Source: Gammaproteobacteria bacterium (GTDB lineage: Bacteria; Pseudomonadota; Gammaproteobacteria; Pseudomonadales; Azotimanducaceae). Taken from it: a stretch of DNA of 64,000 bases. Shown piece by piece: positions 1 to 64,000 of the stretch. Made by a program: the position numbers and the translations under genes. The notes beneath the pieces were generated by a model, which searched no databases, was not told the origin of the DNA, and worked only from the letters and a program-made list of their open reading frames with translations. The stretch's first letter is position 1, and each line of letters opens with the position of its first letter. Location of the stretch: contig JAPOYV010000046.1 of NCBI GenBank assembly GCA_026706385.1, positions 1 through 64,000 on the forward strand, read 5' to 3'.

Positions 1-224
1 GGGCAGCGCCCGGGGATGGCGCCGCGGCTGCGGTGCGCGACCCGCGAGCGGCGGGACCGCGGCCGACCGGCGCCGCGCCGGGCGCCGCCGCGGCCCGCGG
101 GCCTGAACTCGAGGCTGGTCTGCCGGGGCCGGCGAGGCCGCCGAGGCCGTGGTTTCGTTCCGGTTCGTGGACGACGTTTCCCTTGCACGAGGCGTCACCG
201 TGGTGGGTACTGCATTCAAGGAAC

Positions 225-256
225 AGGCTACCCCGAACTACTGTATATGTCAACAG
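225..256 (-). promoter_or_regulatory. LexA-box-like site overlapping a leftward -35
   Basis: Positions 241-256 read CTGT-N8-ACAG, the proteobacterial SOS-box form. On the minus strand the same bases contain a perfect TTGACA (253-248), followed after 17 bp by a weak -10, TAGCCT (230-225). This fits a LexA-repressed promoter firing left, out of the window. The target gene is not visible, so this is inference from the motif and its overlap with a -35 box. Confidence 0.4.
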
Positions 257-299
257 TATTTGGGGCATTGCCGACGAAGTCGACCGCTTTCCCCTCCAC

Positions 300-413
300 C
301 GGAACATCGCCCTTTTCATGCAGGCCCAGCCAGGCCGACGGGTTCCCGCGAATGCCCGGTTGGTCCTACCTCGCCATGGGCCGCCAGCCGTCTTCGAAAA
401 GGGCGATGTTCCG
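300..413. repeat. 18-bp perfect inverted repeat (GGAACATCGCCC family)
   Basis: Positions 300-317 (CGGAACATCGCCCTTTTC) and 396-413 are exact reverse complements, 78 bp apart. The core GGGCGATGTTCC recurs at 448-459, and as the one-base variant GGGCCATGTTCC at 802-813. The family and any transposase are unknown. Confidence 0.75.
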
Positions 414-443
414 ATCGTGGCCGATCCGTCCCGACTCCCGATG

Positions 444-459
444 AATAGGGCGATGTTCC
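444..459 (+). repeat. Further copy of the GGGCGATGTTCC motif
   Basis: AATAGGGCGATGTTCC lies 31 bp after the right arm of the 300-413 inverted repeat, in the same orientation as that arm. Confidence 0.6.
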
Positions 460-587
460 TTCCGGTGCGGGTACTGCGCCGCGTCGGCCCGCGCGACGAC
501 GTCAAGCGACGCTCGGGCCCAGCCCGCCGCCTCCTCCGAACCGTATGGCTGATCGGGACCGGCGTCCGCGCGTGGCACGGCGCCGAA

Positions 588-664
588 GGGGTTGTCCACG
601 CCTTGTCCATGGTGCCGGTCCCCTTCGATCCAAGAGGCGCGGTGGGCAAGGGGTGGACAACCCC
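588..664. repeat. Second inverted repeat, 21-bp arms
   Basis: 588-608 (starting GGGGTTGTCCAC) and the reverse complement of 644-664 match at 19 of 21 bases. The arms are separated by 35 bp that encode nothing recognisable. It is distinct from the GATGTTCC family and could be the end of a decayed mobile element or a structured RNA. Confidence 0.55.
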
Positions 665-796
665 ATGTCGAGGTCCGGGCGCGACTGGATGGCGTCCATC
701 GCCGACGCGCGCAGAACCGACGTCGACCTCAGCCCGCGCGACTGGCGGCACGCCTAAGCCCACTCAGTCGGCGGCGGCACTTGGCGGGCCCGCATT

Positions 797-817
797 GAAC
801 AGGGCCATGTTCCCTAT
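797..817 (+). repeat. Variant copy of the GGGCGATGTTCC motif
   Basis: Core GGGCCATGTTCC at 802-813 with one change from the family consensus, lying 36 bp beyond the hom stop codon. Confidence 0.5.
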
Positions 818-848
818 GCGTGGGCGGCGTGTGGGGACCGGCGTGGGT

Positions 849-2147
849 CTACGCTGCCGGCATCATCGCGCCGAGATCCGCCACACGGATCCGCGTGATG
901 TTGCCGGTGACGCCCGGCAGCCGGGCGAGTTCGGCGACCGAGTCCTCCACGACGGTCTCGGCGACATCGTTGGTCAGGATCACGATGGGCACCCATGGTT
1001 CCGCGCCCGCGCGGATCGCTTGGGGACGCTGGATCACGGCCTCGATGGAGATGTCGTGACGGCTCAGGATGTCGGCGACTTCGGCGAAGACGCCGGGCTG
1101 GTCGATGGCCGGGATCTTCAGGTAGTGGGGACAGACCACGCCGGCGATGGGCAGGCTGTGCAGGCAACGCTTCGGCGCGCTCGGGACCGCGTGCGTTCCG
1201 CGGGCGACCTCGACCAAATCCGCGACAACGGCGGAGGCCGTCGGCATGCCGCCGGCTCCCGGCCCCACGTACAGCGTGGGACCGACGGCGCTGCCGTGGA
1301 CCATAACCGCGTTCATGACCCCGGAGACCTTGGCGAGGAGCAGCGTGTCGGGCACGAGGGCCGGGTGGACGCGGGCCTCGACGCCGGCGTCGGTGAGACG
1401 GGCAATGCCCAGATGCTTGATGGAGAAGCCGAGTTCGCGGGCGTAGCGGATGTCTTCGATGTCGACTTGCGAGATGCCCTCCACGTGCACGCCGGTGAAG
1501 TCGATGTCCGTGTCGAACGCCAGTGCCGCCAGGATCGCCAGCTTCTGTGCGGCGTCGATCCCCTCGATGTCGAAGGTCGGATCGGCCTCCGCGTAGCCGA
1601 GGCGTTGGGCTTCGGCCAATGCGTCGGCGAACGACCAGCCGTCGTCCTCCATCGCCGTGAGGATGTAGTTGGACGTTCCGTTCACGATGCCGGCCAGGAC
1701 ATCGACCTCGTTGGCCGCGAGGCCGTTTCTCAATGCGTTGATGATCGGGATGCCGCCTGCCACGGCGGCCTCGAACCCCAAGGCCAGGTTGCCCTGCTCC
1801 GCCTTGTCGAACAACTCGCCGCCAAAGGCTGCGAGCAGCGCCTTGTTGGCGGTGACGACGTGCTGACCGGCGTCCAGGGCCTTCGCGACGATTTCCCGGG
1901 CCGTCGTGTCGCCACCGATCAGTTCGACCAGCACGTCCACGTCGTCCGACGCCAGGGATTCCAGGTCGGTGTCGAAGACGGCATCCAACCCGAGGTCGGG
2001 CTTCGGGGTCCGGCTCGCCGCTCGCACGAGTTCGATCGGCCGTCCGGCCCGTGCGGCCAGCGCCGGACCGTTCGCGCGCAGCAACTCGACGACGCTCGCA
2101 CCGACTGTCCCTAGGCCGGCGATGCCGACCCGCAACGATTTGGCCAT
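849..2147 (-). CDS. hom: Homoserine dehydrogenase
   Basis: 432 aa. Reduces aspartate semialdehyde to homoserine with NAD(P)H, the branch point to threonine and methionine. The N-terminal nucleotide-binding motif GLGTVG is at residues 11-16. The catalytic core carries NGTSNYIL and a Lys-rich substrate region, and the C-terminal ~80 residues look like an ACT domain, which in this family mediates threonine feedback. The ATG lies 3 nt after the dsbC stop, so the two genes are almost certainly co-transcribed in the order xerD-dsbC-hom, as in Pseudomonas. Unlike there, thrC does not follow; a repeat-rich non-coding stretch does. Confidence 0.96.
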   Translation of the reverse strand: MAKSLRVGIAGLGTVGASVVELLRANGPALAARAGRPIELVRAASRTPKPDLGLDAVFDTDLESLASDDVDVLVELIGGDTTAREIVAKALDAGQHVVTANKALLAAFGGELFDKAEQGNLALGFEAAVAGGIPIINALRNGLAANEVDVLAGIVNGTSNYILTAMEDDGWSFADALAEAQRLGYAEADPTFDIEGIDAAQKLAILAALAFDTDIDFTGVHVEGISQVDIEDIRYARELGFSIKHLGIARLTDAGVEARVHPALVPDTLLLAKVSGVMNAVMVHGSAVGPTLYVGPGAGGMPTASAVVADLVEVARGTHAVPSAPKRCLHSLPIAGVVCPHYLKIPAIDQPGVFAEVADILSRHDISIEAVIQRPQAIRAGAEPWVPIVILTNDVAETVVEDSVAELARLPGVTGNITRIRVADLGAMMPAA

Positions 2148-2150
2148 TGA

Positions 2151-2882
2151 CTAAAGCTCCAGGAGGGCGGCGAGCTGGGCCGGCGGGGTGTAGCCAGGCA
2201 GCATTCGACCGTCGGCAAGCACCAGGGTCGGCGTACCGCTGAGCCCCACGTCCTGGCCGAGTTGATACTGTGCGGCGACTGGGTTCACGCACGCCCTTGG
2301 CGGGATCTCCTCGCCGTTCTTGAGCCGTGTCAGCGCATCCAGGGGGTCCACGGCGCACCACGCCGATACCATGCGGTCGTAACTCGGCGATCCAACGCCC
2401 GCGCGGGGGTAGGCCAGGTAGCGGATTTCGATGCCAAGAGCGTGATATTCGGGCATCTGCTTATGCAGTTGCCGACAATAGCCGCAGTCAGTATCGGTGA
2501 ACACGAGCACGCTCGCCTTGGGCGTCCCGTCGGGTGAGAACACCAGCATGTCCGACTCGGCGATACCGTCGACGATCTCCAGACGCCGCGCGCTGCGACG
2601 CCCCTCCGTGACGGCCACAAGCCGGTGGTCGTCCTGGATCTCGTAGAGGTTGCCGAAGATGAAGTAGCGGCAGTCCGGGGTTACGTAGAGGTAGTCGCCA
2701 CCTTGCACCTCGACCTCGAAGAGCCCGGGGGCCGCTGCCGGAACCACGCTTTCGGCCGGCAGGCCCTGGGTCGCCATGCACTCGGCGATCTCGGAAGCAA
2801 CATCGTCCTGGTCGGCCGCCGCCGCGACGGCCGCAACGCAGAGACCGACACCTAGGCCTAAGACCTTCTGCGCAGCGGGCAA
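2151..2882 (-). CDS. dsbC: Thiol:disulfide interchange protein DsbC
   Basis: 243 aa periplasmic disulfide isomerase. I chose the TTG at 2882: it has AGGAG 8 nt upstream and gives a clean signal peptide (hydrophobic residues 8-23, Ala-rich cleavage region). Upstream in-frame starts would run deep into xerD. An N-terminal dimerisation region (about 28-105) is followed by a thioredoxin fold with active-site C133-G-Y-C136 and a later GTPT cis-proline loop. A second Cys pair is in the C-terminal part. It sits between xerD and hom, the usual gammaproteobacterial order. Confidence 0.93.
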   Translation of the reverse strand: MPAAQKVLGLGVGLCVAAVAAAADQDDVASEIAECMATQGLPAESVVPAAAPGLFEVEVQGGDYLYVTPDCRYFIFGNLYEIQDDHRLVAVTEGRRSARRLEIVDGIAESDMLVFSPDGTPKASVLVFTDTDCGYCRQLHKQMPEYHALGIEIRYLAYPRAGVGSPSYDRMVSAWCAVDPLDALTRLKNGEEIPPRACVNPVAAQYQLGQDVGLSGTPTLVLADGRMLPGYTPPAQLAALLEL

Positions 2883-2919
2883 GACGTTACTCCTGTTGTC
2901 AATTGCATTCCCTTGGACT

Positions 2920-3825
2920 CTAGCCTCGGGGATGGTGTTCCGCGTGCAGTTCCTGCAAGCGCTGGCGGGCGACGTGAGTATAAATCTGCGTCGTCGATAA
3001 GTCCGCATGGCCGAGCATGAGTTGCACGGCGCGCAAATCCGCCCCGTGGTCGACCAAGTGCGTGGCGAAGGCGTGGCGCAGCGTATGCGGGGAGATCGAG
3101 CGGACGATCCCGGCGGCGGCCGCATGGCGCTTGATGGCATGCCAGAACGTCTGTCTGGTCATCGCCGTGCCGCGGTTGCTCGGAAACAGCGCATCGCTCG
3201 CCCGCTGTCCGAGCAGGGCCGGTCGCGCCTCGTCGAGGTAGCGCCGGACCCATCCCAAAGCAACCTCGCCCACAGGCACGAGCCGCTCCTTGCCGCCCTT
3301 GCCGACCACCTGCACCGTGCCGCGCCGCAAGTTGAGCGCGGGAACCGTGAGGCCGACGAGTTCGCTGACCCGCAAGCCCGTGGCGTAGAGCAGCTCGAGC
3401 ATCACACGGTCGCGGAATCCCTCGGGGGAGTTGGTCGGGTCATCGCACTTCGGTGCGGCCAGCAAGCTCTCGATCTCCGTCTCGGTCAGCGAACCCGGCA
3501 ACGGGCGACCCAGGAGCGGTCGACTGACGTTCGCCGTGGGATCGGCGGCTACCGCGCCGGACTCCGCCGCACGCCGGTAGAAGCTGCGCGCAGCGGACAG
3601 GAACCGCGCGACGGTCCGCGGCGAGCGTCCTGCCGCAAGCCGGTCGGCCAGGTACTGATGCACATCCGCTTCGGTCGCCGCGTGCAAGTCCCGGTCGAGC
3701 CATCGCGCAAAGCCGGCCAGATCACGTCGATAGCTTGCGAGCGTAGCGCGGCTCAGGCCGTGCTCAAGCCACAGGTGGTCCAAGTGGGCATCGATCGCAC
3801 TGTCCGACGCACCAGATTGGCGCAT
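2920..3825 (-). CDS. xerD: Tyrosine recombinase XerD
   Basis: 301 aa, the normal length. Acts with XerC at dif to resolve chromosome dimers. The N-terminal SAM-like core-binding domain spans about 8-100. The catalytic domain carries R152 (in GLRVSE), K176, H247-x-x-R250 (SPHTLRHAF), H273 (LGH) and the nucleophile Y282 (IYTHV). All catalytic residues are present, so it should be active. XerD is preferred over XerC because dsbC and hom follow directly, 37 nt downstream. First gene of its operon. Confidence 0.93.
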   Translation of the reverse strand: MRQSGASDSAIDAHLDHLWLEHGLSRATLASYRRDLAGFARWLDRDLHAATEADVHQYLADRLAAGRSPRTVARFLSAARSFYRRAAESGAVAADPTANVSRPLLGRPLPGSLTETEIESLLAAPKCDDPTNSPEGFRDRVMLELLYATGLRVSELVGLTVPALNLRRGTVQVVGKGGKERLVPVGEVALGWVRRYLDEARPALLGQRASDALFPSNRGTAMTRQTFWHAIKRHAAAAGIVRSISPHTLRHAFATHLVDHGADLRAVQLMLGHADLSTTQIYTHVARQRLQELHAEHHPRG

Positions 3826-3889
3826 TCCCTTGGACTCCTAGGCGGTGGCGTGCCGCCTCTGCGACTGTCGCAATCCGCAGAACATCCAT

Positions 3890-3918
3890 AACGTATTGAA
3901 ATGTTGGGCCAGATTCAA
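3890..3918 (-). promoter_or_regulatory. Possible promoter of xerD-dsbC-hom
   Basis: On the minus strand TTGAAT (3918-3913) and TACGTT (3895-3890) are 17 bp apart in a locally AT-richer patch about 65 bp upstream of the xerD ATG. The -10 matches consensus at only three of six bases. Confidence 0.3.
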
Positions 3919-4058
3919 CTCCCGTGGGTCAGAGTGCGGGACTTGGCACAAAGTCTGCTTCTACGTTGCCACGGCGAGTCCGGCGAAGTCCTCGGTCACC
4001 CGAGACTCAAGCGATGTCGGACCGTTCAGGCCGGTCGCCTCTCCCGTGCCTGGACGTA

Positions 4059-4111
4059 CCAGCTTGCCAGGCGGCAGTTCTCCCCTTCACTCATTGCCCC
4101 TGGCAGGCTGG
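4059..4111. repeat. 13-bp inverted repeat downstream of rplS
   Basis: CCAGCTTGCCAGG (4059-4071) and CCTGGCAGGCTGG (4099-4111) pair at 12 of 13 positions around a 27-nt loop. It is the only structure seen in the 311-bp gap 3826-4136, between the rplS stop and xerD. There is no T-tract, so it is not a classical intrinsic terminator, though it could end or stabilise the rplS transcript. Confidence 0.45.
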
Positions 4112-4136
4112 CCGCTTGACCGACCGTGGGGCGCCT

Positions 4137-4493
4137 TCAGATCTTTTCGCGAATCCGGGCTGCCCGGCCGCGGCGCTCGCGCAGGTAGTAGAGCTTCGCC
4201 TTGCGAACGTCGCCCCGGCGTTTCACGCTGACGCCGGCGATCATGGGGCTATGGGTCTGGAACGTGCGCTCCACGCCGACCCCGTGGGAAATCTTCCGCA
4301 CCGTAAAGGACGAGTTGAGCCCCCGGTTGCGTTTGCCGATCACCACGCCTTCGAAGGCTTGGAGGCGTTCGCGGGAACCCTCGCGGACGCGCACCTGCAC
4401 CACCACCGTGTCGCCGGGAGCGAACTCCGGGAGATCGTCCTTCAACTGGGCGTTTTCGACTTCCTCGATGATCTCATTGCGGCGCATGGGCAT
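4137..4493 (-). CDS. rplS: 50S ribosomal protein L19
   Basis: 118 aa, the usual length. Stretches typical of L19 are [41 protein letters not shown] and the Arg-rich tail. It sits at the 30S/50S interface. The gene overlaps the 3' end of trmD by 20 bp if the first ATG is used. A second in-frame ATG two codons later (4487) would shorten the overlap. Last gene of rpsP-rimM-trmD-rplS. Confidence 0.97.
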
Positions 4494-5244
4494 CCTCCAG
4501 TGTGTTCAATCGGGTCTTTACGATGTAGTCCGCCAACAGCGTCCGGTCGGCGGCGGTCAAGTCGCGGTCGAGCAGCATATCCGGGCGCCGCTGCCATGTG
4601 CGACCGAGCGCTTCCCGGCGCCGCCAATCCGCCACCGCCCCGTGGTCGCCGGACAACAGGACGCTTGGGGCGGAAACGCCGTCCACGACTTCCGGGCGCG
4701 TATAGTGGGGACAGTCGAGCAGGTCGTCCATGTACGAATCCGCCGGGGCCGACTCCGGGTTGCCGAGAACGCCCGGCAACACGCGCGCAACAGCATCGAG
4801 TACCACCAGCGCCGCCAATTCACCGCCGGACAGGACGTAGTCGCCGATGGACAGTTCGCGGTCCACTTGCGTCGCGACGAACCGCTCGTCCACGCCCTCG
4901 TAACGGGCAGCGACGAGCACGAATCCGGGCAGCGCCGCCAAATCCGCAGCGATCCGCTGGTCGAAACGCTCGCCCTGCGGGGTCAGGAAGACCACCGGCG
5001 CGGACTCTGGGACGAGCGCCTTCGCCGCACCCACCGCGCGCTTCAGCGGGTCCACCATCATGACCATCCCCGGACCGCCGCCGAAGGGGCGGTCATCGAC
5101 CGTGTTGTGCCGGTCGTCGGCGAAGTCGCGCGGGTTGACCGTCGCACAGTGGAGCTTGAGGTCGCGTAACGCGCGCCCAGTGACACCGGCGGCCAACGCC
5201 GCTTCGACGACATCCGGGAACAGGGTCACGACGGCTGTCTGCAT
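4474..5244 (-). CDS. trmD: tRNA (guanine-37-N1)-methyltransferase TrmD
   Basis: 256 aa from the ATG at 5244 ([11 protein letters not shown]). An in-frame start seven codons earlier would overlap rimM. SPOUT-class enzyme methylating G37 of tRNAs with GG anticodon ends, preventing +1 frameshifting. The AdoMet trefoil-knot residues are in RYEGVDER and [14 protein letters not shown] (about 112-140). The conserved RPFGGGPGM loop is present. Follows rimM by 2 nt. Confidence 0.96.
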
Positions 5245-5246
5245 GG

Positions 5247-5750
5247 TCACGCTCCGCCCGACCACGCGGATTGCCAGTTTGCATCGATGGTCTTCGCGAC
5301 GACGTCCACGGCCCTGACGATCTCGGGCACGAACGGGATCATGTCCGTGCCCTGGGGCCCCTCGACGACGAGTACGTCGTGCGCGGGCGTTTCGAATACT
5401 CGGACCACGGTCCCCACGTCGCCATCCTCGCCGAGGACCCGACAGCCGACCAGGTCCCGCCAGTAGTACTCGTCAGCGTCCGTGACCGGCAGCAACTCGG
5501 CCGCCACCGCGATCTCGGCGCCGCGCAGGCCGGCCGCCGCATCGCGGTCGGCACAGCCGTCTATGCAGGCAACGAAACCGCGTTGGTGTGGTCGAACGGC
5601 GGCGTCGACTGTCCGCCAGTCAGTACCGCGACGGAGTTGCCACGGCCGATAGGTTGCGAGGTTTGCGGCCGGCTGCGTGAACGACCTCACGTGCACCCAT
5701 CCGTGGACCCCGAACGGGCCGCCAACGGCGCCGATGACCACCGGATCCAC
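5247..5750 (-). CDS. rimM: Ribosome maturation factor RimM
   Basis: 167 aa, GTG start. Assists maturation of the 30S head by binding S19. The N-terminal RimM beta-barrel begins with IGAVGGPFGVHGWVHV. The C-terminal PRC barrel includes YYWRDLVGCRV, VFETPAHDVLVV and the acidic VPEIVRAVD stretch. Part of the rpsP-rimM-trmD-rplS unit, 15 nt after rpsP. Confidence 0.94.
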   Translation of the reverse strand: MDPVVIGAVGGPFGVHGWVHVRSFTQPAANLATYRPWQLRRGTDWRTVDAAVRPHQRGFVACIDGCADRDAAAGLRGAEIAVAAELLPVTDADEYYWRDLVGCRVLGEDGDVGTVVRVFETPAHDVLVVEGPQGTDMIPFVPEIVRAVDVVAKTIDANWQSAWSGGA

Positions 5751-5765
5751 CTTGCCGCACCACGC

Positions 5766-6056
5766 TTACGCCGTCTCGGACGCCTCGGCTTCGGCGTCCG
5801 CCGGCGTTGACTGCGCCTGGCGGTGACGGGCAATCAACTGAGCGGTGCGCTCGGTCGGTTGCGCGCCGACGGACAGCCAATAGTCGACGCGTTCGAGATC
5901 GATGCGAAGTTCCTCTTCGCCACCGCGCGCCAACGGGTTGTAGAACCCGACGCGCTCGATGAAGCGACCGTCGCGCTTTGCGGTCTTCTCGGCCACGGTG
6001 ACCTGGTAGAAGGGATGTTTCTTGCCCCCGTGGCGGGCCAGTCGAATGGTGACCAC
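5766..6056 (-). CDS. rpsP: 30S ribosomal protein S16
   Basis: 96 aa. Starts with a GTG (V-T-I-R-L-A-R-H-G) and contains [26 protein letters not shown], the S16 core, followed by the family's [17 protein letters not shown]. An Ala/Glu-rich tail follows. In most gammaproteobacteria it lies directly after ffh; here an 800-bp toxin-antitoxin insertion separates them. Confidence 0.96.
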
Positions 6057-6137
6057 GTCTTTGAAGCGCCGTTCTGCGAAAGGCGCGCGATTCTAGCCGA
6101 TCGAGACGATGAGCGATACCGCGGCGCGTGGCTTAAG

Positions 6138-6536
6138 TCACCGCAACGTCGCGGTGAGTCCAGCCGCGACTATGCGATGGTCCCGGGTCAGCAAGGTCGC
6201 GCCCAGTATCCGGGACGTGGCGACGATAATCCTGTCCGCGGGGTCCCGGTGGAACGAGTCCGGCAAGGCCGCGACCTCGGCAGCCACGGCGGGCGAGATC
6301 GCCTGTCGGCGCACGAGCGGCGGCGCCACCGCCTTGTCAAGCCAATCCCGCAGGGGCAGCGCAAGCCGGATCCGCCCCAGACTATGGAGCGTGGCCACTT
6401 CCCAAAGCGAGATATCGGATACATGGACCGGACTATCCGGGCTCGCGGATTTCAGGACCTCGCGTTGTGCCTCCGAGAGCTGCGCCATGTCCGTTAGCCA
6501 CCAGATCAAGATGTGCGTATCGAGCAGCGCGATCAC
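6138..6536 (-). CDS. VapC-family PIN-domain toxin
   Basis: 132 aa from the GTG at 6536, which overlaps the antitoxin stop as GTGA. The longer upstream frame would only run through the antitoxin. PIN ribonucleases cleave tRNA or rRNA using a Mg-binding acidic cluster. Visible are the first Asp in LLDTHILIWW (residues 5-6), Glu in DISLWEVATL and Asp in HRDPADRIIVATS plus LLTRD near the C-terminus, so all four catalytic positions are present. Its partner is the Phd-like antitoxin just upstream. Probably active. Confidence 0.9.
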   Translation of the reverse strand: MIALLDTHILIWWLTDMAQLSEAQREVLKSASPDSPVHVSDISLWEVATLHSLGRIRLALPLRDWLDKAVAPPLVRRQAISPAVAAEVAALPDSFHRDPADRIIVATSRILGATLLTRDHRIVAAGLTATLR

Positions 6537-6772
6537 GACTGGTTGCTTTCCCAGTCGCTCTCCGGGACAGCGGGCCCGATGATGTCGCCAACCACGGTGA
6601 CCGTGCCCGCCAACTCCAACTGGGGGAACGGCGCCTTCGAACGTGTCGGCGGCCACAGCTCCGCTACCGGGCGACCGCGTTTCAGGATGACGACGTGCTC
6701 GCCGGTGTCCCGAACGCGATCGAGGATGGCCAGGCAACGTGCCTTAAAGTCTGAGGCGTTGATCGTCTCCAT
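6533..6772 (-). CDS. Phd/YefM-family antitoxin
   Basis: 79 aa. The N-terminus METINASDFKARCLAILDRV followed by GEHVVILKRGRPVAEL is the Phd/YefM DNA-binding fold. The C-terminal tail should neutralise the VapC-like toxin encoded 4 bp overlapping downstream. Antitoxins of this family repress their own operon with the toxin as co-repressor; a palindrome sits in the promoter immediately upstream. The pair is inserted between ffh and rpsP. Confidence 0.9.
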   Translation of the reverse strand: METINASDFKARCLAILDRVRDTGEHVVILKRGRPVAELWPPTRSKAPFPQLELAGTVTVVGDIIGPAVPESDWESNQS

Positions 6773-6780
6773 AGATGACT

Positions 6781-6809
6781 AGTATCAATGACTAGTCATG
6801 ACGAGTCAA
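6781..6809 (-). promoter_or_regulatory. Promoter with operator palindrome for the VapC module
   Basis: Minus-strand TTGACT (6809-6804) and GATACT (6786-6781) are 17 bp apart. The perfect 12-bp palindrome ATGACTAGTCAT (6788-6799) lies between them, and TGACTAGT repeats at 6776-6783, overlapping the -10. The predicted start point, about 6774, is next to the antitoxin ATG at 6772, so the mRNA may be nearly leaderless. The layout is that expected of an autoregulated antitoxin operator. Confidence 0.65.
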
Positions 6810-6839
6810 CTCGTGCTGAGCCGAATCGGCCCGACGAAC

Positions 6840-8219
6840 CTATCGCCGGCGTCGTCCGCCGCGCACCGGGGCGCCGCCCTGGGCCGCCTCGAGACCACGC
6901 ATCATCCGCTTCATCGCCCCCTTGCGGGTGACCTTCTTCATCGTCTTCTGCATCTGCTTATGCTGCTTCAGGACGTGGTTGACGTCCTGGATGCGGGTGC
7001 CACTGCCGGCCGCGATGCGACGCTTGCGCGAGCCGTTGATGAGGTCGGGGTATTGGCGTTCCTTCTGGGTCATGGAGTCGATGACGACGGCCATCTTGCG
7101 GAACATCGCGTCGTCGATCTGGGCGCGCTTGGCGTTGCTAAGCTGATCGACCCCCGGCAAGCGGTCCAGCATGCCTTCGGCGCCGCCGAGGTCCGACATC
7201 TGGCGCAACTGATCGCGAAAGTCGGCTAGGTCGAAGCGCCGGCCGCGGCTGACCTTGTTGGCGAGCCGGGTGGCCTTCTTGCGATCGACCTTGCGTTCCG
7301 CCTCCTCGATGAGTGAGAGCACATCGCCCATGCCGAGGATCCGCGATGCCACGCGGTCGGGGTGGAACGCCTCGAGGGCGTCGGTCTTCTCGCCGACGCC
7401 CAGGAACTTGATCGGCTTGCCCGTGACCGCGCGAACGGAGAGCGCCGCGCCGCCGCGGGCATCGCCGTCCGCCTTGGCGAGAACCACGCCCGTCAGCGGT
7501 AGCGCCTCGTGGAACGCCTTGGCCGTGACCGCCGCGTCCTGGCCGGTCATGGCGTCCACGACGAACAGGGTCTCGACCGGATCGATGGCCGCGTGGATGG
7601 CCGCGATCTCCGCCATCATCTGCTCGTCGATGGCGAGGCGTCCCGCCGTGTCGACGATGAGCACGTCGTCGAAACGGGCCTTGGCGTCGGCCACTGCACG
7701 CTTGGCGATCGCGACCGGACGTTCGTCGGAGGTGCTCGGCACGAAACGGGCGCCCGCCTCCGCGGCGAGGGTCTGCAACTGGTCAATGGCGGCCGGGCGG
7801 TAGACGTCCGCGCTGACCACGGCGACCTTGCGGCGCTCGCGGTCCTTGAGGTAGCGCGCGAGCTTCGCAACCGTGGCGGTCTTGCCAGCACCCTGCAATC
7901 CCGCCATCAAGACGACCGCCGGCGGCGAGGCGGCGAGATCCAGGGCGTCGTTGGCGTCGCCCATCAAATGGACGAGTTCCTCGTGCACCACCTTCACGAA
8001 GGCTTGCCCGCTGTCCAGCGAAGCCAGCACTTCGCGGCCGACGGCGCGCTTCTGGACATCCGCCGTGAAACTGCGCACGACCGAAAGGGCGACGTCGGCC
8101 TCCAGGAGCGCGATGCGCACCTGCCGAACCGCGTCGCGGACGTTGTCCTCGGTAAGACGGCCGCGACCGGACACGTTCCTCAACGCGCCGGTCAGGCGCT
8201 CTGCGAGGCTGTCGAACAT
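6840..8219 (-). CDS. ffh: Signal recognition particle protein Ffh
   Basis: 459 aa from the ATG at 8219 (MFDSLAERLTGAL), as in homologues; the longer frame is antisense of phhA upstream sequence. Binds signal peptides of nascent membrane proteins and 4.5S RNA. Domains are N (1-90), G with P-loop GLQGAGKTAT (about 107-116), DTAGRLA and TKADGDARGG-type motifs (here LAKADGDARGG), and the Met-rich M domain after about residue 325. Transcribed toward the toxin-antitoxin insertion and rpsP. Confidence 0.96.
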   Translation of the reverse strand: MFDSLAERLTGALRNVSGRGRLTEDNVRDAVRQVRIALLEADVALSVVRSFTADVQKRAVGREVLASLDSGQAFVKVVHEELVHLMGDANDALDLAASPPAVVLMAGLQGAGKTATVAKLARYLKDRERRKVAVVSADVYRPAAIDQLQTLAAEAGARFVPSTSDERPVAIAKRAVADAKARFDDVLIVDTAGRLAIDEQMMAEIAAIHAAIDPVETLFVVDAMTGQDAAVTAKAFHEALPLTGVVLAKADGDARGGAALSVRAVTGKPIKFLGVGEKTDALEAFHPDRVASRILGMGDVLSLIEEAERKVDRKKATRLANKVSRGRRFDLADFRDQLRQMSDLGGAEGMLDRLPGVDQLSNAKRAQIDDAMFRKMAVVIDSMTQKERQYPDLINGSRKRRIAAGSGTRIQDVNHVLKQHKQMQKTMKKVTRKGAMKRMMRGLEAAQGGAPVRGGRRRR

Positions 8220-8311
8220 CACCAATCCAACGGGCACGAAACGTTGCCGCGCGAGTCTATAGGTTGGCCGCGCCTTTCGACACCGCCGCCACGGGCGCAC
8301 AATCGAGAACG

Positions 8312-9529
8312 ATGACCACCGACCCCGACAACGCTGAACGGCGCATCACGCTGCTGATCGAACTGGAGGACCGCCCCGGAGCCCTGGCGTCGGCGCTACG
8401 GCCGTTCGCCCGCCACGGGGTGAACCTGACGCACATCGAGTCGCGACCGCGGCAGGGACGCACCTTCGATTTCCACGTCGACTGCGAGGGTCGGCGCGGC
8501 GATCCCGGCGTGGACCGGACCATCGCCGAACTTTCGCGCACGACGGTCCACGTCATGGTGCTCGACGACAAGGAGGTGCCGTGGTTCCCGCGACACATCG
8601 CGGAACTGGACCTGGTGGCCAACAACACGCTCGACGCGGGCGGCGCATTGCAGGCCGACCACCCGGGGTTCTCCGACCTCACCTACCGCCGACGCCGCAC
8701 CGAGATCGACGGCCTAGCCAGGCGCTACCGTCACGGCGAGCCGTTCCCCACCGTCGACTACAACGCACGTGAGGCGCAAACCTGGGGAGACGTCTACCGC
8801 CGCCTCGCACCGTTGCGCCGACAATACGCCTGCGGCGCCTACCAAGCCGCCTTTCGCGCCCTGGAGGCGCATTGCGGATTCGGCCCCGACGCGGTCCCCG
8901 AGGGGCGTGACGTCAGCGCATTCCTCGAAGCGCGCACGGGCTTCGTGCTGCGTCCCGCACCCGGGTTGCTGCGACCTCGCGACTTCCTCAATGCGTTGGC
9001 GTTCCGGGTGTTCTTCGCGACCCAGTACGTGCGCCACCACACCGTGCCTTTCTACACGCCGGAACCGGACGTCTGCCACGAACTGCTCGGCCACGCGCCG
9101 ATGTTCGCCGATCACGCCTTCGCGGAGCTGTCGCAGGAAATCGGCCTCGCGAGCCTAGGCGCCAGCGACGAGGACATCGAACGCCTCGGGCGATGCTACT
9201 GGTACTCGGTGGAGTTCGGCCTGTTGCGGGAGGGCGGACGATTGAAGGCCTACGGCGCCGGGGTGCTTTCGAGCGTCGGCGAGCTCGAGCGGGCGTGCGC
9301 GGGTGATCTGCCCGACGAGTCCCTCAAGCCGTGGGACCCCGAGTCCGCTGCACGAGAACCCTATCCGATCACCGAGTTGCAGCCGTGCTACCTGGTCGCC
9401 GACTCGTTGCAGGACGCCAAGGCACGCATGCGGGATTTCTGCGAGTCGCTCTCAAGGCCGTTCCACGCCCGCTACAACGCGGCGGCGCAACGCATCTGGG
9501 TCGACCGGGCGGTTCGACGTCGACATTGA
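8312..9529 (+). CDS. phhA: ACT-containing aromatic amino acid (phenylalanine) hydroxylase
   Basis: 405 aa from ATG 8312. Tetrahydropterin-dependent mononuclear iron enzyme converting phenylalanine to tyrosine. The architecture is that of animal PAH: an N-terminal ACT domain (about 11-85, with NLTHIESRP), then VPWFPR and ADHPGF linking into the catalytic domain. The Fe ligands H256 and H261 (CHELLGH) and E301 (WYSVEFG) are intact. The animal C-terminal tetramerisation helix is absent. Most bacterial PhhA proteins are ~270 aa and lack ACT. Phenylalanine is the likely substrate because IESRP is the human PAH allosteric motif. No pterin-carbinolamine dehydratase gene is nearby. Confidence 0.9.
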   Translation: MTTDPDNAERRITLLIELEDRPGALASALRPFARHGVNLTHIESRPRQGRTFDFHVDCEGRRGDPGVDRTIAELSRTTVHVMVLDDKEVPWFPRHIAELDLVANNTLDAGGALQADHPGFSDLTYRRRRTEIDGLARRYRHGEPFPTVDYNAREAQTWGDVYRRLAPLRRQYACGAYQAAFRALEAHCGFGPDAVPEGRDVSAFLEARTGFVLRPAPGLLRPRDFLNALAFRVFFATQYVRHHTVPFYTPEPDVCHELLGHAPMFADHAFAELSQEIGLASLGASDEDIERLGRCYWYSVEFGLLREGGRLKAYGAGVLSSVGELERACAGDLPDESLKPWDPESAAREPYPITELQPCYLVADSLQDAKARMRDFCESLSRPFHARYNAAAQRIWVDRAVRRRH

Positions 9530-9588
9530 CCACCAGCCCCCCTTTTCGACAGACTCGCGCGGATTTTCGCCTTAAGGGACTTCACGAC

Positions 9589-10305
9589 GTGCAACTCGAA
9601 GACAAGGTGGCCGTGGTCACCGGTGCTGGGCGGGGCATCGGCCGCGCGATCGCCATCGCCTATGCCAAGCACGGGGCCAAGGTCGTCTGCGCCGCCCGGA
9701 GCATGGACGAACTGAACGCCGTCGCCGCGGAAACCGGCGGCGCGGCCGTGCACTGCGACGTCGCGTCGGAGACCGACATCCGCGCCCTGATGGACGGCAC
9801 GCGCGATCAGTTCGGCCGCATCGACATCCTCGTGAACAACGCCGGCGCCGTGGCGCGCCTGCCGGTCCACGAGCTGCCCGTCGAGGACTGGGACATGGTG
9901 ATGAACGTGAACCTGCGCGGCCTGTTCCTGTGCACCAAGTACGCCTTGCCGGCCATGCTCGACCAAGGTTCCGGCTGCATCATCAACATCTCGTCCGGTG
10001 CTGGGGTGGTCGGGCCGCCGAATCGATCCGCCTACGCGGCATCCAAGCACGGCGTGATGGGGTTCACCAAGACCCTCGTCGCCGAGTACCTGCGTCGCGG
10101 AATCCGCTCCCACGTCATCCTCCCGGACGCCACCGTGTCGCGGATGCGCAGCGAGGGCTTCCCGGACGAGGATCCGGCGTCGATCATCCAGGCCGAGGAT
10201 ATCGCCGACGCCGCCGTGTTCCTCGCCACGCAACCGGCAACCGCGCACACGATGGAGATCCGGGTCAGCCAAGGTCTGCCCACGCGCCGGATCCAACGCG
10301 ACTGA
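9589..10305 (+). CDS. SDR-family oxidoreductase
   Basis: 238 aa from GTG 9589, with AAGGGA 10 nt upstream. The longer frame overlaps phhA. Classical Rossmann short-chain dehydrogenase: TGAGRGIG (11-18) binds the dinucleotide, NNAG is at 83-86, and the catalytic Ser135/136, Tyr149 and Lys153 (YAASK) are present. The substrate is unknown. The usual C-terminal substrate loop is short. It follows phhA by 59 bp on the same strand, so the two may be co-transcribed, but nothing shows a shared pathway. Convergent with the DUF2784 gene. Confidence 0.88.
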   Translation: MQLEDKVAVVTGAGRGIGRAIAIAYAKHGAKVVCAARSMDELNAVAAETGGAAVHCDVASETDIRALMDGTRDQFGRIDILVNNAGAVARLPVHELPVEDWDMVMNVNLRGLFLCTKYALPAMLDQGSGCIINISSGAGVVGPPNRSAYAASKHGVMGFTKTLVAEYLRRGIRSHVILPDATVSRMRSEGFPDEDPASIIQAEDIADAAVFLATQPATAHTMEIRVSQGLPTRRIQRD

Positions 10306-10309
10306 GCGA

Positions 10310-10675
10310 TTAGCGACGACGCGCTCGCCAGCGAAGAACGGCGATCGTGTAGATCACGGCATTCAGCACGAGCAACGCGACACCCAACGCAACCCGGACG
10401 GCCGGCGTCAACAGGCCGTCCTGCAGCAGGTCCGGGTAGATCAGCGGCATCAAGGTCGTCTCGATGAAGCGACTGCCGCTTGCGTCGCCGCGGAGCGCGT
10501 TTTCGAGATACGTCAACGGGCACACCCAGTCCCCGAACTGAACGGCGGCGCCCCAGACGGTCGCCGGGATGTGCACCCATGCGACGCGCGGAAACCAGAG
10601 CACCAGGAGACCCCCGGCCGCGACGAAGACGATGAAGCCGAAGTGGAGGAGTACGACGGCGTCCGCAGCACTCAT
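10310..10675 (-). CDS. DUF2784 family membrane protein
   Basis: 121 aa integral membrane protein of unknown function. Residues 8-30 and 88-115 are strongly hydrophobic, with a further hydrophobic stretch near 30-50. Family-typical signatures LLHFGFIVFV, HIPATVWGA and CPLTYLEN are visible. The Arg-rich tail (WRARRR) fits a cytoplasmic C-terminus. It ends 5 bp from the convergent SDR gene; no functional partner can be inferred. Confidence 0.8.
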   Translation of the reverse strand: MSAADAVVLLHFGFIVFVAAGGLLVLWFPRVAWVHIPATVWGAAVQFGDWVCPLTYLENALRGDASGSRFIETTLMPLIYPDLLQDGLLTPAVRVALGVALLVLNAVIYTIAVLRWRARRR

Positions 10676-10697
10676 CGGCTTGCCGTAAAACGGCCCG

Positions 10698-12395
10698 TTA
10701 CTTGGCTCGCCAGCGCCGGTTGACCGCCGATACGATCGCCGTCAAGGCCGCGGTCACGGTGTTCCGACTCAGGCCGATGCCGAAGCTGTTAGCGCCCGCC
10801 TCGCTCAAACCCACGACGCAGATCGCGCGCGCATCGTTGCCCGTGCCGATCGCCTGCTCGTGGTAGTGGACGATGTTGAGCGGTTCGTTCAGCGTCGTCG
10901 CCATAGCGTTGACGAACGCCTCGATGGGCCCCGTGCCCACCCCTTCGACACGAACTTCGCCATCCGGTACGGCGACGCGCGCAACGCAACGCTGGGCGTC
11001 ATTGTCCGCATGGGTCAGGTCGTACTCGATCAGTCGGTACGGCTCCGCATCGACCACGTACTCCTTGACCAGCGCCCCCATGATCTCGTCCGCGCGCACT
11101 TCGCGGTCGAGTTCCTCGGTGAGGCTTTGCACCACCTTGGAGAACTCGACAAGCATCTCGCGGGGCAGCGAGATGCCGAAGCGCTGTTCGAGCACGAAGC
11201 CCACCCCGCCCTTGCCGGATTGGCTGTTGACACGCACGACCTCCTGGTAGGACGAACCCACGTCCGCGGGATCGATGGGTAGGTACGGGACTTCCCAATG
11301 GTCATCCCCCACCCGGGCGACGCCCTTCTTGATCGCGTCCTGGTGGGAACCGGAGAAGGCGGTGAACACGAGGTCTCCCGCGTACGGGTGGCGCTCGTGG
11401 ACGGGCAGCTTGTTGATGCCTTCGACCGTCTCGCGAATCCGCGGCATGTCGCGGAAGTCCAGTTCCGGGTCGACGCCTTGCGAGAAGAGATTCATGGCGA
11501 CTGTGACGAGGTCACAGTTGCCGGTGCGTTCGCCATTGCCGAAGAGGGTGCCCTCGACGCGTTCCGCGCCCGCCATCAAAGCCTGTTCGGTGGCCGCAAC
11601 GCCGGTGCCGCGGTCGTTGTGGGTGTGCAGGCTGATCACGATGCGGTCGCGGTCGGGGAAGTGGCGCGCGAACCACTCGATCTGGTCGGCATAGACGTTG
11701 GGCGTGGCCATCTCGACGGTGGATGGCAGGTTGACGATGATCGGCGCCTGCGCGGTCGCGCCCCACTCGTCGGCGACCGCCGAGCAGATGTCCACGGCGA
11801 AGTCGAGCTCGGTGCCGGTGAAGCTCTCCGGCGAGTACTCGAACTGCACGTTCGTGTCGCCGAGATCGGCGACGCCTTCCTTGACCAACGCCGTGCCCTG
11901 CACCGCCAAGTCGACGATGCCCGCCCGGTCCATGTTGAAGACGACGCGCCGCTGCAGCTCCGACGTGGAGTTGTACAGATGGAAGATGGCGTTCGGTGCG
12001 CCGTCGAGTGCCTCGACGGTGCGCGCGATCAGTTCCGACCGGGCTTGGCAGAGAACCTGCACCGTGACCTCGTCCGGCACCATGTCGTGGTCGATGATGT
12101 GACGGATGAAGTCGAAGTCCGGCTGCGACGCCGCGGGGAATCCCACCTCGATCTCCACGAAGCCGACTTCGAGCAGCAACTCGTAGAGGCGGAGCTTCTC
12201 GTCCACGTTCATCGGATCGATCAACGCCTGGTTGCCGTCGCGCAGATCGACGCTGCACCAGCGCGGCGGCGTGGTGAGAACCCGGTCCGGCCACTGGCGG
12301 TCCGGCAGCCGCACCGGCGAGAACGGGCGGTATTTCTGGAACGGCATGGCACCCTTGCGGCTGCCACGTAACGGTTCTGCGTGCTGCGTGGTCAT
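10698..12395 (-). CDS. leuA: 2-isopropylmalate synthase
   Basis: 565 aa from the ATG at 12395. A GTG one codon earlier is equally in frame; AAGGA lies 9 nt upstream of the ATG. Condenses acetyl-CoA with 2-oxoisovalerate in the first step of leucine synthesis. The length and N-terminus (FQKYRPF, then WPDR before the barrel) mark the longer LeuA class found in actinobacteria and some proteobacteria. The barrel motif SVDLRDGNQALIDPM and the metal site HTHNDRGTG are present. The C-terminal ~130 aa form the leucine-sensing allosteric domain. A perfect palindrome lies upstream. Confidence 0.94.
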   Translation of the reverse strand: MTTQHAEPLRGSRKGAMPFQKYRPFSPVRLPDRQWPDRVLTTPPRWCSVDLRDGNQALIDPMNVDEKLRLYELLLEVGFVEIEVGFPAASQPDFDFIRHIIDHDMVPDEVTVQVLCQARSELIARTVEALDGAPNAIFHLYNSTSELQRRVVFNMDRAGIVDLAVQGTALVKEGVADLGDTNVQFEYSPESFTGTELDFAVDICSAVADEWGATAQAPIIVNLPSTVEMATPNVYADQIEWFARHFPDRDRIVISLHTHNDRGTGVAATEQALMAGAERVEGTLFGNGERTGNCDLVTVAMNLFSQGVDPELDFRDMPRIRETVEGINKLPVHERHPYAGDLVFTAFSGSHQDAIKKGVARVGDDHWEVPYLPIDPADVGSSYQEVVRVNSQSGKGGVGFVLEQRFGISLPREMLVEFSKVVQSLTEELDREVRADEIMGALVKEYVVDAEPYRLIEYDLTHADNDAQRCVARVAVPDGEVRVEGVGTGPIEAFVNAMATTLNEPLNIVHYHEQAIGTGNDARAICVVGLSEAGANSFGIGLSRNTVTAALTAIVSAVNRRWRAK

Positions 12396-12462
12396 CACGA
12401 AACGTCCTTAGGCTAGGTTTGGACTTGGACGGTGGGCTGACTTTGCCCTGTGGATGAGGTAG

Positions 12463-12479
12463 TGCCGGCTAAGCCGGCA
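12463..12479 (-). promoter_or_regulatory. Perfect palindrome upstream of leuA
   Basis: TGCCGGCTAAGCCGGCA has 8-bp arms around one central base, 68 bp upstream of the leuA ATG. A minus-strand TATATT at 12592-12587 could be a -10 box further upstream. The rest of the 316-bp gap 12396-12711 shows no gene and no evident leucine-rich leader peptide. An operator or attenuator stem is possible. Confidence 0.4.
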
Positions 12480-12711
12480 GTAGCAGCAAAAGGCGGCGGG
12501 CGATCAGCGCTGGGCTGCCCGGTGCGAAGCGGAGACTGTTCGACTCGGGGTTCAAAGGAACTCGCCGCCGTGGGTGAACGGCGGGGAATATAGCCGAACG
12601 GCCGGCACCTTGCTAGCGGTTTAGGACCACAGCATGGCCGCTGCTGTCGTCTGCGTGCGGAATCCCCCTTCATTCCCGCCCCAATCCTTCACAGCCGGCG
12701 ACACCACGTTG

Positions 12712-13161
12712 CTAGGCCGTGAGACCTAGATGCTCTACCTCAAGGTCTCCCGAACTCGCTGCGAGATACTCGGCCACCAACCTTCGGTGACAGTGGTGCG
12801 GCTGGTCTTCGCTGCACAATAGACACCCGTCCTCGATCACGTCCCTTGGGACCTTGGCTTCGATCTCGCGCTCCCGCATGAGGTTGAGAAACCTGGTTTC
12901 ATACTCCGGCCAATCTATGCCCCCGGTTCGATAGGCCCGCATCAACTCATTGGTCGGCGCCAGCTCCGGCAAATACACGTAGTCCATGTCGCACAGCTCG
13001 CGCAGAAACCAGGCCAGGTCGTCGCGCTTCGCGAACGCAGCAAGCTGGGACGTGTTGTTCACTCTCACGTCCACGATCCTTCGCGCGCCTGACTTCCGCA
13101 GCAGATTGAAGAAGCGATTGGCGCTCTTCTTGGTGAAACCGATCGTGAGAATTCGAGCCAT
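12712..13161 (-). CDS. DUF488 domain-containing protein
   Basis: 149 aa. The family has no settled function. Recognised by the N-terminal ILTIGFTKKSANRFF, IVDVRVNN and the C-terminal CLLCSEDQPHHCHRRLVAEYL, whose Cys and His residues suggest a metal site. The ATG is 12 nt downstream of the thioesterase-like gene, so the two probably form one transcript; what that implies is unknown. Confidence 0.88.
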   Translation of the reverse strand: MARILTIGFTKKSANRFFNLLRKSGARRIVDVRVNNTSQLAAFAKRDDLAWFLRELCDMDYVYLPELAPTNELMRAYRTGGIDWPEYETRFLNLMREREIEAKVPRDVIEDGCLLCSEDQPHHCHRRLVAEYLAASSGDLEVEHLGLTA

Positions 13162-13173
13162 GGCTTGGATTTC

Positions 13174-13647
13174 TTACCCAGTGACGACTGCGGGAAGTCT
13201 GGCCTGTTCGACTGTACGCTGACCTCTTTGTCGGCTCAGAGGACGTATGTCACGGTGTGGAGTGAACAGGGTGCCACTTGCGTTGTGGCACTCGGCGACC
13301 CCGTAGGCTTGACGCCGCCCGAGCCTCAATATTCTCGCCGTGCACCAAACCGGCTCCTGTCGGGCTGACTGAAGAAAGGACGTCGTCAGATAAGTGGTCA
13401 CCGCGCTGTGGTCTGCACCGAGCCGCGTCGCGATGGCCAGCCAGAAGGCGACGTCGGCGGCGGTCATGTAGATATGCCCGGCGACGATGCCCCCGAGTCG
13501 CTCCAGCTCGGGTTTGAAGGGCACCTTCGACGTGCACTCGCCGCGATCCACGGCTTCTACCAGTACACCCAAGTCACGGGTGAATGCCATGCTGTCGAGG
13601 ATGGAGTTGAGCGTAGGCACGCTCGCCAACGACTCGTCATCTTCCAT
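13174..13647 (-). CDS. Hotdog-fold thioesterase-like protein
   Basis: 157 aa from the ATG at 13647 with AAGGAG about 9 nt upstream. The same frame continues antisense through purT and that part is spurious. LERLGGIVAGHIYMTAADVAFWLA is the hotdog central helix of PaaI-like acyl-CoA thioesterases, followed by beta strands ending in ASGTLFTPHRDIRPLSR. The usual catalytic Asp/Glu of the helix is represented by D65, so activity is plausible but the substrate is unknown. Probable operon with the DUF488 gene. Confidence 0.75.
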   Translation of the reverse strand: MEDDESLASVPTLNSILDSMAFTRDLGVLVEAVDRGECTSKVPFKPELERLGGIVAGHIYMTAADVAFWLAIATRLGADHSAVTTYLTTSFLQSARQEPVWCTARILRLGRRQAYGVAECHNASGTLFTPHRDIRPLSRQRGQRTVEQARLPAVVTG

Positions 13648-13745
13648 ACTGCAATACTCCTTGGAAGGTTTTCGGGGCGCCCCCGAGGGGAACAATACAC
13701 CAAGTGGTAACGTGGCCGGCACCGCTCGGCGCCTACTCCGGAGCG

Positions 13746-14927
13746 TCACACCTGTACGTCTACCGCGGCCGCCACCGTAGCGGCGGCTTCGCGCGCGGCG
13801 GTGATGCTGTCGCGGCGCGCGAGCGCCACGCCCATGCGCCGTTCTCCATGGACCTCCGGCTTGCCGAAGAGGCGGATTTGCGTATCCGGTTCGCCGAGAG
13901 CCGCCGCGAGGTTGCCGTAGGCGACGCGATCCGAGTCGCCGTGGGCCAGGATCACGGCGGATGCTGACGGACCGACCTGGCGAATCGCCGGGATCGGCAG
14001 ACCGAGAATGGCGCGCACGTGCAGCGCGAACTCGGACAGATCCTGGCTGATCATGGTGACCATGCCGGTGTCGTGCGGCCTGGGGCTCACTTCGCTGAAC
14101 CAGACGGCATCGTCCTTGATGAAGAACTCGACGCCGAAGAGGCCCTGGCCGCCGAGTTCGCCAGTGACCAGACCCGCGATCCGCTCGCACTCCGCGAGTG
14201 CCGCCGACGACATCGGCTGCGGCTGCCAGGACTCCTGGTAGTCGCCACCCTCCTGCCGGTGCCCGATCGGCGCGCAGAAGCTCACCCCACCGACGTGCTG
14301 GACGGTGAGCAGGGTGATCTCGTAATCGAAGTCGATGAAGCCTTCGACGATGACCTTGTCGGCGCCACCGCGAGCGCCGGCCCGCGCGTACTCCCAAGCC
14401 GTGTGCGCGTCGGCTGCCGCACTGACCGTGGACTGCCCCTTGCCCGACGAACTCATCACCGGTTTCACGACGCACGGCGTGCCGATGGCCTCGACGGCCG
14501 CTAGGTACTCGGCTTCGTTCGCCGCGAACCGATACGGCGAGGTGGCCACCCCGAGCTGTTCGGCGGCCAAGCGGCGGATACCCTCCCGGTTCATCGTCAA
14601 CTGCGCCGCCCGCGCCGTCGGAATGATGCGGCGACCGCCGGCCTCGAGGTCGACGAGCGCATCCGTCGCGATGGCCTCGATCTCGGGGACCACGAGATCG
14701 GGATTTTCGGTTTCGATGAGATCCCGCAAGGCCGCCCCGTCGAGCATGTTCAGCACGTGGGTACGGTGCGCGACCTGCATCGCCGGCGCGTTGGCGTAGC
14801 GGTCCGCGGCGATGGTCTCGACACCGAGGCGCTGCAGCTCGATCACGACCTCCTTGCCGAGTTCGCCCGAACCGAGCAGCAGCACGCGGGTGGGGGCCGC
14901 CGATAACGGGGTGCCGATAGCGGTCAT
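13746..14927 (-). CDS. purT: Formate-dependent phosphoribosylglycinamide formyltransferase
   Basis: 393 aa, normal length. Makes formyl-GAR from GAR, formate and ATP, a folate-independent alternative to PurN in step three of purine synthesis. ATP-grasp enzyme: [13 protein letters not shown] opens the pre-ATP domain, [15 protein letters not shown] is the ATP-binding loop, and [12 protein letters not shown] plus [13 protein letters not shown] carry the metal ligands. Overlaps the gamma-carbonic-anhydrase-like gene by 4 bp (ATGA), so the pair is translationally coupled. Confidence 0.96.
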
Positions 14928-15451
14928 GGCGCGCCGGATGCCACCAGCCCCGCCTGGTAGCGCCTGAAGTTGCGCACGTAGCGATCCGAGAAATCCGTGA
15001 TTTCCGCGACCTCGTCGTCGCTGATCTCGCGCACGACCTTCCCCGGCGAACCCAGCACCAGGCTGCGCTCCGGGATCTCCTTGCCTTCGGTGATTAGCGC
15101 ATTGGAGCCGATCAGGCAGTTGTCGCCGATGACGGCGTCGTTCATGACCACCGCGTTGATGCCCACCAGGCTGTTGTTGCCGATCGTGCAGCCGTGCAGG
15201 ACGGCCTTGTGCCCGATCGTGACCTGGTCGCCGAGCGTCACGGGGAAGTCCTCGTCCATGTGGATGACGCTATTGTCCTGGACGTTCGTGCGCCGGCCGA
15301 TGGTGATGGTGTCGTAGTCGCCGCGGAGCACCGCGCCCCACCACACCGACGACTCGTGCTTCAGGCGCACCGCGCCGATCACCACGGCGGTTGGTGCGAT
15401 GAAGACATCGCCCTCCGTTTCGATCGCGTGGCCGTCAAGCGAGTAGATCAT
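14924..15451 (-). CDS. Gamma-carbonic anhydrase-like hexapeptide protein
   Basis: 175 aa from ATG 15451 ([10 protein letters not shown]). Left-handed beta-helix of hexapeptide repeats spans about 15-140. The three zinc-ligand histidines typical of YrdA/PaaY-like proteins are seen in [15 protein letters not shown]. It closely resembles the YrdA group, whose carbonic-anhydrase activity is not proven for every member. The stop codon overlaps the purT start, which could link bicarbonate supply to purine synthesis, but that is speculation. Confidence 0.85.
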
Positions 15452-15497
15452 GGCGTCTCCCAATCCCCTGCCAAGCCCATTGTTTCCCTTAACCGCG

Positions 15498-15559
15498 GGC
15501 GACCACAAGGGTCGCCGCGGGTGAGCCAGGGGTCGCCGCGGGCGACCCAGGGGTCGCCC
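15498..15559. repeat. GGTCGCC hairpin repeats
   Basis: Three GGGTCGCC units occur between 15509 and 15559. 15540-15559 is a perfect hairpin, GGGCGACCC-AG-GGGTCGCCC. A preceding unit (GGCGACC-ACAA-GGGTCGCC) can form a second, weaker stem. REP-like in form; it fills the gap between two divergent genes and directly abuts the Nudix -10 box. Confidence 0.65.
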
Positions 15560-15561
15560 GA

Positions 15562-15567
15562 TATAAT
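15562..15567 (+). promoter_or_regulatory. -10 box of the Nudix gene
   Basis: Perfect TATAAT ending 6 nt before the ATG at 15574. If used, transcription would start at or next to the A of the ATG, giving a leaderless mRNA. No clear -35 is seen because that position lies in the hairpin repeats. No ribosome-binding site is present between the box and the ATG, which agrees with leaderless translation. Confidence 0.5.
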
Positions 15568-15573
15568 CGCCCC

Positions 15574-16113
15574 ATGAACTTCTGCAGCGCCTGCGGCGGC
15601 CCCATCGTGCGAAGAGTCCCGCCGGGCGACAACCGCGAGCGGTTCGTCTGCCAGCGCTGCGAGACGGTCCACTACGTCAATCCGAAGATCGTGACCGGTT
15701 GCCTGCCCGTTTACGACGGCGCCGTGCTCCTCTGCCTGCGGGGCATCGAACCGCGCAAGGGTCTGTGGACCTTGCCGGCGGGTTTCCTGGAACTCGGCGA
15801 GACCACCCTCGCGGGCGCCTTGCGGGAGACGCGCGAGGAAGCGTGCGCGAACGTCGACCCGCTCGGGCTGTACACCGTGTTCAACCTGCCGCACATCTCG
15901 CAGGTCTATCTGTTCTATCGTGCCCGACTCACGGACGACGGGTTTTCGCCGGGCGAAGAGACCACCGACGTCCGGCTGTTCGACGAGCGGGACATCCCCT
16001 GGGACGACCTCGCGTTCCCGGTCGTCACCAATACGCTGCGGCATTACTTCTCAGACCGTGTGAGCGGCGACTTTCCGGTGCGGGTGGAAGACATCGTCAT
16101 CCAGCGCCGTTAG
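15574..16113 (+). CDS. Zinc-ribbon Nudix hydrolase
   Basis: 179 aa. The N-terminal zinc ribbon C4-x2-C7 and C26-x2-C29 precedes a Nudix domain with the box GFLELGETTLAGALRETREEAC, which follows G-x5-E-x7-R-E-x2-E-E. Nudix enzymes hydrolyse nucleoside diphosphates linked to another group. The zinc ribbon suggests the NADH-pyrophosphatase-like branch, but the SQPWPFP motif of NudC is missing, so the substrate is left open. Convergent with purL, stops 9 bp apart. Confidence 0.87.
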   Translation: MNFCSACGGPIVRRVPPGDNRERFVCQRCETVHYVNPKIVTGCLPVYDGAVLLCLRGIEPRKGLWTLPAGFLELGETTLAGALRETREEACANVDPLGLYTVFNLPHISQVYLFYRARLTDDGFSPGEETTDVRLFDERDIPWDDLAFPVVTNTLRHYFSDRVSGDFPVRVEDIVIQRR

Positions 16114-16121
16114 CGCGCCGA

Positions 16122-19100
16122 TCACCCCAGCGCCACGCGAGCGTTCCGGAACAAGCGCAGCCACGGGCCGTCCTCGCCCCACGACGCGTCGACCCACGAG
16201 TTCTGCACGGCGCGGAAGACGCGCTCCGGGTGGGGCATCAGGATCAGCACGCGCCCGTCCGCGGCCAGCACGCCGGCCAGGCCGCGCACGGACCCGTTGG
16301 GGTTCTTGGGATAGGACTCCGTGGGCTCGCCGGCCGCATCGACGTACTGCAGGGCGACCGAACCACGCGCCGTCAGTTGCGCGAGATGCGTATCCTCGTC
16401 GAACTCCGCACGACCTTCGCCGTGGGCGACGGGCACGGGCAACATCGTGCCCGCCATCCCCACGAGCCAGGGGGAACTCACGTCGTTGATCCGCGTCTGC
16501 ACGGTGCGCGCCTCGAACCGCTCCGAGCGGTTGCCGACGAACCGCGGCCAGCACTCTGCGCCCGGCACCAGGCCCTTCAGTTCAGCGATCATCTGGCAAC
16601 CGTTGCAGACGCCGAGGGTCAACGTGTCGCGGGAAAGGAACGTCGCGAAGGCGTCGCGAAGGCGCGGCGCGAACAGGATCGACTTCGCCCAGCCGCCGCC
16701 GCCGCCGAGCACGTCCCCGTAGGAGAAGCCGCCGCACGCCGCCAAGGCCTGGAAGCCGCCAAGCTCGTCCGGGGCGGCGAACAGGTCCGACATGTGCACG
16801 TCAACGGCCTCGAAACCGGCGCCGTCGAAAGCCGCGGCCATCTCCACCTGGCCGTTGACGCCTTGCTCGCGAAGGATGGCGATGCGTGGTCGTATGCCCG
16901 TTGCGATGTACGGGGCCGCGATGTCGTCCGCCGGATCGTAGGATGCTGCGAACGTCAAACCCCCGTCCCGTTCTTCGATCGCAGCGAATTCCGCGTCAGC
17001 GCAAGCCGGGTCGTCCCGCCGCCGCTGCATCGCGTAGCTGGTCGTCGCCCAGGTTCGTTCGAGATCCCCGCGTGTCGATTCGAGGAGTTCGCCCCTCGCG
17101 TTCGCGACGACGATGCGGCCGTCGCGACGAGGGGTCGCCACACGTGTGCAGCGAACGCCCAACCGCGCCGCCAACGCGGCGGCCGCTTCGGCATGTTCAT
17201 CCGCGAGCCCCACGACGAAGCCGACCTCCTCCGCGAAGAGGCCGGCCAACGCGTCCTCCTCCGCCACGATATCGAGGCCCGAGCGGGTCGCGATCGCCAT
17301 CTCCAATAGCGCCACCAGCAGCCCGCCGTCCGAGCGGTCGTGGTAGCACGTCGGCCAGCCGTGCTCGTGCAAGCGGGACGCGAACTCGAGCAGGGCCTTG
17401 AGCCCTTTGGCGTCGTCCACGTCCGGCGGCTCATCGCCAAGGGCGCCGAAACACTGGGCCAGCGCGCTCGCCCCTAGACGACGGCGGGCAAACGCAGGTT
17501 CCGCGAGGTAAAGCCCTTGAGTGGTGGGCCGCATGAACGGATCGAGCGTTCGTCGCACATCGGCCACCGGCGCGAATGCGCTGACGTTGAGAGTCACCGG
17601 GGAGACCACCGTGTTGCCGTCCCAATCGGTTCGCATGGAAAGACTGTCCTTGCCCACCGGAATGGCGATGCCGAGCGCCGGACAAAGCTCCTCGCCCACC
17701 GCGCGTACAGCCTCGTACAACGCCTGATCCTCGCCCGGGTGCCCGGCGGCCGCCATCCAGTTCGCCGACAAGACCGTCCGCGCGAGGCTGACGACAGGGG
17801 CCGCTGCGAGGTTGGTCAGCGCTTCGGCGACGGCCAGCCGGGCCGCCGCCGCAGGATTGGTCACCGCAACGGGCGACCGCTCGCCCATGGCCATCGCCTC
17901 GCCGGCATAGCCGTCGTAGTCCGCCAGCGTGACCGCCACGTCGGCAACGGGCACTTGGTACGGGCCGACCATCTGGTCGCGCGCCACGAGTCCCGTGATG
18001 CTCCGGTCGCCGATGGTGACCAGGAACTTCTTGCTGGCCACGGCCGGCAGGCGCAGTACGCGATCGATTGCCTCCGCGAGATCGATCTCGCCGTACTCGA
18101 ACGGCGCCGAAGGGCGCTCGGTCGGACTGAAATGCCGGTGCATTCTTGGCGGCTTGCCGAAAAGCGTCGACAGCGGCATGTCCACCGGGGTTTCATGCCG
18201 CTGCGAATCGGCAACCAGGAGCCGCGGCTCCGCCGTCGCCTCGCCGACGACCGCGTACGGACACCGTTCGCGAGTACAGATCGCCTCGAAAACGGCCATC
18301 CGCTCGCGGGCGACAGCCAGGACATAGCGCTCCTGGGCTTCGTTGCACCAGATCTCCATTGGCGACATGCCGGGATCGGCGCTCGGCACTGCGCGGATGT
18401 CGAAGCGCCCGCCGACCCCGGCGTCGTTGACCAACTCCGGCAGCGCATTGGACAAGCCACCGGCCCCGACGTCGTGGACGAGGCGGATCGGATTGTCGGT
18501 CTCCAAGGCGCAGCAGCGGTCGATCACCTCCTGGCAGCGGCGCTGCATCTCCGCGTTGTCGCGCTGCACCGACGCGAAGTCCAATTCGGAGTCGCTGGCA
18601 CCCGAGGCCATGCTCGACGCCGCCCCGCCGCCCAAGCCAATCAGCATGGCCGGGCCGCCGAGAACCACCAGCCGCGCACCGGGAGGCACGGGCGATGCAT
18701 CCACATGCTCGGCGACGATGCTGCCGACGCCGCCGGCGATCATCACGGGCTTGTGATAGCCCCACGTCTCTCCCAGTACCGAACCCTTTGCCTCGAACGT
18801 CCTGAAGTAGCCCGTGAGGCAGGGGCGGCCGAACTCGTTGTTGAAGGCCGCGGCGCCGATCGGCGCTTGCAGCATGATGTCGGCGGCCCACGCGATCCTG
18901 TCCGGCTTCCCCACCCCGGTTGCCCAGGGTTCCGGCCGCTCACCGAGGTTGAGGTGGCTGGTGGTGAATCCGACCAGGCCCGCCTTCGGCTTCGAACCGC
19001 GCCCGACTGCTCCCTCGTCGCGAATCTCGCCGCCCGAGCCGGTCGCCGCCCCGGGATACGGCGCGATGGCCGTCGGGTGATTGTGCGTCTCCACCTTCAT

Positions 19101-19976
19101 CAGGACGTGCAAGGCACCTCGACGGCGCCGGTAGACCCGGTCCTGATTCGGCGTCAGGCGGGACGCCGTGTGACCCTGGACGACGGCGGCATTGTCCGCG
19201 TAGGCGGACAGGATGCCCTCGCCGTTGGTCCGCTGATAGGTGTTGCGGATCATGCCGAACAAGGACTTCGACTGCGCCTCGACGCCGATCGTCCAGTCGG
19301 CATTGAAGATCTTGTGCCGGCAATGCTCGGAGTTGGCCTGCGCGAACATCATCAACTCGACGTCCGTGGGATCGCGGCCAAGGTCGCGATAAGCCAAGGC
19401 GAGGTAGTCGATCTCGTCCTCGGACAGCGCGAGGCCGAGGCGCACGTTCGCCTCTGCAAGGGCTCTTGGGGCGTCGCGGCCCAAGCTGACGACCCGCAAC
19501 GGACGGGGCGTGGCTTCCGCCGCCAGCACGCTGAAGTCCTCGTCGAAGAGCACCGCCTCGGTCATGCGGTCATGGAGTTCGGCGGCAACCGCGGGGCGCA
19601 AAGTCGGCGGACACGTCCCGGACACGTACCAACGCACGCCGCGCTCGACGCGAACCACCGCCGCCAGGCCGCAGCGAGCGAAGATGTCCGTCGCCTTGCT
19701 CGACCACGGCGAAATGGTGCCCGGGCGCGGGATCACCGTGCAAAACGGCTCGCCGACGCGGTTCGGCAGTTCGCGTCGGGGTCCATACGCCAAAAGGGCA
19801 TTCACAATGCGCTGGTCGGGCTCGTCCAACGCGCCGGCCAACAACAGGAAGTGCACGAACTCGGCGAAAACGCCGTCGATTCCCGGGGCGATCGCAGAGA
19901 CTTCCGCGTGCTTTGCGCCGAGCCGGGCCGCCGAGAACGCGGGCGGGCCGGTGAGTATCTCGACGACGGGGGTCAT
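16122..19976 (-). CDS. purL: Phosphoribosylformylglycinamidine synthase, single chain
   Basis: 1284 aa from ATG 19976, the large single-chain form of beta- and gammaproteobacteria. Converts FGAR to FGAM using ATP and glutamine in step four of purine synthesis. Order: N-terminal domain, linker, two AIRS-type synthetase halves ([20 protein letters not shown]; later [11 protein letters not shown]), and a C-terminal glutamine amidotransferase with nucleophile in GVCNGCQM and [15 protein letters not shown]. The very long frame on the opposite strand (17517-20144) is a GC-driven shadow. Ends tail-to-tail with the Nudix gene. Confidence 0.97.
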
Positions 19977-20140
19977 GAGGGCGCGCATTATACGAGACGC
20001 GAGTTCTCCCGGGACGTCGCCGAGGTCACCGAGCCGCAAACTACCCTTGTTTCGCCGAGGAGGGACCGCCTCGCCAAGTCACGACGGGAACACCTCCCAT
20101 CGGCGTATGATCGAAAGAGGTCAGCCGAGAGGAGTCACCC

Positions 20141-20725
20141 ATGAACCGACGCAAGGTACTCCAATCCGTCGTCTCCGCCGGCGTCCTGGCCAGCGTGCCG
20201 GGGGCCGCCGCCGAAGAGCGTCCCAAAACGCCGAGCGACTTCACCGGACCGTTCTATCCGCGCGGACCCCGCATCGGCGCAAGCGACTTGATCGTCGGCG
20301 AACCCGAGGCCGACGTGCTGCACCTGCGGGGACTCGTCCTGGCACCCGACGGCAGCCCCCGTCCCGGCGTCCTTGTCGACATCTGGCAGGCCGATCCCAA
20401 CGGCCGTTACAAGCACCCGCGCGACAGCGGCCAGGACAGCCTCATGGAAAGGTTCCTCTACTGGGGCGAGGCCACCGCCGACGCCGCCGCGCGGTTCCAG
20501 TTCCGCACGTACGTCCCCGGCCGCTATGCGGCACGTCCGGCACAGCACATTCACTACAAGGTCTGGGCCGGCGACCGGGAACTGCTGACCAGCCAGATCT
20601 ACTTTGAGGAACTGGGCGGCACCCGGGGACTCGCCCGGTCGGATGCAGCGGCGGCGCTGCAGACAGTGACGCTCGAGTCCGGCGGTGATGGCAGCGTTAC
20701 GGCGGAGATCGAGATCGTGATCTAG
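20141..20725 (+). CDS. Secreted intradiol-dioxygenase-like protein
   Basis: 194 aa. MNRRKVLQSVV is an N-terminal export signal with a twin-arginine-like start, cleavage probably after GAAA (residues 24-27). The core has GPFYPRGPR, LVDIWQADPNGRYKHP and YVPGRY...PAQHIHYKVW, which supply the two Tyr and two His ligands of the non-haem Fe(III) centre of intradiol (catechol-type) dioxygenases. Most catabolic enzymes of the family are cytoplasmic, so this exported, short version probably acts on an unidentified substrate. GAGAGGAG precedes the ATG. No other aromatic-degradation genes are nearby. Confidence 0.85.
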   Translation: MNRRKVLQSVVSAGVLASVPGAAAEERPKTPSDFTGPFYPRGPRIGASDLIVGEPEADVLHLRGLVLAPDGSPRPGVLVDIWQADPNGRYKHPRDSGQDSLMERFLYWGEATADAAARFQFRTYVPGRYAARPAQHIHYKVWAGDRELLTSQIYFEELGGTRGLARSDAAAALQTVTLESGGDGSVTAEIEIVI

Positions 20726-21337
20726 GTGCTTGTGTGTCCACGACGTAGGGCCGGAACCGCCGCACCTCAGGCGAGCGCCTAGCACATACGTAACCTATTG
20801 ATTATATGGACATTATAATCTGTGCTGCACAGTGTCCCACCCCGTTGGCGGCTTCTTTCGTGGGAGTTAGCTCTAGCGCCGCCTGTCGCGCACGCACGAC
20901 AAACTGACTAATCAGTCAGCAAGGTCAGGGTAGATCCTCTGCCTTTGACCCCTTTGGGAGCCCCCGAGGTGTTTCTCTCCGATGGTGCTTGCCTGTTCTG
21001 TGCCATGGCGAACGCGGCTTCTCCCTCTGGCGGCGGGTGATGCGAGGCACGTCGACTGCGGGACGGAGAAGCAAACGGTCAAGTTCGCCCGGGAACGCGT
21101 TCGCCTCCGCCATGCCCGTGATCCGCCCCGCGCAAGCTCTCGCGAGACGCCAGAGCGTCAACTCGCCTACCGGAGCCCACGCGTCCCTGATCGACGGGTC
21201 GTGTATGAGCATGCGGCCCTGAGAGCGGTTCTCGTCACGGCACAGTTCTGCGGGCACAGACGTGCCATGGTTTCAGCCGTTAGACAATCAAGGTGCTGCT
21301 ATGCTGAGCCTTTTCGGTCATCCGCAGGAACCACGCA
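20726..21337. other. 612-bp intergenic stretch with AT-rich island
   Basis: No supportable gene. 20791-20822 is an AT-rich island in a GC-rich background, with TATAAT readable on both strands (20814-20819 plus; minus at 20809-20804 region). CTGACT-AATC-AGTCAG (20904-20919) is a palindrome with 6-bp arms, the size of a dimeric-repressor site. A 110-codon minus-strand frame (20925-21257) has no recognisable domain and I do not call it. Confidence 0.5.
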
Positions 21338-22748
21338 ATGGGCTTCCGAATCATCGTTGCACTCATGCCCATCTTGGCCACGATAGGCACGCTGGCTCAA
21401 GACGATCACGGCGACGAGCCGGTTTCGGCCACTCTACTTCCCATTGGCGGCACGCTTCCCGGCCAGATCGACAGTTCGCGCGACGTGGACGCGTTCCGCG
21501 TGGACTTGCCCGGTGTGGTGGCCATAGAGGCGCGTACCACTGGCCAGACGGACACGAGCGGAGAACTGCTGGACTACACTGGCAGCTCGATTGGTGGCGG
21601 ATGAGGACGCAGGGCCGGGAGACAATTTCTCAGTGGTCTCGGAAGACTTGGCCCCCGGCGCGTACTACGTGCTGGTGAGCGGCGAGCCCGGCCCCTATGC
21701 CGTCAACGTCCGTCTCGCGGATGCCTTGGACCACGGGGCTGCTTTCGAGGCATCTACCCTGCTCAAGCTGCACACGGAAGAAGACTTGGCTGGCGTCAGT
21801 CCCCAAGTCCTTCTGGCCACGTCCGGGCGCATCCACCCCGACACCGACGACACCGACACCTTCCGGCTGGACGTGACGGGAGAGGCTGCTGACGTGACGG
21901 TGCGCGCATCGGGCGGCGTTGACACCTATGCCACCCTTTACCGTCCTGACGGCACCGAGTTGGCCTTCAGCGACAACGGCACCGCCAACTTCAACATCAA
22001 CATGCCTTTGGCCGGGGGCATCTACTACGTGGCGGTCAAGGGCCACGGAACCGGGGCCTACAGGGTGCTGGCCTCTGGCAAGCCCACTGACGAAACGCCG
22101 GGGACCACGCTCATGCTACCGGCACCCCGGTTCCATGACGAGACCGCTACCGGATTGAACGTCAGTTGGGATTGGACGTTCGCTCCCTTGGAGCAGGTGT
22201 CGTTCGATTTCCAAGGCCGCATTGAAGGCATGGACATTTGGCCCATCCAGGCTTGCTTCGCACTCGCCAATCCGCGGAACGAGGAATTGCGCGACACGAT
22301 AACCGCGGTCCTTACCCAGTTGGAGCCGGACACGACCTACGAAGCACGCTACCGCTTCCGTGACACGCGAGAGTGCTTTTCGGCTACCGGCCCCGACAGC
22401 CTGTGGTCCGCCATCGGAAGCGGCACCACATTGCCGCCTGACACAACGTCCTCCGACGAATACTGCCGCGACGGCGACACGATCGACGCCGGCAACGAGT
22501 GCAGCCTATACGACACCCCGCTCGTCTTCGAAGCCAGGACGAACGGAACCGGGTGCCTGGTCGGTGGCGGCTTGCTGAGTTGTGCGGGCAATAGGCACAA
22601 CATCCGCGACTCGACCATCAACGGAATACAGGTCACCTTCGTGGCCGAACGGAACGACGATGACAGTTGGACCATCGAGGACGTGGAACCGGAACCGGAA
22701 GACGGTGAGTCGGTGTCGCTGAACGCCCGCAGGGCGGTGCGACAGTGA
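21338..22748 (+). pseudogene. Secreted PPC-domain protein, split by a +1 frameshift
   Basis: MGFRIIVALMPILATIGTLA is a signal peptide. The following DDHGDEPVSATLLPIGGTLPG...DVDAFRVDLPG is a bacterial pre-peptidase C-terminal (PPC)-like domain. The frame stops at 21604 after GSSIGGG. Dropping one G from the GG at 21593-21594 joins it in phase to VADEDAGPGDNF, exactly the expected PPC continuation. That frame then stays open for 385 codons, through a second PPC repeat (about 21810-22080) and a C-terminal region resembling a fibronectin-like module. Function unknown; probably cell-surface or secreted. The disruption may be real or an assembly error. Confidence 0.75.
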
Positions 22749-22796
22749 AGAAGAACGCTGTGAAGACTCGGCGGCGCCGACGGCGGTCGTTGTCGG

Positions 22797-23234
22797 TCAC
22801 GCGGCCTCGCCGACCGTCACGGTGACACGCTTGCCCAACTGGCGTAGCGCGCCGTCCATGGTGCCCGCCCGCGTGGCATGGTCCGGATTGAGCATGCGCC
22901 GCACCTCGCTCTCCGCGACCCCTAGGTTCTTGGCAAGGCGACGTTGCGACATGCCAGTGTGCCGAAACGCCTCGTAAAGCGCCGCCTTTAGCGCAATGGG
23001 CACGGGCGGGACCACTAACCTCCGGCGCCCAGCAGCGCGAGACGGTTCCGGCAGGTCGCGGCCCTCGCGCATCGTGACCGCGATCAACTCCCGAAGCAGG
23101 TCCCGGGCTTCAGCCAATGCTTCGTCCCGGGTTGCCCCGTCTGTGGCTCCCCAACCGAAATCCGGAAACACAACGACGTAACGCCCGTCCTCGTCTCGCT
23201 CGATTTCGGCAGGGTAGTTGTATGTATCAGTCAT
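22797..23234 (-). CDS. hicB: HicB-family antitoxin
   Basis: 145 aa. The N-terminal half (YPAEIERDEDGRYVVVFPDFGWGATDG...EALAEARDLL) is the partly degraded RNase-H fold of HicB. The C-terminal half carries a helix-turn-helix (MSQRRLAKNLGVAESEVRRML, about 93-113) that should bind the operon promoter. Its start overlaps the 3' end of hicA by 8 bp. HicB normally masks the HicA ribonuclease; here the toxin reading frame is broken, so the antitoxin may be an orphan. Confidence 0.88.
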   Translation of the reverse strand: MTDTYNYPAEIERDEDGRYVVVFPDFGWGATDGATRDEALAEARDLLRELIAVTMREGRDLPEPSRAAGRRRLVVPPVPIALKAALYEAFRHTGMSQRRLAKNLGVAESEVRRMLNPDHATRAGTMDGALRQLGKRVTVTVGEAA

Positions 23235-23486
23235 CGGCTAGTCTCTCCCTCCCGCTTACCGCGCCTCTTTCGCCGTAGAAGTCGCCTTTCTCTATCCCCA
23301 AGTCGGCGAGCATCTTGGCCTGCAGTCCCTTGCCAATCTCCTTCTTCCGGTCCTTTAGGTTGTTTTGCGCCCGCCCGCATAAAGAGTCCCGTGCGACCCC
23401 GGTCCCTCCGACGCGACGAAACGCACGTCAAGATCCCGCGCTTTCGCCCACCGGCGGACCCTCGCGATGAACTGGCGACCGTTCAT
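23227..23486 (-). pseudogene. hicA: hicA toxin, frameshifted
   Basis: From ATG 23486 the frame reads MNGRQFIARVRRWAKARD then GSHGTLYAGGRKTT and stops (TAA near 23354). The catalytic His of GSHGTLY is present. In the -1 frame the sequence resumes at once as LKDRKKEIGKGLQAKMLADLG, the expected HicA C-terminus, and ends at 23227, overlapping hicB. One missing base in the ACCT region (about 23356-23361) explains it. The bases around the shift are not a canonical -1 slippery heptamer. Either a dead toxin or a single-base consensus error. Confidence 0.8.
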
Positions 23487-23840
23487 GCGTCTACTACGTC
23501 AGTCCACACCGCCGGCTCCGAAGCATAGTTGCGCGCACTAATGACCGCAACTGAAACGTATGCCCCAAAGTCTGTCGAAAGTCGCGCGAGGTTCTCGCCC
23601 TCAAGTAAAGAAACGAGGCAGTGGATACACGTAAACGTACAAAAAGCTATTTTTAATCAGCAACTTGACATACCCTCCTAAGGCTGAGCCCGGCATCAAA
23701 AACGTGGCGTGGCGCGCATCCGAGTTCGCGCCAGAGCCCATCGAGGACACCCGACGAACAGGGCGACTTGCCCAGGCGACGACGCTGATTGCGTTCTAAC
23801 ACTTGACATCGATCATCGCGAGTTGTGCACAATCACAGCC

Positions 23841-24197
23841 ATGCCGAGCGGAACAGCGCGCACAACCAACCACCCATCGCCCGCGGGACGGAAAAGCCGA
23901 TCCGCCATTACGGATGTCATTGCCAACAGCACAGCGTCGCTGGTGCGCGCGGTCCGGGACGACGCGGTGTTGATCGCATGGCACCTCGGTGCCGCCGCGG
24001 AGATGGTCGCGGCGGTCCATCGCCAACGCATGAGCAACGGGCCGATGTTTGGACTCGGCTCCGATTTCGTCGGCGTCGAGTATGGCAAACGGGCAGTTAA
24101 CGTCTCGCCTAAGGGTGTTGGCGGCTTCATCGACGCGGTGCGGCAAGGTGCCGACCGACCCAGATCCGGCAGGGGAACTCCTCCCGTCCCTAAGTGA
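23841..24197 (+). CDS. Hypothetical protein
   Basis: 118 codons from ATG 23841. Not recognised. A TTGACA (23803-23808) with a possible CACAAT 19 bp later lies just upstream, and the wobble positions are GC-rich as in neighbouring real genes. The central part (ITDVIANSTASLVRAV...LIAWHLGAAAEMVAAVH) is helix-like, with no signal peptide or motif. It could be a fragment of a decayed gene, as several neighbours are broken. The rest of 23487-24252 shows only an AT-rich patch with another TTGACA at 23665. Confidence 0.3.
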   Translation: MPSGTARTTNHPSPAGRKSRSAITDVIANSTASLVRAVRDDAVLIAWHLGAAAEMVAAVHRQRMSNGPMFGLGSDFVGVEYGKRAVNVSPKGVGGFIDAVRQGADRPRSGRGTPPVPK

Positions 24198-24252
24198 CAG
24201 TCACATGAAGGGTGTTTTGCAGTTACCGCCCTCCACCGGGCCGCTTCAGGTG

Positions 24253-25359
24253 ATGGCCACAGCCGTCGGCAGGACTTGCGCGGCAGGACACCTGCCAATT
24301 GCGTTGCTCCTTTTCGCCTGCCTTGCGCAGTTCGCCGCAAACGGCGCATCCCACACGAGCAGTCGACCGAGCGACGCCCCCATCTTCAACGACGCCCACT
24401 TCCACCTCACGAACTACGTGCAACGGGGCATCACCGCCCGCCAGTACTTCGAGATGGTGGGCGACCGGGTGGGTCGCGTCGCCATGTTCGGCATTCCCCT
24501 GCAGCAGAAGTGGGACTACTTCGTCTCCGGCGAACGGGCGCCCGACTACTACCTGCTGTCCGACGCGGCGCTCTACTACTACTCGTTCGTCGACGCCGCA
24601 ATCGCCATGGAGTACCTGTCGCTGAGCGATCCCCTGAAAGCCCGCGTCGATCCGATGATCACGGGCTTCAACCCGACGGACATGTTCGCCGCCGAACACA
24701 TCCGCCGGGTGCTGCTTGCGTTCCCCGGCGTGTTCTCGGGAATCGGCGAGTTCAGCGTGCACAAGGAGTTCGTGTCCTCGAAGGTCGCCGGACACACGGC
24801 GAGCCTCCGCAATCCCGCTCTCGGCCGCATCCTCGAAGCGGTGGCCGAGATCGGGCTCGTCGCGATCATCCACTGCGACATCGACCGAGTACGCGAAGGG
24901 CAACGACCGGTCCACTACGACGACCTGCTCCGGCTATTCGCGGCACATCCGGGTGCTTCGGTGATCTGGGCGCACACCGGCCTCGGCCGGTTCGTGCGCC
25001 CGGCAGAACAGCACCTCGCGCTCCTCGACGCATTGCTGAGCGACGCCGCCTACGATCACGTCGCGCTCGACATCTCGTGGGACGAGGTCGCCCGCTACGT
25101 CGTACGCGACCACGAGGCGACCGCAGCTTGGGCCGCGCTGATCGAGAAGCACCCTACGCGTTTTCTGTTCGGCACGGATTCGGTAGCGCCGTTGAACTGG
25201 GATGCCTACGCCAGGACCCACGCCGTCTACCGGCCGCTGTGGGCCCAACTCGACCCGACAACTCGGGCGCAGGTGGAACGGCTCAACTACGAACGGGTTT
25301 TCGACGCTGCGGTTCCTCGGGTCCGGGCCTGGGAGCGGGCCACAGCGGCCGCGCGCTGA
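24253..25359 (+). CDS. Exported amidohydrolase-family metal-dependent hydrolase
   Basis: 368 aa from ATG 24253; ATG 24205 is an alternative. The chosen start leaves an N-terminal signal (hydrophobic LPIALLLFACLAQFAANGA). The mature part is an amidohydrolase TIM barrel: DAHFHLTNY (first metal site), GIGEFSVHKE, IIHCD, WAHTGLGR and FGTDS at the strand ends. The substrate is unknown; the family includes decarboxylases, lactonases and deacetylases. No obvious operon partner. Confidence 0.8.
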   Translation: MATAVGRTCAAGHLPIALLLFACLAQFAANGASHTSSRPSDAPIFNDAHFHLTNYVQRGITARQYFEMVGDRVGRVAMFGIPLQQKWDYFVSGERAPDYYLLSDAALYYYSFVDAAIAMEYLSLSDPLKARVDPMITGFNPTDMFAAEHIRRVLLAFPGVFSGIGEFSVHKEFVSSKVAGHTASLRNPALGRILEAVAEIGLVAIIHCDIDRVREGQRPVHYDDLLRLFAAHPGASVIWAHTGLGRFVRPAEQHLALLDALLSDAAYDHVALDISWDEVARYVVRDHEATAAWAALIEKHPTRFLFGTDSVAPLNWDAYARTHAVYRPLWAQLDPTTRAQVERLNYERVFDAAVPRVRAWERATAAAR

Positions 25360-25512
25360 TCGCGGCCCGCGCACCCGCATGACCACCACGCAATCCGGAT
25401 CGCTGGAGAAAGGTGCGCTCGCGACAGAACTCGTACCCGCGGGGTCGCGGGTGGTTGGGCAACTGTTTCGACCCCAGGCGTGAACGGTGATCAGCGCGGA
25501 CCGGCTGTCCAG

Positions 25513-25662
25513 GGGATCGACGGTCGTCACGCCGGTGTTGCGAAACTCGCCGGTGTCCCGCGACACGATGGACAAACCGCGAGAAGCGGCCGCGCCCGCG
25601 AGGAAGGCATCAGGGACGTGATCGTCGAGCGGCTCGCCGTGGCGGCGCTTGTCCTCCATCAT
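25513..25662 (-). pseudogene. 5'-truncated PIN-domain toxin
   Basis: Eight bases after the antitoxin stop begins MMEDKRRHGEPLDDHVPDAF followed by LAGAAASRGLSIVSRD and FRNTGVTTVDP, the final third of a VapC/FitB-like PIN toxin. The first ~85 residues, including the first catalytic Asp, are missing, and the usual stop after the VDPW-like end is also gone, so the frame wanders on antisense to the hydrolase gene. This is the remnant of the toxin paired with the upstream antitoxin. Confidence 0.75.
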
Positions 25663-25670
25663 TCGCCGTC

Positions 25671-25916
25671 CTATTCGGCGAGTGGAAGTGGGCGGTAGCC
25701 GAAACGGGCCGAGGTAGGAAGTTCGACACCGTGCCGCTCTCCGAAGTGGCGTGCGAAGGCTTCCGAGGGCTTGGGCCAATCCTCGGTCTTAGTGCGTTTC
25801 TCGTGGATCAGGCGGCGGACGAACTCTTCCATAGACACCCCGACATGGCGTGCTTCGCGCCGCAACCAAGACGTGTCGGCGGGATCTATGTCCCTGACGG
25901 TGAGACTTGTACTCAT
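25671..25916 (-). CDS. FitA/VapB-like antitoxin, probably orphan
   Basis: 81 aa from ATG 25916. MSTSLTVRDIDPADTSWLRREARHVGVSMEEFVRRLI is the ribbon-helix-helix of FitA-type antitoxins. The C-terminal half would wrap the PIN toxin. The downstream toxin survives only as a C-terminal stub, so the antitoxin may persist as a DNA-binding regulator or to counter a related toxin elsewhere. Confidence 0.85.
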   Translation of the reverse strand: MSTSLTVRDIDPADTSWLRREARHVGVSMEEFVRRLIHEKRTKTEDWPKPSEAFARHFGERHGVELPTSARFGYRPLPLAE

Positions 25917-26081
25917 GGCGTTGCCTCCGAATCTGGGCGGGCATCCGATCGACGGAGCCCGCGACAGCAAAACACGCTATCAGGCGACGAAGAGCAAAGC
26001 TCGTTGCGCAGTTCGCGCATTGGATCAGACATGGGTGTAGCTCGGTTGCGTAACGCGCCTCGCCACGCGCCATCACCCGCC

Positions 26082-27017
26082 TCAACCGTCCGAAACCCGA
26101 AACGCGTAGCTCCCTTCGATAGCGTCGTGGAATGTGCGGAACAGCTCACCGACCTGCCGGAGGTCGCCGGACCCGCAGTCATGCAACTGTTCGTCGAGTC
26201 GGTTCAGGATGGCGAGCGGTCTCTTCCCAAGCCCGTCGGACGGCGTAGGGCCGATCACGTCCAGATTTCCCCGCAGCCGCTCCAGGCAGAAGCGCAGCGA
26301 GTACGGCAGATCGCCTTCGTACAAGAGCAGGCCGACGACGGCGCTCTCCTCGAAAACAGTGCCGCATTCGCGCCCATAGGCCTCGAACGCGTTGCAGGCC
26401 CGCAGCAGCACCGGCCACTCGCCGCCGTTCTCGCGACCTGCCGCATCGCCGCAGTGCGCCACGAGCATGGAGACCACGAGCTGCGCACGCTCGACGTATC
26501 GGCCGAGCTGCATGAAGGACCAATCGGTGCCGCGGCGCATCGACGAGTCGCAGATCCCGTGGAACCGCTGGATACCCTCGGCGACATCCCGGTACAGCAG
26601 TTCGGGCTCGCGCTTCCAGATCTCGACCAGCCGAGTCTGGCCGAGCGCCAGGTACTCGCGGTTGAGGCTCGACCAGATTCCGGGACCGATGGCGCTGCGC
26701 ACCTCCCGCGCGTTCTCGCGGGCGGCCGCGAGGCAGTTCGCGATCGCCGCCGGATTGCCTTCCTCGAAAGTCAGAATGTCGGTCAGCGTGTAGCCGTCCA
26801 CGAACAGGAAGTCGTCGTCCTCCATATTGCCGAGCGACTCGGACTCCGGCGGGTCGTTGCCGATGCCCGCGAAGAGCAGCCGCCATCCTGCGGCGACTTC
26901 CACCGCCGTGCCAACGGGCAGCCGCTGAATCTGCAGGCCGACCAGTCGCGCGGTGAACTCCGCTCGTTCCAGGTAACGGGCCATCCAGTACAGGCTGTCC
27001 GCGACCCGCGCTAGCAC
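26082..27017 (-). CDS. Alpha-E domain protein
   Basis: 311 aa from GTG 27017, overlapping the ATP-grasp stop by 7 bp. LARVADSLYWMARYLERAEFTARLV is the family's N-terminal helix. Helical throughout, with a second internal YVERAQLVVSML echo at about 190-205. Alpha-E proteins are almost always encoded beside circularly permuted ATP-grasp enzymes, as here; function is unproven, with peptide or amide synthesis suspected from the ATP-grasp partner. The transglutaminase gene often found with them is not present. Confidence 0.88.
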   Translation of the reverse strand: MLARVADSLYWMARYLERAEFTARLVGLQIQRLPVGTAVEVAAGWRLLFAGIGNDPPESESLGNMEDDDFLFVDGYTLTDILTFEEGNPAAIANCLAAARENAREVRSAIGPGIWSSLNREYLALGQTRLVEIWKREPELLYRDVAEGIQRFHGICDSSMRRGTDWSFMQLGRYVERAQLVVSMLVAHCGDAAGRENGGEWPVLLRACNAFEAYGRECGTVFEESAVVGLLLYEGDLPYSLRFCLERLRGNLDVIGPTPSDGLGKRPLAILNRLDEQLHDCGSGDLRQVGELFRTFHDAIEGSYAFRVSDG

Positions 27018-28480
27018 GCGTCGTCCTCGACGACCCACGCGTCTTTCGCGCCGCCGCCCTGGCTGGAGTTGACCACGAGATTCCCCTTGCGCAGCGCGAC
27101 ACGGCACAGCCCGCCGGGCACGACGCGGGTCTCCGCCCCGTGCAGCACGAACGGCCGGAGGTCGACGTGGCGCGGTTCGAGCCGGCCGTCGATGAGACAC
27201 GGCGCGCACGACAGGTCCAGGGTCGGCTGCGAGATGTAGTTCGCCGGCCGCGCGCGGATCTTCTCGGCGAAGGCGTCGCGCTCCGCGCGACTGGCGTGGC
27301 GGCCAACGAGCATGTCGTAGCCGCCCGACTCGCCCACCGCCTTGACCACCAAATCGTCCAGGTGTTCGAGGGTGTAGGCGAGGCCGGCCGGTTCCCGGCA
27401 CAGGTGCGTCTCCACGTTCGCGAGAATGGGATCCTCACCGAGGTAGTAGCGGATGATGCGGGGCACGAAAGCGTAGACGGACTTGTCATCCGCCACCCCG
27501 GTGCCGGGCGCATTGGCCATGGCCAGGTTGCCTTTGCGGTACACGTCGAAGAGCCCCGGCACGCCAAGCACCGAGTCGGCCCGGAAGGCGCGCGGGTCGA
27601 TGAAGTCGTCGTCGAGACGCCGGTACAGCACGTCGATGGGGCGCAGCCCGTGCGTGGTGCGCATGTGCAGGCGGTCGTCGCGAACGACCAGGTCGCTGCC
27701 TCGCACCAGTTCGATGTCCATCTCGGAAGCGAGGAACGCGTGCTCGTAGTAGGCCGAGTTGTAGATGCCAGGGGTCAGCAGCGCCACAGTCGGCGACTCG
27801 ACTTGCGGAGCCAAGGATTGCAGCGCACGCAGGAGTTCCGACGGGTACTGTTCGACGGGACGTACGCGGGAGCTGCGGAACGCACGCGGCCAGGCGCGGC
27901 GTATGGCCTGGCGGCAGGCCAGCATGTACGACACGCCGGAAGGCACCCGCATGTTGTCTTCGAGGACCATGAAGCCGTCGTGGGTGCGGACGATGTCGCT
28001 TCCGCAGACCGAGACGTAGGCGTCGAGGGGAACTCCGACGCCCTCCATTTCTGGCCTGTAGTTCGGGCAGCCGCGCACGAGATCCTCCGGGACCACGCCG
28101 TCGCGCAGGATCAATCCCCTGCCGTAGACGTCCGCGAGGAAGAGGTTCAGAGCCTGAACGCGCTGAACGAGGCCCCGCTCGATGAACTCCCATTCACTCG
28201 CCGGGACCAGCCTCGGTAGGCAGTCGACCGGGAAGACGCGTTCGATGGACTCGTCGCCGCCGTAGACGGTGAAGGTGATCCCCTCGTGCAGCAACGCCCG
28301 ATTCACCCGACTCTGGAGGCTGCCGAGTTCGACCGGGGGAAGGTCCGACAGTGCTCGGAGCAACGCCTCGCAGTACGGTCGCGGGCGTTCGCGCGCCGCG
28401 AACATCTCGTCGAAGTACCGCTCGTCGAAGGCGTAGCCGTCAAGCAACGCGGGGCGGGCAATGCCCGTCTGGTCAGGCAT
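27011..28480 (-). CDS. Circularly permuted ATP-grasp protein
   Basis: 489 aa from ATG 28480. Recognised by FTVYGGDESIERVFPVDCLPR, ADVYGRGLILRDGVVPEDLV, VLEDNMRVPSGVSYML, then RRLDDDFIDPRAFR and VVKAVGESGGYDMLVG, the hallmark segments of the DUF404/DUF407 (type 2) ATP-grasp group. These are presumed carboxylate-amine ligases. The C-terminus (GGLCRVALRKGNLVVNSSQGGGAKDAWVV) is typical. Coupled by overlap to the alpha-E gene; 37 nt after the PhyH-family gene. Confidence 0.92.
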   Translation of the reverse strand: MPDQTGIARPALLDGYAFDERYFDEMFAARERPRPYCEALLRALSDLPPVELGSLQSRVNRALLHEGITFTVYGGDESIERVFPVDCLPRLVPASEWEFIERGLVQRVQALNLFLADVYGRGLILRDGVVPEDLVRGCPNYRPEMEGVGVPLDAYVSVCGSDIVRTHDGFMVLEDNMRVPSGVSYMLACRQAIRRAWPRAFRSSRVRPVEQYPSELLRALQSLAPQVESPTVALLTPGIYNSAYYEHAFLASEMDIELVRGSDLVVRDDRLHMRTTHGLRPIDVLYRRLDDDFIDPRAFRADSVLGVPGLFDVYRKGNLAMANAPGTGVADDKSVYAFVPRIIRYYLGEDPILANVETHLCREPAGLAYTLEHLDDLVVKAVGESGGYDMLVGRHASRAERDAFAEKIRARPANYISQPTLDLSCAPCLIDGRLEPRHVDLRPFVLHGAETRVVPGGLCRVALRKGNLVVNSSQGGGAKDAWVVEDDAC

Positions 28481-28517
28481 CGACGGCACCGCTGTTGGGG
28501 TCGGCGTACAAGAGGAA

Positions 28518-29906
28518 CTACGCCGAGGCTTCCTGCGGCACCTCCACCGGCGGCAGGCGCCCCGAGGCATACGTCGGGCTGGCCGGGAACTCCAGGCGCA
28601 CGGGGTAACGGCCCCCTTGGTTCGCCCTCTCCCGCTCGACGGTTTCCCTCATGCCATCCCATTGCGACCACATGTCGCAGAGGTGATCGATGGTCATCTG
28701 ATACGGGTTGTAGCGCCCGTAGTCGAACGTTGCCGCCGTGGCGTCAGCCAGGCGGTCGTTCTGGTCGCGGGTGCCGTGAAGCCACCGTGGATCGCCTTCG
28801 TAGGGGTTGGTCGGGCGGAAGCGGCGTACGCGGTAGTAGGCCGAGTAGCGGGTGTGCCGGGAGTGGTTGGCGGTGCCCGCGTGGGGCAAGCCATGGAGGA
28901 GCACGACCGCGTCGCCTTCCTCGAGCACCACCGGAGCGATCCACGTGTACGGCTTGCCGCGACCGTCGCGCCAACCCGCGACATCGACCAAGCCGCCGTG
29001 GCGGGCCTGCGGTGGCTGCAGCAACGGCGCTGGCATGCCCATCCGGGGCGTGCCGCGTGCGACGGATGCGGGGTCCACGCGCGGCCAGCCTGGGCCTTCG
29101 TAGCCGATGGGGCCGCCGGCGTCGCGCTGCATGCGGAAGAACTGCTCCATGTCGTGATGGAAACCGCGTCGCACGCCGAGTTGTCCGCAGCCCATCCGCG
29201 TCTGGTCACTGAAGGCGATGCCGACGAACGCCGTGAAACTGCCGAGGGTGAGCGTTCGCTCCGGGTCCAGGTAGAACGGCGTTCCCATCGGGTTGTGGGC
29301 GGTGTGGTCGAGGTGGCTCATGTAGCGGTGCATCGCCTCGGGGTCCCGCGGATCCTTGCCGAGCGCCACGATGTCGTCGATGCTCTGCGGGTAGTACTGC
29401 GGCGGCGGCGCCATCATGCCGTCGATGTGGCCCATCTCGCCCTGGTCGCCGCCAACGAACCCGCCGTCGTCGGCACCGGGCGTGTTGTGGGCGTCGCAGG
29501 CGATGATTGGCGAGAACGGCCCGATGAGCTCCCGGAGGCACTCGCCGAGCCGGCTGCCTTCGAACATGTTCACGAATCCTTGCTGGCACTGCGGCGTGGT
29601 CGCGAAGAACTGGAACCCCCGCTGGAAGTCGGTCGTCCCGCCGCTCGCGCGCAAGGCGTGAACCCGCTCGCGCGCGTCGCGGGTCAATTCCAGCGGCACC
29701 GCGGCCTTGATGACCAGGAAGCCCTCCCGGTAGAGGCTGGTCTTCTGCTCTTCGGTGATTTCAAGCCGGCGGCCGATCCGCGCCGGCAACGGCCTCGGGT
29801 TGATGCCGGCGCGGACCTCGGGAAAGTGCGCGTAGTCCGGCGGCGGACCGTTCCTCGCGAGCTCCCAGCTCACGCTGCCAGCAACGTCGTTGACGGGGTC
29901 CCCCAT
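28518..29906 (-). CDS. Phytanoyl-CoA dioxygenase (PhyH) family protein
   Basis: 462 aa, longer than the usual ~290. Fe(II)/2-oxoglutarate oxygenase fold: GFLVIKAAVPLEL at the start of the core, the H-x-D iron motif in GHIDGMM (about 153-157), the distal His in LLHGLPHAGTANHS and the 2-oxoglutarate Arg in HTRYSAYYRVRRF. A ~90-residue insertion lies between the motifs. Substrate unknown. It is followed within 37 nt by the ATP-grasp gene, so hydroxylation and ligation may act in one pathway; that is inference. Confidence 0.88.
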   Translation of the reverse strand: MGDPVNDVAGSVSWELARNGPPPDYAHFPEVRAGINPRPLPARIGRRLEITEEQKTSLYREGFLVIKAAVPLELTRDARERVHALRASGGTTDFQRGFQFFATTPQCQQGFVNMFEGSRLGECLRELIGPFSPIIACDAHNTPGADDGGFVGGDQGEMGHIDGMMAPPPQYYPQSIDDIVALGKDPRDPEAMHRYMSHLDHTAHNPMGTPFYLDPERTLTLGSFTAFVGIAFSDQTRMGCGQLGVRRGFHHDMEQFFRMQRDAGGPIGYEGPGWPRVDPASVARGTPRMGMPAPLLQPPQARHGGLVDVAGWRDGRGKPYTWIAPVVLEEGDAVVLLHGLPHAGTANHSRHTRYSAYYRVRRFRPTNPYEGDPRWLHGTRDQNDRLADATAATFDYGRYNPYQMTIDHLCDMWSQWDGMRETVERERANQGGRYPVRLEFPASPTYASGRLPPVEVPQEASA

Positions 29907-29975
29907 ACGCCTTGAGCCGACGGCGGCTCATTCGCTGCACGTTCTATGGAGTGTGTAGCAAAACGCCCAGTGGAG

Positions 29976-30698
29976 CTACAGCGGGCGAACCCCAAGGATT
30001 TCCAGCACATCTCCGAGGGGTTCGAAGCCACGAATCTCGACGGCGCGTCCCACATCCGGGCAAGCCAGGCGGTAACGGTTGAGCCACACCGCGGCCATAC
30101 CGCTTCCGAGCGCGCCGAGGACGTCGTTCTCCCAGGAATCCCCGATCATCGTTGCGCGGGGCGGTGCCACGCCGAGCCGCGTGAGGGCGAACGCGAAGAT
30201 CGCCGGATCCGGCTTGGTGGCACCCACCTCTTCGGAAATCGCCAGGGCGTCGAGGTCGTCGGGACGGATGCCGAAGCGCTCGAGCTTGCCCCGCTGGCGC
30301 GCCGACGGACCGTTGGTGACGACCCCGATCTTCACCCGTCCGCGCAAGACATCGAGCAACTCGCGAACGCCCGGCACCAGGCGCGCGTTCGACTGCTGTG
30401 CATGCGCGTAGGCAGCGGCCGCTTGCGCAACTGTCTTTTCGTTGGGCTGAAGGCCGTGCCGCTGGCAGATGCCGCGTATGCGCTCGACGCGGGCCGCGTT
30501 GTCGGACAGGCCTCCGCCGAGGGTGCGCAGATAGTTGGCGTGGAGTTGCTCGTCGTGGACCAGTTCCAGCTCTTCGAGCGGTACTCGCGCCAGCGCGGGG
30601 AGCAACGCTTGGACGGCGCGCAGACCGTGTCGACGCGAATACTGGAAATCGACGAGCGTGTCGTCGAGGTCGAAGAGGACGGCGTGCGTATCGCTCAT
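29976..30698 (-). CDS. HAD-superfamily phosphatase, YjjG-like
   Basis: 240 aa. HAD motifs: I, FDLDDTLVD (nucleophile and acid/base Asp at residues 10 and 12); II, VVTNG (126-130); III, Lys in ATKPDP; IV, MIGDSWENDV. The helical C1 cap and overall length match the YjjG/pyrimidine 5'-nucleotidase branch. Likely dephosphorylates a small metabolite such as a nucleotide. No operon partner evident. Confidence 0.88.
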   Translation of the reverse strand: MSDTHAVLFDLDDTLVDFQYSRRHGLRAVQALLPALARVPLEELELVHDEQLHANYLRTLGGGLSDNAARVERIRGICQRHGLQPNEKTVAQAAAAYAHAQQSNARLVPGVRELLDVLRGRVKIGVVTNGPSARQRGKLERFGIRPDDLDALAISEEVGATKPDPAIFAFALTRLGVAPPRATMIGDSWENDVLGALGSGMAAVWLNRYRLACPDVGRAVEIRGFEPLGDVLEILGVRPL

Positions 30699-30785
30699 GG
30701 GCTGCCATCAACACACGGACGGGCGATCACCGCCAAGCCGCGACGGACCGGCACGTCGTGACGTCGATAGCGACGTGATGCATCC

Positions 30786-30893
30786 ATGGTCAGGGTCCAG
30801 ATCCAACTCACGGAAATGCAAGCCGAGTCATTGAAGGAACGCGCAAGGCAGGAAACCGTTCAGTCGCGGACCTCGTCACACCGAGCAACGCGT
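30786..30893 (+). pseudogene. Ribbon-helix-helix antitoxin stub
   Basis: MVRVQIQLTEMQAESLKERA followed by RQE is the start of a common RHH antitoxin. The expected SVADLV-type second helix is found in the +1 frame right afterwards (TCAGTCGCGGACCTCGTC, about 30859-30876), so a frameshift is present. The sequence then breaks off at the convergent carboxylesterase stop. No toxin gene follows. Confidence 0.55.
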
Positions 30894-30894
30894 G

Positions 30895-32511
30895 TCATCG
30901 GTCGCCCAAGACGCTTTCCCAGAGCTTCCGCTCCTCCCGGTTCAGATCCGCCTCGAGGCGCGGGTTGGCGTCGAGAACCAGGGTCCGCCTGTTCTCGGCG
31001 TCGTACCGCGGCCAGTATGGCAAGCCCGCACCGTTGGGCTCGCCCGTTCTGGCGAAGGCGATGATCGTGTCCGACCACCGCTGCGACAGGTCGCGCACGA
31101 CGGGGTCTTCGGGGTCGTGGAACACGAGCGCGCCGGGGTCGTCGCTGTTGAAGCGGTTGAAGGTGAAGGGAATCTCGGCGCCGTGGGTTGCGCCGACGTC
31201 GTGGCCGAGGAAGTCCACCGTGGTCGGCAGGTCGAAGCGGTAGAGCCAGCCGCCGGGCCCAGCCGCCGTGGCCTGCGCGGCACTCCCCATCGCCGCCTTG
31301 AGGAACATCGCGCCCCAGATGTGCTCCTGGATCTGCTTCGCATCCGCGTCCGGATAGCGGGCCTTGAGGGCGGCGAGGTAAGGTGCCGGGTCAGAGCCTG
31401 CCATGACGGCCCCGGCTAGCCCCGGATTCATCGCGGCCATCATCTGTTCGGCCGCCACGCCCTCGGGCGCGAACGCCGCGAACAGGGCGGTGAAGAACGT
31501 GCCTTCGTCGCGATTCGTGCCCGCTATCAGCGGCACACCGCGCGCGCCTCGTTCGGCGATCGCGGCATCGGTGGCACGGGTCACAACCGTCCCATCGACC
31601 CCGGCCGTGACGCCGGGCAACGCGGTCTGTACCGCGAATAGCTCATCGGCGGTCATCGCGTGGAGCGTCTCGACGACGCGCTCCCGCCCCTCGCCAAGAT
31701 GCGCCAAGAGCGCGGGCAGGAGATCCGTCGGCGGCTGGTCGGCGGTGCCCGGGCTGTGCGCAATGGCCTTGTGGTAGAGCCCGTCGGCCGCTGGCGTGGC
31801 CAGGAGGGCGTGTACCGAATGGCCGCCCGCGGACTCGCCGAAGATCGTGATATTGCGGGGGTCGCCGCCGTAGTCCGCGATGTTGTCGCGCACCCATTCG
31901 AGGGCGAGCACCTGGTCGCGGATCCCGTTCGAGGCCGAGCCCGCGAACTGCTCGCCCAGCGAGCCGAGGCCGAGGAAACCGAAGAGGCCCAGGCGGTAGT
32001 TGATGGTGACGACGACAACGTCGCCCTGGCCGGCGAGCATCGAGCCGTTGTACTCGTTGGCCGAACCGTTCACGAAGCCACCGCCATGAATCCAGAACAG
32101 CACCGGGCGTCCGGCGCCCGTCACGGCCGGCGTGACGATGTTCAGGAAGAGGCAGTCCTCGCTCGTCGGTGTGCCCGGCGGCGCGCCCGGCAAGGCCGTG
32201 TCGGGCTGGGTGCAGCGATTCGGGAACCGGGTGGCTTCCAGCGTTCCCTGCCATGGTCCTGAAGCAAGCGGTGCCAGGAAGCGCCGTTCCCCCACCGGCG
32301 GCTCTGCGTAGCGCACGCCGCGGAAGTGCAGCACGCCCGCTTCGCGCACGCCGCGAATCTGGCCGAGGCTCGTCGCGACGATGACAGAGTCGCCCACATC
32401 ATCCATTTCCGTCTCCTCCTCCGGGGCTTCGACCGGCTGACAGCCCACGACGACCGCCCACGAGAACGCGGCGGCGACCATGCGTAATCTATGCTGGATT
32501 TCGGGAATCAT
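30895..32511 (-). CDS. Carboxylesterase type B, lipoprotein
   Basis: 538 aa from ATG 32511, with GAG 8 nt upstream. The signal sequence ends in a lipobox-like VVVGC, Cys24, so the mature enzyme is likely lipid-anchored. Alpha/beta hydrolase: oxyanion GGGFVNG, nucleophile Ser in FGESAGGHS (about 208-216), acid in TNRDEG, catalytic His in GATHGAEIPF. FRGVRYAEPP and SEDCLFLNIVTP confirm the type B family. Natural substrate unknown. Confidence 0.93.
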   Translation of the reverse strand: MIPEIQHRLRMVAAAFSWAVVVGCQPVEAPEEETEMDDVGDSVIVATSLGQIRGVREAGVLHFRGVRYAEPPVGERRFLAPLASGPWQGTLEATRFPNRCTQPDTALPGAPPGTPTSEDCLFLNIVTPAVTGAGRPVLFWIHGGGFVNGSANEYNGSMLAGQGDVVVVTINYRLGLFGFLGLGSLGEQFAGSASNGIRDQVLALEWVRDNIADYGGDPRNITIFGESAGGHSVHALLATPAADGLYHKAIAHSPGTADQPPTDLLPALLAHLGEGRERVVETLHAMTADELFAVQTALPGVTAGVDGTVVTRATDAAIAERGARGVPLIAGTNRDEGTFFTALFAAFAPEGVAAEQMMAAMNPGLAGAVMAGSDPAPYLAALKARYPDADAKQIQEHIWGAMFLKAAMGSAAQATAAGPGGWLYRFDLPTTVDFLGHDVGATHGAEIPFTFNRFNSDDPGALVFHDPEDPVVRDLSQRWSDTIIAFARTGEPNGAGLPYWPRYDAENRRTLVLDANPRLEADLNREERKLWESVLGDR

Positions 32512-32603
32512 GCACATAACTCTTTTAAAATCAATAGGTAGAGACGCCATTGCGAGCCGTAACCCTTTCCTGCGAGGGGCATCGCGCTCCCCGGCTGAGG
32601 GCT

Positions 32604-33500
32604 CTACGCGCGCTCGGCCCAACAGTAGCGTGCGACGTCGGCGTGCGTCGCGAACCAAACCCCGGCGTGCGAACGGATGTGACGGATGAGTTCATCCAAG
32701 ACCTGGATGCGCGACCGGTGGCCGATGATGTGCGGGTGCATCGTCAGCAGGGACAGCCCGCCCTCGGCATAGGCGCCGTCGAACTCGCGCCGGAACACCT
32801 CGAGCACGCCGGACGGCGAGGTATGGGGTCGGAGCCCGCCGAATCGGTCCATCGCCCAGTAGGGATAGTCGTCGCGGATCCATTCCACCGGCAGTTCCAC
32901 CACGCCGGTCGGCTCATTGTCCTCGAGGAGCTCGTAGGGATCGTCGTCGGCCATCAGCGACGAGTCGTAGGCGAGCCCCATCTCCCGCGTGATGGCGAGG
33001 GTGTGCGCCGAGAAGTCCCACGACGGCGTCCGGATGCCCACCGGGCGGGAGCCCACGATCTCCTCGAGCTTGTCGGCGGCGCGCATCTGCAGATCCCGCT
33101 CGTCCTCGGGCGGCAGCTCGGCGTTGCGCTCGTGGATCCAGGAGTGGATGCCGATCTCGTGGCCGGCGCCGACCACCGCGCGTTGTTCGTCCGGGTACAG
33201 CATCGCGGTCACCGCAGGCACGAAGAACGTGGCCGGTACGGCGTATCGGTCGAGCAACCGAAGAATCCGCGGCACGCCGGCGCGGGCCCCGTACTCGCCC
33301 TGACTGAGCCGGCCCGGGGAAGCCTCGCCGGCGCGCAGGGTCAAGGTCTCGTGATCCGAGTCGAAGGACAGCGCGACCGCGCAACGGGCGCCGTCCTGCC
33401 ACGTGGCCGGCTTCAACGACCGCCCGGCGCGCACCTTTTCCACGATCGGCCGCCAGCGTGCCTCGGGCCAAGTCCAGGGCTCATCGGGAGGCGTCGTCAT
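32604..33500 (-). CDS. Polysaccharide deacetylase family protein
   Basis: 298 aa from ATG 33500. NodB homology domain: AVALSFDSDHET (catalytic and metal Asp), HEIGIHSWIH (metal His pair), GIRTPSWDFS and a C-terminal LLTMHPHIIGHRSR. The sequence type is that of the PgdA/HpPgdA-PuuE group, which lack a signal peptide and act on peptidoglycan or small amides. Its ATG is 7 nt past the tadA stop, making it the fourth gene of guaB-guaA-tadA. Confidence 0.9.
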   Translation of the reverse strand: MTTPPDEPWTWPEARWRPIVEKVRAGRSLKPATWQDGARCAVALSFDSDHETLTLRAGEASPGRLSQGEYGARAGVPRILRLLDRYAVPATFFVPAVTAMLYPDEQRAVVGAGHEIGIHSWIHERNAELPPEDERDLQMRAADKLEEIVGSRPVGIRTPSWDFSAHTLAITREMGLAYDSSLMADDDPYELLEDNEPTGVVELPVEWIRDDYPYWAMDRFGGLRPHTSPSGVLEVFRREFDGAYAEGGLSLLTMHPHIIGHRSRIQVLDELIRHIRSHAGVWFATHADVARYCWAERA

Positions 33501-33507
33501 CGGTCCA

Positions 33508-33978
33508 TCAGCCATTCGATCGGCGAGCCGCGAAGAAGGTCTGCAGCAAGGCCGCGGACTCCTCGGCAAGAACGCCGCCGGACACGGCCACGCGGTGGTT
33601 CAGACCCTCGGCGCAAAGCGCTCGACCGTTGCTCACCACGGCACCGGCCTTCGGCTCCAGCGCCCCGAAGACCAAGCGGGCGATCCGCGCGTGAACGAGA
33701 GCGCCCGCGCACATCAGGCACGGTTCCACGGTGGCGTAGAGGTCTGCCCCGGGCAGCCGGTAGTTTCCGACCGCACTTGCGGCAGCCCGTAGGGCGACGA
33801 TTTCGGCATGGGCGGTGGGGTCGTTGCTGCCGATCGGCTGGTTGTGCCCCGCCCCCAGCAGCAAGCCGTCGCGGACCACCACCGCGCCCACGGGGACTTC
33901 GCCCCCGGCTGCCGCCTTTTCGGCCAAGGCCAGCGCCGCGTGCATCCAACGCTCGTCGTCGCGTGCCTGCGGACTCAT
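33508..33978 (-). CDS. tadA: tRNA-specific adenosine deaminase
   Basis: 156 aa. Deaminates A34 to inosine in tRNA-Arg(ACG). Zinc site H57-A-E59 (TAHAEI) and P86-C87-x2-C90 (EPCLMCAGA), with Glu59 the proton shuttle. The ATG at 33978 overlaps the guaA stop by 4 bp; the long upstream in-frame extension is antisense-like shadow within guaA. Confidence 0.95.
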
Positions 33979-35522
33979 TCCCACTCGATGGTTCCGGGCG
34001 GCTTGCTCGTCACGTCGTAGACCACGCGCGACACGCCCGGCAGTTCGTTGACGATGCGGTTGCTGACGCGGGCGATGAGATCGTGCGGCAGTTCGGCCCA
34101 TCCGGCGGTCATGAAGTCGGTCGTGACAACGGCGCGCAAGGCGATCACGTGGGCATAGCGCCGCGCGTCGCCGACCACGCCGACCGACTTCACTGGCAGG
34201 AAGACGGCGAACGCCTGGGCAACCCGGTCGTACCAGCCGGTCCGGCGCAGCTCGTCGATGTAGATGGCGTCCGCCTCGCGCAGCACGTCGAGGTATTCGG
34301 GGCGGATCTCCCCCAGGACGCGGACGGCGAGACCCGGTCCCGGGAACGGATGCCGATGCACCAGGCGTTCGGGCAGACCGAGTTCCAGGCCCACGGCGCG
34401 CACCTCGTCCTTGAAGAGGTCGCGCAACGGCTCGATCAATTCGAGGTGCATGCGCTCCGGCAGGCCGCCGACGTTGTGGTGCGACTTGATGACGTGCGCC
34501 TTGCCGAAGCGGGAAGCGGCCGACTCGATGACGTCCGGGTAGATCGTGCCCTGGGCCAGCCACTCCACGCCGGGAATCGCCGATGCGGCCCGTTCGAATA
34601 CGCGGATGAACGTGTTGCCGATGGCCTTGCGCTTCGCCTCCGGGTCGGCAACCCCGGCCAACGCGGAAAGAAACTCGTCCGCAGCGTCGACGGTGACCAG
34701 GTTGATCGGCAGCGCATTGGACGGGCCGAACGCCGCCTGCACCTCTGCGACCTCGTCCTTGCGGAGCAGCCCGTTGTCCACGAAGACGCACGTCAACTGA
34801 TCGCCGATCGCACGCGACAGCAGCGCAGCGACAACACTGGAGTCGACACCGCCCGAGAGACCCAGGATGACGCGTCCCGTGCCCACGCGTTCGCGCACCG
34901 CAGCGACGGCGCGGTGGGCGATGTTCGCGGCGGTCCAGTCGCCCCGACAACCCGCGACGTCGTGCACGAAGCGGCGGATGATCTCCCCGCCGCGGGCCGT
35001 GTGGGTCACTTCCGGGTGGAATTGGAGGCCGTACAGGTGGCGAACCGGATCGGCCATGGCGGCGATCGGGGCGTTGTCGCTCGCCGCGGTGCCGACGAAG
35101 CCTGGCGGCAGGGCCGTGACCCGGTCGCCGTGACTCATCCAGACGTCGAGCGCGTCGCCCAGTCCAGCCAGAAGACCCTGGTCCGCCACGCGGATGCTCG
35201 CATGGCCGAATTCGCGCTGCATCGATCCGGCCACGGCACCGCCGAGTTGCGAGGCCATGGCCTGCATGCCGTAGCAGATGCCGAGCACCGGCACGCCGAG
35301 GTCGAAGACGGCGTCGGGAATCCGCGGCGTCCAACCCTCTGTCACAGTTTCCGGGCCGCCGGACAGGATCGCACCGCTCGGTGCGAAATCCCGGATCGCG
35401 TCGTCGCCGATGTCGAACGGATGGATCTCGCAGTAGACGCCTTGCTCGCGCACGCGGCGTGCGATGAGCTGGGTGTACTGCGAGCCGAAGTCGACGACCA
35501 GGATGCGGTCGCCAACAGCCAT
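33975..35522 (-). CDS. guaA: GMP synthase (glutamine-hydrolysing)
   Basis: 515 aa from ATG 35522 ([18 protein letters not shown]). Aminates XMP to GMP. Class I amidotransferase: C83 in GICYGMQ, H/E in FHPEVTHT. The ATP-pyrophosphatase domain has the PP-loop LSGGVDSS (about 222-229), and the C-terminal dimerisation domain ends PPGTIEWE, the invariant tail. The extra upstream in-frame codons overlap guaB and are not used. Begins 17 nt after guaB. Confidence 0.97.
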
Positions 35523-35539
35523 CGTCTCAGCCACGTTGG

Positions 35540-37009
35540 TCAGCCGACCGGATAGTTCGGGGGCTCCTTGGTGATCGCCACGTCGTGGACGTGGTTTTCC
35601 GCCATCGCGGCCGCCGACACCTTGGTGAACTTGGATTCGGTGCGCATTTGCGCCACGTCGACGCAGCCGGTGTAGCCCATCGATGCGCGCAGACCACCCA
35701 TCAACTGGTGGATGATCGGGCCGAGCGGCCCGCGATACGGCACTCGTCCTTCGATGCCTTCCGGCACGAACTTGCCGCCGTCGCTCAAGGGTTCCTGAAA
35801 GTAGCGGTCGCTCGATCCGTAGCGCTCCGACATCGCGCCGAGCGAGCCCATGCCCCGGTAGGCCTTGTAGGTGCGACCCTGGTACAGCTCGGTTTCGCCG
35901 GGTGCCTCCTCCGTACCCGCGAACAGCGATCCGACCATGACCGCCGAGGCGCCGGCGCTGATGGCCTTGGCGATGTCGCCGGAGTAGCGTACGCCGCCGT
36001 CGGCGACCACCGGCACATCCGCCTCCTCCGCTTGGGCGACCGCCTCGGAGACCGCCGTCACCTGCGGCACGCCGACGCCGGTGACCACGCGCGTGGTGCA
36101 AATGCTGCCGGGCCCGATGCCGACCTTGACCGCGTCCACGCCGGCGTCGAGCAGGGCCCGCGCGCCATCACCCGTGGCGACGTTGCCCCCCATCACGGGC
36201 ACGCTCGGGTATTTCTGCTTGATCCAGCTAATCCGGTCCAGGACGCGTTGCGAATGGCCGTGCGCGGTGTCGACGACGATGATGTCCGCGCCGGCCTCCA
36301 CCAGCGCCGCCACGCGGTCGTCCGTGTCTGCCCCGGTGCCGACACTGGCCCCGGTGCGCAATTGGCCGCGCTCGTCCTTGCAGGCGTTCGGATAGGCCTG
36401 GGACTTGGCGATGTCCTTGACGGTGACCATGCCCTTGAGTTCGAAGCGTTCGTTGACGAGCAGCACCTTCTCGATCCGGTGCCGGTGCAGCAGGTCGGTG
36501 ACTTCGGCCAGGGGCGCGTCCTCGCCCGCCGTGACGAGGCGCTCCTTGGGCGTCATCACCGTCGAGACCGGCGCATCCAGCCGGCTCTCGAAGCGAATGT
36601 CCCGCGCGGTCACGATGCCGACCAGGTCGTTGCCGCGTACGACCGGAACGCCCGAGATGCGATGTTCCGAGGTCAGTTCGAGCAGCTCGCGCACCGTCGC
36701 CTCGGGCGCGATGACGATCGGGTCGCGGATGACGCCGGTCTCGAACTTCTTGACGGCGCGCACTTCGCGGGCCTGGGATTCCAGCGGCATGTTCTTGTGC
36801 ACGATGCCGATGCCGCCTTCCTGGGCCACCGAGATCGCCAGGCGCGACTCCGTCACGGTGTCCATGGCGGCCGATACGAGGGGGATGTTGAGGGCGATGT
36901 CGCGCGTCAGGCGCGTCGCCAAGTCGACTTCGGAAGGCAGAACTTTGGAGTAGGCCGGCACGAGGAGGACATCGTCGAAGGTGAGTGCTTCGTGCGCGAT
37001 CCTGAGCAT
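35540..37009 (-). CDS. guaB: IMP dehydrogenase
   Basis: 489 aa. Oxidises IMP to XMP, the committed step to GMP. TIM barrel with catalytic Cys in GPGSICTTR (about 302-310) and NAD site [18 protein letters not shown] flap. Two CBS domains inserted at about 90-205 (VIRDPIVI..., VMTPKERLV). First gene of guaB-guaA-tadA-deacetylase. Confidence 0.97.
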
Positions 37010-37153
37010 TGCATTTCCCCTTTTGCCACGGTCTTGCTCGGGTGTCGCTCAACCGGCGGGCAACAGCGAATATGCGCGCGCATCATAGGCGTGCCCGGGC
37101 AGCGTGTAAACCGCTACACTGCCCCCAGGAAGTACCTTGAGCGACTCAATCCC

Positions 37154-39124
37154 ATGAGACCTACTTTGCGGGCTGCCGCCATCGTCGCCGCGCTTGTCGC
37201 GATCACCGCGCACGCATCGGATCGCACGCGCGTCGACAACTTCATGCTCCTCGACCACCAAGGGGCGGCGCACGAGCTCTACTACTACGCCGACGCCCCG
37301 GCGGTGGTGCTGATCGTGCAGGGCAACGGCTGCCCCATCGTGCGCAATGCCCTGGCCGACTACCGGACGGTGAGCGACGCGTACGCACCCAGGGGCGTCG
37401 AGTTCTTCATGCTCAACGCCAACCTCCAGGACGGTCGCACGACCATCGCGGAGGAGGCCCGGGAGTGGGGCATCCCCTACCGGATTCTCGTCGATGAGAC
37501 CCAGCTCGTTGCCGAGTCCCTTGGGCTCACCCGGACGGCCGAAGTGCTTGTCATCGACCCCAGGACCTGGCAGGTCGCCTATCGCGGGCCAGTCAACGAC
37601 CGCTTGAGCTACGAGCGCCAGAAGAAGGCCGCATCCGAGCACTACTTAAGCGACGCCCTGGATGCCTTGCTCGACGGCACCGCCGTCACCGTCGCCTCGC
37701 GGGACGCCATGGGCTGCCTGATCAACCTGCCTGGCGCGAACGCCGACCACACTAGCATCTCGTACAGCGAGACCATCGCACCCATGCTCCAGGAGAACTG
37801 CGTCGCCTGCCATCAGACCGGCGGCATCGCGCCCTGGGCCATGACCGACTACAACATGGTCCGAGGCTTCGCGCCGATGATCCGCGAGGTCATACGCACC
37901 AAGCGCATGCCCCCGTGGCACGCGGATCCGCACATCGGGCAGTGGCAGGACGACCGCAGTCTCACTATCGACGAACGCCAGGCACTGGTGCATTGGATCG
38001 AGGCCGGCGCGCCACGCGGCGACGGACCCGATCCGCTCGCCGAAGCGCCGACCGAAGCGCCGGCGTGGCCCTTGGGCGAACCCGACCTGATCGTACGCGT
38101 GCCCGCCTTCGACGTGCCGGCAACCGGCATCGTCGACTACCAGTTCCCCGTGGTCGCCAATCCCCTGGACCGAGACGTCTGGGTGCGCGCCATGAGCGTG
38201 AAGCCGGGCTCCGTGGAAGTCGTCCACCACGTCCTGGTGGGGACTACCGACGTCGGCGCGGAGGCCAGGTATTCCGGCGAAGCGCTGATGCGCAACTACC
38301 TCGGGGGGTACGCCCCGGGCATCCAGCCGCACGTGATGCCGGACGGGACAGGCGTGTACCTGCCGAAGGGCACCGGGTTCATGGTCCAGATGCACTACAC
38401 GCCCTATGGCAAACCAGTCACCGACGAGACCGAAATCGGCCTGTATTTCCACGACAAGCCGCCTGCGAACTTCCTGCGCCACAGCGTCGTCCTGAGCCCG
38501 ACGATTCGCATACCACCGAACGCTCCGGCCCACGAGGAGTCCGCGTACTTCGAGTTCGAGCGGGACGCGATCCTGTTCTCGGTCCTGCCGCATTCCCACT
38601 ACCGGGGTCGGAGTTCGACCTTCGAGTTGGTGCACCCGGACGGGAGTCGCGAGACGATTCTTTCCGTGCCGAACTACGACTTCAACTGGCAGCGCGGCTA
38701 CGACTTCGTGGAGCCGCGGAAGATCGCCGCCGGCACCCGCCTGATCCACCGCACGGTCTACGACAACTCCAGCCGCAACCCCGGCAATCCGGATCCGACC
38801 AGGACCGTGGTCTGGGGTTTGCAGTCCCACGAGGAAATGCTCTACGGCGACTTCATGTTCAGTTGGGTCGATGAGCGCTCCGATGCACCGGTGCACGACC
38901 ATGAGCACACCGAGGCCGTGCAATGGGTGGGCTACACCGACCGCGACATGAGCGGCGGGGTCAGCATGAACGAGATTCCGGAGCGGCTGCGCGAACGGTT
39001 CGTGGATGCCTTCGAAACGGGTGACGCGAACGCCGACGGCGAACTGAGCGCCGATGAGTACTACGCCGTCCAGCGGGACATGAAGAAGCGCCGTGCGGAA
39101 CGGCAGGACTCCGCCGGGGAGTGA
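37154..39124 (+). CDS. Redoxin / c-haem / copper monooxygenase / EF-hand fusion
   Basis: 656 aa exported protein. Signal peptide 1-21. A peroxiredoxin-like redoxin domain (about 25-175) has one central Cys, C60 in GNGCPIV. A single c-haem site C216-V-A-C-H220 lies in a small cytochrome-like segment (200-290) with RMPPWHADP. A domain resembling ascorbate-dependent type II copper monooxygenases (310-575) has copper-ligand motifs H358-H359, M413-H414 and H480-x-H482. A His-rich HDHEH (581-585) precedes two EF-hand-like loops, D596-E607 and D624-E635. Probably a periplasmic redox enzyme; substrate unknown. Divergent from guaB. Confidence 0.85.
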   Translation: MRPTLRAAAIVAALVAITAHASDRTRVDNFMLLDHQGAAHELYYYADAPAVVLIVQGNGCPIVRNALADYRTVSDAYAPRGVEFFMLNANLQDGRTTIAEEAREWGIPYRILVDETQLVAESLGLTRTAEVLVIDPRTWQVAYRGPVNDRLSYERQKKAASEHYLSDALDALLDGTAVTVASRDAMGCLINLPGANADHTSISYSETIAPMLQENCVACHQTGGIAPWAMTDYNMVRGFAPMIREVIRTKRMPPWHADPHIGQWQDDRSLTIDERQALVHWIEAGAPRGDGPDPLAEAPTEAPAWPLGEPDLIVRVPAFDVPATGIVDYQFPVVANPLDRDVWVRAMSVKPGSVEVVHHVLVGTTDVGAEARYSGEALMRNYLGGYAPGIQPHVMPDGTGVYLPKGTGFMVQMHYTPYGKPVTDETEIGLYFHDKPPANFLRHSVVLSPTIRIPPNAPAHEESAYFEFERDAILFSVLPHSHYRGRSSTFELVHPDGSRETILSVPNYDFNWQRGYDFVEPRKIAAGTRLIHRTVYDNSSRNPGNPDPTRTVVWGLQSHEEMLYGDFMFSWVDERSDAPVHDHEHTEAVQWVGYTDRDMSGGVSMNEIPERLRERFVDAFETGDANADGELSADEYYAVQRDMKKRRAERQDSAGE

Positions 39125-39318
39125 TACTCGCTTCCGAAGTCGCCCTCGTGGCCAGCCGGCGTCGGCGTCACGACCAGTATCAACCGTCCCAGGGCGCGTC
39201 TCTCGTCCCAACCCTCAAAGAACAACCTCTTTCAACGCACAGAGAAAAACACTCATCTGGATAATTTAGGCAAAATGGCATATTCTCTGGATTCATAATA
39301 TCATCGAATACCTTGAAA
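39125..39318. other. AT-rich upstream region of the AbiE pair
   Basis: 39235-39320 is markedly AT-rich. The word TCTGGAT occurs at 39256-39262 and again at 39286-39292, each followed by ATAA (directly or after 2 nt), and several -10-like hexamers (TATTCT 39281, CATAAT 39294) are present. AbiEi antitoxins repress their own promoter, so this direct repeat is a candidate operator. No gene is seen in the stretch. Confidence 0.4.
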
Positions 39319-40374
39319 ATGGAGCGCGATCCACCTGCCGAAAATGACCCCTTCGCCAACTTTATCCAGGCTCTCGAAGCGTTGCCGGGTGCGCAGGCCA
39401 GCCTAAGGACAGACGACCCCGCAACCGCTCACCTCAGCCTTCCCTGCGAAACCCGTTGCACGCTCCGGCTCGAGGCAAAGAGGCACGTGTACCCGCGCGA
39501 TGCGCGTGAACTCCTTTGGCGCCTCGCCGCAGCCCGGGACGGGCTCGACGACGACGTCCATCCGGTTGTTGTGGCCGAGTCCGTGTCCGTCGGTGCCAAG
39601 GCACTGCTGCGAGACAACCAAGTCGGGTACTACGACACCGGTGGCAGTCTCTTCCTGTGTCACCGCGGCATCTACGTCCACATCGACAAGCCGCCGCCTA
39701 AGGCGCTGTCTAGCCGTGAACGCTCGCTCTTCTCCGGTCACCGTGCCCGTGCCGTCCTCGCCTTGCTCCTCGACCCGCAGCACCCATTCGGCGCCACCGA
39801 ACTCGCCGAGCGCTCTGCGGTTTCGGTGCCCACGGCATCGGTCGTACTCGTCGAACTCGAGCGCCACGCCTGGGTCGCGACCACTGGCCGCGGTCCTCGC
39901 AAGAAGCGGCGTCTCGCGGATCCCCGCGCACTCCTGGACGCATGGGTCGCCCACCTGCCGAGCCTTCGCGCACCGACGGCTCGACACTATTACGTTCCGT
40001 TTGTCGGCGTAGACGAGCTCGCGAGGCGTCTCGGGACCGTCCTGGATCAGCACGGCCTCGAACATGCGCTGACTCACGAGGTGGCCGCGCAGCGCTATGC
40101 GCCGTTTCTTTCCTCTCTTTCCCGCGTGTACTGCACCGTGCCCCTCCGGCCAAGCAGAATTCCGGCCATGCGTGAACTCGGCGCGCGCCGTGTCGACGAC
40201 GGCGCGAACCTAACGATCCTCGTCGCCCCTGTTGGCTCCACACTGTTCCGACAGCGTGTTGACGGGCAGTGGCTTGCCAGTCCCATAGAGGTCTATCTGG
40301 ATCTACTCCGCGACACGCGACGTCGTGCCGCTGACCTCGCTGAACATCTGCGCCAGGAATGCATCGGATTCTGA
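39319..40374 (+). CDS. AbiEi-family antitoxin / winged-helix regulator
   Basis: 351 aa from ATG 39319; a TTG two codons earlier is possible. A winged-helix segment at about 150-205 (FGATELAERSAVSVPTASVV) and a long C-terminal part match type IV antitoxins of the AbiEi superfamily. The gene stops 4 nt before a nucleotidyltransferase-like gene, the AbiEii toxin arrangement. In this class the antitoxin does not bind the toxin but represses the operon and counters toxin activity. N-terminal ~140 aa are not recognised. Confidence 0.7.
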   Translation: MERDPPAENDPFANFIQALEALPGAQASLRTDDPATAHLSLPCETRCTLRLEAKRHVYPRDARELLWRLAAARDGLDDDVHPVVVAESVSVGAKALLRDNQVGYYDTGGSLFLCHRGIYVHIDKPPPKALSSRERSLFSGHRARAVLALLLDPQHPFGATELAERSAVSVPTASVVLVELERHAWVATTGRGPRKKRRLADPRALLDAWVAHLPSLRAPTARHYYVPFVGVDELARRLGTVLDQHGLEHALTHEVAAQRYAPFLSSLSRVYCTVPLRPSRIPAMRELGARRVDDGANLTILVAPVGSTLFRQRVDGQWLASPIEVYLDLLRDTRRRAADLAEHLRQECIGF

Positions 40375-40378
40375 GGAC

Positions 40379-41275
40379 ATGAAACCCGCCACCCGCGTCG
40401 GTTACACAGAACTCGTCACGGCTGAATGCGAGCGCACGTTGGTTTCGCTGCTGCGCGGTCTTGGTCCCTGGAAAGAGGCGATCTACCTCATCGGCGGCCT
40501 TACGCCACGCTACCTCGTTCGCGCGACGCCGCCGGATCGGGTCGAAGCACACGCGGGTACTCTCGACATCGACGTTGTAGTCAACCTCGAGATCCTCGTC
40601 GGCACCGACGCGTACCGCCGGCTTGAAGACAACCTCGCGCACCTCGGATTCGAGCGGGCGACCAACCGGGAGGGTGAGCCGGTGTCGTGGCGCTGGCAAA
40701 CCGTTACCGACCGCCGCGTTCCGATCACTCTCGAACTACTTACCGACCACCCTGGCGGCGTCGGCGGGAAGGTTCGGGGGCTACCCGTAGCCGGTCGCAT
40801 CTCGGCCCTTCATATCCCCCGTTCGTCCATCGTTTACGACCTTTACGCGGAGACTGAAGTCCGTGCCACGCTTCCCGACGACCGCGGGATCACAGCGGTG
40901 ACCGTGAGGCACGCCAACCTCGTCTCCTTCACCTGCCTCAAGGCATTCGCCTTCGAAGACCGCGCCGAACCCAAGGACGCCTACGACCTCGTCTATTGCA
41001 TCGAACACGCCCCGGGCGGCCTCGCCCAGGCCACCAGACCTTTCCAGACCGCTCTGCGGCACCCGCGCCACGGCGACACTGTTGGCGATGTGCTAGAGAT
41101 CCTCCGTCACCGGTTCGCAGACGATGCTGAAGTGGCCGGTCACCAAAAGGAAGGCCCGGCCACTGTGGCCACGTTCGAGCTCGGCCAGGGCCCCGAAGAA
41201 GCCGAAGCGAGGGCGCTTAGGCGGCGGCAGGTCAGCGACCTCGTCCAAGACCTTTTGCGACGGCTCTCCGGTTAG
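40379..41275 (+). CDS. AbiEii-family nucleotidyltransferase toxin
   Basis: 298 aa, AGGAC just before the ATG. Nucleotidyltransferase signature: [12 protein letters not shown] (the G-G motif, about 36-47) and [11 protein letters not shown] (the D-x-D metal motif, about 61-70), with a later Lys/Asp in [24 protein letters not shown], typical of AbiEii/MenT toxins that add nucleotides to tRNA acceptor ends. All motifs are intact, so it is probably active. Paired with the AbiEi-like gene; together they separate the copper-redox gene from the rpsU operon. Confidence 0.78.
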
Positions 41276-41348
41276 GAGCTGCGGGTCTCAAGCGGCTGTC
41301 GGCTCCGACGACACAACCAAGCAGATGCAAGCCGCGACCATGCTCCGG

Positions 41349-41377
41349 TTGGCAAAACCCCCGCCGCGGAGTAGTAT
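41349..41377 (+). promoter_or_regulatory. rpsU promoter
   Basis: TTGGCA (41349-41354) and TAGTAT (41372-41377) are exactly 17 bp apart and end 25 bp before the rpsU ATG. It is the best promoter match in the window and would drive the rpsU-yqeY-dnaG part of the operon. Confidence 0.65.
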
Positions 41378-41402
41378 TTCGCGCCCACTTTCGGGACAAC
41401 CC

Positions 41403-41618
41403 ATGCCGTTCGTCAAAGTCAGAGAAAACGAGCCCTTCGACGTTGCCTTGCGACGCTTCAAGCGGTCCTGCGAGAAAGCCGGCGTGCTTTCCGAGGTCCG
41501 CAAGCGCGTCTACTACGAGAAGCCAACGGCGGTCCGCAAACGCAAGGCCGCCGCTGCGGTGAAGCGCCACTTGAAGAAGCTGCAACGCGAGGCGCGACGC
41601 TTCGAGAAGGCCTTCTAG
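41403..41618 (+). CDS. rpsU: 30S ribosomal protein S21
   Basis: 71 aa, the usual length. [25 protein letters not shown] then a highly basic tail with [13 protein letters not shown]. Helps initiation-region recognition on the 30S. First gene of rpsU-yqeY-dnaG-rpoD. Confidence 0.97.
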
Positions 41619-41658
41619 CCACCATCTGCGCTCATTCGGGCGGTTCGACAAGGCAACC

Positions 41659-42117
41659 ATGACCGCCACGTCCGAAATCCAGTCCGCGATCACCGCCGCC
41701 ACCAAGGCGGCTATGCGCGCTCGCCAGCGCGAGCGTGTCAAGGCCCTGCGCCTCGTCAATGCCGAACTCAAGCAGGCCGAGATCGACGGTCGCGCGAGCC
41801 TCGCCGACGCCGACGTGCTCGCCGTGCTCACCAAGATGCGCAAGCAGCGCCGGGACTCGCTCGAGCAGTTCACCGCGGCCAACCGCGAAGACCTCGCCGC
41901 GATCGAACGGTTCGAGATCGAGGTCATCGACGAGTTCATGCCGCAGGCCCTGTCGCCCGAGGAACTCGAAGCCGCGGTGGCCGACACCATCACCGCCGTC
42001 GGCGCAACCGGTATGCGCGACATGGGGCGTGTCATGGGCGCCCTCAAGGGCACGCTCGCCGGGCGGGCGGACATGGGCGAAGCGAGCCGCCTGGTTCGCG
42101 CCGCCTTGCAGGCCTAA
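41659..42117 (+). CDS. yqeY: GatB/YqeY domain protein
   Basis: 152 aa. Helical YqeY fold related to the C-terminal tRNA-binding part of GatB: IQSAITAATKAAMRARQRERVKALRLVNAELKQAEID and DEFMPQALSPEELEA, MGRVMGALKG. Exact role unknown. Placement between rpsU and dnaG is conserved in many proteobacteria. Confidence 0.92.
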   Translation: MTATSEIQSAITAATKAAMRARQRERVKALRLVNAELKQAEIDGRASLADADVLAVLTKMRKQRRDSLEQFTAANREDLAAIERFEIEVIDEFMPQALSPEELEAAVADTITAVGATGMRDMGRVMGALKGTLAGRADMGEASRLVRAALQA

Positions 42118-42166
42118 GGGCGCCGAACGGAGCGACACCGGCGGGTACAAGGACTATGCTTGTGCG

Positions 42167-43915
42167 ATGCCCGGCCGGATCCCGCAGTCGTTCGTCAACA
42201 GCCTGATCGAGCGGGTCGACATCGTCGAGGTCGTGGGCAGCCGCGTGCAGCTCAAGAAGGCTGGCGCCAACCACATGGGCCTGTGCCCCTTCCACGACGA
42301 GAAGACCCCCTCCTTTCACGTCTACCCGGACGGCCACTACCACTGCTTCGGCTGTGGCGCGCACGGCACGACCATCGGCTTCCTGATGGACGTTGACGCC
42401 TTGACCTTCCCCGAAGCCGTGGAGTCGTTGGCGGACATGTTGGGGGTCGAGGTCCCACGTGAAGGCGGCGACGTGCGGCGGGTGGACCCGGGCATCTACG
42501 ATGTGCTGGACGCCGCCAGCAACCAGTTCAAGGCCTGGCTGAGACACCACGACGAGGCTCCGTCCGCCGTGGCGTATCTCAAGGAACGCGGCCTGTCGGG
42601 CGAGGTCGCGCGGGACTTCGGCATCGGTTTCGCGCCGCCGGGATGGCAGGGGCTGAAGACGGCGTTGGCGTCCTTCGGCGACGAGCGCTTACTCGCGGCC
42701 GGGCTGCTTGCCAAGGGCGACTCCGGGCGTACCTACGATCGGTTCCGGCAACGGATCGTGTTCCCCATTCGCGACACCCGCGGACGCGTCATCGGCTTCG
42801 GCGGCCGGATCTTCGGCGCGGACACCGAGGGTCAGCCCAAGTACCTGAACTCGCCGGAGACCGACGTCTTCCACAAAGGCCAGGAGGTGTACGGGCTGTT
42901 CGAGGCGCGGCGGGCGCGCAACCGACTCGACACCGTGGTCGTCGTCGAGGGCTACATGGATGTCGTCGCCCTCGCCCAACACGGCATCCACAACGCGGTG
43001 GCCACCCTCGGCACCGCCATAGGCGAAGCTCACTTCGCGAGGCTCTACAAGGTCGTCGACCGCATCGTGTGCTGCTTCGACGGCGACGATGCCGGGCGCG
43101 AAGCGGCCTGGAAAGCCGTAAACGCTGCGTTTCCCACCCTGTCCGCTGGCCGGCGACTGGACTTCGTATTTCTTCCGGACGGTGAAGACCCCGATACCTT
43201 GGTGCGCAAGCAGGGTGCGGACGCCTTCAACGCGCTTGTCGCCGAAGCGGCTTCCGTGGGGCGCTACTTCCTGGAACGCCTGCAGACCGGCCTCGATCTC
43301 GCCAACGTCGACGATCGCGCCACGCTCGGGGAACTGGCGCTGCCCTTGATCGGCCAACTACCGGACGGGGAGCTCCGCGCGGTGCTGCTGCGCGAGTTGG
43401 CGCGGCTGACCCGCAGCGACCTCGCCCACCTCGAGCAACGGGTCGCCGGTGACGGCGCGCGCCGCGCCAGTGCCACCGCAGCGCCCTCCGGCACCGAGTC
43501 CAAGCTGGCAACCACGCTGCTCCGCCTCCTAGTGAGGCGGCCACAGGCACTCGCCGGACTTGACGACACGGAAAGGCAGCAACTCCTGCTCGCCGCCGAG
43601 GGTACGCTGCGCGAGGTCCTGGGCTTCCTTGCGGAGCAGCCGGAAGCCGACACCTCGACGCTTCTCGGGCGGTTCGTGGGCGACCCCGTGCACCCACAGC
43701 TCGTCGCACTTTGCGCGGGCGAGGACGTCCTGCCCGGGACGGCGTCGGAGAGCGACTGCCGCGATTGCGCACGGCGCTATCTGCACGAGCGGAATCGCCA
43801 GCTGTTGCTCGATGCCTACCGCCAAGTGGGCACAGACGATGCCATGCGGCGCTATCTCGACGCCAAACGCCAGCAAACAACCGGGGTTGATGATCGGCGA
43901 AACGCCCCCATGTAG
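42167..43915 (+). CDS. dnaG: DNA primase
   Basis: 582 aa from ATG 42167. Synthesises RNA primers at the fork. The N-terminal zinc-binding domain has C40, H43, C60 and C63. The Toprim catalytic core includes VVVVEGYMDVVAL (Glu) and CFDGDDAGREAA (the DxD). The C-terminal DnaB-interacting helical bundle spans about 440-575. The upstream in-frame extension lies within yqeY and is not used. Confidence 0.96.
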   Translation: MPGRIPQSFVNSLIERVDIVEVVGSRVQLKKAGANHMGLCPFHDEKTPSFHVYPDGHYHCFGCGAHGTTIGFLMDVDALTFPEAVESLADMLGVEVPREGGDVRRVDPGIYDVLDAASNQFKAWLRHHDEAPSAVAYLKERGLSGEVARDFGIGFAPPGWQGLKTALASFGDERLLAAGLLAKGDSGRTYDRFRQRIVFPIRDTRGRVIGFGGRIFGADTEGQPKYLNSPETDVFHKGQEVYGLFEARRARNRLDTVVVVEGYMDVVALAQHGIHNAVATLGTAIGEAHFARLYKVVDRIVCCFDGDDAGREAAWKAVNAAFPTLSAGRRLDFVFLPDGEDPDTLVRKQGADAFNALVAEAASVGRYFLERLQTGLDLANVDDRATLGELALPLIGQLPDGELRAVLLRELARLTRSDLAHLEQRVAGDGARRASATAAPSGTESKLATTLLRLLVRRPQALAGLDDTERQQLLLAAEGTLREVLGFLAEQPEADTSTLLGRFVGDPVHPQLVALCAGEDVLPGTASESDCRDCARRYLHERNRQLLLDAYRQVGTDDAMRRYLDAKRQQTTGVDDRRNAPM

Positions 43916-43959
43916 GGGCTTCTCGGCGGCCGCGAGCGATCTACCCTGTCCGGACGGGC

Positions 43960-43965
43960 TATAAT
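43960..43965 (+). promoter_or_regulatory. -10 box upstream of rpoD
   Basis: Perfect TATAAT 86 bp before the rpoD ATG and 45 bp past the dnaG stop. No good -35 is visible at 16-18 bp. An internal rpoD promoter at this position is common in macromolecular-synthesis operons. Confidence 0.4.
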
Positions 43966-44051
43966 CCACGCTGCATCGAATGCAGCGCACGCCAAGCGCA
44001 CCCCCCGTCCAAGCCACGCTCAGCGCCCTCAACCGTCCAATACGAGGTGAC

Positions 44052-45881
<1,830 letters not shown>

Positions 45882-46018
45882 TTGACCGCCGCTTAAGCCG
45901 CTAGCGCGGGCTGTTGACAACGGAGTCGAGTTTTCGGGACTCTCATAGGGAACGCGAAGTACCAAACGGCGCGTAGTTGCTTGGCGCCCGGGTGCCGAGC
46001 GAACGGCACGGAGCGAAT

Positions 46019-47200
46019 GTGAGCGAACCGGCACCGCCAAGCGAAACGGAAGCCACCTGCAAGATTCTCGTCGTGGACGACGAGCCCGACCTCGAGCACC
46101 TGATGCGGCAACGGCTTCGGCGCGATGTCCGGGCCGGTCGCTTCGAATTGGCCTTCGCACACGACGGCGTCGAAGCGCTGGAGATGCTCGCAAGCGACCG
46201 TGACATCGACATGGTCCTTTCCGACATCAACATGCCGCGCATGGACGGCTTGACGCTGTTGGAGCAGATCCCGAGCGTCGATCCGAACATCCGCTCGGTG
46301 ATAGTGTCAGCCTACGGCGACATGAAGAACATCCGCACGGCGATGAATCGCGGTGCATTCGATTTCGTGACCAAGCCCATCGATTTCGAGGATCTGCGCA
46401 TCACGATCGACAAGACTCGCCAGCATTTGGCGGCGTTGCGCGAAGCCTTGCGGACCCGGGATCGACTCGTCGCCGTGCAGAACGAACTCGATGTCGCCCG
46501 CGACATGCAGCAGTCGATTCTGCCCCGCCAGTTCCCCAGGCAGCCCACGTTCGAGGTATTCGGCAACATGGAGGCCGCCCGCCAGGTCGGCGGCGACTTC
46601 TTCGACATTATCAATCTCGAAGGTGGCAAGGTCGGTCTCGCCATCGCCGACGTCTCGGGCAAGGGCGTGCCAGCGGCCCTGTTCATGATGTCGAGCCGTA
46701 CCTTGCTCAAGGGCGCGGCGATTGGCCACGGGGAACCTGGCGCGGCGCTTGCGGAGGTCAACGACCTGCTCGAGGCCGACAACGACTCGGCGATGTTCGT
46801 GACCGTCTTCTACGGCGTCTACGACCCGAACACCGGCACGCTCACCTACGCCAACGGCGGGCACAACCCGCCGCTGATCGTCCATCCGGACGGGAGTTCC
46901 ACCGTCCTGGAACCGACCGGGGGCATCGCGCTCGGCGTAGCGCCCGGCTTGCCGTACGGCCAGGCGGAAGCCCACCTGGATCCAGGCGACATCGTGGTGC
47001 TGTACACCGACGGAGTCACCGAAGCGATGGATCCCGACAACGTGGAGTTCGAGCTCGAACGACTGCAAAACGTCTATGCGGAAGCTCCTCCGACGGACGC
47101 ACGGACTGCGAACGATGCGGCCTTCGAGGCGGTGCATGCCTTCGCCGCGGGGGCCCCGCAGTCCGACGACATCACTTGCGTCACGCTGATGCGAATCTAG
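46019..47200 (+). CDS. REC-PP2C response regulator phosphatase (RsbU/SpoIIE-like)
   Basis: 393 aa from GTG 46019, GGAG upstream. The N-terminal receiver domain has the acidic pocket VVDDEPD, phospho-acceptor Asp in VLSDINMPRMDG, VSAYGD, and Lys in KPID. A ~45-residue helical linker follows, then a PP2C/SpoIIE phosphatase with GGDFFDI, IADVSGKGVPAALFMM, LYTDGVTEAMD and PQSDDIT, all metal-binding Asp kept. Such proteins dephosphorylate a STAS antagonist when phosphorylated by a sensor kinase. The next genes encode an RsbW-like kinase, a ligand-binding protein and a histidine kinase. Confidence 0.92.
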   Translation: MSEPAPPSETEATCKILVVDDEPDLEHLMRQRLRRDVRAGRFELAFAHDGVEALEMLASDRDIDMVLSDINMPRMDGLTLLEQIPSVDPNIRSVIVSAYGDMKNIRTAMNRGAFDFVTKPIDFEDLRITIDKTRQHLAALREALRTRDRLVAVQNELDVARDMQQSILPRQFPRQPTFEVFGNMEAARQVGGDFFDIINLEGGKVGLAIADVSGKGVPAALFMMSSRTLLKGAAIGHGEPGAALAEVNDLLEADNDSAMFVTVFYGVYDPNTGTLTYANGGHNPPLIVHPDGSSTVLEPTGGIALGVAPGLPYGQAEAHLDPGDIVVLYTDGVTEAMDPDNVEFELERLQNVYAEAPPTDARTANDAAFEAVHAFAAGAPQSDDITCVTLMRI

Positions 47201-47217
47201 GGAAGGACTGCAAAGCG

Positions 47218-47637
47218 ATGAGATTGACCGTTTCCGTCGAGGCCAGCCTCGACCAACTAACGGGCCTTCAGGAGCGGGTCACTGCATTCGGCGAGGCTCA
47301 GAGCTGGCCAGCGGATATGGCCTTCCAGGTCGAACTCACGCTTGAGGAGATCTGCGTCAACATCGTCAACTACGGGTTCGAGGACGACGGCGACGAACAT
47401 GCCATCGAGGTCATCGTGGACTCCGAGCCCGACGCCCTCACCATGGAGATCATCGACAACGGGCGCGCCTTCGACCCGTTGACGGAAACGCCGGATCCCG
47501 ACCTCGACTCGGGGGTCGGCGATCGCCCGATCGGCGGACTGGGCGTTTACCTAGTCAAGCAGTACATGGACGACCTGCAATACCGTCGCGCGGACGGCCG
47601 GAACCACCTGAAAATGGTCAAACACCGCAGCGAATGA
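47218..47637 (+). CDS. RsbW-like anti-sigma factor / serine kinase
   Basis: 139 aa. GHKL ATPase fold: N-box EEICVNIVNYGF (about 43-54), G1 box IIDNGRAFDP (81-90), G2 IGGLGVYLVKQ (112-122). It is the serine-protein kinase of partner-switching systems, phosphorylating the STAS antagonist and otherwise sequestering a sigma factor or other target. AAGGA precedes the ATG; 17 nt after the phosphatase; its stop overlaps the next gene by 4 bp. Confidence 0.88.
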   Translation: MRLTVSVEASLDQLTGLQERVTAFGEAQSWPADMAFQVELTLEEICVNIVNYGFEDDGDEHAIEVIVDSEPDALTMEIIDNGRAFDPLTETPDPDLDSGVGDRPIGGLGVYLVKQYMDDLQYRRADGRNHLKMVKHRSE

Positions 47638-48797
47638 AAGCGGCACGCGTTTGGCTGGCTGGCATCGGCCTGCTCGCGGCCGTTTCCGCCGGCGCCAACG
47701 CGGGGGTCTCCGATGCCGCCGTCCTGTTCGGGCAATCCGCCGCATTTTCCGGCCCCGCCGAAGAGCTCGGCCAGAACATGCGCTTAGGGCTCCAGGCCGC
47801 CTTCCGCGAGCAGAACGAACGCGGCGGCGTCCACGGTCGCCGCCTCGAACTCGTGACGCTCGACGACGCCTACGAGCCGGAAGCGGCGATCGCCAATACC
47901 CGCCGCTTGATCCAGGACGAGGGTGTCTTCGCGCTCATTGGTGCCGTCGGCACGCCGACGTCGGTTGCCGCAGTCCCCGTCGCCACCGAGGCCGGCGTGC
48001 CTTACGTGGCACCTTTCACCGGCGCCGCGTTCTTGCGCGATGCCGCTGGCCGGGGCACGCATGTCATCAACCTGCGGGCATCCTACGACGACGAGACCGA
48101 AGCCATGGTCGCCCACCTCATTGCCGATCTCGGCATCGAGCGCATCGCCGTCATGTACCAGGACGACTCGTTCGGCCGAGCCGGCCATGCCGGTGCCCGG
48201 CAGGCTCTCGCCAAACGCGACATGGCGCCGGTGTCCGTGGGCGTCTATCCGCGCAACACCACCGCCGTCAAGACCGCCCTGCTCGACGTGCGCGCCGGCG
48301 AGCCGGAGGCGGTGATCCTGGTCGGCGCCTACGAGCCGGTGGCCGCGCTCATCGCCTGGTCGCGGGAGATCGGCTTCCGCCCGGTGTTCATCACGATCTC
48401 GTTTGTCGGCAGCAACGCGCTCGCGCGCGAACTCGGTGCGGCGGGCGCAGGCGTTTTCGTGACCCAGGTGGTGCCGTTTCCCCGCGGGGAGGAACCACCC
48501 GTCGTGGCCACCTACGGCCGCGCACTCGCGGCGCTGGACCCGGACAGCACGCCCGGCTTCGTGTCGCTCGAAGGCTACCTGGCCGGCCGGCTGGCCATCG
48601 CGGCCTTGGAGTTCTGCGGACGCGACGTGGATCGTGACTGCTTCCTGCGCGCGATGCGGCAGCACGACAGCGTCGACATCGACGGCTTCGAACTCCGCTA
48701 CGGCAACGACGACAACCAGGGCTCGGACCGGGTTTTCCTGACCATGATCGACTCAAGCGGTGGCTATCGGCCGATCACCTCCTTGGCACAGCGATGA
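47634..48797 (+). CDS. Periplasmic ligand-binding protein (Leu/Ile/Val-binding type)
   Basis: 387 aa. Signal peptide 1-23 (WLAGIGLLAAVSAGANA). Type 1 periplasmic-binding fold: VLFGQSAAFSGPAEELG, GAVGTPTSVAAVPVATEAGVPYVAPFTGA, RIAVMYQDDSFGRAG. No ABC permease or ATPase is nearby. Instead it is coupled by 4-bp overlaps to the RsbW-like kinase before and the histidine kinase after, so it more likely presents a ligand to the sensor than feeds a transporter, as TorT does for TorS. Confidence 0.88.
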   Translation: MKAARVWLAGIGLLAAVSAGANAGVSDAAVLFGQSAAFSGPAEELGQNMRLGLQAAFREQNERGGVHGRRLELVTLDDAYEPEAAIANTRRLIQDEGVFALIGAVGTPTSVAAVPVATEAGVPYVAPFTGAAFLRDAAGRGTHVINLRASYDDETEAMVAHLIADLGIERIAVMYQDDSFGRAGHAGARQALAKRDMAPVSVGVYPRNTTAVKTALLDVRAGEPEAVILVGAYEPVAALIAWSREIGFRPVFITISFVGSNALARELGAAGAGVFVTQVVPFPRGEEPPVVATYGRALAALDPDSTPGFVSLEGYLAGRLAIAALEFCGRDVDRDCFLRAMRQHDSVDIDGFELRYGNDDNQGSDRVFLTMIDSSGGYRPITSLAQR

Positions 48798-50905
48798 TGG
48801 CCGGCCTGGTCCGCCGCATCTCCGAAGGCCGGTTCCGCATATCGAGCCAGCTCTACACGGGCATCTTCGGCGCCGTCGCCTCGACCATGATCGCAAGCCT
48901 GGTGGCCTGGTACTCGTTCAGCCGCGTCGGTGATGCGCAGGACCGCGTCAACGAAGTCCTGCCGAACATGGAGGCGGCCTTCGGCGTCGCCCAACGCGCC
49001 GGTGCCCTGGTCGCGGCAGCGCCCCGGCTGGTCGCGACGGCCAGCGCGGAGGAACTCACGGGACTGTCCGCGAACATCGCCGACGAGCGCCGACAGTTCG
49101 CGGCCCAGTTGAACGCCCTCAGCATGGGCGGCGGCGACCATGCCGACATCCGCGCCACGGGGACGGCGCTGATAGACAACATCGCGGCGATCGAGTCGTC
49201 GGTGGCGGAACGGCTGGCTCTGGCCGAACGCGGGACGACGATTCTCACGGAGGTCGCCGCCCTGCAGGACGGTCTCGTTCGGACGCTCGTCCCGGCGATC
49301 GACGACCAGTTGTTCTACACCATGACCGGCTACCGGAATCTCGGTGCACCGCCGGCGGCGCGCGAAGACCGTCTTTCGGAGGCCGAGGTCGACCGCTATC
49401 GGCAACTGGCCGACCTCTATGCCGACGCGACGATGGCTATTCAGCTGCTCGCGAGCGCCTTCGACCTCGCCGACAGGGCCCGCCTCGATCCCTTGCGGGA
49501 TCGCTTTCAGGCGACATCGGAGCGCATTGCGCGCAGCCTCGATGCCCTCGGCGCCGCGCCCTTGCGCGACGATCTCGCGCCTTCGTTGGACCGGTTGCGT
49601 CAACTGGGCCTGGACCCGGATGGCGGCATCGTATTGCGGATCCAGGAGCTGACCCTGGCCGATGCCCAAGCCGAATTGCTGGCGGACAACCGCCGCCTCG
49701 TCAGCGAACTCGTGACGCAAGCACAGAACCTTGTCAGTGGGGCCGGGCAACGCGCGGGCCTCGCCACCGGTGCCGCCAACGACGCCATCGTCACCGGGCG
49801 CAGCCTGCTCATCGGTCTCAACGCCGTGAGCATCGTCGGCGCCATCATGATCGCGTGGCTGTTCGTCGGCCGCGTGCTGCTGCGTCGCCTCGCGCGGCTC
49901 TCGGAACGGATGCGCGCCATGGCCCGCGGCGACCTCGAGGGCGAAGTGGACATCGGCGGCCACGACGAGGTCGCGGACATGGCCGCAGCCCTCGAGGTGT
50001 TCCGCCGGCATGCATTGGAGGTGCAGCGGCTGAACCTGGTGGAGAAGCTCGCGAACGAACTGCGCGACAAGAACGGCGAGCTCGAGTCCACCCTTGAGCA
50101 ACTGCATCGCGCGCAGGACCAGATCGTGGTGCGCGAGAAGCTCGCCGCGCTCGGCGAACTCACCGCGGGCGTCGCCCATGAGATCAAGAATCCCTTGAAC
50201 TTCGTCAAGAATTTCTCGGAGGCATCCCAGGAGCTGGTCGCGGAACTCAACGAGGAACTTGCGGACAACGCCGAGCCCTTGGACGCCGAGCAGCAAGCTC
50301 TGGTGCGCGAAATCTGCGACGACCTCACCGAGAACATGACGCGCATTCGCCACCACGGCGAGCGCGCAGACCGCATCGTGCGCGACATGCTGAAGATGGG
50401 CAGCGACAGCGGCGAAAAGCAGCCGACCGACATCAACGGGCTACTCGAAGAGCACGCCCGCCTGGCCTTTCACAGCGCCCGCGCCACGGATCCCGATTTC
50501 CAGCTTGAAATCGAAGAGGATCTCGACCCGGCGGTCGGCGAAGTGGAGGTCATCCCCCAGGACCTCGGTCGGGTGTTCCTGAACATGGTCGGCAACGCCT
50601 GCCACGCAACCGATGCGCGGCGCCGCGCCGAGGACACCGACTCCGACTACAACCCCACGCTGCGGATCGCGACCAAACGCTTGGAGACGCGGGTGGAGAT
50701 CGCCATAAGGGACAACGGCACGGGCATCCCGCGCGACGTGATCGACAAGATATTCAACCCGTTCTTCACCACCAAGCCGACCGATCAAGGCACGGGCTTG
50801 GGGCTAGCCCTGTCCAACGATATCGTCCGCCAACACGGCGGGGAGATCCGGGTGGACTCCGAACCGGGTAGCCACACGGAGATGGTGGTCACCCTACCGT
50901 TGTAG
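48794..50905 (+). CDS. Membrane sensor histidine kinase with large periplasmic domain
   Basis: 703 aa. TM1 about 25-47, a mostly helical periplasmic segment of ~290 residues (48-335), TM2 about 338-362, HAMP (362-410), coiled coil, HisKA with phospho-His in GVAHEIKNPLNF, and HATPase_c with N-box NMVGNACHA, DNGTGIP, and FTTKPTDQGTGLGLALS. The helical periplasmic domain suits contact with a binding protein (TorS-like). No receiver domain, so the REC-PP2C protein three genes upstream is the obvious phosphorylation partner. Confidence 0.9.
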   Translation: MMAGLVRRISEGRFRISSQLYTGIFGAVASTMIASLVAWYSFSRVGDAQDRVNEVLPNMEAAFGVAQRAGALVAAAPRLVATASAEELTGLSANIADERRQFAAQLNALSMGGGDHADIRATGTALIDNIAAIESSVAERLALAERGTTILTEVAALQDGLVRTLVPAIDDQLFYTMTGYRNLGAPPAAREDRLSEAEVDRYRQLADLYADATMAIQLLASAFDLADRARLDPLRDRFQATSERIARSLDALGAAPLRDDLAPSLDRLRQLGLDPDGGIVLRIQELTLADAQAELLADNRRLVSELVTQAQNLVSGAGQRAGLATGAANDAIVTGRSLLIGLNAVSIVGAIMIAWLFVGRVLLRRLARLSERMRAMARGDLEGEVDIGGHDEVADMAAALEVFRRHALEVQRLNLVEKLANELRDKNGELESTLEQLHRAQDQIVVREKLAALGELTAGVAHEIKNPLNFVKNFSEASQELVAELNEELADNAEPLDAEQQALVREICDDLTENMTRIRHHGERADRIVRDMLKMGSDSGEKQPTDINGLLEEHARLAFHSARATDPDFQLEIEEDLDPAVGEVEVIPQDLGRVFLNMVGNACHATDARRRAEDTDSDYNPTLRIATKRLETRVEIAIRDNGTGIPRDVIDKIFNPFFTTKPTDQGTGLGLALSNDIVRQHGGEIRVDSEPGSHTEMVVTLPL

Positions 50906-51008
50906 ATGGACAGCGGGGATGCGGACGTGGACGTCCGCGCAACGTTGGGACTTGACTCAATTGTAAAGGTGGTCGCGGTACATCAGCACCGCGGGATCGC
51001 AACGAGCA

Positions 51009-51344
51009 CTAGCCGACGGACGACAGCGCGGCGTCGCGGCTATCGTGTATGTCGATGATCTTGTCGAAACCACTGATCTCGAAGACTTCGCGAATCGGCT
51101 TGGACGGTGAGCAGAGCGCGAACTTGGCCGAGCGCCGCGAAAGGGCCTTGGCGGTCAGTAGGACGGCACGCAATCCGGCACTGCTGATATACGAGAGGTC
51201 AGCCAGATCCACGATGACGGCCGTATCGCTGTCATCGATCGCACCGCTCAAACTCTGTTCAAAGTCGCTGGCATTCACACCGTCGATGCGGCCCGCCGCC
51301 TTGGCAATCAGCGTGCCCCCCTGCCGTTCGACATTGAGTTCCAT
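51009..51344 (-). CDS. STAS anti-sigma factor antagonist (RsbV-like)
   Basis: 111 aa. STAS fold: MELNVERQGGTLIAKAAGRIDG, VIVDLADLSYISSAGLRAVLL with the phosphorylatable Ser in ISSAG (about 57-61), and a C-terminal IREVFEISGFDKII. Convergent with the histidine kinase. It supplies the missing piece of the partner-switching set: the RsbW-like protein should phosphorylate it and the PP2C protein dephosphorylate it. Confidence 0.9.
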   Translation of the reverse strand: MELNVERQGGTLIAKAAGRIDGVNASDFEQSLSGAIDDSDTAVIVDLADLSYISSAGLRAVLLTAKALSRRSAKFALCSPSKPIREVFEISGFDKIIDIHDSRDAALSSVG

Positions 51345-51494
51345 GCTCGCTCGCCCACCTACCAGAATGAGACGCGAACCATACCACCCTGAAAGGCATG
51401 TTGTCTCGTCACTTCAGCGGCTCCCTACTTACGAGGGGCGAGCCCCTCGCGCTCTTGTGCTGAGGGCTCCCAACGCCCGAGCACCGCCTGAAAG

Positions 51495-51868
51495 TGGTGG
51501 GCCCACCAGGAATCGAACCTGGGACCGATGGATTCGCTGATCCCGGGGTTTCCCCCGGGCGCGGACTATCTCATCACCCGCCACGGCCGCCGAGTCGGTC
51601 TCGTCGACCGCGGCTGGGGCGCGGGACGCTCCAGCCTGTCATCAAGGGCACTCGGCGTGGCGGACACCGCGCCAGCCCCCAGGTAGTCTCTGCACCTTCC
51701 GGCGGTGTACCGCCGGCTTGGCTCAGGGTTGCCGGGGCTTCCAGCCGGACGGTTTCCCTGAATTCATCCCGTTCATCCGACGCCTTTCGGCGCCGGCGCA
51801 CCAGCTTGGCGAGCACCGCGTGCTCGCGCCGATGAGTCCACTGCTCTAACCAACTGAGCTATAGGCCC
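51495..51868 (-). tRNA. tRNA with anticodon CAT, interrupted by an intron
   Basis: 5' exon 51868-51832 (37 nt) and 3' exon 51534-51495 (40 nt, CCA encoded). Joined, they give a 77-nt tRNA whose stems all pair: acceptor GGGCCTA/TGGGCCC, D stem GCTC/GAGC, anticodon stem GTGGA/TCCAT with one G-U, T stem CCAGG/CCTGG. The loop is CTCATAA, anticodon CAT. Elongator Met and lysidine-modified Ile2 cannot be separated with certainty; the known Azoarcus intron is in tRNA-Ile(CAU). Confidence 0.92.
51535..51831 (-). mobile_element. Group I intron inside the tRNA anticodon loop
   Basis: 297 nt inserted directly after the anticodon T. P1 forms from exon CAT plus intron CGGC paired with GCTGGTG about 27 nt inside, giving the U-G pair at the 5' splice site. 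P4 is CAGGG/CCCTG (with the GAGCCAAG motif), P7 is GACTA/TAGTC (in GCAGAGACTACC and GATAGTCC), and P9 is a 7-bp GAAA-capped hairpin. The last base is G. No homing endonuclease is encoded. Closest in form to the tRNA introns of Azoarcus and cyanobacteria. Confidence 0.92.
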
Positions 51869-51876
51869 GTCAAGCA

Positions 51877-51906
51877 AGTGTAGCCGCGCCGGGAAGGTTG
51901 AGTCCA
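51877..51906 (-). promoter_or_regulatory. Possible promoter of the split tRNA gene
   Basis: Minus-strand TGGACT (51906-51901) and TACACT (51882-51877), 18 bp apart, end 8 bp before the tRNA 5' end. Confidence 0.4.
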
Positions 51907-52037
51907 CGACGCGACCGCTTCGCGGTCGCCCCGAGAATTCGCTGCGCGACGCGACCGCTTCGCGGTCGCCCCGAGAATTCGCTGCGCGAATTCTCCTGGT
52001 ACGGGGGCCGCCGGGGAACAAGACGCGGTCTTGTTCC
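51907..52037. repeat. Cluster of tandem repeat and three short-loop hairpins
   Basis: A 40-bp unit is repeated in tandem (51907-51946, 51947-51986). Each has GCGACCGC-TTC-GCGGTCGC. The second unit also starts GAGAATTCGC-TGC-GCGAATTCTC (51973-51995). A third hairpin, GGAACAAGAC-GCG-GTCTTGTTCC, is at 52015-52037, just past the frr stop. All have 8-10 bp perfect arms and 3-nt loops. The last may terminate frr; none has a T-tract. Confidence 0.75.
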
Positions 52038-52044
52038 GTGCGGG

Positions 52045-52602
52045 TCAGATCGCCAACAGGTCCTCTTCCTTCTCCGCCAATGCGGCATCGACCCGCCGCA
52101 CATGCTCGTCGGTGACCTTCTGGACGTCGTCCTCCGAGCGGTGGCCGTCGTCCTCGGTCGCTTCCTTCTCGCGCACCAGTTCGCGCACATCGGCAATCAC
52201 GTCGCGGCGGATGTTGCGAATGGCGACACGGGCGTTCTCGGCCTCCTGACGGGCGAGACGGATCAAGTCCCGGCGGTTCTCCTCGGTCAACGGCGGCATC
52301 GGCAGGCGGACCACGTCGCCCGTGCTCGACGGCGTCAAGCCGAGGTCGCTTTTGAGGATCGCCTTTTCGATGTCGGGGACCAGGCGCTTCTCCCAGGGCG
52401 AAATGAGCAGGCTGCGGGCCTCCTCGACGGTGATCGTCGCGACCTGCTTGATCGGGGTCGACGTGCCGTAGTAGTCGACCTCGACGCCATCCAGGATCGC
52501 TGGATTCGCGCGCCCGGTGCGGATCCGGGAAAACGCCGTGCGCAACGCGAGCTGCGACTTCTCCATCCGTTCGGCCGCATCCTCTATGAACTCGTCAAGC
52601 AC
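52045..52602 (-). CDS. frr: Ribosome recycling factor
   Basis: 185 aa from GTG 52602, matching the E. coli length; a TTG one codon earlier is also possible. RTGRANPAILDGVEVDYYG, TPIKQVATITVEEARSL and the C-terminal helix are typical. Splits post-termination ribosomes with EF-G. The start overlaps the pyrH stop by 8 bp. Confidence 0.96.
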   Translation of the reverse strand: MLDEFIEDAAERMEKSQLALRTAFSRIRTGRANPAILDGVEVDYYGTSTPIKQVATITVEEARSLLISPWEKRLVPDIEKAILKSDLGLTPSSTGDVVRLPMPPLTEENRRDLIRLARQEAENARVAIRNIRRDVIADVRELVREKEATEDDGHRSEDDVQKVTDEHVRRVDAALAEKEEDLLAI

Positions 52603-53350
52603 CAAAGCGTCCCGCGTGTATGCGCGTGCCAACCTTGTCACCGCGCGCCACGCGCGTCAACGCGCCGGGTTCGGCGAGGTCGCAGACAACGACCGGCAGG
52701 CCGTGTTCCTCGCAGAGCGTGATGGCGGTCAGGTCCATGACCCGCAATCGCCGGTCGAGCACCTCCCGATAGGTCAACTCCGGCAGCCGTTGTGCGCGCC
52801 GGTCTTCCTCGGGATCGGCGGAATAGACGCCGTCAACCTTGGTGGCCTTGACGACCGCTTGCGCACCGACCTCGATGGCACGCAGGCAAGCCGCCGTATC
52901 CGTCGTGAACAACGGGTTGCCCGTGCCGCCGGCCAGCACGACGATCTCCCCCGCCGCCAGGCTCGCACGCGCAGCCTCGATCGAGTAGCCGGCAGCGATG
53001 CTCGGTATGGCGTGCGCGGCAAGGACCCGCGCCGCACGGCCTGCCGCAACCAGGGCGTCCCGAAAAGCCAGCGCGTTCATCACGGTCGCGAGCATGCCCA
53101 TGTGATCGCCGGTGATTCGGTCGAGTCCCGCGGCCTCAAGCTCAGCCCCCCGCACTAGGTTGCCGCCGCCCACCACGACCGCAACGTCCGTACCGGACGC
53201 CGCCACCTCCGCGACGTCGACGGCCGTCCGCTGCAGCACGGTCGCGTCTATGCCAACGCCCGTCGGACCCCCGAGCGCCTCGCCCGAGAGTTTCAAGAGC
53301 ATGCGCGGTACGGGCTGCGAGCCGTGGGTCTGCTCGGGGCTTAAGTCCAT
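52595..53350 (-). CDS. pyrH: UMP kinase
   Basis: 251 aa. Amino-acid kinase fold: RMLLKLSGEALGG, VVVGGGNLVRGAE, DHMGMLATVMNALA, VLAGGTGNPLFTTD and KATKVDGVYSADP. Phosphorylates UMP to UDP; bacterial hexameric type. Followed by frr. The rpsB-tsf pair that normally precedes pyrH is not here; instead the divergent sigma-E operon begins 260 bp upstream. Confidence 0.96.
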   Translation of the reverse strand: MDLSPEQTHGSQPVPRMLLKLSGEALGGPTGVGIDATVLQRTAVDVAEVAASGTDVAVVVGGGNLVRGAELEAAGLDRITGDHMGMLATVMNALAFRDALVAAGRAARVLAAHAIPSIAAGYSIEAARASLAAGEIVVLAGGTGNPLFTTDTAACLRAIEVGAQAVVKATKVDGVYSADPEEDRRAQRLPELTYREVLDRRLRVMDLTAITLCEEHGLPVVVCDLAEPGALTRVARGDKVGTRIHAGRFGA

Positions 53351-53612
53351 CCTCTATCCGCCATGATGAGCCGTACGGGAAGCAGCGGCGTCTCAACACC
53401 GCCGCGTTCGTTTTGCGCCGACGATGGTATTGGGTTTTGCGCCGTTGCGGGGAATCCGTTGCCACGCCGAGCCCGCCGCGCCGGCCCGGACGCTCGCAAG
53501 TCCCCGCGCGCTTCGGGATAATGCACCGGCTCGGGGCAGCCGCGTAGTTTGCGCGTGCCGCGGGGCGTCCGGGGTGTAGAACGGCTTCAGCCCGGTGGAG
53601 ATGGAATCACGC

Positions 53613-54218
53613 GTGAGCGGAGACACGGACAAGGCACTGGTTCGCCGCGTGCAGGCGGGGGACGCGCGCGCGTTCGATCTGCTCTTCATGCGCTACCAGC
53701 ATCGGATCAACAGCCTCGTCGCCCGGTACGTGCGCAGCAACGAGGACGTCGAGGACATCACCCAGGAGGCGTTCATCAAGGCCTACCGGGCGTTGCCCCG
53801 ATTCCGGGGCGAGAGCGCTTTCTACACCTGGCTCTACCGCATCGCCGTCAACACCGCGAAGAACCATCTGGCGTCCTCGAGTCGTCGGCTGCAGGAGGTG
53901 GAGATCGAAACCGACGGGTCCGATACGGGCCAAGTCGCGCAGGCGCTCAGCAGTGCGGATGACCCCGAAGGCGCCCTGCGCAGCGACCAGCTGCGCCGGG
54001 CCGTCGACCGCGCGATCAGCGCCCTGCCAGCGGATCTGCGCAGTGCGCTAACTCTTCGCGAGTTTGATGGTCTAAGCTATGCACAGATCGCAGATGTCAT
54101 GGAGTGTCCGGTCGGAACCGTACGCTCGCGCATCTTCCGCGCGAGGGAGGCGGTGGACGTCGCGATCCGGCCGTTGCTCGATCGCGGCGGCAAGGCCACG
54201 AACCGAGCGGAGAAGTGA
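53613..54218 (+). CDS. rpoE: ECF sigma factor RpoE (sigma-E)
   Basis: 201 aa from GTG 53613, which aligns with the E. coli start; ATG 53601 and GTG 53595 are alternatives. Region 2 (RVQAGDARAFDLLFMRYQHRI, DITQEAFIKAYRALPRFRG, FYTWLYRIAVNTAKNH) and region 4 (LREFDGLSYAQIADVMECPVGTVRSRIFRAREA) closely follow E. coli RpoE. Directs the envelope-stress response and is held by RseA encoded next. I could not find a GAACTT/TCTGA autoregulatory promoter in the 260-bp upstream gap. Confidence 0.95.
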   Translation: MSGDTDKALVRRVQAGDARAFDLLFMRYQHRINSLVARYVRSNEDVEDITQEAFIKAYRALPRFRGESAFYTWLYRIAVNTAKNHLASSSRRLQEVEIETDGSDTGQVAQALSSADDPEGALRSDQLRRAVDRAISALPADLRSALTLREFDGLSYAQIADVMECPVGTVRSRIFRAREAVDVAIRPLLDRGGKATNRAEK

Positions 54219-54220
54219 AG

Positions 54221-54850
54221 ATGACGGAGTCGGAGCAGTCGCTAAACGAATCGCTGTCCGCCGCAATCGACGGCGAAGCCGAGGAGCTTGAACTGCGGCG
54301 GGTCCTCAACGCTGTCGACGAAAACCCCGACCTGCGCGCGAAGTGGCAGCGTCTGCACCTGATCGGCGGCGTTCTGCGGCGCGAGACACCGCCCGTCGTC
54401 CGTTCTCCGCTGCCGACGTGGCCAGCGGACATCGAAACCGGTGCTGCAGACGACCACGCAGCGGGGGAACGCGCGGCGCCCGGCCCGACGCCTGAGCCCG
54501 AGAGCCGGCGTCTCGGCGGTCGCTGGCTGGCACCGGTGGGCGGCGCCGCCCTGGCTGCCGCAGCGGCCCTGGTCGTCGTGTTCTACTTCGGCCCGGACGA
54601 GCCGACCGGCACCGAACCGGTCGTCGCGGACGGGTCTCAACCGCCCGCGCATGGGCTGGCAAACGTGCCGACCGAGTTGGACCTCGAGCGCGCAAACGCC
54701 TACATCTACCAACACGCCCGCGGCACGTCGATCGCTGCACGACCGGCCGCCATGCCGTTCGTCAAGGAGCTTTCCACAGCGCCCGTCGCGCCACAGCGAG
54801 AAGACCCCGACAACCGAACCGGGCGGGCGGCAAGCCAACAACGGCAGTGA
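54221..54850 (+). CDS. rseA: Anti-sigma-E factor RseA
   Basis: 209 aa. The cytoplasmic N-terminal domain (SLNESLSAAIDGEAEELELRRVLNAVD...LRAKWQRLHLIGGVLR) matches RseA/MucA. One transmembrane helix about 105-122 (APVGGAALAAAAALVVVFYF), then a periplasmic tail. Site-1/site-2 proteolysis releases sigma-E. Two nt after rpoE; its stop overlaps the rseB start. Confidence 0.92.
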   Translation: MTESEQSLNESLSAAIDGEAEELELRRVLNAVDENPDLRAKWQRLHLIGGVLRRETPPVVRSPLPTWPADIETGAADDHAAGERAAPGPTPEPESRRLGGRWLAPVGGAALAAAAALVVVFYFGPDEPTGTEPVVADGSQPPAHGLANVPTELDLERANAYIYQHARGTSIAARPAAMPFVKELSTAPVAPQREDPDNRTGRAASQQRQ

Positions 54851-55995
54851 AACCGCGCGCGAACTTCGTTCTCGCTGCGAGGCGCCGGGCCGGCTTTGGC
54901 GCGCTCGGTTGGGGGCCGGCCTCAATCGTGTTCGCACTTGCCGCGACGGCGCTGGCGGCGCATGCACAGCCAGGGGTGGTCGGTGTCGAGCGCCGCACGC
55001 CCACCGAATGGCTGCAGGCCATGGACGGCGCGTTTCGGACGTTGGACTACGACGGCGTCTTCAGCTACTACGCCGCCAGCCACTCCGCGCAGGTCGGCAT
55101 TCTCGAGGAGCAGGGGCCGCGGCGAGGCCAAGTGACCCGAGCGTTGCGCGCAGGTTCGCGGACGACGGCGAAACTCGCGACATTCCGCATCGTGCACATG
55201 GTCATCGACGGGATCGAACGCGAGCGCATCGTCCATCTGAACGGTCCCCGGCGTGAGATTCTGCGCACGGGCGACGAGGTCGCCTACCTGCTCACGCCCG
55301 GCGATGCACTTCTGGATCTCGAGGGCGCGACGCCGGGCGGCGCGTACGGACGCGTGTTCGCGCGGCGTTTCGAGAACATCGCCGAGCACTACGATGTTTT
55401 CGTCCAAGGCCGCGACCGGGTTGCCGGGCGTGCCGCCACGCACCTGCAGGTGATTCCCAGGGATGAGGACCGGCTGGGCTACCGGCTGTGGTTGGACGAC
55501 GCATCGGGCCTTCTCCTGCGCTCGGAGCTGCGCGACCCGAGCCGTACGAATCTGGAGATCTTCCAGTTCACCAGCCTGCTGGTGGGCGATGAGGTCGACC
55601 CGGCGAACCTGGTCTCGACAACGCAAGGGGCGTTGATCCGGCAACTCGCCGTCATCGCCGACGACGCAGCGCCGGACGACTCGGCCTGGCACGCGGGGTG
55701 GGTGCCCGCCGGATTCGAACTGACGAGCGCCAACACGCAGCGCCTTGCCGATGATCCCCGCGGATTGAGCATGCTGACATTCAGCGACGGCCTGGCGGCG
55801 TTCTCGGTGTTCGTCGAGGCCATGCCCGAGACCGGTGCCGGGCACGTCGTATCGCGCAGCGGCGCCACGGTTGCCTTGACCCACATGGCGGCCAGCGCGC
55901 GTGGCAACCACCTCGTGACCGTCGTCGGGGAAGTACCCGTCGCGACGGCACGCCGCATCGCTGCAAGCGTCGACCACAAGTCCAGCTCACCCTAG
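54847..55995 (+). CDS. rseB: Sigma-E regulator RseB (MucB family)
   Basis: 382 aa from GTG 54847 (GTGA overlap with rseA). The N-terminus is long and basic, the signal core being SIVFALAATALAAHA (about 26-40). MucB/RseB fold: WLQAMDGAFRTLDYDGVFSYY, IVHMVIDGIERERIVHLNGPRREILR, then GYRLWLDDASGLLLRSEL. The C-terminal half binds RseA. Periplasmic; protects RseA from cleavage and senses lipid or LPS signals. Confidence 0.92.
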   Translation: MKPRANFVLAARRRAGFGALGWGPASIVFALAATALAAHAQPGVVGVERRTPTEWLQAMDGAFRTLDYDGVFSYYAASHSAQVGILEEQGPRRGQVTRALRAGSRTTAKLATFRIVHMVIDGIERERIVHLNGPRREILRTGDEVAYLLTPGDALLDLEGATPGGAYGRVFARRFENIAEHYDVFVQGRDRVAGRAATHLQVIPRDEDRLGYRLWLDDASGLLLRSELRDPSRTNLEIFQFTSLLVGDEVDPANLVSTTQGALIRQLAVIADDAAPDDSAWHAGWVPAGFELTSANTQRLADDPRGLSMLTFSDGLAAFSVFVEAMPETGAGHVVSRSGATVALTHMAASARGNHLVTVVGEVPVATARRIAASVDHKSSSP

Positions 55996-56004
55996 GGGTA
56001 CGCC

Positions 56005-56373
56005 GTGGGCGCGGATACGCTCGAATGCAGCGGCGTGGTCCAGCAAGATCGCGCCGACGGTCGGCGGGTCATCGATTTCCGCGCTCGGCACTGCCCGGGC
56101 TGCAACGGCCGGTGCGGCGTTCGCTTTCGCGCGCCCCCGGTGGCCATTCCAGAGGCTCTCGACCTGCCCCCAGGTGCCGACATCGTCGTTACCGCCTCGG
56201 CACGCGGACTGCGCCGCGGGGCGTTTTGGGTTTTCGGGCCGCCGCTCGTCGCCGTGGCCGGGAGTACTGCCCTCGCCCACTTCGGCGCATGGAACGACTG
56301 GACGCTTGCAGCGGTCGCCGGGCTCGCCATCGCCATGACGCCAGCGTTGGCACGCTGGAAATACGCCGCGTAA
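56005..56373 (+). CDS. rseC: RseC / MucC family protein
   Basis: 122 aa from GTG 56005, AGGGG 7 nt upstream. The Cys cluster C30-x2-C33-x3-C37 (CPGCNGRCG) and two hydrophobic helices (about 68-87 and 96-113) are the RseC pattern. Positive effector of sigma-E, related to a SoxR-reducing component. MucD, which often follows in Pseudomonas, is absent; lepA comes next. Confidence 0.87.
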   Translation: MGADTLECSGVVQQDRADGRRVIDFRARHCPGCNGRCGVRFRAPPVAIPEALDLPPGADIVVTASARGLRRGAFWVFGPPLVAVAGSTALAHFGAWNDWTLAAVAGLAIAMTPALARWKYAA

Positions 56374-56385
56374 GAGCGCTTACAA

Positions 56386-58171
<1,786 letters not shown>

Positions 58172-58185
<14 letters not shown>

Positions 58186-58873
58186 GGCACGCTTGGCGGC
58201 AAAGCAGAATCGGCTTGGTACGCTGGAACGCCGCCTGGGGTACGTGTTCCGGGACCCGGAACTCCTGCGCAGGGCGCTGACCCACAAGAGTGCGGGCGCG
58301 GACAACTTCGAACGGTTCGAGTTTCTCGGCGACGCCGCGCTCGGCTTCGTCGTCGGCCGGATGTTGTTCGATGCGCTGCCCGACGCCAGCGAACATCGCT
58401 TGACCCTCATGCGCGCGAGCCTGGTCCACGGTGGCAGTCTGGCCACGGTGGCCAAGGACCTGGATCTCGGCGCGTTCCTTGAACTCGGCGCCGGCGAGCG
58501 CAAGTCGGGCGTCGCCAGGCGCACGTCCGTCCTTGCCGACGCCCTCGAAGCCGTACTCGGCGCGGTTGTCTGCGACGGTGGCATAGAAAACGCGGAGACC
58601 GTGGCACGCCGGCTTTTCGCCGACCGGCTCGCGGTGATCGACGACGACGACCACAAGGATCCGAAGACCAGGCTCCAGGAGATCCTGCAAAGCCGTCATC
58701 TCGACATGCCGGTCTACGAGGTCGTCGACAGCGCCGGGCCCGACCATGAACGGCTGTTCACCACGGTATGCCGCGCCGACGGCCTCGGCTTGCGGGGCGA
58801 AGGCACGGGGCGGAGCCGCCGCGAGTCCGAGAAGGTCGCCGCCGCAGCCGTGCTCGATCAGCTTAGGCCATGA
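58172..58873 (+). CDS. rnc: Ribonuclease III
   Basis: 233 aa. The signature [21 protein letters not shown] has the catalytic Glu and Asp, with the distal pair in [11 protein letters not shown]. The C-terminal dsRNA-binding domain ([19 protein letters not shown]...[14 protein letters not shown]) is intact. Processes rRNA and double-stranded mRNA. Overlaps era by 4 bp (ATGA). Confidence 0.96.
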
Positions 58874-59763
58874 CCCGGTGCGGGCACGTGGCGCTCGCCG
58901 GCCGACCCAACGTCGGCAAGTCGACGCTGATGAACCACCTTCTCGGCGTCAAGCTCTCGATCACGTCCCGCAAGCCGCAAACGACGCGCCACGCGCTGAT
59001 CGGCGTCCTCAACCGCGAGGACGCCCAGGTGATCTTCGTCGACACGCCCGGCATCCACGTCCCGCGCCGCGCCTTGAACCGCTACATGGTCGGCCAAGCG
59101 GTCGGCTCGCTCACCGGCGTGGATCTCGCCGTGATGCTCATCGAAGCCTCGGGCTGGCAAGGCGGCGACGACGTCGTGCTCGATCGAATCGCCAAGGCCG
59201 ACGTGCCCTGCCTATGCGCCATCAACAAGATCGACCGCCTTCGTGCCAAGGACCGTCTGCTGCCGCTAATCGACGATGTTCGCCACCGGCACGACTTCGA
59301 GGCCATCGTACCGGTCTCCGCGCTGCGCAATGACGCTCTCGATGTTTTGACCACCGAGATCATCGAACGCCTGCCCGAAGGGCCGCCACTGTACGGCGAC
59401 GATGCGATCACCGACCGACCGCTTGAGTTCCTGATCGCCGAGATCGTCCGCGAGAAGGCCATGCGCCGTCTCGGTGCGGAACTGCCCCACCAGACCGCCG
59501 TCACCGTGGAGGACATCACACGCAAGCCGGGCTGCACCGATGTCCATGCGGTAATATACGTCGAGCGTGCTTCGCAAAAGCGGATCGCCATCGGCAAGGG
59601 GGGCACGATGCTGAAGTCAATTGGCGAAGACGCCCGCAAAGACATCGAAGCGTTGCTCGGCGGAAAAGCCATGTTGAGGCTGTGGGTCAAGGTCGCACCG
59701 CACTGGAGCGAGCGCCCCGCGACCTTGAATCGATTCGGCTACCGAGCCCCTCCCAAGGCATAG
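58870..59763 (+). CDS. era: GTPase Era
   Basis: 297 aa. GTPase motifs G1 GRPNVGKST (11-19), G3 DTPG, G4 NKID, then a KH domain (about 200-290) with RIAIGKGGTMLKSIG. Binds 16S rRNA 3' end during 30S assembly. Conserved rnc-era-recO order; recO begins 3 nt later. Confidence 0.97.
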   Translation: MTRCGHVALAGRPNVGKSTLMNHLLGVKLSITSRKPQTTRHALIGVLNREDAQVIFVDTPGIHVPRRALNRYMVGQAVGSLTGVDLAVMLIEASGWQGGDDVVLDRIAKADVPCLCAINKIDRLRAKDRLLPLIDDVRHRHDFEAIVPVSALRNDALDVLTTEIIERLPEGPPLYGDDAITDRPLEFLIAEIVREKAMRRLGAELPHQTAVTVEDITRKPGCTDVHAVIYVERASQKRIAIGKGGTMLKSIGEDARKDIEALLGGKAMLRLWVKVAPHWSERPATLNRFGYRAPPKA

Positions 59764-59766
59764 GCC

Positions 59767-60492
59767 GTGATCCTGCCTCCCGCCAAAGACCAGCCCGCCT
59801 ACGTTCTCCACCGTCGCGCATTCCGAGAGACGAGCGTGATCGTCGAGTTGCTGACTCGGGACCACGGACGCGTCGCAGCCGTGGTCCGGGGCGTCAAGGG
59901 GGGCGGTCGACCGCGTATGAGCATCGAGCCCTTCACGAAGATCGAGGTCGCTTGGCGCGGCCGCGGCCAGATGGTGACGGTGATCGGCAGCGAGGCGGTC
60001 CAGGCCACGTACCTCACGGGCGACTCGCTGTTCGCCGGACTCTACGTCAACGAGTTGCTCATCAAGACCCTGCAACCCCAGGAACCGGTGGAGAGCGTCT
60101 TTCGCCACTACGGCACCACCTTGACGGCCCTCGCCGTCGACGACCTCGAGCCCGCTCTGCGGCGCTTCGAGAAGGCCCTGCTGGACGAACTCGGCTACGG
60201 CCTCGTGTTCGATGTCGATGTCAAGACGGGGCTGCCGATCCAAGCCCACAAGGTCTACCGTGCCGTGGACGGCGAAGGCTTCCACGAGACCGGGAACGGC
60301 GCCGCCGAGGGCGAGGCGACCTTGACCGGTGCGGAAATCGCCGCGATCGCCAACGGCGACTTCACCGATACGCGAACGCGCGCCGCCGCAAAGCTCGTGT
60401 TGCGTCGCGCCCTCCGGCAGCGGCTCGCTGGCAAAAGGCTCAATACGCGCCAGCTTTTTGCACGCCGCCCGGGCCAACAGGCCAATGTCTAG
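59767..60492 (+). CDS. recO: DNA repair protein RecO
   Basis: 241 aa from GTG 59767. N-terminal OB fold (AYVLHRRAFRETSVIVELLTRDHGRVAAVVRG), then a helical domain with LFAGLYVNELLIKTLQPQEP and a C-terminal zinc-less extension. Loads RecA with RecR in gap repair. Overlaps the relA start by 8 bp. Confidence 0.94.
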   Translation: MILPPAKDQPAYVLHRRAFRETSVIVELLTRDHGRVAAVVRGVKGGGRPRMSIEPFTKIEVAWRGRGQMVTVIGSEAVQATYLTGDSLFAGLYVNELLIKTLQPQEPVESVFRHYGTTLTALAVDDLEPALRRFEKALLDELGYGLVFDVDVKTGLPIQAHKVYRAVDGEGFHETGNGAAEGEATLTGAEIAAIANGDFTDTRTRAAAKLVLRRALRQRLAGKRLNTRQLFARRPGQQANV

Positions 60493-62422
60493 CTTCAACC
60501 CCGCCCTGCCGCGCCTTTCGAACGGCGAACCCGACATGGATGTCTGGCTCGACGAAGCGTCGCAGTTCTCTCCGACGGCGCGGCAGAAGGCCGTGGCGGT
60601 GTTCGAACTGCTCACGGAGCCCGAGTCCCGACATCTGGGCCTGGCCGTCGTCGAGCTGCTTCTCGAGCTCAAAATGGACATCACCACCGTGATGGCCGGG
60701 ATGACGACATTCGCCGTACAGCGCGGCACCCTGGAGGTCGATCAACTGCCCTCCGACACGGCCGCCCTGGTGAACTCCGTTCTTCCGCTGGCCGCCACCA
60801 ACGTACTGGCGTTCAGCAATTCGGCGGTTCTGGCGAGCGAGTCGAAGAGCCAGACCGACAACGTCCGCGGCATGCTCATCGCCTTGATCGACGACCCGCG
60901 CGTTGCCGTCATCAAACTCGCCGAGCGCGTCGTGGCGTTGCGCGACGCGAAACAGCACGACGACATGAGCCGCTGGGTGATCGCCCAGGAAGCGATGGAG
61001 TTCTACGCGCCGCTCGCGGGCCGGCTCGGCATCTGGAGCCTGAAATGGAACCTGGAGGATCTCGCCTTCAGCGTTCTCCACCCCGTCGAGTACCGGGAGA
61101 TCGCCGCCAAGCTCACCAGCCGTCGCGACGAACGCGAACGCCACGTCGAGGCGATCCGCCAGGACCTCGCGTTTCGCCTGGCGGCCGTGAACATCAACGC
61201 CGAGGTGCAGGGACGCGCGAAGCACATCTACAGCATCTGGCGGAAGATGAACCACAAGTCCATCGACTTCTCTGAAGTCCGCGACGTCCAAGCCGTCCGC
61301 GTGCTGGTGGACAACGTCGAGGAGTGCTACCTGGCGCTCGGTGTGGTGCACACCTCCTGGCCGCCGATCCCCGGGGAACTCGACGACTACGTCGCTTCAC
61401 CCAAGGAAAACGGCTACCGCTCGATCCACACCGCGGTGATCGGCCCCAAGGGCATCACCCTGGAGGTCCAGATCAGGACGCGGGAAATGCACGAGGAGTC
61501 CGAACTCGGCGTTTGCGCGCATTGGGCGTACAAGGACGACGGCAACGGCTATGCGGGGCTCGAGACCGGCAAGGCGGAATGGCTGCGCAGCATCCTCGAG
61601 TGGCACGACGAGGTGGGAGCCGTTTTCAACGGCGGCTACGTCGGACAGGACCGCATTTTCGTCACGACGCCGGCCGGACACGTACTCGACATGGCGCCCA
61701 ACGCGACGCCGGTGGACTTCGCCTACCGGGTGCACACGGAGGTCGGCCACCGCTGTCGCGGCGCTCGGGTCAACGGCCGGCAGGTGCCGCTCAACCGCCG
61801 TCTGGCCACCGGCGAGTGCATCGAGATCGACACCGGCGACACCGAGGCACCGCGCCGCGAATGGCTGAATCCAGCGCTCGGCTACGTGAACACGGCCCGC
61901 GCGCGAACCAAGATCCAAGCCTGGTTTCGAAACCAGCTCGCCGAGTCGAACATCAATGCAGGACGTGCGTTGCTCGAAGAGACCCTGACGCGGCTCGATC
62001 TGTCCCACGACTTCGCGGCGCTGGCGACCTTGGCCGGCTACCCGGGCGAAACGGATCTGCTCATGGCGGTGGGCGTCGGCGATCAATTGGTGATCGACTT
62101 GGTCAGGCTGCTTTCCAGCGCAGGCCCGGAGGACCTGGGAGCGGAGCCGCGAGAGCCCGGGGCCGGTACCGGGTCGTTCCACGGGTTCGTCGTGTGCGGC
62201 AACGATCGCGACGGCTTGCTCCGCGACATCACCAGTGCCGTCGCCGAACGGTCGATTTCGGTCGTGGCCGCGAACGCTCGCGTCGACGTCGCGACGCAAA
62301 CCGCGACCATCACCATGGAACTGCACGTCGACGAGCTGTCCCAACTCGCCCAGGCCGTGGACGACATCCAGCGCATCCCCGACGTACTCACCGTGCGACG
62401 CAAGCGGGCGGACGACGACTAG
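60485..62422 (+). CDS. relA: (p)ppGpp synthetase RelA
   Basis: 645 aa from ATG 60485, within the recO 3' end. The hydrolase-type HD motif is gone (MAGMTTFAVQRG replaces it), marking a synthetase-only RelA rather than SpoT. The synthetase domain has RAKHIYSIWRKMNHKSIDF, VRDVQAVRVLV and ENGYRSIHTAV. Then TGS (DRIFVTTPAGHVLDMAPNATPVDFAYRVHTEVGH motif region), helical, and a C-terminal ACT domain (CGNDRDGLLRDITSAVAE). About 100 aa shorter than E. coli RelA. Stringent response. Confidence 0.93.
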   Translation: MSSFNPALPRLSNGEPDMDVWLDEASQFSPTARQKAVAVFELLTEPESRHLGLAVVELLLELKMDITTVMAGMTTFAVQRGTLEVDQLPSDTAALVNSVLPLAATNVLAFSNSAVLASESKSQTDNVRGMLIALIDDPRVAVIKLAERVVALRDAKQHDDMSRWVIAQEAMEFYAPLAGRLGIWSLKWNLEDLAFSVLHPVEYREIAAKLTSRRDERERHVEAIRQDLAFRLAAVNINAEVQGRAKHIYSIWRKMNHKSIDFSEVRDVQAVRVLVDNVEECYLALGVVHTSWPPIPGELDDYVASPKENGYRSIHTAVIGPKGITLEVQIRTREMHEESELGVCAHWAYKDDGNGYAGLETGKAEWLRSILEWHDEVGAVFNGGYVGQDRIFVTTPAGHVLDMAPNATPVDFAYRVHTEVGHRCRGARVNGRQVPLNRRLATGECIEIDTGDTEAPRREWLNPALGYVNTARARTKIQAWFRNQLAESNINAGRALLEETLTRLDLSHDFAALATLAGYPGETDLLMAVGVGDQLVIDLVRLLSSAGPEDLGAEPREPGAGTGSFHGFVVCGNDRDGLLRDITSAVAERSISVVAANARVDVATQTATITMELHVDELSQLAQAVDDIQRIPDVLTVRRKRADDD

Positions 62423-62518
62423 GCGCGTTCGCGACGCGGACGCGCGCATCGTCGAAGACCCCGGCCACTGCGGCTTGGGTACAATCGGTGTCCATCGCCT
62501 TTTCGGTTTCGCCTCTCC

Positions 62519-63175
62519 ATGAGACTGATCCTGTTGGGCCCTCCCGGTGCAGGAAAGGGGACCCAGGCGGCTTTCGTCTGCCGCAAGCTTGTCGTTCCGC
62601 AGATTTCCACCGGGGAGATGCTGCGTTCCGCCATCGCCGCAAGGACTCCACTCGGCCTGCAGGTTCAGCGGGTGATGGACGCGGGCGAACTCGTCGCCGA
62701 CGACACCATCGTCGACCTCGTGAAGCAGCGAATCCTGGCGGACGACTGCGAAAACGGTTTCCTATTCGACGGATTCCCGCGCACGATTCCCCAGGCCGAA
62801 GCGCTGGCCGAGGCCAACATCGCCATCGACCACGTCCTCGAGATCCGCGTCCCCGACGACATCGTCGTCATGCGGATCTCGGGACGTCGCGTGCACGAAG
62901 CCAGCGGGCGCACCTACCACGTGCGTTTCAACCCCCCGCGCGTCGAAGACACCGATGATCATACCGGTGAGGCGCTCATCCAACGCGACGACGACCGGGA
63001 AGACACGGTTCGCGAACGTCTACGGGTCTATCGCCAACAGACGCAACCGTTGGTCGGTTTCTACCGCGGACGCGCAGCGTTGGGCGAGATGGCGTTTTCC
63101 GTCATCAACGGCGCCGCCACGGTCGGGGAAATAGAACGCGAAATCAGCCGCGTCCTGCGTCTTCCGGCGGACTAG
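62519..63175 (+). CDS. adk: Adenylate kinase
   Basis: 218 aa. P-loop [10 protein letters not shown] (7-16), [11 protein letters not shown]-binding, FDGFPRT and the LID region ([19 protein letters not shown]) with RDDDRE. Gram-negative long-LID type without zinc Cys. Interconverts ATP, AMP and ADP. Stands alone 96 bp after relA. Confidence 0.97.
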
Positions 63176-63307
63176 AAGACCAAGCGGTACCACGCGATTT
63201 CAAGAACCAGGCAAGGCCCCAAAGGACAAGCGCCACCCCATATGCAGCCATTGCCAGAATCCAATATGATTTCCGTACTCCAACGAGGCACGCGTGAGGA
63301 GACGCAG

Positions 63308-64000
63308 ATGGCGCGAGCGAAGTCGAAAGCCGAACGCACTTCCGCCAAGACCAGCCCGACCGGGGACAAGCCACCGGCCAAAAAAAGGCGTGGCCGACCG
63401 CCCAAAAGCCAAGCGAGTAGTACCGTCGCGAAAAAGACACCAACCAACGGCCGAAGGAAACGCCGCGTCGGTCGACCGCCGAAATCGCAAGCCGCGAAGG
63501 CCACCAAGGCGACCGCAAAATCCACACGAAAGACATCGGCCAAAACGGCGACCAAGAAGCGTGTCGGTCGTCCGCCGAAAACCGCCGCCGCGAAGGCGAA
63601 AGCCACACGCCGGACCACTACGGCCAAGAAGCGCGTTGGCAGGCCGCGGAAAACCGTCGCCGCGGACGACGGTCGCCGCATCCCCGTTTCCGCCGCAACG
63701 ACGCGCGCGCTCGCCGCCGCATCCCGCGCCTCGGACGCGTTGAAAAAAGAACGCGGCGCACTTGCGGACGCGGTGGATGCCTCGGCCGCAGCGCGCACGA
63801 AGGCCCGCGCTTCGGGCCAAAAGCGCGACAAGACATTCGCAAAGAAAGCGCGCCAGAAGGTTCAGCGAATCACCGAGAAGGTCTCCGTGCGGCGTACCGC
63901 GGCGCGGGAGGCCAAGGCCGATGTGGCGAAACTCAAGGCGCAGGATCTTCTCGATGCCCGCATGAACAACATCGAAGTTCGACTCCGGCGCGCCGAGGAA
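63308..64000 (+). CDS. AT-hook, histone-H1-like protein (3' end outside window)
   Basis: 231 codons, open to the window edge. RBS AGGAGA 6 nt before ATG 63308, and a TATGAT at 63265-63270 may be its -10. The first ~115 residues are Lys/Ala/Thr-rich with four AT-hook cores: GRPPK at 29, 55 and 87, and GRPRK at 111. From about 130 the chain turns into a charged helical, probably coiled-coil, segment. It recalls AlgP-type histone-like proteins of pseudomonads in composition, but the repeat here is KR[RV]GRPPK rather than KPAA. Likely a nucleoid or minor-groove DNA-binding protein. Confidence 0.8.
   Translation, partial: MARAKSKAERTSAKTSPTGDKPPAKKRRGRPPKSQASSTVAKKTPTNGRRKRRVGRPPKSQAAKATKATAKSTRKTSAKTATKKRVGRPPKTAAAKAKATRRTTTAKKRVGRPRKTVAADDGRRIPVSAATTRALAAASRASDALKKERGALADAVDASAAARTKARASGQKRDKTFAKKARQKVQRITEKVSVRRTAAREAKADVAKLKAQDLLDARMNNIEVRLRRAEE

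Follow-up and report, generated by a model that had tools for sequence, protein, structure and literature searches.

In the 64,000-nucleotide stretch of gammaproteobacterial DNA analysed here (the window), a gene for tRNA-Ile(CAU) is, in our judgement almost certainly, interrupted between U36 and A37 by a group I ribozyme that folds and splices in the way proposed below. Shown here are the anatomy of the gene, covarying helices in the intron, the single copy of the gene in the draft genome and a tilS gene in the same genome; transcription and splicing are predicted from what group I introns are known to do. An intron of the same kind sits in the same tRNA in nearly all genomes of the genus that were seen, and it belongs to a widespread but little-described lineage.

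Layout of the split gene and structure of its intron

The gene lies on the minus strand, and its features are collected in Table 1. When the two halves were joined without the insert, ARAGORN drew a complete 77-nt tRNA(CAU) cloverleaf, just as a preceding sequence-only reading had claimed for the removal of 297 nt. Against the Rfam model RF00028, the insert matched at the E-value level with 39.2 bits and E of 1.6e-8 along the full model (positions 1-253 of 253), and it was the top match within 51400-52000; the group I match that had been proposed as a check was thus obtained. Indeed, at E 0.001 the insert was the only RF00028 match in the whole 5.1-Mb draft. The Rfam gathering cut-off for this model, which is a curation threshold and not a biological feature, is 50 bits, and the insert falls short of it; a default Rfam scan is therefore silent, and at the gathering level nothing was reported across the whole window. 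Also, the insert folds with a z-score of -3.92, and none of 200 shuffles was equally stable. The reading had further expected tRNA finders to miss the gene, which was borne out by ARAGORN: with no intron allowed, it drew no tRNA at the split gene, and with an intron allowed, it recovered the span with an anticodon of CCG or CAU, varying with the options.

Table 1. Features of the split tRNA-Ile(CAU) gene in the window
Feature	Position	Strand	Basis or remark
Split tRNA-Ile(CAU) gene, whole	51868-51495	minus	374 nt
tRNA-Ile(CAU) 5' half, 37 nt, last 3 nt the anticodon CAU	51832..51868	minus	sequence reading and ARAGORN fold
Group I intron, 297 nt	51535..51831	minus	RF00028 match and covariation
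P1 5' side: exon CAU and intron C1, U36.G at splice site	51831..51834	minus	read in window
Hairpin extending P1	51809..51827	minus	read in window
Internal guide sequence GGUG, P1 3' side	51799..51802	minus	
P2 hairpin	51777..51796	minus	both-side changes in 8/8 pairs; 90.7% of cells paired
P3 5' strand	51765..51771	minus	RF00028 and pair counts; part of row-choosing rule
P4 5' strand	51756..51761	minus	RF00028 and pair counts
P5 region	51732..51752	minus	least supported of the drawn helices, pairing in 83.6% of cells
P4 3' strand	51723..51728	minus	RF00028 and pair counts
P6 and P6a	51694..51722	minus	P6a: both-side changes in 6/7 pairs, 100% paired
P7 5' strand (guanosine-binding helix)	51684..51688	minus	RF00028 and pair counts; invariant
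P7.1/P7.2 stem, 49 nt, between P7 and P3	51635..51683	minus	P7.2: 3/4 pairs covary, 100% paired; P7.1 invariant
P3 3' strand	51622..51628	minus	RF00028 and pair counts
P8	51575..51621	minus	both-side changes in 4/5 pairs, 98.8% paired
P7 3' strand	51564..51568	minus	RF00028 and pair counts; part of collecting pattern
P9 with GAAA loop	51542..51559	minus	both-side changes in 6/7 pairs, 94.6% paired
Terminal (omega) G of intron	51535..51535	minus	invariant in 67-intron alignment
tRNA-Ile(CAU) 3' half, 40 nt, CCA encoded	51495..51534	minus	sequence reading and ARAGORN fold

To the RF00028 match can be added covariation among 67 distinct introns at the same site and of the same type as that in the window (68 minus one duplicate), and the group I intron claimed for this tRNA(CAT) gene is upheld by both. 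In the alignment of these introns, 63 pairs were written down and counted. The drawn pairs were formed in 97.3% of the cells, compared with 87.7% in shuffles and with 35-45% when the partners were slid, a comparison in which the drawn structure has the advantage of having been read from the window's own sequence. Cells in which both sides had changed numbered 388 versus 93.9 +/- 9.5 in shuffles, with none of 500 shuffles as high, and both-side changes were seen in 28 pairs versus 19.8 in shuffles. The helices that covary are P2, P6a, P7.2, P8 and P9, none of which played a part in the selection of rows. C1, GGUG and the P3 5' strand were required by the row-sorting rule, as were the P7 3' strand and portions of the 3' exon by the pattern used for collecting; that P1 and, in part, P3 and P7 do not vary is therefore uninformative, and because the row choice already demanded C1 and GGUG, support for P1 comes from the tRNA-Thr and tRNA-Lys hosts described below. 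The group I core composed of P3, P4, P6, P7 and P8 was paired in 98.8-100% of the cells in the 67 introns, with the P3 5' and P7 3' strands selected for, and support for P5 is partial. All elements that the sequence-only reading had named, namely P1 with the U-G splice-site pair, P4, P7, the GAAA-capped P9 and the terminal G, could be located in the intron. The loop of P1 varies in size: 26-46 nt in 13 of the 15 introns of the genus, 5 and 8 nt in the other two, and 4-19 nt in the 52 rows of the alignment from outside the genus.

On its own strand, the intron holds one reading frame (80 aa, 51574-51816), for which Pfam gave no match at E 1, and no endonuclease gene, a trait of homing introns, was recognised inside the intron. 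Neither a sigma-70-like promoter nor a terminator-like site was found in 51300-52060. A plasmid origin was considered and rejected: when the whole gene was compared with plasmids by distant BLAST, only the tRNA 5' half (the first 37 nt) was matched, in seven records. Just upstream of the tRNA, a 17-nt palindrome is present in two perfect copies (51912-51928 and 51952-51968); two matches to it were reached in 3 of 100 shuffles, and comparable palindromes were seen by eye to adjoin the gene in some relatives of the genus. Elsewhere in the window, ARAGORN called a tRNA-Leu(GAG) at 54595-54670, which had no match to the Rfam tRNA model in the search of either the window or the genome and is probably a false call.

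By analogy with known group I introns, the transcribed intron RNA would fold on itself, and its guide GGUG would pair with the anticodon CAU and the intron C1, the U36.G pair marking the 5' splice site. Attack by a guanosine docked in P7 would then cut the RNA after U36; the terminal G would replace that guanosine in P7, and the freed U36 would attack the 3' splice site, so that CAU becomes joined to AAUCC. That the insert is spliced only with a protein helper, self-splicing by itself being inefficient, seems to us unlikely, though not so much that it can be passed over. The core helices are all present, and the Azoarcus pre-tRNA-Ile intron is reported to be self-splicing (Tanner and Cech 1996); both points speak against the need for a helper. 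In favour of a helper, the intron of the window is, at 297 nt, longer than the seven Azoarcus-like introns that we collected (204-223 nt), and some group I introns do require protein cofactors (PMC2813881).

Copy number and identity of the tRNA

In the draft genome (5.1 Mb, 134 contigs, 98% complete), the covariance model matched 42 tRNAs, and ARAGORN, when run over all 42 places, drew 41 distinct ones, two of which are without clear identity. Among the 41, only L013 and L025 carry the anticodon CAU; both are Met-like, and we take them to resemble the elongator and initiator tRNA-Met, ARAGORN labelling all CAU tRNAs as Met. TilS converts C34 of tRNA-Ile(CAU) to lysidine, upon which the tRNA reads AUA. 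In the present genome, tilS was found above the cut-off, and the split gene supplies a third CAU tRNA beside the two Met-like ones; AUA codons, furthermore, occur ten times in total, in five of the seven window genes checked. The Ile identity is thus predicted on three grounds: the two Met-like tRNAs are excluded, tilS is present, and the tRNA resembles the intact tRNA(CAU) of relatives.

If the split copy were a dead pseudogene, AUA would have to be read by another tRNA. The covariance model and ARAGORN turned up no second tRNA-Ile(CAU) in the draft, and a pattern made from the 5' half matched the window's own genome only once, at the split gene. Indeed, in 15 of 15 genomes of the genus (G000-G010 and G012-G015), the pattern matched exactly once, again at the split gene, and in each of them the group I match sits in tRNA(CAU); two of these genomes, G012 and G013, are single contigs. 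The unsplit tRNA of the same identity, which would have spoken against the sequence-only reading, was accordingly found neither in the draft nor by this pattern in the 15 genomes. It is true that a draft 98% complete could be missing a tRNA, and that the pattern is blind to copies with a different D-arm, such as those seen in the relatives G037 and G021. Nonetheless, the exons and the ribozyme core are kept with covariation, as would not be expected of a dead copy, and we consider a pseudogene very improbable.

The sixteenth genome of the genus, G011, stands outside the count of 15, as it yielded no group I match and the exact 5' half was not found in it; four places in it match the 5' half with one mismatch, and the two that were fetched show no tRNA. 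We give practically no credence to an artefact of assembly or binning, since even though the window comes from a draft of 134 contigs, a diverged insert occupies this site in another 14 genomes of the genus and, outside the genus, in 8 of 21 genomes of the family.

Distribution and history of the lineage

Among the 58 genomes searched in the genus, family and order, 26 have an RF00028 match, the window's own included, and in 17 of the 58, other members of the genus among them, the match is above the gathering cut-off. In the other genera of the family, the intron is in tRNA(CAU) in 8 of 21 genomes and an intact tRNA(CAU) gene lies at the matched place in another 8 (G021 and G032 among them), with the remaining five (G018, G028, G030, G031 and G033) assigned to neither. 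Outside the family, 21 genomes of the order were searched, and the intact gene was seen in 20 of them (G037 included), G047 being the remaining one. The intron is therefore distributed patchily within the family, and none was seen in the order's other families. Further group I introns were noticed in the genus (L078 in G015) and in the family (L076 in G027 and L077 in G036), and their hosts look by eye like tRNA-Leu(UAA) genes plus one tRNA-Arg(CCU)-like gene.

The view of the sequence-only reading that few such introns are known from gammaproteobacteria needs correcting. In a sample of the class, which presumably may include betaproteobacteria as the class is used there, an RF00028 match at E 0.001 was found in 56 of 369 genomes (the window's own included) with filters that lose weak matches; group I introns in tRNA genes are therefore not rare in this class. 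The best 30 of these matches comprise 18 in tRNA-Ile(CAU), four in tRNA-Thr(UGU), one in tRNA-Lys(CUU), three in genes that are tRNA-Leu(UAA)-like by eye, and four others. A stricter core pattern was matched in 17 of the 369 genomes, again with the window's own (12 Ile, 4 Thr and 1 Lys), and in a sample of the phylum in 2 of 398, namely the window's own genome and G611, in which the host is Ile(CAU) by eye. A pattern scan of public genomes gave at least 120 stretches; as it stopped before the matches were exhausted, its counts are lower bounds. Together with 22 loci from the genome searches (L001 included), at least 142 loci bear the pattern, and at least 91 join as tRNA(CAU), with hosts including Dyella, Rhodanobacter, Lysobacter, Luteimonas, Steroidobacter, Woeseiaceae, Polynucleobacter and Isosphaeraceae. 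Of the 91, a sequence rule placed 68 with the window's type and 7 with the Azoarcus-like introns, leaving 16 others.

The strict core pattern was also matched at the same anticodon position in four tRNA-Thr(UGU) genes (L227, L229, L232 and L235) and in one tRNA-Lys(CUU) gene (L238). As judged by eye, the guide fits the anticodon with a G opposite U36 in all of them: GCA in the 4/4 tRNA-Thr loci, which come from three genera, and GAG in the 1/1 tRNA-Lys locus. All five printed introns (four Thr, one Lys) have a 36-nt segment between P7 and P3, and in that of the Lys intron the possible pairs GCGG/CCGC and GGGG/CCCC, also seen by eye, would keep both stems with their letters changed.

Several loci of the scan have peculiarities of their own. 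In Polynucleobacter (L080, L095 and L112), one or two extra tRNA-Ile 5' halves stand in tandem upstream of the intron-bearing gene at a spacing of ~230 nt. Two Bacteroidota, Hymenobacter coccineus (L156) and a member of Saprospiraceae (L191), have introns of 667 and 685 nt at the same site with a frame containing a Cys/His motif; the Pfam matches of these frames, including HNH endonuclease at E 0.042 and 0.033, are all below the cut-off and weakly hint at a mobile form. L174, in a record named Actinomycetes bacterium, has an intron of the gammaproteobacterial type, reflecting either transfer or a mislabelled bin.

A quick tree was built from 115 introns and 239 columns, with SH-aLRT as its only support. 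The 15 tRNA-Ile rows of the genus form one branch (SH-aLRT 88), so that common descent of the intron within the genus is likely. In all, 22 rows fall on the branch to which the genus belongs (support 89), the K189A clade and HTCC2089 being the nearest named ones; the genus itself may lie near HTCC2089. The labels of families and classes are scattered over the tree with mostly weak support. Vertical inheritance across the whole family was considered and dropped because, of eight introns found in the family outside the genus, four (L050, L051, L054 and L056) fall off the 22-row branch, a placement with weak support by a quick method; beyond the genus, transfer and loss cannot be told apart on this tree. 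The Thr introns cluster with four tRNA-Ile introns of Burkholderiales (support 91) instead of adjoining those of the window's type, and the Lys intron stands by itself. In a proposal that we regard as evenly balanced, one ribozyme lineage with a stem between P7 and P3 would have spread through gammaproteobacteria, settling at 36/37 of tRNAs with anticodons ending in U (Ile CAU, Thr UGU and Lys CUU), with its guide rewritten each time, and would control in many species the only tRNA for a codon.

Relation to known introns and significance

Group I introns in bacterial tRNA genes have been described from cyanobacteria and from alpha- and betaproteobacteria (PMC4033280), and introns in tRNA-Ile2 are named for Acidovorax and Burkholderia in the paper on tRNAscan-SE 2.0 (PMC8450103), according to which group I introns account for a missing fMet or Ile2 gene in 36 genomes. 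The tRNA-Ile introns of Azoarcus, Acidovorax and Burkholderia share with that of the window both the tRNA and a site in the anticodon loop, and the Azoarcus-like introns in our collection, from Polynucleobacter and other betaproteobacteria, occupy the same site after CAU. The Azoarcus pre-tRNA-Ile intron is of subgroup IC3 (PMC3984707). We do not place the window's intron in IC3, because P7 does not lead directly to P3, the 49-nt P7.1/P7.2 element lying in between, whereas in three printed Polynucleobacter introns P7 runs straight into P3. Stems between P7 and P3 occur in other group I subgroups. On the tree, furthermore, the seven Azoarcus-like introns and L195 form a separate branch (support 96). 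We assume that the Azoarcus intron itself belongs to this Azoarcus-like type, which is known here from Polynucleobacter and other betaproteobacterial sequences.

Putative group I introns have also been described in tRNA genes of gammaproteobacteria, namely in tRNA-Arg(UCU) and tRNA-Leu(UAA) of two Beggiatoaceae (Thiomargarita and BOGUAY); they differ from the present one in the tRNA, and the paper leaves their structure and type undetermined (PMC4853749). The introns in cyanobacterial and plastid tRNA-Leu(UAA) and in cyanobacterial tRNA-fMet are likewise group I introns adjoining the anticodon; these are in other tRNAs and hosts and are set against the window's intron by description only (PMC4033280). 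Among the matches listed from open-licence literature, no title concerned tRNA-Ile(CAU) introns in gammaproteobacteria, and the passages of PMC3984707 and PMC11835236 covered here say nothing on them; in the portions of the open-licence literature found, tRNA-Ile introns are named only from betaproteobacteria.

Both the kind of element and the tRNA that hosts it are therefore known, and in this group of organisms such introns are not rare; the interest of the intron lies in the dependence on a sole copy, in the conserved extra stem and in the match between guide and anticodon over three tRNAs. At their default settings, both Rfam and ARAGORN pass over the window's copy; with copies of this kind, some gammaproteobacterial genomes will seem to be without tRNA-Ile(CAU), as PMC8450103 reports for others. 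In 15 of the 16 genomes seen of the genus, a predicted ribozyme is needed for a probably essential decoding tRNA, and the lineage, as a natural case of matching between guide and anticodon, allows tests of how group I introns in tRNA genes switch their targets.
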